Assembly (NCBI GenBank): GCA_903878265.1
Contig: CAIRHD010000541.1
Coordinates: 1-40,306, forward strand
Source: an uncultured Bacteroidales bacterium
GTDB taxonomy: Bacteria; Bacteroidota; Bacteroidia; Bacteroidales; UBA4417
Length of the DNA: 40,306 bases
Direction of reading: 5' to 3'
The notes below the pieces were generated by a model. That model was not told where the DNA came from, did no database searches, and saw only the letters and a program-made list of their open reading frames with translations. The translations under genes were made by a program, and so were the position numbers. This document shows, one piece after another, positions 1-40,306 of the stretch; within the stretch, counting starts at the first letter, position 1; each line of letters opens with the position of its first letter.

Positions 1-917
1 CCAATTTGCCAATCAACAAACCGTATGGGATTGCTGTGCATAAAGGAAAAATCGTGATTTGCGACACATTTACCCATGGCTTGGTTATTATTGATATGAC
101 CTCAAATACTTTTACCCCTTTTATACCAACAGGGAAAGGTGAGTTGAAAATGCCTGTAAATTGTTTCATCGATGACACAGGGTATTTATATGTTGCAGAT
201 TCCGACAGAAAGCAAATTGTTGTTTTCGATGAAAATCACAAATATGTTACCAGTTTTGGGGAAAAAGATAACTTTAAACCGGTGGATGTTTTTGTGAAAG
301 GTGATAAAATATGGGTTACAAACCTCTTAGGCCATCAGGTTCATGTTTACACCAATGATTCGGTATTTGAGCTGCTGAATACTTTTCCCAAAGTAAACAA
401 GGACAATCCAAAAAGTTTATTCTCGCCAACCAGCATTTTTATTACTGATAATCAGGTGTATGTTACCGATTTCGGTGATTTCAAAATAAAAGTTTATTCG
501 CTCGAAGGCGAATTTATCAGGTCGGTAGGCAGTTACGGACAAGGGATCGGACAGTTTTCGCGCCCAAAAGGGATAGCCGTTGACAGGGATTCGAACTTGT
601 ATGTTGTTGATGCCGGATTCGAAAATACCCAAATATTCAGCAGTGAGGGGAAACTGTTGATGTTTTTTGGGGGCAGTTATAAAGGGCCTGGCGATATGTG
701 GTTGCCAGCCAAAGTTACCTTGGATTATGATAACCTGAAGTATTTTGAAAAATTTGTCGATCCAAGTTTCAATTTGAAATACCTCGTGTTTGTATCCAAT
801 CAATTTGGGCCGGATAAAATTTCAATTTATGGCGCTATTGAACCTGCAAAAGCGGGTCAGAAAGTTATTAGACCTCAAAACAATAAAAAAAGAACCACAC
901 TAGGCCCTATGTTTTAG
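1..917 (+). CDS. NHL-repeat beta-propeller protein, 5' truncated by window edge
   Basis: Repeated NHL-like units (KPYGIAVHKGKIVICDTFTHGLVIID, RPKGIAVDRDSNLYVVDAGFENTQIF). The ORF runs to the window edge and the TTG start is probably not the true start; no signal peptide is visible. Confidence 0.8.
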   Translation, partial: NLPINKPYGIAVHKGKIVICDTFTHGLVIIDMTSNTFTPFIPTGKGELKMPVNCFIDDTGYLYVADSDRKQIVVFDENHKYVTSFGEKDNFKPVDVFVKGDKIWVTNLLGHQVHVYTNDSVFELLNTFPKVNKDNPKSLFSPTSIFITDNQVYVTDFGDFKIKVYSLEGEFIRSVGSYGQGIGQFSRPKGIAVDRDSNLYVVDAGFENTQIFSSEGKLLMFFGGSYKGPGDMWLPAKVTLDYDNLKYFEKFVDPSFNLKYLVFVSNQFGPDKISIYGAIEPAKAGQKVIRPQNNKKRTTLGPMF

Positions 918-955
918 CCAATTTCAATGCAACTCAAGTAACCTAGATTACCAAA

Positions 956-1558
956 ATGACTAACAGAAGTGCATTTATAAGACCGAAGGTTTATAAAAGG
1001 ATGCTTCCTTTTTTATCAGTTGTGTGCTTTTTGGTTTACATATCTGGATGCTCGACCGCCAAAAATTATAAAACACTTTCATTTTTATTCGATGGTGTTC
1101 CAAACCCAGCAAGCGAAAATTCTGTGATGGCTGAGGATACACTCTCCCATACAGTTACCGCAGCCGTGGCTCAAGATTTGGTTTTAGCAGATGCGACACC
1201 CAAAATACAGCCCCATCCGCCCTATCACGACAGGCAATGTAGTGCCTGCCACGACCAAAGTACAATGGGCAAGTTGCTTAAACCCCTTCCTGAACTTTGT
1301 TATCATTGCCATGAAGATTTTGGCAAAAAATATAAAGTTTTACATGGCCCAATTGGTGGTGGACAATGCAATATGTGCCATAGTCCACACATGTCGGCCA
1401 ACCAACATTTATTGACACGCACCAATCAGTTACTTTGTCTTTATTGCCATGATTCCAAGGATATTTCGAAAATTGGAACCCATCCTGAAACAAAAGATGC
1501 CGACTGCCTTGCTTGTCACAACCCACACGGTGGGGATGATATAAATTTATTGCGCTAA
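956..1558 (+). CDS. Multiheme c-type cytochrome lipoprotein, doubled-CXXCH type, 5 CXXCH motifs
   Basis: CSACH, CYHCH, CNMCH, CLYCH, CLACH; N-terminal hydrophobic segment ending in lipobox-like ISGC. Confidence 0.9.
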   Translation: MTNRSAFIRPKVYKRMLPFLSVVCFLVYISGCSTAKNYKTLSFLFDGVPNPASENSVMAEDTLSHTVTAAVAQDLVLADATPKIQPHPPYHDRQCSACHDQSTMGKLLKPLPELCYHCHEDFGKKYKVLHGPIGGGQCNMCHSPHMSANQHLLTRTNQLLCLYCHDSKDISKIGTHPETKDADCLACHNPHGGDDINLLR

Positions 1559-1562
1559 GCTT

Positions 1563-3533
1563 ATGTGCCAAAAATTCAAATACAAAGTTTTGATGCCAAT
1601 CTTTTTGGTGTTTTCTTGTAATGCTTTTGCACAATATAGCAACAATTCCTTGTATTTCTGGAAATTACATTCAATTTCGGGAGAAGCCATAATAAATGGA
1701 CATTATCGCGAACAGGAAAGGATTGGTATGGGGATATACGAATACCAGAAGAGTTCGTACCTTTCGGGAGGCATGTTTTTAAAATCCACGAGTTCCATTC
1801 TTCATCAAAATTTTTTAACACTGGATATCGATGCTGGATATATGCCCGAAACAAGCCGTGACAATTATATTTTTATACCCGATCAGGCCGAAGTGCGCAC
1901 CATGAAGAAATTAGGTGGAATAAGTGCTTCGTTTTTCAAAGATAGAACAATTACTCTTAATGTTTTCGGCAACTACGAAGAGCGGTATTTTGCCCGTGAA
2001 AACCTAACGGATGTAAAGGCAACAGATCAATACTTGGGTGGGACAATAAATTATAGCAATAAATTTTTGCCATTGACCCTTAATTTTAAGAGTAAAAAAT
2101 GGAACGAAAAAGAAGTACATTCCGAAAGGAAAATTACACTCGACCAAAAACTATTCGACGCCAGGCTGAACAAATCGTTCACTAAAATTGACAAGAACGA
2201 ATTCCGCTACTCGCACGACGAAAATGCAAATGTGAACTTGTATTCGTACCTGATTGCCAATACAATAGACAACATTGACTTTGTAAGCCACATAGTACCT
2301 GATACAAAGCAGAAATATAGTTTTAACACCATGCTTTCCAACTATAACCAACATGGGAACTTGAATTTAAAACGGTTTCAGGCTACGGAGGCCATCAATA
2401 TACAATTACCTGCTAATTTTGCTTTTTTCGGAAATTATAATTTTTACAATGTTCACCAGCCCTTGAGCGGCTTTACACAAAATAGCGTGAACATTGGCCT
2501 CAATCATAAACTTTTTAGCAGCCTGCAATCAAGGCTCAATTACGACTTCAACAAAATTAACCATACAGCTTATAAGGAATCGAACTGGAAACCGGGCTTT
2601 GACCTTAATTACACCAAAAAAATACCAAAAGGGCAGTTATTGGTTTCGTATAGATTCGACAGATATCACCAGGATTATTATTCAGAGCCTGTTTTGTTAC
2701 ATATTATCAATGAGCAATATGCGTTGTCCGACAATGCAATTGTGTTGTTAAGACTTGCCGACATTGCTCTTCAATCGGTTGTTGTAAAAGACGCAAATGG
2801 AGCTTTGATTTATGAAAATGGGCTTGATTACATACTTCTTGAAAGGGGCAAATACATCGAAATCAGAAGGATACCAGGAGGTTCCATTGCAAACGGGGCA
2901 ACCGTGCTTGTTGATTACACTGCCACACAGCAAGGAGCTTATAAGTACGATGCCAATACACATGTGTTTTCATCGATTGTTTACTTGTTCAAAAATGTGC
3001 TCTCTTTTAATTATCGGTTTTCCACACAGGATTACTCGAATATTGAAAAAACAGAATTTGTAACCTTGAATTTTTTCACTCAAAACCTTGTTGGTTGTCG
3101 CATCGATTTCGATTTTGTTACAGCAGGTGCCGAGTATGATAACTACAAAAGCTCCATACTTCCTTACCGCATGATGAGGTATTATCTGAATTTCCAAAAA
3201 GGCTATGGAAAAAATTTGATGCTAATGCTCAATGGCAACTTACAGGAATATGTAATGCTTGACGAACCCGAACCAAAATACCAGGAATATATGGATATTA
3301 CAGGCAAAGCCAATTATTCCCTTTTGAAACAAACACAGCTCAACCTCGATTTGATGTACCGCAAACAGAAAGGGCGGGGCATCGATCTTGACTTGCTTTC
3401 ATCGAAACTCGAAATTACATCGGCCATGAACCGCCTCTATTTAACATTTGGCTTGGAAGTGTATAGGCGTAACTATGTTGGCGAAACAATCAACTTTAAA
3501 GGGACTTACATCAAAATTATCAGAAAGTTTTAA
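1563..3533 (+). CDS. Outer-membrane beta-barrel (porin-like) protein, candidate partner of the flanking cytochromes
   Basis: Signal peptide (FLVFSCNAFAQ), many alternating amphipathic strands rich in aromatics, terminal Phe (IKIIRKF). Sits between two multiheme cytochrome genes with gaps of a few bp. Confidence 0.75.
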   Translation: MCQKFKYKVLMPIFLVFSCNAFAQYSNNSLYFWKLHSISGEAIINGHYREQERIGMGIYEYQKSSYLSGGMFLKSTSSILHQNFLTLDIDAGYMPETSRDNYIFIPDQAEVRTMKKLGGISASFFKDRTITLNVFGNYEERYFARENLTDVKATDQYLGGTINYSNKFLPLTLNFKSKKWNEKEVHSERKITLDQKLFDARLNKSFTKIDKNEFRYSHDENANVNLYSYLIANTIDNIDFVSHIVPDTKQKYSFNTMLSNYNQHGNLNLKRFQATEAINIQLPANFAFFGNYNFYNVHQPLSGFTQNSVNIGLNHKLFSSLQSRLNYDFNKINHTAYKESNWKPGFDLNYTKKIPKGQLLVSYRFDRYHQDYYSEPVLLHIINEQYALSDNAIVLLRLADIALQSVVVKDANGALIYENGLDYILLERGKYIEIRRIPGGSIANGATVLVDYTATQQGAYKYDANTHVFSSIVYLFKNVLSFNYRFSTQDYSNIEKTEFVTLNFFTQNLVGCRIDFDFVTAGAEYDNYKSSILPYRMMRYYLNFQKGYGKNLMLMLNGNLQEYVMLDEPEPKYQEYMDITGKANYSLLKQTQLNLDLMYRKQKGRGIDLDLLSSKLEITSAMNRLYLTFGLEVYRRNYVGETINFKGTYIKIIRKF

Positions 3534-3535
3534 CC

Positions 3536-4465
3536 ATGGAAAAATCGTTTCTCTTGCTCGCTCTGCTGCCGGTTTTGTTAATAACTGGGTTTCTTGGTAA
3601 CTGGAAGTCAAATGCCAAAGAATCAGCATCTGTAATACCTGCAGATTTTTTAAAAACAGGCGAAAATCCTAAATGCGTTGATTGCCACAGCGATTTGCTG
3701 GAAAGCAAAGTTGTGCATAAACCTGCCTCGGAATCTTGCGAGTCGTGCCATGCCGTCGATATTATCGAGCATACCAAAAATGGCGTCCGCGGATTAAAAC
3801 TCAAAAAAAAAGCCCCTGAATTGTGTTTCGGCTGCCACAAGGATAAAGAAGTACAATTTAGTGTTTTGCGAAATGTACACAAAGCGGTTAATGTTTCTAA
3901 AAGTTGCAACAATTGCCATTCTCCCCATTCGTCCGACGAGAAGAAAATTTTGCAAATGGAGCAAAAACAGTTGTGCCTTAGTTGTCACGATAATGAAGTA
4001 AGTGCCTTAGGCAAAAAAATGGTAAATATCAAAAGACTACTTGAAAACAGTAAATTTATTCATCCACCAGTCGAAAAAGGATGTGTTGTTTGCCATGCTC
4101 CACATGGATCAGAAAACAATTATAATTTAATAAGCTCTTTTCCAACAGGCAATTATGTTCCTGCTGTTAGGGATACTTTTGCCCTTTGCTGGGAATGCCA
4201 CGACAGTGATTTGCTGGAAGTTGAAAAAACCGATGCTGCAACCAATTTCCGAAATGGGGATGAAAACCTACATTTTGTTCATCTAAATGGAAAAAATTCC
4301 AGGTCTTGCGTGATGTGCCATAATGTACATGCATCTGCTAATGAACATCTTATTGAAGATAAAGTGAAGTTTGGCGATTGGAGCCTTCCGATAAAATACA
4401 CTCCATCTGCAATCGGAGGAACTTGTTTTCCTGGCTGTCATGGCACAAAAACTTATACTCGATAA
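3536..4465 (+). CDS. Multiheme c-type cytochrome, 8 CXXCH plus one CX3CH
   Basis: CVDCH, CESCH, CFGCH, CNNCH, CLSCH, CVVCH, CWECH, CVMCH, and C-terminal CFPGCH; N-terminal hydrophobic signal/anchor. Confidence 0.9.
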   Translation: MEKSFLLLALLPVLLITGFLGNWKSNAKESASVIPADFLKTGENPKCVDCHSDLLESKVVHKPASESCESCHAVDIIEHTKNGVRGLKLKKKAPELCFGCHKDKEVQFSVLRNVHKAVNVSKSCNNCHSPHSSDEKKILQMEQKQLCLSCHDNEVSALGKKMVNIKRLLENSKFIHPPVEKGCVVCHAPHGSENNYNLISSFPTGNYVPAVRDTFALCWECHDSDLLEVEKTDAATNFRNGDENLHFVHLNGKNSRSCVMCHNVHASANEHLIEDKVKFGDWSLPIKYTPSAIGGTCFPGCHGTKTYTR

Positions 4466-4468
4466 AAA

Positions 4469-7243
4469 ATGATTGGGTTATCATTGACAACGAATTTCAG
4501 CAAATGTAAATTTAGGGACTATTTTTTTATGTTCCTGATTTTTGCATTTCAAAATGCTTATTGTCAGGGATATAGTGGCAAATTATTGGGCAACCAATAC
4601 GCAGATGTAATAAAGCTGGCAGACGATTATTTAATTCAAGAAAACTATTTAGGGGCATTAAATGAATATGAAAGGGCTTGGGACTTATATCCCAGGCAAA
4701 AATATTCCGAAAAAAAAATAGACCAGATATACCGGACTTTGGCAAATACGCCTTTGCTTAAAACATTGTATGAAAAATCAATAAACCTCGGTGATAGCTG
4801 TTTTATGGCCAACGATTTTAGAAGTGCAGATATTGCATATTTTAATGCACTAAAACTTGACCATTCAGCCCAATATCCTAAAGATCAACTTATAGCTATA
4901 TCAAAACTTTATATAGATCCTCAAAATGAAACACGTTGCAGGGTACTTTTTATCCGTGGCGAAAGAGCCACTATCAGGGAAAAGTATGATAACGCTATTA
5001 ACTTTTACGAACTAGCACTGTTGATGAAACCTGCGGATACCTGGCTTTTGATGAAATTGGATGAAACTACTTCACAAAAAACCAAGTATATCGCAAGTAT
5101 AGATAAGTATTCCAAATGCTTGAATTTTGCTGATATTCTTATAGAACAGAATAAGTGGGACGAAGCCCGTTCCGAGTATGCAAAAGCGGCAGCAATCCAA
5201 CCCAAACAAAATTATCCGCAAGCCAGAATAGTGTTGATAGATCATTTGAAAAAAAATAGCGGCACGAAACTACAATCATATCAAATCCTTATCGCCACAG
5301 CCGATAATTTTTTTAAGCTGGAGGATTATGAAAATGCAGGAAACCAATACCAGGAAGCGGCAGACTTGAAGCCGGGTGAATCGTATCCAAAAAATATGTT
5401 GAAGAAGCTGAAACACCTTTCCTCACAAACCAATGCACAAGTAACCAACTACGATGCGGCAGTTACCAATTCCGATATTCTGAGCCTTGCATCAGATGAA
5501 AAAGCGGCCTTGATCGGTTACCAACGTTGCCTTTTAATCCAGCCTGACGATAATTATGTTAAGTCGAGAATTCGTGAACTTACCAGTAAACATGCAAAGT
5601 TAATCGAGAAAGATGATCCATACAGTTTGGCTATAAATAGAGGCATAAGCTCTATGGAATCAGCTAATTATACTAAGGCATTATCTGAATTCCGCTATGC
5701 TTCAAGAATCAAACCCGGAGAAAAATTGCCAAATGATAAAATACTGGCGATCGATTCGATTCTTGAAAATCAAAAAAACTTGTTGGAACTGAAGACGGCT
5801 ATCAAAAACCCCGTTTCCAAGCCCACTGATAAACAGTTTGAAGCGAAAACTATTGCTGGAAATAGAACTGAAGCCAAGACGATTGAATACCCTCCAAACA
5901 GTTCAACAATTGCAAACAAAACAATCGAAAAAAGCCTAATTGCAAATCAGGAAGAATATGATAAAGCCATAGCATTTGCCGACAAAGCTCTAGATGGGCA
6001 GAATTATGTTGATGCGCTGAAAGGGTATAAAGCAGCAATATCGCTTAAACCCAACGAGAAATACCCACAAGAAAAAATTACTTCTATCAATAGTGTATTG
6101 GGGCAACAAAAGGCTTTGAAGACCAATTACGAAAGGTCATTGGTTTTAGCTGACCGACAGTTCCAAGCTAAACAGTTCGAGGAAGCGTTAATCAACTACC
6201 GGACGGCAAGTAAAAACAATCCTGTTGCAACTTATCCCAAAGAGCAAATTGACAAGATAAACTCCTTGATGGTACAAGAAAATAATATAGAGCAAGGTTA
6301 TGAAAATAAAATTGCTGTTACCGATAAATCCTTTGTGCAAGAGCGAATACTTGCAGCAAACACTTTTAAGAGTGAGACGAAAAAAGCCCAGGAAAACTAC
6401 AATAAAGCTATCAGTACTGCCGAAAAGGCTTTCGCGACCAAGGATTACAAAGCGGCAATCGAAGGGTATCAATCCGCATCAAAGTTAAAGCCTATCGAAA
6501 GCTATCCTAATGAAAGAATTGCGTTTATTAATGAAATGATTTCGACGAATATCAAAAAGATTGATAAACAATATGTTGAGTATATCATCCAGGCCGATGA
6601 GTTTTATCAGAATCAAGAGTTGCTGGTGGCAAAAAAAGCGTATGAACTGGCGTTAGCACTAAAACCAGATGAACGTTATCCGAACGATAGAATTATCGAA
6701 ATCTCCAACTTGCTTATTGCCAAAGCCAAAGCTGAAAAAGAAGAATATGACAATGCAATTTTTGGAGCCAATAAAACATTTCAAGAAAATGACTTAGACC
6801 TCGCAGCGCAACTATATTTAGCTGCCTTTGCCTTACAACCAAAAAATCCATATCCAGGGCAGATGATAGCAAAGATAAGGAAATTGCAAATGGAAAATTC
6901 GGTTGTTGAGGTAACATCCGAAGTGTTTATCTTGAAAAAAGAAACAGAAAAACAATTCTTCTTTGACCCAATTGATTACAGTTTGAGGAAGAGAAACTGC
7001 ATTATAATCAGGGCGCGCACAACGGACAGTCTGCAACCCAAATTGATAGTTAATTATGGCCGTGAAAAAGCAAAAAGCGGCGGTATGGTGCTTAAAAGCA
7101 TAGATTCGCGTTTGTACAACGACTTTGCAATAAATGTCAGCGTACAAGATAAATGGTTTCGTGAAGACAACAACTGGTTGAGCCTCTACGCCGAAAATGG
7201 TGATTTGGAAATTTCGAGCATTAAAATTGCGCAATTGAAATAG
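4469..7243 (+). CDS. Secreted TPR-like repeat protein (about 12 units) with C-terminal beta-rich domain
   Basis: Signal-like FFMFLIFAFQNAYCQG; repeated ADxxFxxxxYxxAxxxYxxAxxLKPxExYPxxKIxxI units; the C-terminus matches that of the 29089-34668 product. Confidence 0.85.
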   Translation: MIGLSLTTNFSKCKFRDYFFMFLIFAFQNAYCQGYSGKLLGNQYADVIKLADDYLIQENYLGALNEYERAWDLYPRQKYSEKKIDQIYRTLANTPLLKTLYEKSINLGDSCFMANDFRSADIAYFNALKLDHSAQYPKDQLIAISKLYIDPQNETRCRVLFIRGERATIREKYDNAINFYELALLMKPADTWLLMKLDETTSQKTKYIASIDKYSKCLNFADILIEQNKWDEARSEYAKAAAIQPKQNYPQARIVLIDHLKKNSGTKLQSYQILIATADNFFKLEDYENAGNQYQEAADLKPGESYPKNMLKKLKHLSSQTNAQVTNYDAAVTNSDILSLASDEKAALIGYQRCLLIQPDDNYVKSRIRELTSKHAKLIEKDDPYSLAINRGISSMESANYTKALSEFRYASRIKPGEKLPNDKILAIDSILENQKNLLELKTAIKNPVSKPTDKQFEAKTIAGNRTEAKTIEYPPNSSTIANKTIEKSLIANQEEYDKAIAFADKALDGQNYVDALKGYKAAISLKPNEKYPQEKITSINSVLGQQKALKTNYERSLVLADRQFQAKQFEEALINYRTASKNNPVATYPKEQIDKINSLMVQENNIEQGYENKIAVTDKSFVQERILAANTFKSETKKAQENYNKAISTAEKAFATKDYKAAIEGYQSASKLKPIESYPNERIAFINEMISTNIKKIDKQYVEYIIQADEFYQNQELLVAKKAYELALALKPDERYPNDRIIEISNLLIAKAKAEKEEYDNAIFGANKTFQENDLDLAAQLYLAAFALQPKNPYPGQMIAKIRKLQMENSVVEVTSEVFILKKETEKQFFFDPIDYSLRKRNCIIIRARTTDSLQPKLIVNYGREKAKSGGMVLKSIDSRLYNDFAINVSVQDKWFREDNNWLSLYAENGDLEISSIKIAQLK

Positions 7244-7503
7244 CGATGATGGTTAATGTTTTTTCGAACAAGCGAATTTGCTAAATTTGGGCGAGAATTT
7301 CACATCAATCAGAACCTTTAGAAAAGCCATGGTCTGCCTATGTAAACTTGTCCCAAAACTAATTGGTGTGTACTTATTCAAAACAGAGTCAACATTTTGA
7401 ATCGTTTACTGCAATAGTTTTATATCACAGTCAAAAAAATCTCCTAACCATCTGTTGCTAAATCGCTATTTTTGCACGATTATAATTTCCAAACCATTCA
7501 ATT

Positions 7504-8205
7504 ATGGCTGTTGATTCCATCATTTATCTTGAAGACGTGTCTGTTTATCAGCGTGATAACCTTATTTTGTCGAATGTTTCGCTTAGTATCCATAAAAGTG
7601 AATTCGTATATTTGGTTGGCAAAACAGGTACAGGAAAGAGCAGCTTGATGAAAACGCTGTATGCCGATTTACCTTTGCGCGAAGGGAAAGCTGAAGTTGC
7701 AGGGTTTAGCATCCCCACTTTAAAGCACAAAGAAATTCCTTTTTTGCGACGTAAAATCGGAATTGTTTTTCAGGATTTCCAGCTGCTTAACGACCGTAGT
7801 GTAAACAACAACCTGATTTTTGTGATGAAAGCAACCGGTTGGAAAGATGAGGATGCCATGCGCCACCGCATGAACGAGGTGCTCGATAAAGTGGGATTGA
7901 TTACCAAAGGCTTTAAAATGCCACACCAACTTTCGGGTGGCGAGCAGCAACGCGTTTCCATCGCGCGCGCGCTAATAAACGATCCCGAATTGCTTCTTGC
8001 CGATGAGCCAACAGGAAACCTCGACCCCGAAACTTCGGACGGCATTATGCAAATACTGTTCGATATCAGCAAAGCAGGCAGGGCCGTTTTTATGGCAACA
8101 CATAATTATTCTCTGCTACGGAAATATCCTTCCCGTATCATAAAATGTGAAAATGGCAAACTTATCGAAATTGGTATCGGCATGATTGGCATAGGCGAAG
8201 AGTGA
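7504..8205 (+). CDS. ftsE: FtsE-like ABC transporter ATP-binding protein
   Basis: Walker A GKTGTGKSS, signature [15 protein letters not shown], Walker B LLLADEPTGNLD; overall FtsE-like. Confidence 0.85.
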   Translation: MAVDSIIYLEDVSVYQRDNLILSNVSLSIHKSEFVYLVGKTGTGKSSLMKTLYADLPLREGKAEVAGFSIPTLKHKEIPFLRRKIGIVFQDFQLLNDRSVNNNLIFVMKATGWKDEDAMRHRMNEVLDKVGLITKGFKMPHQLSGGEQQRVSIARALINDPELLLADEPTGNLDPETSDGIMQILFDISKAGRAVFMATHNYSLLRKYPSRIIKCENGKLIEIGIGMIGIGEE

Positions 8206-8499
8206 TGATTTTCAGCACAATAAATCGTCTGATAAAGAATAAGGTCGGACTTTTACAGATTTATTGGAATCGCATCTTGCAAATCCAATATAAAATCTTG
8301 AATTGATTAAGTACTTTTGTTGAAACACTGTATTGAAATGCAAAACAGTGCTTTTTAACCTTTTCTTTTTAACCTTTTACTTTTGATTTTTGACCTTTTC
8401 CTTTTGACTTTTGTCCTAATACTGTTTTCCTGAAAAAAACATCTGAAAGATTTACCACATTAAAAGATTAAACCCAAAACCCCAAACCTTCAGTTTTCA

Positions 8500-9579
8500 A
8501 TGCTTCGCTACACCTTAACCCGCCTTACTTATGGAATTCTGGTACTTTTGGGAGTAGTAACGCTTATATTTTTCTTGTTTAATGTATTGCCTGGCGATCC
8601 TTCAAGGATGATGCTTGGGCAACGTGCCGATATAACTTCCGTAGAAGCGATCAACCGTGATTTGGGCCGCGACAAACCCATGGCAGTTCAATATCTTAGC
8701 TTTTTGAATGATGTTTCACCTGTATCTTTTCATAATGTTAAAGATAAAACGAGTGCCTTTTATTTTGATATTTTACGCTATCCATCAGCATTTCAATTTC
8801 TTAAAATTGGAAATTCGACAATTGTGTTGAAAAAACCTTATCTACGACGCTCCTACCAAAGCAAACGACCCGTTTCCGAAATTCTCGCCGAAGCATTTGT
8901 CCCAACCATGGTACTTGCAACAGTTGCCATGATAGCTGCTACAATTATCGGTTTAATCCTTGGCATTTTCAGTGCATTGCACAAAGATGGTTGGTTCGAT
9001 CGTATTTCGCTCATTATAAGTATTTTGGGAATGTCGTTGCCGTCTTTCTTCGCAGCCATTTTAATAGCCTGGTTGTTTGCTTATGTTTTGGCCGATTATA
9101 CAGGATTAAGCATGTTTGGAAGCCTTTACACGGTTGACGATTTCGGCCGCGGCGAATATATTGACCTCAAAAATCTTATACTTCCAACTGTAACATTGGC
9201 TATAAGGCCATTGGCAATAATCACCGAACTTACACGCAGTTCAATGCTCGATGTAATGACCCAGGATTATATACGAACTGCCCGGGCAAAAGGTTTGGGT
9301 ATGTACAAAATAGTTACACGTCATGCTTTAAAAAACGCATTGAACCCCGTTGTTACCGCCGTATCTGGCTGGTTTGCTTCATTGATGGCAGGTGCGGTGT
9401 TTGTTGAATACATTTTCGACTGGAAAGGGGTTGGCGTTGTGATAGTTGACGCACTCGAAAAATACGATTTTCCTGTAATAATGGGTTCTGTATTGTTTAT
9501 TTCGGTTTTGCTAATTATTATTAATATTTTTGCGGATCTAATTTATGGAATTCTCGATCCGCGAATCCGTTACGCTTAA
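8500..9579 (+). CDS. ABC transporter permease, DppB/OppB-type
   Basis: N-terminus MLRYTLTRLTYGILVLLGVVTLIFFLFNVLPGDPSRMMLGQ; EAA-loop region DYIRTARAKGLGMYKIVTRHALKNALNPVVT. Confidence 0.9.
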   Translation: MLRYTLTRLTYGILVLLGVVTLIFFLFNVLPGDPSRMMLGQRADITSVEAINRDLGRDKPMAVQYLSFLNDVSPVSFHNVKDKTSAFYFDILRYPSAFQFLKIGNSTIVLKKPYLRRSYQSKRPVSEILAEAFVPTMVLATVAMIAATIIGLILGIFSALHKDGWFDRISLIISILGMSLPSFFAAILIAWLFAYVLADYTGLSMFGSLYTVDDFGRGEYIDLKNLILPTVTLAIRPLAIITELTRSSMLDVMTQDYIRTARAKGLGMYKIVTRHALKNALNPVVTAVSGWFASLMAGAVFVEYIFDWKGVGVVIVDALEKYDFPVIMGSVLFISVLLIIINIFADLIYGILDPRIRYA

Positions 9580-9621
9580 ATAATTGTCAATCAAAATCAT
9601 ATAATTACAAAACCAAAAAAA

Positions 9622-10383
9622 ATGAGAAAAAGAATTGTTGCCGGAAACTGGAAAATGAACAAAGATTTTCAGGACGCCGAAGATTTGATGTTCGAAATTG
9701 CCGATGAACTTGCCGATAAAGGCTCCGGCGAAACCGAAGTTATTGTATGTACCCCTTATGTTTATTTGGAAATGAGTTCCGATATTGCCGCCGAAAACGG
9801 ATTTATGGTGGGGGCACAAAATTTAAGCCAATGGGAATCAGGTGCATACACAGGCGAAATTTCAGCATCCATGATTCATTCCATGGGGATTTCGCACTGC
9901 ATACTTGGCCATTCCGAACGTAGGAGCTATTTTGGCGAAAACGATAAAATTATTTCAGCCAAAGTTGACCTTGCTTTAAAGAACAACATCATACCGATTT
10001 ATTGCTGTGGCGAAGTTTTAGCCGAGCGTCAGGCCGAAAAACATTTTGATATTGTGAGGACCCAAATCACTGAAGCCTTGTTTCATCTTGGCAAAGAAGC
10101 TGTTAGTGAGGTAATTATTGCCTACGAACCAGTTTGGGCTATTGGTACCGGTGTTACTGCAACCTCGGCCCAAGCACAGGAAATGCACGCTTTTATCCGC
10201 AGTTTGCTCACCGAAAAGTATGGTTCCGATGTGAGTGAAGAAATATCAATATTGTATGGTGGTAGCTGCAATGCGAAAAATGCTGCTGAGCTTTTTGCAA
10301 ATCCCGATGTTGATGGGGGCTTGATAGGTGGTGCTTCACTTATTGCTGCTGATTTTGTAACCATTGTGAATTCGTTTCGATAG
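9622..10383 (+). CDS. tpiA: Triosephosphate isomerase
   Basis: RKRIVAGNWKMNK, CILGHSERR, AYEPVWAIGTG, YGGSCNAKNAAEL, DVDGGLIGGASL. Confidence 0.98.
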   Translation: MRKRIVAGNWKMNKDFQDAEDLMFEIADELADKGSGETEVIVCTPYVYLEMSSDIAAENGFMVGAQNLSQWESGAYTGEISASMIHSMGISHCILGHSERRSYFGENDKIISAKVDLALKNNIIPIYCCGEVLAERQAEKHFDIVRTQITEALFHLGKEAVSEVIIAYEPVWAIGTGVTATSAQAQEMHAFIRSLLTEKYGSDVSEEISILYGGSCNAKNAAELFANPDVDGGLIGGASLIAADFVTIVNSFR

Positions 10384-11217
10384 ATGGAATATGTCGAACT
10401 GATTTGCCATACAACGGCAGGTGTACATACTGCAGAACTGCTTATGGATGTGCTTGCCGATGCTGGTTTCGATAGTTTTGCCGAAAACGAGAACGGCACA
10501 ATTTCCGCCTATATTCAGGATGTTCTATTCACAAACGATCTTGTGTCCCGGTTAAAATTGCCCGAATTTTCTGTGCTTTTGGCTTCGTATGAAATCAAAA
10601 GATTAGCCGATCAAAACTGGAATGCTATATGGGAGAGCCAGTATGAACCTGTGCTTATTGACGGAATTTGTATGGTTAGGGCACCGTTTCACGAAAAAAT
10701 GGCCGGTATAGGCTTTGATATTGTTATCATGCCTAAAATGTCATTTGGCACTGCCCATCACGAAACCACAAAGCAAATGATCCAATATATGCTCAGTTTG
10801 CAGCTCGAAGGCAAATCGTTGCTCGATATGGGTTCGGGCACGGCTGTATTGGCGATACTTGCCCGAATGAAAGGCGCTAAACCTGTGTCGGCAATAGATA
10901 ATGACGAATGGGCTTACAACAACGCGTTGGAAAACGTGCAGGGAAATAATTTTCCTGATATCGAGGTATTGCTAGGTGACAGTTCACTTTTGACCAATAA
11001 AAAGTACGATGTTATTTTTGCCAATATCAATCGTAACATTCTGCTAAATGATATCCCGACGTATCGTAAATGCTTGAATATAGGTGGAAAGCTATTTGTA
11101 AGTGGCTTTTATACCGAGGATTTGCCCAGCATTGAAGCGAAGGCAAATGAAACGGGTCTGACAATTATGTCGAACAGGGTCGAAAACAACTGGACTGCAG
11201 CTTGTTTTACGCTTTAG
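10384..11217 (+). CDS. prmA: Ribosomal protein L11 methyltransferase
   Basis: SAM motif LLDMGSGTAVLAILARMKGAKPVSAIDND, FANINRNILL; starts directly after the tpiA stop. Confidence 0.9.
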   Translation: MEYVELICHTTAGVHTAELLMDVLADAGFDSFAENENGTISAYIQDVLFTNDLVSRLKLPEFSVLLASYEIKRLADQNWNAIWESQYEPVLIDGICMVRAPFHEKMAGIGFDIVIMPKMSFGTAHHETTKQMIQYMLSLQLEGKSLLDMGSGTAVLAILARMKGAKPVSAIDNDEWAYNNALENVQGNNFPDIEVLLGDSSLLTNKKYDVIFANINRNILLNDIPTYRKCLNIGGKLFVSGFYTEDLPSIEAKANETGLTIMSNRVENNWTAACFTL

Positions 11218-11242
11218 AACTTATGATTCATACTTTTTATCT

Positions 11243-11280
11243 GCAAAGGCTTCATTAACAATGAGGCCTTCGCTTTTATT
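11243..11280 (+). terminator. Rho-independent terminator downstream of prmA
   Basis: Hairpin GCAAAGGCTTCAT-TAAC-A-ATGAGGCCTTCGC (with G-U pairs) followed by TTTTATT. Confidence 0.7.
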
Positions 11281-11424
11281 CCTGCTCGTTTTAGGATTTG
11301 GATTCTGCATCATATACAACAAGCCTTTTTCAAAATTCCCAAATTATCAAATTACAACAATATCAGGAAAATGTGTACTTTTGCACCCATTTTACTAAAA
11401 CTTCAATTACCTTAATAACCTATT

Positions 11425-11988
11425 ATGGCAACAACCTCTGAATTCCGCAATGGACTTTGCATCGAATTCAACAACGATCTTTTCAAAATTGTAGAATTTC
11501 AACACGTTAAGCCAGGAAAAGGTGCAGCTTTTGTGCGCACGCGGCTAAAAAACCTTAAAACCGGAAAAGTTATCCCAAATACTTTTGATGCCGGTGCGCG
11601 TATTGATATTGCCCGCGTTGAACGTCGTCCATATCAATTCCTATATAAGGATGAAAACGGATATAATTTTATGAACACCGAAAATTTCGATCAAATTTCA
11701 GTTGATCAGGATTTGATTGATGGATATCAGTTTATGAAGGAAGGCCAGTTAGTAGAAATGATGGTACATGCTGATACAGAAACGCCATTAACCTGCGAAC
11801 TTCCTGCTTTTGTGGAACTTGAAATTACATATACCGAACCTGGTTTCCGTGGCGATACTGCTTCCAACACATTGAAAAAAGCAACTGTAGAAACTGGTGC
11901 TATTGTGCAGGTTCCATTATTTATTGATGAAGGGACTAAAATCCGCGTTGATACCCGTACCGGCGACTATTTCGAAAGGGTAAAATAA
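11425..11988 (+). CDS. efp: Translation elongation factor P
   Basis: [26 protein letters not shown]-terminal [41 protein letters not shown]. Confidence 0.98.
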
Positions 11989-12043
11989 GCCGTTTTGCAA
12001 ACAACCAACGGTTTGCGTCTCGTTATAAAACACAACGGTTTTT

Positions 12044-12970
12044 ATGCAATTCCCTTCACCCCTAACACTTGAAGAAACAGCTCGTTTTATCAATGCCAAA
12101 TTCATTGGAGATGCTGATTTCACAATTACTGGGATAAATGAAATACACATGGTTTCGACCGGTGATATCACATTTGTGGATCACCCTAAGTACTACAACC
12201 AAGCCTTGTCGTCAAAAGCCAGTGTGGTTATAATTAACCAGGAAGTTGATTGTCCTATTGGTAAATCCTTGTTGTACCACAACGATCCTTTCGCTGCATA
12301 TACATCTTTGGTACGAAAGTTTATGCCCTTTGTTGCATCAACGGCATCTGTTAGCCCTACCGCTAAAATAGGAGAAGGAACGGTTATACAACCTGGAGTA
12401 TTTATTGGCAATCAGGCCGAAATTGGAAAAAATTGCATAATTCATTCAAATGTAAGTATTTACGATTATACTTTGATTGGCGATAATGTTGTGATTCATG
12501 CCAATAGCGTTTTAGGTGCAGATGCATATTATTTTCAACGCAAGCCCGAAGGCTACCGAAAACTAGAATCTTGTGGCAGGGTTGTAATTCAGGATAATGT
12601 AGAAATTGGTGCACTATGCTCTATCGATAGGGGTGTATCCGGCGATACAGTTGTTGGAAAAGGAACCAAATTCGATAACCATGTTCAGGTTGGGCACGAT
12701 ACCAAAATTGGATCCAACTGTTTGATCGGGGCACACACAGCCATCGCAGGCGTTACTTGTATTGAGGACGATGTGATTATATGGGCAAAAGTTGCGATAA
12801 ATAAAGACCTTGTTATTGGTAAGGGTGCTATAATACTTGCCACTTCCGCAATCGACAAATCGCTTCCTGGTGGTATAACTTACTTTGGAAGCCCGGCTAT
12901 TGAAGCCCGTAAAAAATGGAAAGAATTGGTAATGCTACGTAGATTGCCCGAACTTTACAGCAAACTTTAG
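12044..12970 (+). CDS. lpxD: LpxD-like UDP-3-O-acylglucosamine N-acyltransferase (308 aa)
   Basis: N-terminal LpxD-like domain (GDADFTITGINEI..GDITFVDHPKY) and left-handed beta-helix hexapeptides with QVGHDTKIGSNCLIGAHTAIAG. Confidence 0.85.
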   Translation: MQFPSPLTLEETARFINAKFIGDADFTITGINEIHMVSTGDITFVDHPKYYNQALSSKASVVIINQEVDCPIGKSLLYHNDPFAAYTSLVRKFMPFVASTASVSPTAKIGEGTVIQPGVFIGNQAEIGKNCIIHSNVSIYDYTLIGDNVVIHANSVLGADAYYFQRKPEGYRKLESCGRVVIQDNVEIGALCSIDRGVSGDTVVGKGTKFDNHVQVGHDTKIGSNCLIGAHTAIAGVTCIEDDVIIWAKVAINKDLVIGKGAIILATSAIDKSLPGGITYFGSPAIEARKKWKELVMLRRLPELYSKL

Positions 12971-13003
12971 GTCGAAACCCTATTTGAATTTATAAGTTAG
13001 AAA

Positions 13004-13035
13004 GTGCTCCTCAGAAATAAGGGGCATTTTTTTTT
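13004..13035 (+). terminator. Rho-independent terminator downstream of lpxD-like gene
   Basis: GTGCTCCT-cagaaata-AGGGGCAT stem followed by a 9-T run. Confidence 0.7.
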
Positions 13036-13041
13036 GAGAAA

Positions 13042-14475
13042 TCAAGGCTTAACTTTTTCTTCTCCCGAACTGAAGTATAAGTCAAGGGCAACTATGATCG
13101 CAACCAAACCCCAGAATGGAACACTGGCTTTATCGGTGTTCAGGAAGTTATTCAAGGTGCCATGCACAAAATAGGTTATCAATCCCATGGTCGCTGACAA
13201 TGCAAGTAACCGTGTTTGCCTGTTTAAAGCCTTTTTATAAACATTTAAACCTGTATATATTATGGTAATCAATAAAAACAACATACTCAACAATCCTGGA
13301 ATCCCACTTTCAGCTAAAGGCCCGATGTACTCGCTATGTGCATTTCCATGATCTCCAAGGTTTGTGCTGATTATAGTTTTTTCTTTCGACCGCTGAAAAG
13401 GTGCGTATTCGAACTGGTAAGTACCTGGTCCCCAACCAACCAATGGCCTTTCTTCAAACATTCGCAAAGCAGCCTGCCACCTGTTTATCCGCTCAAGGTT
13501 TGAAGCATCAGAAGAAATATTGAGAATAGATTGAACGTGCTCAATAAAATTGGCTGAAGCATCCTGTTTGTTCTTTTCAAGTTTATCGAGTATCTCAAAT
13601 TGAAAAGTAAAGAAAACTATTGCCAATCCTGTAATGGACAAGGCAATCCATTTGAATTTGATATGCAATTTAACCAAAACCAAAACCCCAATTGCAAAGC
13701 TAAGGCTCACCCAGGCTGCACGGCAAAAGGATAAGTAAAGAGCCATCAGCATTATCAGGACTGCAATTGCAGCAAAAATACGTTGATTTAGCGATACAGA
13801 TTTATCCATTGCCATTCCAAACATCACCGGAATAAACAATGCCAGAATTACCCCGTAAGCAGTGTGGTCGTTATAAAATGGCGACATAACCCAATGACCG
13901 GATTTTTCGCTGAAACCAAAACCCATGTGGATATATGTTGTATAGAAAATTACAAGTATCAATGCCGAAACATAAGCCCACACAAACAAGCGGATATTCG
14001 TTTTTACCCGGAAAAGCATCAGCCCACCAAAATAAATCGGTATAATAAACCATAGCCGCGACAATAAATATTTGAACGAAACAATAGGAATGTCGGATGT
14101 AATGGCAGTAATAAGCATCCACGACAGGTTGAAAAGTATTGCCAATGTAATTGGGTGTTGCACAATACGGCCTTCAATTCCTCCTTCGAGTAGGATTTTT
14201 AAGATAAAAAAGAAAAGAATCCCAATCAGCAACGGTTCACTTGGGATCGAAATACTTACCCCCATATCGTAATTGCCAATATCAACCGCCAATGGGGTAA
14301 CGAAAACAGCGAGTAATAGTATTTTTTCGAGGCTGAAAATATACAATACCAACATTATACATGCAATCGGAATAAGAATACCAAAATATATTTCTTTATA
14401 TACCAAATAGGTATTGAGCAATACAAATATTGCTGTTGCAAAATATACAATTGATATTTTAAGTTTATCTGTCAA
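13042..14475 (-). CDS. O-antigen ligase/polymerase (Wzy_C-like) family membrane protein
   Basis: About 12 hydrophobic segments; MFEERPLVGWGPGTYQFEY...GNAHSEYIGPLAESGIPGLLSML is characteristic of the O-antigen ligase family. Confidence 0.85.
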   Translation of the reverse strand: MTDKLKISIVYFATAIFVLLNTYLVYKEIYFGILIPIACIMLVLYIFSLEKILLLAVFVTPLAVDIGNYDMGVSISIPSEPLLIGILFFFILKILLEGGIEGRIVQHPITLAILFNLSWMLITAITSDIPIVSFKYLLSRLWFIIPIYFGGLMLFRVKTNIRLFVWAYVSALILVIFYTTYIHMGFGFSEKSGHWVMSPFYNDHTAYGVILALFIPVMFGMAMDKSVSLNQRIFAAIAVLIMLMALYLSFCRAAWVSLSFAIGVLVLVKLHIKFKWIALSITGLAIVFFTFQFEILDKLEKNKQDASANFIEHVQSILNISSDASNLERINRWQAALRMFEERPLVGWGPGTYQFEYAPFQRSKEKTIISTNLGDHGNAHSEYIGPLAESGIPGLLSMLFLLITIIYTGLNVYKKALNRQTRLLALSATMGLITYFVHGTLNNFLNTDKASVPFWGLVAIIVALDLYFSSGEEKVKP

Positions 14476-14484
14476 GGTGTGAAA

Positions 14485-15537
14485 TTATCCAATGTTTGTA
14501 TCCAATGCTGAAGTGCGGCGACGTTCGAGGAACGAGATTGCCAACAGGCTGAACAGCAAAGTTCCAGCAACAAAATAAAACAATACAAACAACCTTTTGG
14601 GATAGGATTTTTTATCTGCCACCAGCGGAGGTGTGACAATATTGACGAAAGTAAACCTTTTGTCAATATCGAAGCGGGCAACATCATATTTGCGCATTAT
14701 TTCGCTGTATTCATTGGCTAAAGTGCTTATACGGCTGGTAAGATATAACAAATCGCCACTTTTTTCCATCATACCCTGTTTAAGTTTCTGAACATCTTTT
14801 GTACTGATGCTTCCACCACCACCGTCAACGGTGCGTAATTCGCCTCGGGTTATTTCCTGACTTTGGCCACCAACATCATAAACGCCATATATGGAGGTAA
14901 TTTCACGATATTGGCTTTTAACTGAATCTATTTCAGCCCTTTTAGTGGTCAGTATTTTTTCCATTGCTACCACTACTTCCTTATATTTGATCATGTGGGT
15001 AGCCCGGATTTTTTCGTCCGTGAAAAATAATATGGCACTTACAATGTCCCTGGCCATAACAGGATCAACATCAGTTACGTTTACTTCAACGCTCTCGTAT
15101 TGGGTTTTCGATATTTTTACATTTTGAGAATACGCATACTCCAATGCGGATGCAAAATACTTCTCATCTGCTGCAATCCCGTAATGCTTCGACAGGTCAA
15201 ACTTTTTAATAACACTGTCGCGTACTTCCAAGGAATTGATCCACTGCAGCATTTGCTCAGTCTCACTTTCATCAGAATAAGGCATTACATTCGATGGATA
15301 TACATAAGCCACTGACTTAAAGCGCGGTTTCATAATAAGCGGGCTTGAAACCACCAATGACACAAGAGCTGCAACAACAGCTAGAATAGTTAAATGCCAT
15401 TTCCACTTTATGATTATTTGCAGCAAATTGGTATTATTAAAAAAATTATCCATTTGTGTAAGTTGCTTTACGTTTTTTGATTTGGTGTTTCGGTTAAAAG
15501 TCAATCCTGTAATTTTGGAAATAGGCGGATTTGTCAT
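14485..15537 (-). CDS. Wzz-type chain-length determinant protein
   Basis: N-terminal TM followed by a long helical periplasmic region and C-terminal TM; paralogous to the adjacent 15538-16575 product (shared EQMLQ..NS..VRD.VI..F.L..HYGI). Confidence 0.8.
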   Translation of the reverse strand: MTNPPISKITGLTFNRNTKSKNVKQLTQMDNFFNNTNLLQIIIKWKWHLTILAVVAALVSLVVSSPLIMKPRFKSVAYVYPSNVMPYSDESETEQMLQWINSLEVRDSVIKKFDLSKHYGIAADEKYFASALEYAYSQNVKISKTQYESVEVNVTDVDPVMARDIVSAILFFTDEKIRATHMIKYKEVVVAMEKILTTKRAEIDSVKSQYREITSIYGVYDVGGQSQEITRGELRTVDGGGGSISTKDVQKLKQGMMEKSGDLLYLTSRISTLANEYSEIMRKYDVARFDIDKRFTFVNIVTPPLVADKKSYPKRLFVLFYFVAGTLLFSLLAISFLERRRTSALDTNIG

Positions 15538-16575
15538 TCAGTTATAAGTTTGCTTGAGTTTCTGCAAAAATTCCGGGCTTCGTTCTACAAAAAAAATAAC
15601 TATCATCCCTGACAACAGCGTACCTATTGTTGAAAGTAAAACAATTATCCAGGCAATCGGATATGCTTTTTTTTCGGATTTGTACGCATTTTCAACAATG
15701 AATTTTTGGGGGATTTCTTGAAATGCATCTATTTTAGCTTCTTCGTAACGCGCTTTAATGTAGCTTAATTGCTTTTTCTCATGTTCAAGTCCATCGCGTA
15801 TCGAAACATAAGGTCCTCCATAAGTTGCTAGAACGCTCAATTTTGTATCGAGTGCATTTATACCGCGAGTATTCCCTTTTGCAATTTCCATGGCCAACTG
15901 CTGGTTCATCATTTCAGCCTGAGTTTCATAATCGTGAACACCAAGTTTCCTGAGTTGGGTGAGCGAATCTTCCATTTTCCGTACTTCGGCCTTTAACATC
16001 AAATATTCAGACTCTACAATTTTGAAACCCTGCATGGCACGCTCTTTTTGCATGTCGTTTTTTACCGAATCGAGCAAAGCGGCAATTTCGTTTGCAATAT
16101 CGGCTGCCATCTGAGGGTCTTTGTCCAAAACTGAAATTTTAACAGCCATGTATTCAGTTCGTTTGAAAGAAATATTCGATTCAAACTTGTTGTTCAATCT
16201 GGTTTGCTGGTACTTTGAGCCAGGATTGATGCCGTAATGCTCGGCAAGTTTAAAAGTGCTGATAACCTTATTGCGGATTCTGCTCGAATTCAAAATCTGC
16301 AACATTTGCTCAGTTTGTTCGTCCTCACCAAATTGTAGAATATCCTGTTTTGCTATGGCATTTTCATTCAGAAGCGATTTGGAAATCGAATTACTCGAAG
16401 CAGGGTACATTATAACCGTTGACCTATATAATGGGGTGATGAAAAAACTTGATGAAAACACAGCCGCGAGCACAGCCGCTGCCACTCCCAGAATAAGCAA
16501 GGTTTTTCGCCATTTATAAAGGAAAAAGGCAACTTTGTATGAGTCGGTATAATTATTCGTGGAGTCATTCAACAT
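15538..16575 (-). CDS. Wzz-type chain-length determinant protein
   Basis: Same architecture as 14485-15537; the TGA stop abuts the ATG of the downstream paralogue. Confidence 0.8.
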   Translation of the reverse strand: MLNDSTNNYTDSYKVAFFLYKWRKTLLILGVAAAVLAAVFSSSFFITPLYRSTVIMYPASSNSISKSLLNENAIAKQDILQFGEDEQTEQMLQILNSSRIRNKVISTFKLAEHYGINPGSKYQQTRLNNKFESNISFKRTEYMAVKISVLDKDPQMAADIANEIAALLDSVKNDMQKERAMQGFKIVESEYLMLKAEVRKMEDSLTQLRKLGVHDYETQAEMMNQQLAMEIAKGNTRGINALDTKLSVLATYGGPYVSIRDGLEHEKKQLSYIKARYEEAKIDAFQEIPQKFIVENAYKSEKKAYPIAWIIVLLSTIGTLLSGMIVIFFVERSPEFLQKLKQTYN

Positions 16576-16601
16576 AGGGTCATCCTCCGTATTTTGGGCT
16601 G

Positions 16602-16631
16602 CAAAGGTAGAAATTAATGGCTAAAAACAAA
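16602..16631 (-). promoter_or_regulatory. Bacteroidetes-type promoter for the Wzz/O-antigen ligase operon
   Basis: Minus strand TTTG (16628-16631) - 18 nt - TACCTTTG (16602-16609), just upstream of the 16575 start. Confidence 0.65.
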
Positions 16632-16926
16632 TTAACGCAACAAGTTAGTTGAATATTACTTCAATGCCAATATCTGTATGCGTTTGAATATAAGGTTTCG
16701 GATATAGAACAAATAAAAGATTAAGGATATGCTATAAAAAACCCAACTGCCTAAAGCAGAAAACCTATTTATTAAGTACTACCTTTTCATTTATATATGT
16801 ACACAATTTATCCGTGAAAATCAGTTGCGAAATGATTTCACGGATTGTATGCAATAAAGAACTCGCCAAATGTTTGGACTAAATCCACTTTTAAGTTGAC
16901 TTTTGCCTTTTTTTGATCCAATCTAT

Positions 16927-17232
16927 TCAGTTTGGATTTTTCTCCTTTAATACTTTCAAGAAAAATGTATGCACCTCTGAATCAGTAACATTTTGCACAT
17001 AAGCCGAAAACCCATTAGCAATCACTTTTTCGATTAAAGGCATAGGCATAAATGGTGTTATCAGTTCAAATATTTTTCCGACTTGCATCTCGGTTGTCCT
17101 TCTAATCACCTCGGCTAATGGATGTTGTCCGGATTTAAGCATTTCGCGAGCATCCATTGTTTCACTGATTGATACTGCGTTGAACCATAAAGGTCTTTCT
17201 TGTACGTTGTTTATGCTCATATTTTTGTACAT
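16927..17232 (-). CDS. DUF2249-like small protein
   Basis: LDAREMLKSGQHPLAEVIRR-type sequence (here MDAREMLKSGQHPLAEVIRRTTEMQVGKIFELITPFMPMPLIEKVIANGF) recalls the DUF2249 family. Confidence 0.6.
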   Translation of the reverse strand: MYKNMSINNVQERPLWFNAVSISETMDAREMLKSGQHPLAEVIRRTTEMQVGKIFELITPFMPMPLIEKVIANGFSAYVQNVTDSEVHTFFLKVLKEKNPN

Positions 17233-17283
17233 TTTGTTTTAGGCTGCAAAAATCACAGCAAAATAATAAAGTAAATTTGAATT

Positions 17284-18534
17284 CTATTTTCCATACGTAA
17301 GCAATCTCTGCTCGCCTTCAAGTGCCCTAAGATGAGTAAGATCCTGTGAAAACTCTATGGTTCCCATGTAGTTTTTATCTTTGTCGCGCAGAGGTAAATA
17401 AGTGATGTAAATGAACTTTCCTTGCATTTGTATCCAAAATGGGGCAGCATTTTCTTTGCCACTTTTAAAATCGTTAAGTATTTGATCTACAATGTGCATA
17501 CTGTGTGGAGGATGGCACATGCGCACATCGCGGCCAAGAATTGCCCTATTGCGGTCGAAAATTCGGTGTTGGCCTTGAGTGAAGAATTTTACTTTGTCGT
17601 TTTTATCCACGAAGGTGATATCTACAGGTAACACATTAAGTAACAGTGTCAATTCATTAATAGTAAAACTGCCACTTGGCAAACGTACCATTCCACCCGA
17701 AAACTGGTTTTGCAGGTCATTAATCGTTGTTTCTACATTTTCGGGAAACCAATCTACAGTTGGGTCGAAAAGACAATATCCAATTTCGTTTGTTTGCTGC
17801 AAAATATCATACCATTCCTGATCGTTCAGTTCATCCATGGTCATCGGAAAAAGAATTTCTTCCTCCTTCATAATCATGTCGGTTATAGCTTTGGAAGCTG
17901 GCATTAGATCTAAATGGATGTTTTCATTTAATTCGTTAGCCTTTGTTCCTTTACTATTCATAAGAGTTTGAATAGCATTTTTCAGAAAAGCACGGGTTTC
18001 ATCATGCTTGCCCCACATTACGGTTGGTGGCCCTGTAATACCTTTTGCTTCGAGGAAAGGGAAAAGCAGGTTTTCCTTGCGTTTGTAGTGCTTATCCACA
18101 TCGGTAAGAGCATTAAAAATTGCAAGCATCCTAATAACAATTTCATCCTCAGAATTGTTACTATTTAGTTCAGCCTTTTTCTTTAGGTCGATATAAATAC
18201 TGTTGAGTTGCAAAACTAATTTTTCGAGTTCACGGTTTTCTTTCTTAAAAGTATCGATTGGGTGGCCTGCAGGAATTGCTTTTGCATCGGAATGGTCGAT
18301 ATTCCCTTCAAGAACCATTGCATGTAGGTCGCAAAGTTTCAGAACTTCCTCTACTGGAAGACCTTCTTTGATAAGTTCCTGCTCAACCTCCACCACTTCG
18401 TCATAAGGGATGCCTTTGAGCAGTTCGGTCAGTTGTTTTTTAATTGCATCAGGAGCATCTCCATTATGCAATTGCAATATCATGTGCTTGAGCAGTTCTT
18501 TTCTGCTTTTGGAATTGTTTATTAATTCACTCAT
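17284..18534 (-). CDS. DUF438 - hemerythrin-like - PAS domain protein
   Basis: DUF438-like N-terminus (LLKGIPYDEVVEVEQELIKEGLPVEEVLKLCDLHAMVLEG), HHE-like His/Glu helices (DKHYKRKENLLFPFLEAKG, KHDETRAFL, MKEEEILFPM), C-terminal PAS-like VDKNDKVKFFTQGQHRIFDRNRAILGRDVRMCHPPHS. Confidence 0.85.
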   Translation of the reverse strand: MSELINNSKSRKELLKHMILQLHNGDAPDAIKKQLTELLKGIPYDEVVEVEQELIKEGLPVEEVLKLCDLHAMVLEGNIDHSDAKAIPAGHPIDTFKKENRELEKLVLQLNSIYIDLKKKAELNSNNSEDEIVIRMLAIFNALTDVDKHYKRKENLLFPFLEAKGITGPPTVMWGKHDETRAFLKNAIQTLMNSKGTKANELNENIHLDLMPASKAITDMIMKEEEILFPMTMDELNDQEWYDILQQTNEIGYCLFDPTVDWFPENVETTINDLQNQFSGGMVRLPSGSFTINELTLLLNVLPVDITFVDKNDKVKFFTQGQHRIFDRNRAILGRDVRMCHPPHSMHIVDQILNDFKSGKENAAPFWIQMQGKFIYITYLPLRDKDKNYMGTIEFSQDLTHLRALEGEQRLLTYGK

Positions 18535-18612
18535 ATACAGTTATTTATTTCAAATTATTATTGCTTTTGTAAACTCCAGGTTCCGCTATTATTATTTTAG
18601 ACTAATTCTGTA

Positions 18613-18642
18613 CAAAGGTATAGAATAATTTAAGTACACAAA
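18613..18642 (-). promoter_or_regulatory. Bacteroidetes-type promoter for the DUF438 gene
   Basis: Minus strand TTTG (18639-18642) - 18 nt - TACCTTTG (18613-18620), about 80 bp upstream of the 18534 start. Confidence 0.6.
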
Positions 18643-18850
18643 TACTTATATCAAAAATATTAGATTGAATCCGTTCTGAAAGTACTAATAAACCGAAACC
18701 TTCGATAAAAAGGGCAAATTAGCTGCTACCACTGGTTAAGCGAACTGAAAACGCAAACAAGGCCATGATGGACTTTGCTTTTGGCAAAAGCCATATATAA
18801 GCGAAAATTTTGCGACCTTTGCAGGGTTATTTACAAAACCTTGTACGATT

Positions 18851-20938
18851 GTGGGATTTTCGCTTATTACTTCATATCCAATTTGGTTCGTGCCATTATG
18901 TATCCTGGCGGGAACACTTTATTCGGCCTTGTTTTATTACCGTAAACAAGAAAATGATTTCAGCCTTTTAACAACAAAAATACTTGCAATCCTTCGGGGT
19001 GTTTCTGTTAGCCTTATCGCCTTTCTTTTACTTGCACCTTTGGTTAAAAGCACTTTTAGATATACCGAAAAACCTATCGTATTGCTTGCTTTAGACAATT
19101 CTGCTTCAATAACTATTGGTAAGAATTCTTCATTTTATAGAAACGAATTTGCCGAAAATTACCGCAACCTCGCCCAAAAAATGTCGAAAAAGTATGATGT
19201 AAAGACTTACACCTTTGGAGATAAGGTTTCTAAAGGACTGAATGCCACTTTTACCGAAAAGCAGACCGACATGGCGGAACTTTTCGCAGAAATAAAAGAC
19301 CGTTATTCGAACCGCAACCTTGCCGCGCTCGTTGTTGCAAGCGATGGCGTTTACAACCAAGGTGCCGATCCATTATATATTACTGACGATGCGCCATATT
19401 GTATTTATACAGTCGCATTAGGCGATACAACACAACAGAAAGACCGGATTATTTCGAGGGTAAATTACAACCGGATTGCATTTCTGGGAAACGATTTCCC
19501 TGTAGAAATAAACGTTGCTGCCCATAGATGTACTGGCACACAGGGGAAAATCAGTATCTCATCAGGCGACCAGCAATTTTATAACGAGAATTTTCAGATT
19601 GATAACCAACGATATACCCACACTTTTACAACAAAACTCAATGCATCCAAGCCGGGTATGCAACGATACAGGATTGCAGTGTCAAACGTTGAAGGCGAAA
19701 TAAGCACTGCCAATAATTATCAGGAAATATTTGTTGAAGTACTTGATGGGAGGCAAAAGATACTTTTACTTCAATCGGCTCCGCATCCTGATATTACTGC
19801 CGTAAAACAAGCCATCGAAAAAAACAAGAATTACACGGTCGATAATTTCATGCTCAGTGATTTTAATGGCTCAATTGGTTCATACAGTCTTGTAATTCTG
19901 CATCAAATACCTTCGGTAAACGATGTCGGGTTTCAGGTTACCAGCCAATTAAAAAACTCATCGGTTCCCATTTTATATATTTTAGGCACCCAATCGAATA
20001 TACCGGCCTATAACAACCTGATGACAGGATTGATGATACCACAAACGACAAGTAATTTTAACGAAGCAACTGGGATTTTCAACCCCGATTTCAGTCTGTT
20101 TTCGCTGGGAAACGAATTGCAGCAAATAATTCCAGAGTTTCCACCCTTGCATGTTCCTTTTAGCCAATACAAACCAGGACCCGCGACACAGATTTTATTA
20201 TACCAGAAAATCGGAAATGTAAGCACAAAGATTCCTCTGATTTTATTTAATCAAGGTGTTGACCGGAAGTCTGCAACAATAGTGGGCGAAGGAATATGGC
20301 GTTGGAGGATGGCTAATTTTGCCAAAGTTGGGAACCAGCAGGCTTTTGATGACTTGTTTTCAAAGATAATTCAATATCTGGCGGTTAAGGAAGACAAGAG
20401 CCAATTTAGGGTGATGATGAAAAACAATATACCCGAAAACGAGGCGGTTGAAATTGATGCCGAACTATACAACGATAGTTATCAGCTTGTTAATGAACCA
20501 GAAGTAAACATTGTAATTACCGATGCGAATAAAAAGAATTTCCAATACTCCTTTTCCCGCAACTCCAATTCGTATTATCTCAATGCAGGAAGTTTGCCAC
20601 CCGGTGAGTATTCTTACAAAGCTTCTGCTTCTTTTGGTGGTAAAACAATCCAAAAAACTGGCATGTTCACTGTTTTAGCCTTGAATATTGAATCATTAAA
20701 CACCCTTGCCAACCACTTGCTCCTCAACAATATGGCCAATCGGCACAAGGGCGAAATGGTGTATCCGGCACAATTGAATAAAATCGAACAACTTCTGTCG
20801 GCACGAGACGACATGAAAACTATTGCCTATACCCAAAAACGCTACACCGATTTGGTAAGCCTTCTCCCCTACCTGCTATTGTTGCTCGGACTGCTTTCTG
20901 CCGAATGGTTTATCCGAAAGAGAAATGGAAGCTATTGA
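18851..20938 (+). CDS. VWA-like domain membrane protein
   Basis: Two N-terminal TMs, MIDAS-like DNSAS in IVLLALDNSASITIG, C-terminal TM LLPYLLLLLGLLSAEWFIRKR. Confidence 0.7.
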   Translation: MGFSLITSYPIWFVPLCILAGTLYSALFYYRKQENDFSLLTTKILAILRGVSVSLIAFLLLAPLVKSTFRYTEKPIVLLALDNSASITIGKNSSFYRNEFAENYRNLAQKMSKKYDVKTYTFGDKVSKGLNATFTEKQTDMAELFAEIKDRYSNRNLAALVVASDGVYNQGADPLYITDDAPYCIYTVALGDTTQQKDRIISRVNYNRIAFLGNDFPVEINVAAHRCTGTQGKISISSGDQQFYNENFQIDNQRYTHTFTTKLNASKPGMQRYRIAVSNVEGEISTANNYQEIFVEVLDGRQKILLLQSAPHPDITAVKQAIEKNKNYTVDNFMLSDFNGSIGSYSLVILHQIPSVNDVGFQVTSQLKNSSVPILYILGTQSNIPAYNNLMTGLMIPQTTSNFNEATGIFNPDFSLFSLGNELQQIIPEFPPLHVPFSQYKPGPATQILLYQKIGNVSTKIPLILFNQGVDRKSATIVGEGIWRWRMANFAKVGNQQAFDDLFSKIIQYLAVKEDKSQFRVMMKNNIPENEAVEIDAELYNDSYQLVNEPEVNIVITDANKKNFQYSFSRNSNSYYLNAGSLPPGEYSYKASASFGGKTIQKTGMFTVLALNIESLNTLANHLLLNNMANRHKGEMVYPAQLNKIEQLLSARDDMKTIAYTQKRYTDLVSLLPYLLLLLGLLSAEWFIRKRNGSY

Positions 20939-21100
20939 AGGGAGTGAATAATGAATAGGGAATAATGAATATGGAATAATGAAAAGTGAATTATGATTTA
21001 CGTATTACGATTTACGATTAAACCCCATTAACAAATAACCAATTACAAATAAACTCCAATAACCAGTAACAAATAACCAGTAACAAATTACAGTAACGAT
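20939..21100 (+). repeat. Degenerate low-complexity intergenic repeat (GGGAATAATGAATA / AATAACCAGTAACAA types)
   Basis: Successive near-copies gaataatgaataggg/aataatgaatatgg/aataatga, then aaataaccagtaacaaataaccagtaacaaat. Confidence 0.75.
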
Positions 21101-21195
21101 TTTACATAAAAATCAAATTCAAGGAAAGCCAGTTTTTCAATAGTTCCCACAAATCATAAAAATATGCAGATAACTCACCATTCTTTTTAGCCTAA

Positions 21196-22440
21196 ATGAC
21201 TCCACAAGCCCTTTTTACCATTATCCTGCTAATTGCGATTGCTAGTTTTGCTTTCGAACAATGGATTGAATACCTTAATACCACCACCCGAAGCAACATC
21301 CTACCTGAGTGCTTGACTGGCTTTTACGACCAGCAAACTTATAGTAAACAACAAAATTACGAACGCGACAATTACAGGTTTGAACTGGTTTCGGAATCGC
21401 TTTCTTTTTTTGCCATTCTGGCATTGCTTTTGCTTTCAGGGTTCGCGTGGGTCGATGCCTTGTTACGGGGTTACACCGATTCGGCAATAGTTCAGGCATT
21501 GCTGTTTTTTGGGATATTGGGTTTCGTTTCGGATTTATTGAGTATACCCTTCGACATATATCACACTTTTGTGATTGAGGCTCGGTTCGGTTTTAATAAA
21601 ACAACCCCAAAGACTTTTCTTTTCGACAAACTAAAAGGCTGGCTCCTGGCTGCTATTGTTGGTGGTGGAATACTTTCTCTTATCGTCTTTATTTATGAGC
21701 AATCGGGTGCTTGGTTTTGGATTTTGGCCTGGGTTTGTATTTCCGTATTCACACTTTTTTTAAGTTACTTTTACACCACACTCTTGGTGCCTTTGTTCAA
21801 TAAACTTACCCCACTTCCCAAAGGCGAACTTCGCGATGCCATTGAAAAAGTTGCTGAGAAAGCCGATTTCAACCTCAGGGACATCAGCATAATGGACGGT
21901 TCCAAGCGCAACACACATGGAAATGCCTATTTCAGTGGCTTTGGCCGAAAAAAGAGCATTGTACTTTTCGATACATTAATCAACGACCATAGTGTTGATG
22001 AACTTGCTGCTGTGCTTGCCCACGAAATTGGCCACTATAAAAAGAAACACGTCCTAAAAGGATTGCTGTCAGGGATTTTGCAGACAGGGATTTTACTTTT
22101 TGTTTTATCGCTTTTGCTGAAAAGCCCTTTATTGGCTTTTGCATTAGGCGCCCAAGTTCCTTCTTTCCATATTGCTGTGGTTGCTTTTGGAATACTATAC
22201 AGCCCTTTTTCGACTGTTTTGGGAATTGCGCTGAACGGCTTGTCGCGAAAGCATGAATACGAAGCCGACCGTTTCGCGCTAAGTATTTCGAAACCTGGGG
22301 CTTTGCAGGAAGCTTTAATACGGCTTTCGGTGAAAAACCTGAGCAACCTTACCCCACATCCCTGGTACGTTTTTGTCCATTATTCGCATCCTGCACTTTT
22401 GCAGCGGCTTGCGGCACTTAAATCGGCGGAACAGTACTAA
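21196..22440 (+). CDS. M48 family metalloprotease (Ste24/CAAX-protease-like)
   Basis: Zinc motif AAVLAHEIGHYKKKH, downstream Glu in RKHEYEADRFAL, multiple TM segments, NAYFSGFGRKKSIVLFDTLI. Confidence 0.93.
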   Translation: MTPQALFTIILLIAIASFAFEQWIEYLNTTTRSNILPECLTGFYDQQTYSKQQNYERDNYRFELVSESLSFFAILALLLLSGFAWVDALLRGYTDSAIVQALLFFGILGFVSDLLSIPFDIYHTFVIEARFGFNKTTPKTFLFDKLKGWLLAAIVGGGILSLIVFIYEQSGAWFWILAWVCISVFTLFLSYFYTTLLVPLFNKLTPLPKGELRDAIEKVAEKADFNLRDISIMDGSKRNTHGNAYFSGFGRKKSIVLFDTLINDHSVDELAAVLAHEIGHYKKKHVLKGLLSGILQTGILLFVLSLLLKSPLLAFALGAQVPSFHIAVVAFGILYSPFSTVLGIALNGLSRKHEYEADRFALSISKPGALQEALIRLSVKNLSNLTPHPWYVFVHYSHPALLQRLAALKSAEQY

Positions 22441-22732
22441 TATTGCCGCAAAATTATTAGGGGCACGATTTAAAACAAAAATGGAGTATTTTTGCGGCCT
22501 TGTTTTCTGAATCCTTAAAATTCATATTTGGTTTAAGAATGACATAAATTATCAATTAGGTATAGATTAATGCTTTCATTGCCAAGCTGATTTGATAATT
22601 TTAAACACAAATTCGTCATAGATTCCTACACCAGCAATCTCAATAAATCGGTCAATATCTAAATTTGCCATTCAGGAGAAGAACAATCCAGAATTAAAAT
22701 ACCATTTAAACCCAACATAGCAAACCGGAATT

Positions 22733-25138
22733 ATGATTTCCAAAAATAAAAATCAAAAAGTGTGGAAATTGGCTGACAAGAACCGAAAAGTTATTGTTGG
22801 CCGGTTATTCGAGCTTGTTTTTAAGTGGTTTTATGTATCCAAATACTTTATTCAGAAATGGGTTCGCATACCTCGCGAAGCCCCACTTTGGATGAAAACG
22901 CTCTTGTTTTCAATGTATAGCCTGGCTTTTTTTTTATTGATAACATTGGCGATTGATATAAACTTTCTATGGCTTTTCGGGAGTTCGCCCAAAATAAGTG
23001 AGTTGAAAAACCCGGATATCAGCCTTACTTCCGAAATATTTTCGGCTGACGGAAAACAAATAAGCACACTTTATACCGAAAACCGCACACCTGCCGTTTA
23101 CGAAGATTTGCCCCAAAACCTGATCAACACACTGATAGCAACAGAGGATGTAAGGTTTTACCAGCACCATGGCGTTGATATAAAAGCCACTTTTGCCGCT
23201 TTGTGGTCGGTTATGCAAGGCGACAGGCGTGGTGGCAGCACCATTACGCAGCAACTTGTGAAAAACCTTTTTAAAACGCGCAAAGATTATTCGACCGGGC
23301 TTTTTGGCTTTATACCGGGTGTTTCCACATTGATAAGCAAGGCAAAAGAGTGGATAAATTCGGTGAAAATCGAAATGTATTATTCCAAGTCCGACATTAT
23401 TATGATGTATTTCAACACGGTTGATTTTGGCAGCCATGCCTATGGCATCAATTCTGCGGCTTCCACATTTTTCAGCAAAAAGCCATCCCAGCTCACTTAC
23501 AACGAATCGGCAGTATTGGTAGGTTTATTAAAAGCACCTTCGTCGTACAGTCCGGTGGCATATCCTGTGCGCTCCTTGTCGCGCCGTAACCAGGTTATCG
23601 GCCAGCTCGAGAAATATAGTTTTATCGGCCAAAGGGAAAAAGATTCACTGATTGCCTTGCCTTTGAAACTCAATTTTCAGCGTAAAAGTTTCTCCAAAGG
23701 CAATATGACTTACTTGCGCGATGCCATTGTTCGCGACCTGCAAGCCTGGAGCAAAGAAACGGGAAACGATGTGTGGACGGATGGGCTTAAGATTTATACC
23801 ACGATAGATTCGCGTATGCAGAAAGATGCCGAAGAAGCTGTGGCCGAACACATGAGGAGCCTACAGCGTATTTTTAATGAGGCCGGCAGCCAGGCAGTGG
23901 TTCCATGGAAAGATGAAAATGGAAAAGAACTTCCTGAATACTTTTTGAAAAAAGCTTCCGATTTGCCCGAGTATAAAAGCCTCGTAAAGCACTTTGGCGA
24001 AAACAGCGACAGCATTCGTTTCGCGTTAAGCGTTAAACACAAAATGAAAGTGTTTACTTTTAGCGGCGAACGCGATACTACCATGACAACATTAGATTCG
24101 TTGAAATATTACCAGAAGTTTTTCCAAACAGGATTCATGGCAATGGAACCCAATACCGGCTATATAAAAGCTTGGGTTGGAGGCATTAATTACAAGTATT
24201 TCAAGTACGACCATGTTAATCAATCGAAACGGCAGCCTGGATCGCTGTTTAAGGCTTTTGTTTATGCGGCAGCTTTTGATCAGGGTTTTGGGCCGTGCGA
24301 CCTTATCACCGATCAGCCTGTATCCATCAAATACAAGGAAAATGGCGAGGATAAAGAGTGGATACCGAAAAATGTTGACCGCAGCCACGCTGGCAGCATG
24401 ACTTTGAAACATGCATTTGCACGTTCGGTAAATTCGGTGGCGGTGCAATTGGCACAAAAAATTGGTTGGGAAAAGGTAATCGAATATGCGCATAAGCTTG
24501 GCATTAAATCGGATTTGGCCATGGTGCCATCCATTTGCCTTGGGTCGAGCGATGTATCCCTAGCCGAAATAGTAAACGCATATTGCACTTTCGTGAACGA
24601 AGGTTCGCTTGTAAAACCAATTCTTGTAACCCGAATTGAGGATAGGAATGGCAAGGTGATTTATGAGGCCGTTACACAGAAAAAACAAGTGCTCGATTCC
24701 GAAACCGCTTTCCTGATGAGCATTATGCTAAGGGCAGGGCTTACCGAACCTGGCGGCACCACCCAAGGATTGTTCGCGTACGATATTTTTAGGTATGGAA
24801 CCGAATTTGGTGGCAAAACCGGCACCTCTTCCGATTATACCGATGGTTGGTTTATTGGTGTAACCCCAGGGCTTGTGGCAGGTTGCTGGGTTGGGAACGA
24901 CGATAGGGCCATACATTTTAAATCGTCGCACATTGGCGAAGGGCTACGCACGGCACAACCAATATTTGGAAGATTTATGGCTAAAGTGTTGAAAGACGAT
25001 AGTTTGAAAGAATATCGGCAGAAATTCCCAAAGCCTACAATTAAGATAAGCAAAGAATATGGGTGCCATACAGTACTCCCGAAAGCCGATTCGCTGGTGA
25101 GCAGTGTTGATTCCACTGGAGTTGAAAATGGAGAATGA
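22733..25138 (+). CDS. Class A penicillin-binding protein (PBP1A-like)
   Basis: Transglycosylase ATEDVRFYQHHGVD, GGSTITQQLVKNLF; transpeptidase RQPGSLFK (SxxK), RSVNSVAVQ (SxN), GGKTGTSSDYTDGWFIG (KTG). Confidence 0.95.
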   Translation: MISKNKNQKVWKLADKNRKVIVGRLFELVFKWFYVSKYFIQKWVRIPREAPLWMKTLLFSMYSLAFFLLITLAIDINFLWLFGSSPKISELKNPDISLTSEIFSADGKQISTLYTENRTPAVYEDLPQNLINTLIATEDVRFYQHHGVDIKATFAALWSVMQGDRRGGSTITQQLVKNLFKTRKDYSTGLFGFIPGVSTLISKAKEWINSVKIEMYYSKSDIIMMYFNTVDFGSHAYGINSAASTFFSKKPSQLTYNESAVLVGLLKAPSSYSPVAYPVRSLSRRNQVIGQLEKYSFIGQREKDSLIALPLKLNFQRKSFSKGNMTYLRDAIVRDLQAWSKETGNDVWTDGLKIYTTIDSRMQKDAEEAVAEHMRSLQRIFNEAGSQAVVPWKDENGKELPEYFLKKASDLPEYKSLVKHFGENSDSIRFALSVKHKMKVFTFSGERDTTMTTLDSLKYYQKFFQTGFMAMEPNTGYIKAWVGGINYKYFKYDHVNQSKRQPGSLFKAFVYAAAFDQGFGPCDLITDQPVSIKYKENGEDKEWIPKNVDRSHAGSMTLKHAFARSVNSVAVQLAQKIGWEKVIEYAHKLGIKSDLAMVPSICLGSSDVSLAEIVNAYCTFVNEGSLVKPILVTRIEDRNGKVIYEAVTQKKQVLDSETAFLMSIMLRAGLTEPGGTTQGLFAYDIFRYGTEFGGKTGTSSDYTDGWFIGVTPGLVAGCWVGNDDRAIHFKSSHIGEGLRTAQPIFGRFMAKVLKDDSLKEYRQKFPKPTIKISKEYGCHTVLPKADSLVSSVDSTGVENGE

Positions 25139-25206
25139 AAAGGATTTACGAATGACGAGTAACAATTTACGAATAACGATTAACGAATGACGAATAACCA
25201 ATAACA
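25128..25206 (+). repeat. Degenerate low-complexity repeat (TTACGAATGACGAGTAACAA / TTAACGAATGACGAATAACC)
   Basis: Near-copies atttacgaatgacgagtaacaa / tttacgaataacga / ttaacgaatgacgaataaccaataacaa; overlaps the PBP stop codon. Confidence 0.7.
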
Positions 25207-25252
25207 ATCTTTCCTTTTAAAATCAATTTCTTAAACAACTAAACCTTAACGA

Positions 25253-25762
25253 ATGCAAATCACAAAAAACACGGTAGTTTCTCTCAGTTATATACTGAAA
25301 CGCGACGACGCGCATGGTGAAATTATTGAAGAAACCAAAGCTGGCGACCCATTGGTGTTCCTTTACGGAAATGGACAAATGCTGCCAAAATTCGAGGAAT
25401 ACCTCAACACACTCAAAGCTGAAGACACTTTTGAGTTTACATTGCCATGCGACGATGCTTATGGCGAAATGGATCAGGATGCCATTATCGACCTCGACAA
25501 AAGTATTTTTGAAGTGGATGGCAAAACCGATGCCGAAATGCTTGCCATTGGCAATGTAATCCCGATGCGCGACGACCAGGGAAATATGCTGCAAGGTATA
25601 GTGGTAAGCGTGAGCAAGGATATGGTACGCATGGATTTTAACCATCCTATGGCCGGCAATGTGCTTCATTTTACCGGAAAAGTAATTGAAGTGCGCGAAG
25701 CTTCCGCCGAAGAACTCAGTCATGGCCATGCCCACGGAGCCGGTGGTCATCACCACCATTAG
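25253..25762 (+). CDS. slyD: FKBP-type peptidyl-prolyl isomerase, SlyD-like
   Basis: DPLVFLYGNGQMLPKFEEYLNTL, FEFTLPCDDAYGE, MDFNHPMAGNVLHFTGKVIEVREAS; His-rich tail HGHAHGAGGHHHH. Confidence 0.9.
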   Translation: MQITKNTVVSLSYILKRDDAHGEIIEETKAGDPLVFLYGNGQMLPKFEEYLNTLKAEDTFEFTLPCDDAYGEMDQDAIIDLDKSIFEVDGKTDAEMLAIGNVIPMRDDQGNMLQGIVVSVSKDMVRMDFNHPMAGNVLHFTGKVIEVREASAEELSHGHAHGAGGHHHH

Positions 25763-25974
25763 GAGATAGGTTTATTCGAAATTTCCAAAAATCCGGTTTG
25801 TATAAAGGCGAGCAATTGCCTAAAGTATGGGCCGGATTTTTCTATTCTGGTTACAGCAGAACAGTTAGGTAGGCTTTAACCGTTCGTGGTACTATCCGTT
25901 ACCGTATTCCGCCCAATGCAGCAAGCCTACCGACTGTATTTCAACCTTTTACGTAAACGTGCTGCGGCAGTATA

Positions 25975-26229
25975 ATGAAACCAACCGGTTTTAGGAAGGC
26001 TTATAGCTCTGCTGGGATGATGTTTTACGATGGCGTAAGACATCTTCCGCGAGGCGTAGGACATCTTCCGAATGGAGTAAGACATCTTCCGAAAGGAGTA
26101 AGACATCTTCCAGATAGATTAAGACATCTTCCGAACGGTGCGGAACAGCTTCCGAGCGGCGTAAAACTTCTTCCGAACGGTGTAAAACTTCTTCCGAATG
26201 GAGTAAACCATCCTCTGAATGATGCGTAA
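25975..26229 (+). CDS. Possible small ORF made of 7-aa repeats (GVRHLPN); coding status uncertain
   Basis: Open frame translating a 21-bp array as GVRHLP(R/N/K)/GVKLLPN heptads; no recognised domain. Confidence 0.35.
   Translation: MKPTGFRKAYSSAGMMFYDGVRHLPRGVGHLPNGVRHLPKGVRHLPDRLRHLPNGAEQLPSGVKLLPNGVKLLPNGVNHPLNDA
26032..26220 (+). repeat. Tandem array of nine 21-bp units (consensus GGAGTAAGACATCTTCCGAAT)
   Basis: Direct reading: ggcgtaagacatcttccgcga / ggcgtaggacatcttccgaat / ggagtaagacatcttccgaaa / ggagtaagacatcttccagat / agattaagacatcttccgaac / ggtgcggaacagcttccgagc / ggcgtaaaacttcttccgaac / ggtgtaaaacttcttccgaat / ggagtaaaccatcctctgaat. Confidence 0.95.
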
Positions 26230-26421
26230 TATCCTCGTAAAGGTGCGAAAAATTTAAGGCTTTTTTAGGTTCAACCTTATTAGTATTTGCATAAGCAATG
26301 GGTTGATATATTTATTTACAGGTTTCGGTATGAGTTTATAACAATTGTATTAAATTTACGGTTGCAAACTTTTACATGTTGCACCCCCAGCCACTTGAAG
26401 TAAACCTTAATTTATTGTATC

Positions 26422-27138
26422 ATGAAAAAACCCGAATTACTACAGCGGATGTATAAAATGCCCGATGGAGTAATGTTGCAGCAATCAGATGTAAAGCTGG
26501 CGCTGTTTACCGACCACGAAATCCGTTTTGTAAGCCTTTTCCCAAACCTAAGCCCTCCATTTGCTCATAATTGGGGCGTAGCCAATAAAGCTGCACAGGC
26601 CTTGCTTCCCGATTATGCCTCGGTAGCCAAACAAACAGGCGAGACAGCCTCCTTGGAAACAATGATGGAAAGCGGTAGGAACCTATTCCAAACTTTGGTG
26701 CTTTACACACAGCTTGCCTTCCCCAAAAACGCCACCGTTCTAAGGCTGATGGGGCAAGGAGAGTACGAAAAGGCCCGGAACAACCAACTAAAACTCCCTG
26801 CCTTGCTCCGCACGGCATTTGCCCAAGCATCGGTAACAGAATACAGATCGGCCTTGATTGCCAAGGGGATGAAAGAAACCGACATTGCCGCACTGCATAC
26901 TATTGCCGATGGAATTGCAAACCAGGACATAAGCCAGGAAAAAGCAAAAAAAAGCCGCACTTTGGACATGTCGCAGCGCATAAACGCCATGAACACCGTG
27001 TGGGAAAAAATGTCGTTGGTAAGCCAATGCGCCAAATTGGTGTTTCAAAACGATGCCGCGCTATATGCCATGTTCCTGCTGCACGACAGCCCGACCCCAC
27101 CACCCGAAGTACCGCCTACTCCAATAGTTGGGGGATAA
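26422..27138 (+). CDS. Uncharacterised 238-aa protein with Pro-rich C-terminal tail
   Basis: Intact ORF, no signal peptide; mostly helical appearance; tail DSPTPPPEVPPTPIVGG; followed by a terminator. Confidence 0.75.
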   Translation: MKKPELLQRMYKMPDGVMLQQSDVKLALFTDHEIRFVSLFPNLSPPFAHNWGVANKAAQALLPDYASVAKQTGETASLETMMESGRNLFQTLVLYTQLAFPKNATVLRLMGQGEYEKARNNQLKLPALLRTAFAQASVTEYRSALIAKGMKETDIAALHTIADGIANQDISQEKAKKSRTLDMSQRINAMNTVWEKMSLVSQCAKLVFQNDAALYAMFLLHDSPTPPPEVPPTPIVGG

Positions 27139-27158
27139 CAGGTGTTAGGTAAAAAAAG

Positions 27159-27200
27159 AAAACCGATACTTTGCAGGGGGCTGGAGTATCGGTTTTTTTT
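27159..27200 (+). terminator. Rho-independent terminator downstream of the 238-aa gene
   Basis: AAAACCGATACT ... AGTATCGGTTTT perfect 12-bp stem running into an 8-T tract. Confidence 0.85.
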
Positions 27201-27246
27201 AATTATTGAATTGATGAAAAGACGTTCTCAATTGCTTTATAAGTTT

Positions 27247-27759
27247 TCAATACCCATAATAATAAAAATACCTTGCGGTTTCGGCAGTGTAACTTGGATT
27301 CACCCAAATTGAATTTATCGCACATTTAGTATAAGCCTGACCAAATTTGGTGCTTACTGGAGTTACAAGGAATGGCAAAAGTTCAGTCATATAATTGCCC
27401 TTATCGTAGATATATGAATATGAAAATTTAACAAAATTATTACGGGTATCGTCGTAAGTAAACAACAAAGCAATTTCCTTTATTTGTGCAACGAGCAAGC
27501 ACTTGCTTTTGATATTTTGTTTCGCGTAAGATAACATTTTTACATCCGAATTCTTTGTTTTTATTTCCGAAATAAATAGTTTTAACTCCTCGTCATTTAG
27601 TGGGTTGCTGCATCCACAAATGCCTTTGTAGTTTGGCAATACTGGCTTTTCCGAAATTGTTGTAGAGCTATTGCCTATATGCTCTAAATTAGTAGTCTGC
27701 GCTATTACTACAATAGCAGTTAGGAAAGTACAAATCAAAGAAAAGACAATTTTTTTCAT
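27247..27759 (-). CDS. Secreted DUF4476-like protein (170 aa)
   Basis: Signal peptide; GICGCSNPLND..LSYAKQNIKSKCLLVAQIKEIALLFTYDDTRNNFVKFSYSYIYDKGNY parallels the C-terminal half of the 27935-28840 product. Confidence 0.65.
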   Translation of the reverse strand: MKKIVFSLICTFLTAIVVIAQTTNLEHIGNSSTTISEKPVLPNYKGICGCSNPLNDEELKLFISEIKTKNSDVKMLSYAKQNIKSKCLLVAQIKEIALLFTYDDTRNNFVKFSYSYIYDKGNYMTELLPFLVTPVSTKFGQAYTKCAINSIWVNPSYTAETARYFYYYGY

Positions 27760-27885
27760 GGTAGGTAATTTGTATGAAAATCAAATAATTACATAAAGCA
27801 AAGGTACTTATAAATGACCGATATTTACATTTTTCTTCATTTTTTTTCAATAGGAAAATCAAATTATTCGTTTGGAATAGCAAAT

Positions 27886-27914
27886 AAAAAAGCCCTCTGT
27901 ATAGAAGGCTTTAA
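27886..27914 (-). terminator. Rho-independent terminator downstream of the 301-aa DUF4476-like gene
   Basis: Minus strand AAAGCCTTCT-ATAC-AGAGGGCTTTTTTA stem plus T tract. Confidence 0.65.
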
Positions 27915-27934
27915 AATAAATTCCGATTTCAAAT

Positions 27935-28840
27935 TTATCTTCTAAATCCTTGTACATATTTGTTCAAATCATCTATGGAAGATTCAAAGGTAAAGGCATC
28001 GTTTACTTTATAATAATTGCCAAGATCCAGAGTGTATGCATAAGCAAATTTTGCAAAATCAAGCCGGGAATCTTCAAAAGTAAAAAGAAGCATTATTTCT
28101 TTCACCTGCGAACTCAATAGGCAGTTACTTTGTATGATTTGTTTAGCTATAGTTAACTTGCTGTCTTCAAAAGTCTTGGAACTGATGCTGCCTTTTGCCG
28201 ACTGGAAATCGCCAGGCGACATTGGCCTTGGGCATCCATAAGTCCCATTATAATCAGGAAGTATATATGGGACCGGGTTGTTGTTTGGCAAACCATTGTT
28301 CAAGCCAGTGAGGCTACCAGCTTGCTGCGAACCCGCACCTTCATTGCTGTTTACAACATTCACATTGTTGCCTTTGCCGTTTGCCGAAATGCTAACATTG
28401 TTGTTGATAGTGGTATTGTTTACAATAGTGGTTGCACTTCCCATATTGGTCGAAACACCTTGAGGCTGGTACCCTACAACCATTTGGCCAGGGATCATTT
28501 TCGGCTCGTTCATCACTGGATATGTGTTCATTAACCTGAATGTATATCCTTTTTTCCTGATGAATTTTACGGCATAAGTTGTTTCAGTACCTGGATTCAG
28601 ATAAACTGTTTTGTTGAATTCTTTCAATTTGGGATCATCAAAAACGATTTTCACCTTGTAACTTGGAGCCGGCAGGTCAGTAACTTTGATATTTGTTTCG
28701 GGCTGTTCGTTTTGCAGCATACCATTTAGTACGACTGAGAACCTCTCGCCGTTTTCGGTGAAAAATATAAGGTTAGAGGTTTGCGCTTTTGCAGCTACAA
28801 AGGCTAACATGGCGAAAGCAAGAAGGAAAATGTGTCTCAT
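27935..28840 (-). CDS. Secreted DUF4476-domain protein (301 aa)
   Basis: Signal peptide MRHIFLLAFAMLAFVAAKAQ; C-terminal SSKTFEDSKLTIAKQIIQSNCLLSSQVKEIMLLFTFEDSRLDFAKFAYAYTLDLGNYYKV recalls DUF4476. Confidence 0.75.
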   Translation of the reverse strand: MRHIFLLAFAMLAFVAAKAQTSNLIFFTENGERFSVVLNGMLQNEQPETNIKVTDLPAPSYKVKIVFDDPKLKEFNKTVYLNPGTETTYAVKFIRKKGYTFRLMNTYPVMNEPKMIPGQMVVGYQPQGVSTNMGSATTIVNNTTINNNVSISANGKGNNVNVVNSNEGAGSQQAGSLTGLNNGLPNNNPVPYILPDYNGTYGCPRPMSPGDFQSAKGSISSKTFEDSKLTIAKQIIQSNCLLSSQVKEIMLLFTFEDSRLDFAKFAYAYTLDLGNYYKVNDAFTFESSIDDLNKYVQGFRR

Positions 28841-28969
28841 AATGGTAAAGATTATTGTTTTTATTGCGTGATTTTAGGTTGGGTTTTTAATTGTTAAACA
28901 AATTTCAAGCCAAATTTTCAGAATGCTTATTCCAATGCTTTTAATAAGAAAGTAGAATTTGAGATCAAA

Positions 28970-29065
28970 TATCTCCTAGTCTCCCATCTCCTTGTCTCCT
29001 ATCTCCTAGTTTCCCATCTCCTAGTCTCCCATCTTCTTGTCTCCCATCTTCTTGTCTCCTCTCAC
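28970..29065 (-). repeat. Degenerate tandem low-complexity array (minus strand unit about GGAGACTAGGAGAT)
   Basis: tctcctagtctcccatctccttgtctcctatctcctagtttcccatctcctagtctcccatcttcttgtctcccatcttcttgtctcc. Confidence 0.85.
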
Positions 29066-29088
29066 ATTTCTCGGATCCCTAAAAACCC

Positions 29089-32000
29089 CTACTCATCCCC
29101 AGCAGCAATCTGTACTTTAGTAATTTCAACATCGCCGGTTTCCACATAAATACTGATCCAGTTGTTGTCTTCGCGATACCATTTATCCTGAACACTGATT
29201 CGGATCATGTAATCGCTTATCACAGTTTTGTCGAGGCTGCGCAAAACGATTCCGCCATTTTTCTGTGAATCTTTTCCATAGTTAAGGTAAACTTTTGGTG
29301 AAGATTTGCCTGTAGATCGCGCCTTTAAAAGTATGTAATTATTTTTGCGCAATCGCGGTTCAATCGACGAAAAAGTGAATTTCTTTTCGTTGCCTTCGGT
29401 AATCTGAAACGCTTGTGAATACAAATCCTGTATGGCATGGTCAGAAATGTATTTTCTGATTTTATTTATCTGAATTTCAGGATATGTGTCGGAAGTGTTG
29501 ATTTTTGATGCGGCTTCGTATGCATCAATGGCTTGATCGAAAATCTTGGTGTTGTATAATCTATCAGCTTCGCCTAAAGCTTTGGCATATTCAGCTTTGC
29601 GCGTGAGTTCAATCTCCTCCACTATCTTGTTGATTTCGGTAAGCCGCTGTTTTGGATACGTTTCGTCGGGTTTAATACCAGCTGCCTTTGTAAATGCAGA
29701 CTTTGCCCCCGAATAATCCTTGCTGTTGAACAACGCATCCCCTTCCGAAATATAGGAAGCGAACATTTTTCCCATTTCCTCTTTCTGTGCTAACAGCAAG
29801 GTGTTTATTTCTGCGATTTTTGATTTAGGAAATACTTCCAGAGGTTTTATTTCGAGAGCGTTTTGATAGGCATTTAAAGCTTCCATCAGATTTTTCGAAG
29901 TGAGCTTACTGTCGCCAAGGGAAATGGCTTTGTTATAATTGTCGTCGATTGCTTTAAGTTCAGCTTTAATTGTCGAAATTCGTTCTATCGGATATTTTTC
30001 GGCTGGTTTTAGAAGTGAAGCTTCTTCATACGATTTTATTGCGGCATCCAGTTTTTTTGATGCATACAATTCGGTGGCAGCGTTTATGGCTTTTGAGAAG
30101 TTTTCATCCTTCAATTTCAAATCAGCCATTATCCCATCAATTTCGGCAATTTTATCTTTCGGCAATTTTTCCGATGGTTTTAATGTTGAAGCGTTCACAA
30201 AAAGAGTTTTTGCTTCATCGTATTTTACTGCTTTAAACTGTGTTTCGGCATCTGTTATAATTTTCTGATAATCATCATCCAGCTTTTTTTGGTCGGCCAA
30301 CATTTTATTAATGGCAACAATTTGATCTTGTGGATACTTTTCAGTGGCCTTGATAGTAGCCGCACGTTGATATGGCTCCATGGCTTCACGATACTTTTGC
30401 TCCTTGAAAAAATTATCGGCCAAAGTAATCGCATCTTGATAATTGGTATTATCGGTATTCAGTTTAGTAATAATAGCCTGAACTTCAGTTATTTTAGTAA
30501 TTGGATACTGCTCGCTTGGTTTTGAAAGGTTTGCATTTTTAAAAGCTGTGAGAGCATTATCGTAATCTTTCGCAAGCAGTTTCTTGTCGCCGTCGGCCAC
30601 AGCTTTATCGTAAGCAATTTGTTTTTCATTGATAGCAGCTATCTCTTTTTCAGCTTCAGCAATTTTTTCTGTAGGGTATTTCTCCAGTGGTTTCATAGTG
30701 AGTGCTTTGCGATATTCTGCAATAGCTTCAACGAATTTTTGTGCTTCAAAAAACTGATCGGCCGAGGTAATTACGTTCAGGAAACTATCATCAAGTATTT
30801 TCTGCTGTTTAATCAAATTATCAATTTTCCCAATCTGTGTTTTGGGATAGGATTCTGTTGGTTTGATTGAAGATGCAACAGTATAGGAAGCCGATGCTTC
30901 GGTATATTTTTTTTCACCAAAAAAAACATCGCCTTCGCTGATTGCTTTGGAATAATCCTGATCTTTATTCAACAAATCGGCAAGGATTCCGTCAATTTCG
31001 GCAACTTTTGCCTTTGGGAGGTTTTCCGCTGGTTTTAGTGCGCTTGCATTGGAATACAGTATTTTAGCTTCGTTGTATTTCGAATTTTTAAACTCAAGAT
31101 CGGCATCTGTTATTGCTTTCTGATAATCGTCGTCGAGTTTTTTCTGTTCGGCAAGCAGTTGGTTTACTTTGGTGATTTGTTCCTGCGTATATTTTTCATT
31201 TGGTTTTATCCCTGAAGCACGTTGATATGGTTCGAGAGATTCACCGTATTTTTGACTGCCAAAAAGTTTATCTGCTTGGGCAATGGCTTCATCGTAACGC
31301 TGTCTTTCTGCTTTGTCCTTGTCAAGGATTGCCTGAACCTCAGCAATTTTCTGTTTAGGATAGGTTTCGGTAGGTTTTAGTAAGCTCGCACTTTTAAACG
31401 ATGCCAGTGAATTTGCAAAATCCTTGTCCAACAGCAATTTATCACCATCGGCAACAGCTTTATTGTACGATTCCTGCAAAGTTTTCAAATCTGCTATCAG
31501 CTTTTCCGATTCAGCAATTTTATCTGCCGGATATTTCTCTGATGGTTTCAAAACCAAGGCTTTGCGATAATCAGCAATAGCTTCATCATAACTTTTGGAA
31601 GCTAATAGTTTGTCTGCCGAAGCAACAGTGGTTTGATAGTCGGCTTCTAACTTTTTCTGTTCAGCAATAAGCAAAGTTATTTTTTCGACTTGCACTTTTG
31701 GGTAAGCTTCGGCAGGTTTAATTTTTAGTGCATTGTTGTAGCTTAGGATTGCTTCGCTGTATTTGCTTTCTGCAAACAAAGCATCCCCAGTGCTGATATG
31801 GTTGGCAAAACTTTGTTCCTTGTTTTGCAAATCGGCTAGAATTCCATCAATTTCAACAATTTTTACCTTTGGGAGGTTTTCCGCTGGTTTTAGCGCACTT
31901 GCATTGGAATACAGGATTTTAGCTTCGTTGTATTTCGCATTATTAAACTCAAGATCAGCATCTGCTATTGCTTTCTGATAATCGTCGTCGAGTTTTTTCT

Positions 32001-34668
32001 GATCGGTAAGCAGTTGATTTACTTTGGTGATTTGCTCTTGTGGATATTTTTCGTTTGGTTTTATCCCAAAAGCACGCTGGTATGGTTCGAGAGATTCACC
32101 GTATTTTTGACTGCCAAAAAGCTTATCTGCTTGGGCAATAGCTTCATTGTAACGCTGTCCTTCTGCTTTGTCCTTGTCAAGGATTGCCTGAACCTCAGCA
32201 ATTTTCTGCTTTGGATAGGTTTCGGTAGGTTTTAGCAGGCTTGCACTTTCGAACGATGCCAGAGAATTTGCAAAATCCTGGTCCAACAGCAATTTATCTC
32301 CATCGGCAACAGCTTTATTGTATGATTCCTGCAAAGTTTTCAAATCTGCAATAAGTTTTTCCGATTCAGCAATTTTATCAGCCGGATATTTCTCTGATGG
32401 TTTCAAAGCCAAGGCTTTGCGATAATCAGCTATAGCTTCATCATAACTTTTGGAAGCTAATAGTTTGTCGGCAGAAGCAACAGCAGTTTGATAGTCGGCT
32501 TCTGCCTTTTTCTGTTCAGTGATAAGGCCGTTTATTTTCTCAATCTGTGTTTTGGGATAGGATTCGCTTGGTTTAAAAGTTTTTGCTCTATTATAAGATG
32601 CAATTGCCTCGGCATACTTCAGGTTGTTAAAGTTATTATCGCCTTCGGTAATCGATTGTGTATAGCTTTCATCCGCCGAACGCATTTCGCCAAGTATTTT
32701 ATTGATTTTGGCAATCTGCTCCTGAGGGTATTTTTCATTTTTCTTAATCCCACTTGCTTCGGTATATGACACAAGAGCTTGGTCGTACCCTTTTGCAGCA
32801 AGCGATTTGTCTGCTGAAGCGATTGCTGTAGTGTACTTTCCATTTAATTTTTGCAGTTCATCAATCGCTGCTTGCACTTCAGTGATTTTTTCTTGCGGAT
32901 ATTGTTCGGTTGGTTTAATTTTTAAAGCTTCCTGAAAAGAAGTTAGTGAAAGCGTATAATTACCTGCTGCAAAAGCTTTGTCGCCATTGGTTATTGATTG
33001 TGTGTAATTATTGGCATCTGCTGTTGCTTTAGCCAGGATTTTGTTTATTTCATCGGTTTTATCCTTTGGATATTTTTCAGTCGGTTTAATTTTAAGTGCC
33101 TGATTGTATGCAGCCAAGGCATCCTCATATTTTTGGATGGCAAAGGATTTATCCGCGGTTTCAATGGCTGAAGTATAATTCTCATCTTTCGATTTTAAAG
33201 CGGTCAGCTGGTTTTGCGCTTCGGCTATTTTTTGCTGAGGGTAGGTTTCTTCTGGTTTAATTTCCTGAGCTTTAGTATATTCAATAATGGATTCGGCAAA
33301 TTTGTTTTGTTTGAAAAGCACATCGCCATCAGCTAAGGACTTTTTGTAAATATCGTCAAGGGCTTTTTGCTGCGTAATTAAAGCAGTTATTACACCAATT
33401 TTATCAGAAGGATATTTTTCATTTGGTAAGAGTGATAGTGCGTTCTTGAAATGGGATAATGCGGCATCGTATTTTTTTCCTTCAAAAGCCTGATCACCGT
33501 TCTTTATGGCAATATCATACGCATCCTTGCGGGAATTGCGTTCTCCAATAAGTTTCTCAATTTCTGCGATCTTTGTTTTGGGGTAAGTTTCGGTTGCTTT
33601 TATCGCCGATGCTGATTTGAAACCAATCAAAGCCGCATCGTAATCACTTGATTTTAAAAGGTTTTCTGCACTTGCCAGGGCTGCATCATATTTTTCCTGT
33701 TCCGATAGCAATTGCGATTCCCCCGATTTTGTTTTATCGAGCATTTCTTTTGGATAACGTGCCTCAGGTTTTACTTTGAGAGCTTCTTGATATTTCAGAC
33801 GGGCATTGGCAAAATCGCGGTTAATATAAAACTGGTCGGCAATTTCTATAGCCTTGTCATAGTTATCCTGAAGCGATTTCTTGTCGTTGGCTAGCTTTTC
33901 TATTTCCTGAATTTTTTCTTTTGCATGTTGGTTTTCAGGAGTAATTGCAAGTGCTTTCTGGTATTCTACAAGTGCTTCGGTACGTTTTCCGGCTGCTAAA
34001 AGTTTGTCGGCACCAACAAGTATTTTAACCACATGTTCTCCTTTGAGCTTATAATCGGCTTGTTGTTTGCGAGTATTTGTAATTTTATCCTTGACGCTTT
34101 TTGTACTTGGTTTTACAGCTAAGGCGGTTTCGTAATACATCACGGCTTTATCAAAGTCATTGGAAGCTAATGCTTTATCTCCATTGGAAATAGCATCAGA
34201 AAAATACGCAGCATCCGTGGGATCAATATAAAGCGCACTTATTTGTGCCAGGCGGTCTTTTGGGAATTGCGAAGAAGGGTCAATCCCTAAGGCTTTCTGG
34301 TATTCGGTTTTTGCTTGTGGATACTCTTTTCTGTTAAAATAGCTTTCAGCTTTTATAATTATATCTTCGAAAAGTTGTGCTTTTTTATCGGGCTGGGCAT
34401 CAAGTATTTCATTTATTTCAGCAATTTTCCCTGAAGCATATTTCAGCTCAGGTTTTATCTGTCGCGCTTTTTCGTAAAGTTGTAAGGCAGCAGCATAATC
34501 TTTGGCCGCCCAAGCCTGATCTGCCTGCTGAATAACAGGGTTATAGGTAGCAGCATTGGTTGGGTTTTGAGCTTGGCAAGGATTGGTTGTGAAGGTTGAA
34601 AAGGCTATCCCGATAAAAGCAAAAAGTATATATATTGACAGGCCATTCCTGAAATTGTGGTTCTTCAT
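29089..34668 (-). CDS. Giant secreted TPR-like repeat protein (1859 aa, about 30 units of about 57 aa) with C-terminal beta-rich domain
   Basis: Signal-like N-terminus; units ADKxFxxxxYxxAxxxYxxAxxLKPxExYPxxKIxEIxxLL counted about 30 times; C-terminus homologous to that of 4469-7243. Confidence 0.9.
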   Translation of the reverse strand: MKNHNFRNGLSIYILFAFIGIAFSTFTTNPCQAQNPTNAATYNPVIQQADQAWAAKDYAAALQLYEKARQIKPELKYASGKIAEINEILDAQPDKKAQLFEDIIIKAESYFNRKEYPQAKTEYQKALGIDPSSQFPKDRLAQISALYIDPTDAAYFSDAISNGDKALASNDFDKAVMYYETALAVKPSTKSVKDKITNTRKQQADYKLKGEHVVKILVGADKLLAAGKRTEALVEYQKALAITPENQHAKEKIQEIEKLANDKKSLQDNYDKAIEIADQFYINRDFANARLKYQEALKVKPEARYPKEMLDKTKSGESQLLSEQEKYDAALASAENLLKSSDYDAALIGFKSASAIKATETYPKTKIAEIEKLIGERNSRKDAYDIAIKNGDQAFEGKKYDAALSHFKNALSLLPNEKYPSDKIGVITALITQQKALDDIYKKSLADGDVLFKQNKFAESIIEYTKAQEIKPEETYPQQKIAEAQNQLTALKSKDENYTSAIETADKSFAIQKYEDALAAYNQALKIKPTEKYPKDKTDEINKILAKATADANNYTQSITNGDKAFAAGNYTLSLTSFQEALKIKPTEQYPQEKITEVQAAIDELQKLNGKYTTAIASADKSLAAKGYDQALVSYTEASGIKKNEKYPQEQIAKINKILGEMRSADESYTQSITEGDNNFNNLKYAEAIASYNRAKTFKPSESYPKTQIEKINGLITEQKKAEADYQTAVASADKLLASKSYDEAIADYRKALALKPSEKYPADKIAESEKLIADLKTLQESYNKAVADGDKLLLDQDFANSLASFESASLLKPTETYPKQKIAEVQAILDKDKAEGQRYNEAIAQADKLFGSQKYGESLEPYQRAFGIKPNEKYPQEQITKVNQLLTDQKKLDDDYQKAIADADLEFNNAKYNEAKILYSNASALKPAENLPKVKIVEIDGILADLQNKEQSFANHISTGDALFAESKYSEAILSYNNALKIKPAEAYPKVQVEKITLLIAEQKKLEADYQTTVASADKLLASKSYDEAIADYRKALVLKPSEKYPADKIAESEKLIADLKTLQESYNKAVADGDKLLLDKDFANSLASFKSASLLKPTETYPKQKIAEVQAILDKDKAERQRYDEAIAQADKLFGSQKYGESLEPYQRASGIKPNEKYTQEQITKVNQLLAEQKKLDDDYQKAITDADLEFKNSKYNEAKILYSNASALKPAENLPKAKVAEIDGILADLLNKDQDYSKAISEGDVFFGEKKYTEASASYTVASSIKPTESYPKTQIGKIDNLIKQQKILDDSFLNVITSADQFFEAQKFVEAIAEYRKALTMKPLEKYPTEKIAEAEKEIAAINEKQIAYDKAVADGDKKLLAKDYDNALTAFKNANLSKPSEQYPITKITEVQAIITKLNTDNTNYQDAITLADNFFKEQKYREAMEPYQRAATIKATEKYPQDQIVAINKMLADQKKLDDDYQKIITDAETQFKAVKYDEAKTLFVNASTLKPSEKLPKDKIAEIDGIMADLKLKDENFSKAINAATELYASKKLDAAIKSYEEASLLKPAEKYPIERISTIKAELKAIDDNYNKAISLGDSKLTSKNLMEALNAYQNALEIKPLEVFPKSKIAEINTLLLAQKEEMGKMFASYISEGDALFNSKDYSGAKSAFTKAAGIKPDETYPKQRLTEINKIVEEIELTRKAEYAKALGEADRLYNTKIFDQAIDAYEAASKINTSDTYPEIQINKIRKYISDHAIQDLYSQAFQITEGNEKKFTFSSIEPRLRKNNYILLKARSTGKSSPKVYLNYGKDSQKNGGIVLRSLDKTVISDYMIRISVQDKWYREDNNWISIYVETGDVEITKVQIAAGDE
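30115..32660 (-). repeat. In-gene super-repeat: three tandem blocks of five TPR-like units, period 855 bp
   Basis: Sequence ttcgagagattcaccgtatttttgactgcc occurs at 31231 and 32086 (offset 855 bp); the corresponding third block is more diverged. Confidence 0.85.
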
Positions 34669-34799
34669 TGAGAAATTTAATTTGATGTTGTATTTGTGTA
34701 GGATAAATAACGGTTGTTTCCCTGATTTATTGGATTCAAACCGCTGTTTATCGCTTCTTTACTGTTTTTTAGAAAATTTGTGAAAGCTAAATTAAGCAC

Positions 34800-35450
34800 T
34801 TATATAATTTTTCCATCCACCATCATCAATTTGCGGTCGCTCATATCGGCAAGTTCCTGATTATGAGTAACAATAACAAAGGTTTGGTTAAACTGTTTGC
34901 GGAGTGTAAAAAACAGTTCGTGCAATTCCTTGGCATTTGCCGTGTCGAGGTTACCCGATGGTTCGTCGGCAAGGATAACCGAAGGGTGGTTCATCAGCGC
35001 GCGCGCAACGGCAACCCTTTGCTGCTCACCACCCGAAAGTGCCGAAGGTTTATGGTCGGCACGGTTGGCTAGATGCAAAAAATCAAGAAGTTCCATCGCC
35101 CTTTTATTTGCTGCTTTAGGTTGAACGCCTGCAATATAGGCTGGGATGCAGAGATTTTCGATTGCACTGAATTCAGGCAGAAGGTGGTGGAATTGAAATA
35201 CAAATCCAATATTCATATTACGGAATGAGGCCAGTTTTTTTTCATTAAATGCGGCAATTTCCTGATTGTCGAACAGGATTGAGCCAGAAGTCGGTTTATC
35301 GAGTGTTCCAATGATTTGCAACAAAGTAGTTTTGCCGGCACCCGAAGCTCCAACTATCGAAACAATTTCCCCCTTGTTGATTTCCAAATCGATGCCTTTA
35401 AGCACTTCGAGTGTCCCATAAGACTTGTGGATGTTTTTACCCGATATCAT
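34800..35450 (-). CDS. lolD: LolD-like lipoprotein-releasing ABC transporter ATP-binding protein
   Basis: [86 protein letters not shown]. Confidence 0.85.
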
Positions 35451-35500
35451 AGAGTTTTTTCTTGATGCAAAGGTACAAGTTAATGTAAATGGTTATAATT

Positions 35501-35560
35501 TGAAAATGGGGGAATTTGAGGATTTGAGAATGTGGGGATTTGAGGATTTGAAAATGTGAG
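35501..35560. repeat. Low-complexity tandem repeat (GGGGAATTTGAGGATTTGAGAATGT)
   Basis: ggggaatttgaggatttgagaatgt / ggggatttgaggatttgaaaatgtg. Confidence 0.75.
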
Positions 35561-35805
35561 TCCGCTCCGATAACTCTAAAAGAAAGAAACCACGAAGCGA
35601 TGTGCTGAGCCTGCCGAAGCAGCACTGAGAACACTGAGGAACACAGAGCAATGTTAAACAGCACTTTAAGCTTAGTGGACTTAGCAATGCGAAATCATGC
35701 GATGTATTGAGCCTGCCGAAATAAACTCCTTTTATAACAAGCAATTGTGAGTAAACGTAGAGGCTTTCTGCCTTTGTGGTGAAAAAAGATTTTTCGGAGT
35801 GGACT
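35559..35805. mobile_element. MITE-like palindromic element, copy A, with about 12-bp terminal inverted repeats
   Basis: Left AGTCCGCTCCGA (35559-35570) and right TCGGAGTGGACT (35794-35805) are inverted repeats with one mismatch; nested ACCACGAAG / CTTTGTGGT; similar sequence recurs at 39976-40115. Confidence 0.55.
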
Positions 35806-36009
35806 TAAAATTTGGGAAAGCAGAAACTCCATTTATTATTCCGATATTTGATTTCTACCCACAAAAAACTCGATTCCAAAACCTTTTCTATTTCAACAAT
35901 AGTCCCTTTCCGTTTTTTAGTTTTCCTAATTTCTTTATTCCTTATGCTTGTTTTTCTTTTATTGCATACCCAGTTTGTTATTCCCCATTCTTTTATTTTA
36001 CGCCTTTAT

Positions 36010-36110
36010 ATATTCACTGATGTAACATTCCCTATTTTTCTTTTTTCCTATTTTCTTTTTTTTCTATATCCCTATTTTCTATTCCCCTATTTTCTATTCT
36101 TCAACCTCTG
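36010..36110 (-). repeat. Low-complexity array overlapping the DUF5916 stop codon (minus strand AGAAAATAGGGGAAT type)
   Basis: ccctatttttc/ttttttcctattttc/ccctattttctatt/cccctattttctatt near-copies. Confidence 0.7.
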
Positions 36111-38531
36111 ATAATCAATATAGTAAAGTACTTTTAACGAAATGTTGTTACGTTGTGGCTCATTGAAAGTATCGTTGAAATTATTGAAATAAGTACCGGT
36201 TACATTGCCTTTTTCGGCGGTAATTTCATTTTTCCAAACAAAATTCAGGCTGCTGCCGGGCGCAAAAATCCACGCAAAAACCATGTCCACATTAAATGAA
36301 TTGAAAGTGAAATCAGGATTTTCCGTGTACGTTTGATTGGGTTCGAGATACCCATTTTTAAGCAAGGTGAAAAACTGCTTGTACTTGCCCTGCGAAAAAT
36401 AGTGCCTCGTAATAATACTTATCGAAACATTGTTCTTGAATAAGTAGTTGCCTTGAAGTGAGTTTTCGTAAGTATCAATATCCCTGCTTCCAAAAACAAC
36501 ATTCTCAGCCTGACGTCCTGCAAATCCATGATCATTTATGTTATTGTAATACTCGAAATTAAAATTGAATTTAAAATGGTCGTTCAGCCTTACGATGGGT
36601 GAAATACTTGTGTAGAAGCCTTTTGTTTTATCCCGATCTGCATAATAAAAACTAATTTTTCCATCAAGTGCAAAAAGGTTGCGATAATCGGACGAAAACC
36701 CCAAATCGCCCCACACATTTTTTGGACGGATATAAAACAGGCCTTCTGTCCGGGGTTCATAGTAATCATACGTTTCAGCGAAATTGTATCCGGTTCCGGC
36801 CCACATTGTTAGGTATTTTAAGGTGGTTGTAAAAACTTGATATTTCAAATCAGCGGATTCAGGTTTGTGGGTGGTGTAGTTATTCCGGTACAAAACAGAA
36901 AGGGTGTTGTTCATTTCGCGTAATAGCCAAAAGGGCTTATATAAATTGTAACTCACACTCGCATTGTTAGCATTATAATTATTGTATAAGGTAAGCCCCA
37001 TATCATTTGCATCGAAATTATTATCCAGGGTGGACCGGCTTAGCTCGAATTGAAAATTCCCTTTTGTTTTCATTGCACCAATGCCATATTTATACCCGGT
37101 TGACCTTGATGCCGAACCATCGGAAGTGGCTGCTGGGGCAACAATTTGGCTCATTCCGGCTGATAGTTTCATCCGGTAGGTATTTGATTTATCGTTCAAC
37201 GTAAAACCTGTTGCAGTTACATTAGCTTTATGGAAATTGTTGTTGCGCAATACATTGGTGTTGGTGATGTAGATATCCGAATTGTTTTTTAAAGCTTTGT
37301 CAAGAACTATCAGGTTGTAATTTGTTAGAGGATCGGTCAGGATTTTCCGCTTATTTCCATCCGAGCAGATAACTGTGGCGTAGGTATTGGCAGTAAGTGC
37401 GTTTAAAAAGCCTATTGCCAACCCCTTATTATTCCGTCCCGAAACTTTTGTGGCATTTATAAGCCGTTGTTGTACAGGATTTTTCGAGATATACTCACCT
37501 TCATTTAACGAATCGCCTACACTGTAAAAAAGAGCCGGCGTTTTCCCGATCCTTCGCGAGTAAAAAATATCGCCTTTCATAAACAAATCCACGGCCTCTT
37601 TAAAAAATGGTCGTTGCTCTTCAAAAACCGTCTCAAAAGCACTAAGGTTCTTTATTTTATTGTCTGATCGCACCTGGCTAAAATCGGGCAAGAGCGAAAT
37701 ATCGAGGGTAAAACTTTCGTTGATACCGTATTTTAAATCCATTCCACCACCAAAAGAAGTGGAATAATCGCTTCCTGCTGTTGTATCAGGAAAATGTTCG
37801 GCCTGCAACAAAATATAAGGCGTTGCCGAAAGTCTCACCGGAGGTTCAATATTATCGATGCCTTCCAAAAGTCCCCAATATGGCAGGTCGTTGTCGGCAT
37901 CAAGTTTTTCTAATGCCCAATGATCCGCTTCGCGGTAACGCCTGATGGAACGCAATATTTCCATTCCCCAAAGTTGTGGGTTAGTTTTCGCAAAACGCAA
38001 AGCAGAATAAGGGATCTTTAATTCGGCCACCCAGCCATCTTTGGTAATCTGCACTCCGCTTTCCCACACAGCATCGTAAGTCTCGTCCGATTCACGCCAA
38101 TCAAGCTGAACGCCCGATGCCGTTACCTGAAAACTGTAGGCATCCAATTGATTGTTGTATGTATCGAACTCTATAGCGAACATATCAGCATTCAGGTTTT
38201 CTTCATCGCGAAGGCCCAATTGGCGTAAAATACTATCTGGGCGAGGATCGTAAAGTTGGGCTAGCACATAAATGGCATAATCATCGTAGGCGATCTTCAC
38301 TTCGGTGCGAAACGTAGGCTGTGCATTGTAAACAGGTTGGTATTGGATAAAATCGCTGATTGGCAAAATGGAATTCCACACCGGATCATCGGCCATGCCG
38401 TTAATGGTAGGCGAAACATTGATTTTGGTTGCCTGCGCTGATTTACGCTTGTCGCCCGGAAACAGGGTTTTGGCTGCAAACGAAATATTGCAGTAAAATA
38501 AAGCTATAATGACGAGGAAATAAGTGCGCAC
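36087..38531 (-). CDS. DUF5916-like protein: N-terminal CBM9-like domain plus outer-membrane beta-barrel-like region
   Basis: INGMADDPVWNSILPISDFIQYQP, YAIYVLAQLYDPRPDSI, FDTYNNQLDAYSFQVTASGVQLDW, LLPDFSQVRSDNKIKNLSAFETVFEEQRPFFKEAVDLF. Confidence 0.85.
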   Translation of the reverse strand: MRTYFLVIIALFYCNISFAAKTLFPGDKRKSAQATKINVSPTINGMADDPVWNSILPISDFIQYQPVYNAQPTFRTEVKIAYDDYAIYVLAQLYDPRPDSILRQLGLRDEENLNADMFAIEFDTYNNQLDAYSFQVTASGVQLDWRESDETYDAVWESGVQITKDGWVAELKIPYSALRFAKTNPQLWGMEILRSIRRYREADHWALEKLDADNDLPYWGLLEGIDNIEPPVRLSATPYILLQAEHFPDTTAGSDYSTSFGGGMDLKYGINESFTLDISLLPDFSQVRSDNKIKNLSAFETVFEEQRPFFKEAVDLFMKGDIFYSRRIGKTPALFYSVGDSLNEGEYISKNPVQQRLINATKVSGRNNKGLAIGFLNALTANTYATVICSDGNKRKILTDPLTNYNLIVLDKALKNNSDIYITNTNVLRNNNFHKANVTATGFTLNDKSNTYRMKLSAGMSQIVAPAATSDGSASRSTGYKYGIGAMKTKGNFQFELSRSTLDNNFDANDMGLTLYNNYNANNASVSYNLYKPFWLLREMNNTLSVLYRNNYTTHKPESADLKYQVFTTTLKYLTMWAGTGYNFAETYDYYEPRTEGLFYIRPKNVWGDLGFSSDYRNLFALDGKISFYYADRDKTKGFYTSISPIVRLNDHFKFNFNFEYYNNINDHGFAGRQAENVVFGSRDIDTYENSLQGNYLFKNNVSISIITRHYFSQGKYKQFFTLLKNGYLEPNQTYTENPDFTFNSFNVDMVFAWIFAPGSSLNFVWKNEITAEKGNVTGTYFNNFNDTFNEPQRNNISLKVLYYIDYQRLKNRK

Positions 38532-38774
38532 AAAAAAATATATTTTGCTGCAAAGATATAGGTTGCCTTTTATAAGTTTGTTGTTGTAAAAAGATTTATT
38601 TTAGCGGCGCGATTCATTACGCGGATTGAGTGCCGGAAGTTCCATGGATTAATTGCTTAACAACATCAAAATCAAAGTTTTGATTCAATTTTAGTTTGAT
38701 TTCACACAAGAAATAAATACGTATTCTATTTGCAGAAACTTAATCATACATAAAATCAATAAAACCAAATTACG

Positions 38775-39968
38775 ATGAACCTTCACGAATATCAGGCTAA
38801 ACAGATTTTGAGCAGTTTTGGGGTGCCGGTGCCTAGGGGCATAATGGCCGAAACCCTTGATCAGGCAGTTGATGCGGCCAAAGAAATACAGAAATTAAGC
38901 GGATCGCAGTATTGCGTTGTAAAAGCGCAAATCCATGCCGGTGGCCGTGGAAAAGGAGGCGGTGTAAAACTGGCGAAATCCCTTGACGATGCTCGCGAGA
39001 AAGCTACCAATATTTTGGGCATGACCCTTATAACCCCACAAACCGGGGCGCATGGAAAACTGGTACGCAAAGTGCTGATTCAGGAGGATGTTTATTATCC
39101 GGGAGCTTCCGAAACCAAAGAGTTTTACCTGAGCATGTTGTTGAACCGTCAGGAAGGAAAGGCAATGATCATGTATTCGACCGAAGGCGGTATGGATATT
39201 GAAGAAGTGGCCGAGCACACACCGGAGAAAATTTTTCTTGAAATAATCGACCGTAAAGTTGGCTTGCAGGCTTTCCAATGCCGTAATGTTGCTTTTAACT
39301 TTGGGCTAACTGGCGAAGCGCACAAAAATATGGTGAAATTCGTCAGGGGTATTTACGATGCTTACATGGGTGCCGATTGCGCCATGCTCGAAATTAATCC
39401 TGTGCTTAAAACCAGCGACGATAAAATCCTGGCCGTGGATTGCAAAATGCGCCTCGATGGAAATGCACTTTACCGCCATCCCGATTACAATGCCATGCGC
39501 GACATCCACGAGGAAGACCCATCGGAAGTTGAAGCCGGCAAGTATAACCTCAATTATGTGAAGCTTAACGGTAATGTGGGCTGCATGGTTAACGGTGCAG
39601 GTTTGGCAATGGCTACCATGGATATTATCAAACAATGCGGTGGCGAACCTGCCAATTTCCTCGATGTGGGCGGCACTGCCAATGCTGAGCGCGTTGAAAG
39701 GGCTTTCCGCATTATACTTAAAGACCCTTCGGTTAAAGCCATACTGGTAAATATTTTTGGTGGGATTGTGCGTTGCGACCGCGTAGCACAAGGAATCGTA
39801 GATGCTTACAAGAATATCGGCAATATCCCAATCCCGATTATTGTGAGGCTACAAGGAACCAATGCCGAAGAAGCCAAAGAACTGATAAACAATTCAGGAT
39901 TGGCTGTATTTTCAGCCGTTTCGTTGCAGGAAGCAGCGGATTTGGTAAATAAAGTTTTAAAGGATTAA
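38775..39968 (+). CDS. sucC: Succinyl-CoA synthetase (ADP-forming) beta subunit
   Basis: MNLHEYQAKQILSSFGVPVPRG, VVKAQIHAGGRGKGGGVKLAKS, EINPVLKT, GNVGCMVNGAGLAMATMD, FLDVGGTANAERVERAF, VNIFGGIVRCDRVAQGI. Confidence 0.98.
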   Translation: MNLHEYQAKQILSSFGVPVPRGIMAETLDQAVDAAKEIQKLSGSQYCVVKAQIHAGGRGKGGGVKLAKSLDDAREKATNILGMTLITPQTGAHGKLVRKVLIQEDVYYPGASETKEFYLSMLLNRQEGKAMIMYSTEGGMDIEEVAEHTPEKIFLEIIDRKVGLQAFQCRNVAFNFGLTGEAHKNMVKFVRGIYDAYMGADCAMLEINPVLKTSDDKILAVDCKMRLDGNALYRHPDYNAMRDIHEEDPSEVEAGKYNLNYVKLNGNVGCMVNGAGLAMATMDIIKQCGGEPANFLDVGGTANAERVERAFRIILKDPSVKAILVNIFGGIVRCDRVAQGIVDAYKNIGNIPIPIIVRLQGTNAEEAKELINNSGLAVFSAVSLQEAADLVNKVLKD

Positions 39969-39975
39969 AGCTTTA

Positions 39976-40115
39976 AGTCTGCTCCGATTTTCCAAAAAAA
40001 AAAGAAAACCACTGAGGCACAGAGAACACTGAGGAACACAGAGTATTGCTGTTTGGCATTATAGGCTTTGTGAAACTTAGAGGCTTTGTGCCTTTGTGGC
40101 GAAAAAAGACTTAAC
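39976..40115. mobile_element. MITE-like palindromic element, copy B (shorter, right end lacking the TIR)
   Basis: agtctgctccga...aaaagaaaaccactgaggcacagagaacactgaggaacacagag...agaggctttgtgcctttgtggcgaaaaaaga matches copy A at both ends. Confidence 0.5.
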
Positions 40116-40306
40116 CCAACTTGAGTCATAAACTTTAGACTAATAAAAGGTGATTTTCTATAATGCTGATAACGAGCAGTATATAAAATCAGCCTAAAAA
40201 TATTTTTCGATTTTATATTTTCAAGTACCTGATAATCAATAGGTGATTTTTTGAAAGTTGATTGTAGTCCCCGAAAATGATTTTGTTTATCAATTTTTTG
40301 TTTATA

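Follow-up and report, generated by a model that had tools for sequence, protein, structure and literature searches.

A porin-cytochrome gene cluster from an uncultured Bacteroidales bacterium that probably serves an OmcE-type nanowire

The window, a stretch of 40,306 nucleotides from an uncultured Bacteroidales bacterium, is one whole contig (C541); its position 1 is a contig end and not the start of an operon, and the operon found there is cut by it. All five open reading frames lie on the plus strand at the places given in the initial annotation, with intergenic gaps of 38, 4, 2, and 3 bp in gene order, which confirms the proposed row of five same-strand genes 2–38 bp apart. These genes, and a paralogue of the last one located elsewhere in the window, are as follows.

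3–917, plus strand: NHL beta-propeller protein, C-terminal 304 amino acids; 5'-truncated, with the N-terminus past the contig end
956–1558, plus strand: CytA, 5-heme lipoprotein cytochrome of 200 amino acids; Paired_CXXCH family, lipobox
1563–3533, plus strand: BAR, predicted outer-membrane beta-barrel of 656 amino acids (AF2 model, Foldseek)
3536–4465, plus strand: CytB, exported cytochrome of 309 amino acids with 9 hemes; profile and fold match to MtrA
4469–7243, plus strand: exported TPR-repeat protein (Pfam TPR) with a conserved C-terminal region
29089–34668, minus strand: TPR paralogue of 1859 amino acids, 34–38% identical to the operon TPR protein

A Pfam search confirmed three of the families first assigned to these products, NHL (3.4e-13), doubled-CXXCH (Paired_CXXCH; 4.6e-23 for CytA and 2.8e-33 for CytB), and TPR (1.5e-15 for the operon protein). 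Generic promoter and terminator scans gave no signal exceeding shuffles. CytA carries five CXXCH heme sites; CytB is multiheme as annotated, the earlier count of eight or nine being settled at nine by eight CXXCH and one CX3CH site. In 2000 residue shuffles of each cytochrome, CXXCH occurred 0.05 times on average and never more than twice. All five heme sites of CytA and all nine of CytB are invariant in six relatives; the CytA lipobox, YISGC, is conserved in relatives, and the N-terminal region of CytA features the motif LSFxFDGVP. In one carrier of the cluster (L077), CytB has 26 heme sites, a number also given for GSU2495 (PMC12977616). Both cytochromes match MtrA by profile, CytA with 4.4e-13 (chain 6r2q_A) and CytB with 1.9e-12, and the only significant fold match of CytB, obtained with a weak model (pLDDT 62.8), is again MtrA 6r2q_A (7.2e-4). 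CytB is a probable in-barrel or periplasmic wire of the MtrA type, which may insert into BAR.

The 656-residue protein had been expected to form a transmembrane barrel, and this is borne out by its AF2 model (pLDDT 87.6), a large outer-membrane barrel of roughly 28–30 long strands; an insert spanning approximately residues 389–459 is conserved. A Foldseek search against the PDB returned outer-membrane barrels, among them the FimD usher, with the best TM-score to MtrB (6r2q_B; 0.43, below the usual 0.5, at 10% identity). A sequence relationship to the MtrB/PioB family was not found, as BAR has no Pfam match and no NCBIfam barrel match, and a profile of 42 BAR sequences retrieved no PDB barrel. 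A resemblance to phage tail tubes (3.7e-4) was below the cut-off and confined to the insert, and was set aside. The two multiheme cytochrome genes adjoin the barrel gene with gaps of 4 and 2 bp, an order conserved across phyla. Because the best TM-score of BAR is to MtrB and the only significant fold match of CytB is MtrA, a porin-cytochrome conduit of cytochrome–barrel–cytochrome design is well supported by analogy. The Geobacter-type conduit of the initial annotation stands in its barrel and its gene order, yet the relatives add an OmcE-type nanowire cytochrome directly upstream.

The five genes belong to a larger cluster, of which they form the 3' part. Immediately to the left of the point where the window cuts it, six relatives have a gene for an OmcE homologue. 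This homologue is full length, with 39–40% identity to the structures 7tfs (40%; E = 1.8e-27) and 9yuq (E = 1.7e-26); it has four heme sites, and another four histidine residues are invariant. The order in these genomes is OmcE-like tetraheme cytochrome, NHL lipoprotein, CytA, BAR, and CytB. The NHL orthologues, which directly follow the OmcE-like gene, are 56–82% identical, and where the N-terminus is intact it carries a lipobox and is that of a lipoprotein. A genome scan anchored on the tetraheme OmcE-like gene alone, with counts covering the 48 loci with enough sequence, placed NHL within 8 kb of the anchor in 46, BAR in 43, CytB in 34, and CytA in 32 of them, while a 12-heme protein composed of an OmcE domain and an 8-heme tail occurred somewhere in the locus in 40/48. 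BAR is downstream of the tetraheme gene in 43/48 loci from many phyla. The cluster recurs across many unrelated bacterial phyla with much the same gene order, which upholds the expectation that the order is conserved in relatives; one carrier (L110), Aestuariivivens marinum, is a named strain and not a metagenome-assembled genome. A search of the assembly to which the window belongs for the OmcE tetraheme gene gave an unrelated CXXCH stretch and no match. Another contig of this assembly (C144) encodes the C-terminus of the 12-heme protein, a kinase, and a regulator, and runs to a contig end, which matches the assembly gap to the left of the window; this gap between C144 and C541 measures roughly 1.9 kb. 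Its presence in this genome is proposed from synteny, which would place it within that gap.

The cluster further encodes a ResB/CcsA fusion (CcsBA) for cytochrome maturation, and the genome has NapC/NrfH-like and NrfD-type inner-membrane proteins; with the barrel model, the conserved order, and these genes in hand, none of the objections foreseen in the initial annotation applies. The cluster is probably switched on by two further products of its own, a sigma-54 regulator and a histidine kinase that binds heme. A sigma-54-like sequence, TGGCAT-N5-TTG, is located upstream of the OmcE gene in 6/6 close relatives, one of which reads TGGTAT; its −12 half is without the usual C. The relaxed pattern was found at 13/70 loci against 0.39 expected, a count that is partly post hoc as the pattern was chosen after viewing the alignment. 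The strict sigma-54 consensus was present at 4/73 sites, none of them among the close relatives.

The likely task of the cluster, with the five genes described here as its 3' part, is to build an OmcE-type cytochrome nanowire and to supply it with electrons; respiratory electrons would probably cross the outer membrane in this way and reach a wire of heme proteins outside the cell. Electrons of the quinol pool would enter the periplasm via the NapC/NrfH-like or NrfD-type proteins and be handed to CytB, seated in BAR as MtrA is in MtrB, then to the lipoprotein CytA, and from there out along the filament. The lipidated NHL propeller probably has a role at the base of the barrel or filament, in assembly or anchoring, and the protein combining an OmcE domain with an 8-heme tail would be a likely filament end-piece, joining the wire to the membrane or to an acceptor. 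Tentatively, and with somewhat less than even confidence, BAR, CytA, CytB, and the NHL lipoprotein may make up a complete base station, a port that anchors, secretes, and charges the OmcE-type wire, with the 12-heme protein as a dedicated end-piece. Filament anchoring and electron entry have been listed as unresolved (PMC12307469); the cluster names parts with which anchoring and loading of the wire can be tested, namely the barrel, the two conduit cytochromes, the propeller lipoprotein, and the OmcE-fusion end-piece. It also makes nanowire respiration a candidate process in Bacteroidales, where extracellular electron transfer has been little studied.

A reading that overlaps with the nanowire proposal, and differs in the main role of BAR, takes NHL and BAR mainly as an osc-like secretion or assembly channel for the tetraheme wire, with the cytochromes capping or charging the growing filament. 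The FimD usher among the PDB matches of BAR is in line with it, as are a reported secretion-linked eight-gene cluster (PMC12977616) and the folding (OscH), secretion (OscE–G), and morphology (OscD) factors of the osc operon (PMC13194489). However, the resemblance of CytB to MtrA and the best TM-score of BAR point to electron-conduit parts, and the cluster proteins scanned gave no prolyl isomerase, so that this division of labour is a possibility on the unlikely side.

A tetraheme protein does not necessarily polymerise because it is homologous to a wire cytochrome. In another reading, the cluster could be a self-standing Mtr/Pcc-like conduit to soluble or mineral acceptors, with the tetraheme protein as a monomeric surface cytochrome and no nanowire, an option suggested by the adjoining, MtrA/MtrB-like CytA–BAR–CytB set, by the lack of the tetraheme gene in the assembly itself, and by novel unclassified conduits reported in humic-lake Bacteroidetes (PMC6344600). 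It appears unlikely given that the OmcE homologue is full length and keeps all hemes and the four further histidine residues, that it precedes the same genes in long-diverged phyla, and that the OmcE domain recurs in a second gene.

The TPR gene directly follows CytB in 5/5 carriers of the genus, which would agree with an essential role in the conduit, as a scaffold or biogenesis factor specific to the lineage. On the other hand, it was absent from every carrier examined outside the genus, and its 1859-residue paralogue, to which it is related over its N- and C-terminal parts, belongs to a genus-wide family outside the conduit, with orthologues in most genus members lacking the operon; an essential role is accordingly quite improbable. 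Being confined to the genus and a paralogue of a genus-wide protein, the TPR protein is by sequence not a core component, and would be a later, genus-specific accessory. That the conduit runs inward, with Fe(II), metal, or a partner cell as the electron source, is very unlikely, even if iron oxidisers are reported to have conduits of the PCC type (PMC5566968) and electron flow through such systems can go both ways (PMC8258643), as nothing in the cluster indicates a direction.

Compared with the OmcE nanowire of Geobacter sulfurreducens (7tfs; also 9yuq), the tetraheme protein of the relatives shares the full length, the four heme sites, and the four further histidine residues, whereas its gene precedes NHL, CytA, BAR, and CytB, and had no match in the assembly to which the window belongs; the protein is a candidate for polymerisation into a filament. 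In the Geobacter Pcc conduits (OmbB–OmaB–OmcB, Ext), cytochromes flank the barrel gene as they do here, but gene order and heme numbers differ. The osc proteins include a prolyl-isomerase chaperone. The osc (omcS-companion) operon of Geobacter likewise unites a nanowire cytochrome with folding, secretion, and morphology companions (PMC13194489), yet the wire proposed here is of the OmcE and not of the OmcS type, and the cluster proteins scanned included no such isomerase. Unclassified Bacteroidetes conduits (PMC6344600; the seven-gene cluster Bacteroidetes_1, PMC8258643) also combine multiheme cytochromes with a predicted barrel, although the passages available from these two sources name neither NHL, nor an OmcE wire, nor the present gene order. 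In contrast to MtrCAB (6r2q), BAR is without a sequence match to MtrB, no MtrC/OmcA was seen, CytA is a 5-heme lipoprotein, and an NHL lipoprotein is added; the likeness lies in the TM-score of BAR to MtrB, the fold match of CytB to MtrA, and the profile matches of both cytochromes to MtrA.

The five genes at the left end of the window lie where the initial annotation had placed them, with matching coordinates, protein families and intergenic gaps (38, 4, 2 and 3 bp).

3-917, + strand: NHL beta-propeller protein, truncated at the contig end; family search agrees
956-1558, + strand: CytA, lipoprotein cytochrome with 5 heme sites; family search agrees
1563-3533, + strand: BAR, outer-membrane barrel
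3536-4465, + strand: CytB, cytochrome with 9 heme sites; family search agrees
4469-7243, + strand: TPR repeat protein; family search agrees

The heme count of CytB, previously left at eight or nine, was settled as nine (eight CXXCH and one CX3CH). All 14 heme sites of CytA and CytB are invariant in six aligned sequences, and shuffled versions of the two proteins held a mean of 0.05 CXXCH (maximum 2). Contig C541 fills the entire window (40,306 bases, one of 629 contigs of the source genome), so that its left boundary comes from the assembly.

The TPR gene is lineage-specific, as had been proposed: it follows CytB in 5/5 carriers of the genus and was found in no carrier examined outside it, and in 1 of 48 loci of the genome scan described below, that of genus member G006 itself. 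The only relative found in the source genome lies in the same window, shares a C-terminal region with the TPR protein and belongs to a family that most genus members have, whether or not they carry the operon; the TPR gene is a genus-level addition, peripheral to the conduit.

29089-34668, - strand: 1859-aa TPR paralogue

BAR was matched in 7 of 99 genomes, the source genome included (G000, G001, G004, G006, G011, G054, G077). In the six other carriers, read only to where their contigs end, the order is a second NHL copy, a 12-heme cytochrome, a histidine kinase, a sigma-54 regulator, a tetraheme cytochrome, the NHL lipoprotein, CytA, BAR and CytB. The tetraheme protein of these relatives is a full-length match to 7tfs, the Geobacter OmcE filament subunit (1.8e-27), and also matches another solved cytochrome, 9yuq (1.7e-26); identity is 39-40%, and every heme site and four additional histidines are invariant. 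Contig C144 of the source genome encodes the last 311 aa of the 12-heme protein, followed by the kinase and the regulator, and there it ends; the tetraheme gene, not found elsewhere in a search of the assembly, would thus fall into a gap of ~1.9 kb (estimated from G011 coordinates), from which we infer its presence.

L011:14755-16200, - strand (relative): histidine kinase with a CXXCH site, beside the sigma-54 regulator; also in L019, the C144 locus
L011:16222-17901, - strand: ~559-aa 12-heme protein, OmcE-type tetraheme domain and 8-heme tail

Residues 1-205 of the 12-heme protein form a complete OmcE domain (1.5e-38 to 7tfs), and the eight heme sites of the tail have a nearly fixed spacing, the last being CX3CH. 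A filament end-piece would be expected to have this build, a wire subunit bearing a tail, and the protein may act as one.

The regulator belongs to the NtrC-type sigma-54 activators, and the CXXCH site of the kinase suggests a c-type heme redox sensor. A sigma-54-like element, TGGCAT-N5-TTG, precedes the tetraheme gene in 6/6 close relatives (L011-L016), in most of them by ~55-60 bases, and G077 has TGGTAT; the pattern, picked after the alignment was seen, occurs in 13 of 70 loci versus 0.39 expected. Elsewhere in the window (17284-18534, - strand) lies a DUF438, hemerythrin and PAS protein, likely an oxygen or redox sensor.

A genome scan anchored solely on the tetraheme alignment yielded 80 loci, of which 48 extend 6 kb or more downstream; neighbours were counted at these 48. 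Within 8 kb, NHL was found at 46 (immediate neighbour in 35), BAR at 43, CytB at 34 and CytA at 32. The 12-heme gene, kept in many phyla, is present at 40 of the loci. Carrier titles include Bacteroidota, Ignavibacteria, Calditrichota, Chlorobiota, KSB1, Gammaproteobacteria, Desulfobulbaceae, Kiritimatiellota, Opitutales, Gemmatimonadota and others. Outside the Bacteroidota-Calditrichota group BAR scores drop to 28-152 bits, so that homology there leans partly on position. The BAR tree clusters by phylum well beyond shuffles (14 changes versus 32.3), with some mixing. Of 395 evenly drawn Bacteroidota genomes, two carry BAR, one being the source genome; the system is thus widespread yet rare.

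The initial annotation had counted the lack of an inner-membrane quinol-oxidising cytochrome and of maturation genes against its reading; a ResB/CcsA fusion, NapC/NrfH-like and NrfD-type proteins are present. The exported protein encoded on source-genome contigs C121 and C42 (L025, L142), which overlap by 141 identical bases, is up to 1708 aa long and has 20 heme sites besides a PKD-like domain; its gene is followed by that of the ResB/CcsA cytochrome-maturation fusion. The fusion gene precedes the second NHL and 12-heme genes in G006 and G011, whereas its place in G077 is downstream of the operon; the ~1050-aa fusion occurs in 6/7 carriers versus 1/8 non-carriers tested (p=0.01). Candidate inner-membrane proteins are two of ~500 aa with NapC/NrfH-like domains, and a candidate quinol-oxidising complex is encoded on contig C14.

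L144:5051-7534, - strand: adjacent genes for a tetraheme cytochrome, an Fe-S protein and an NrfD-type membrane protein

A conduit linked to a nanowire is the stronger reading of the cluster, every functional role being inferred from sequence, position and models. The nearest reports found, with priority uncertain, concern novel conduits of humic-lake Bacteroidetes (PMC6344600), a Bacteroidetes seven-gene cluster including a barrel (PMC8258643), the osc operon (PMC13194489) and an eight-gene secretion cluster (PMC12977616).

The AF2 model of BAR (42 sequences; pLDDT 87.6, pTM 0.70) shows a large barrel, its long strands counted at about 28-30, with an insert near residues 389-459. Foldseek returned outer-membrane barrels, MtrB having the top TM-score among the listed matches (0.43, 10% identity). 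The best profile match of CytB is MtrA (1.9e-12), also its sole significant fold match (7.2e-4, from a weak model, pLDDT 62.8), and the CytA profile likewise matches MtrA. The PDB name table gives 6r2q_A as cystathionine beta-synthase, and Foldseek lists the entry under the title 'Structure of the Mtr complex', in which chain A is MtrA and chain B MtrB. The electron-conduit interpretation is thus supported by analogy, with a function probably like that of porin-cytochrome conduits. BAR matched no known barrel family in sequence searches and, judged by the sequence test made here, is not an MtrB family member.
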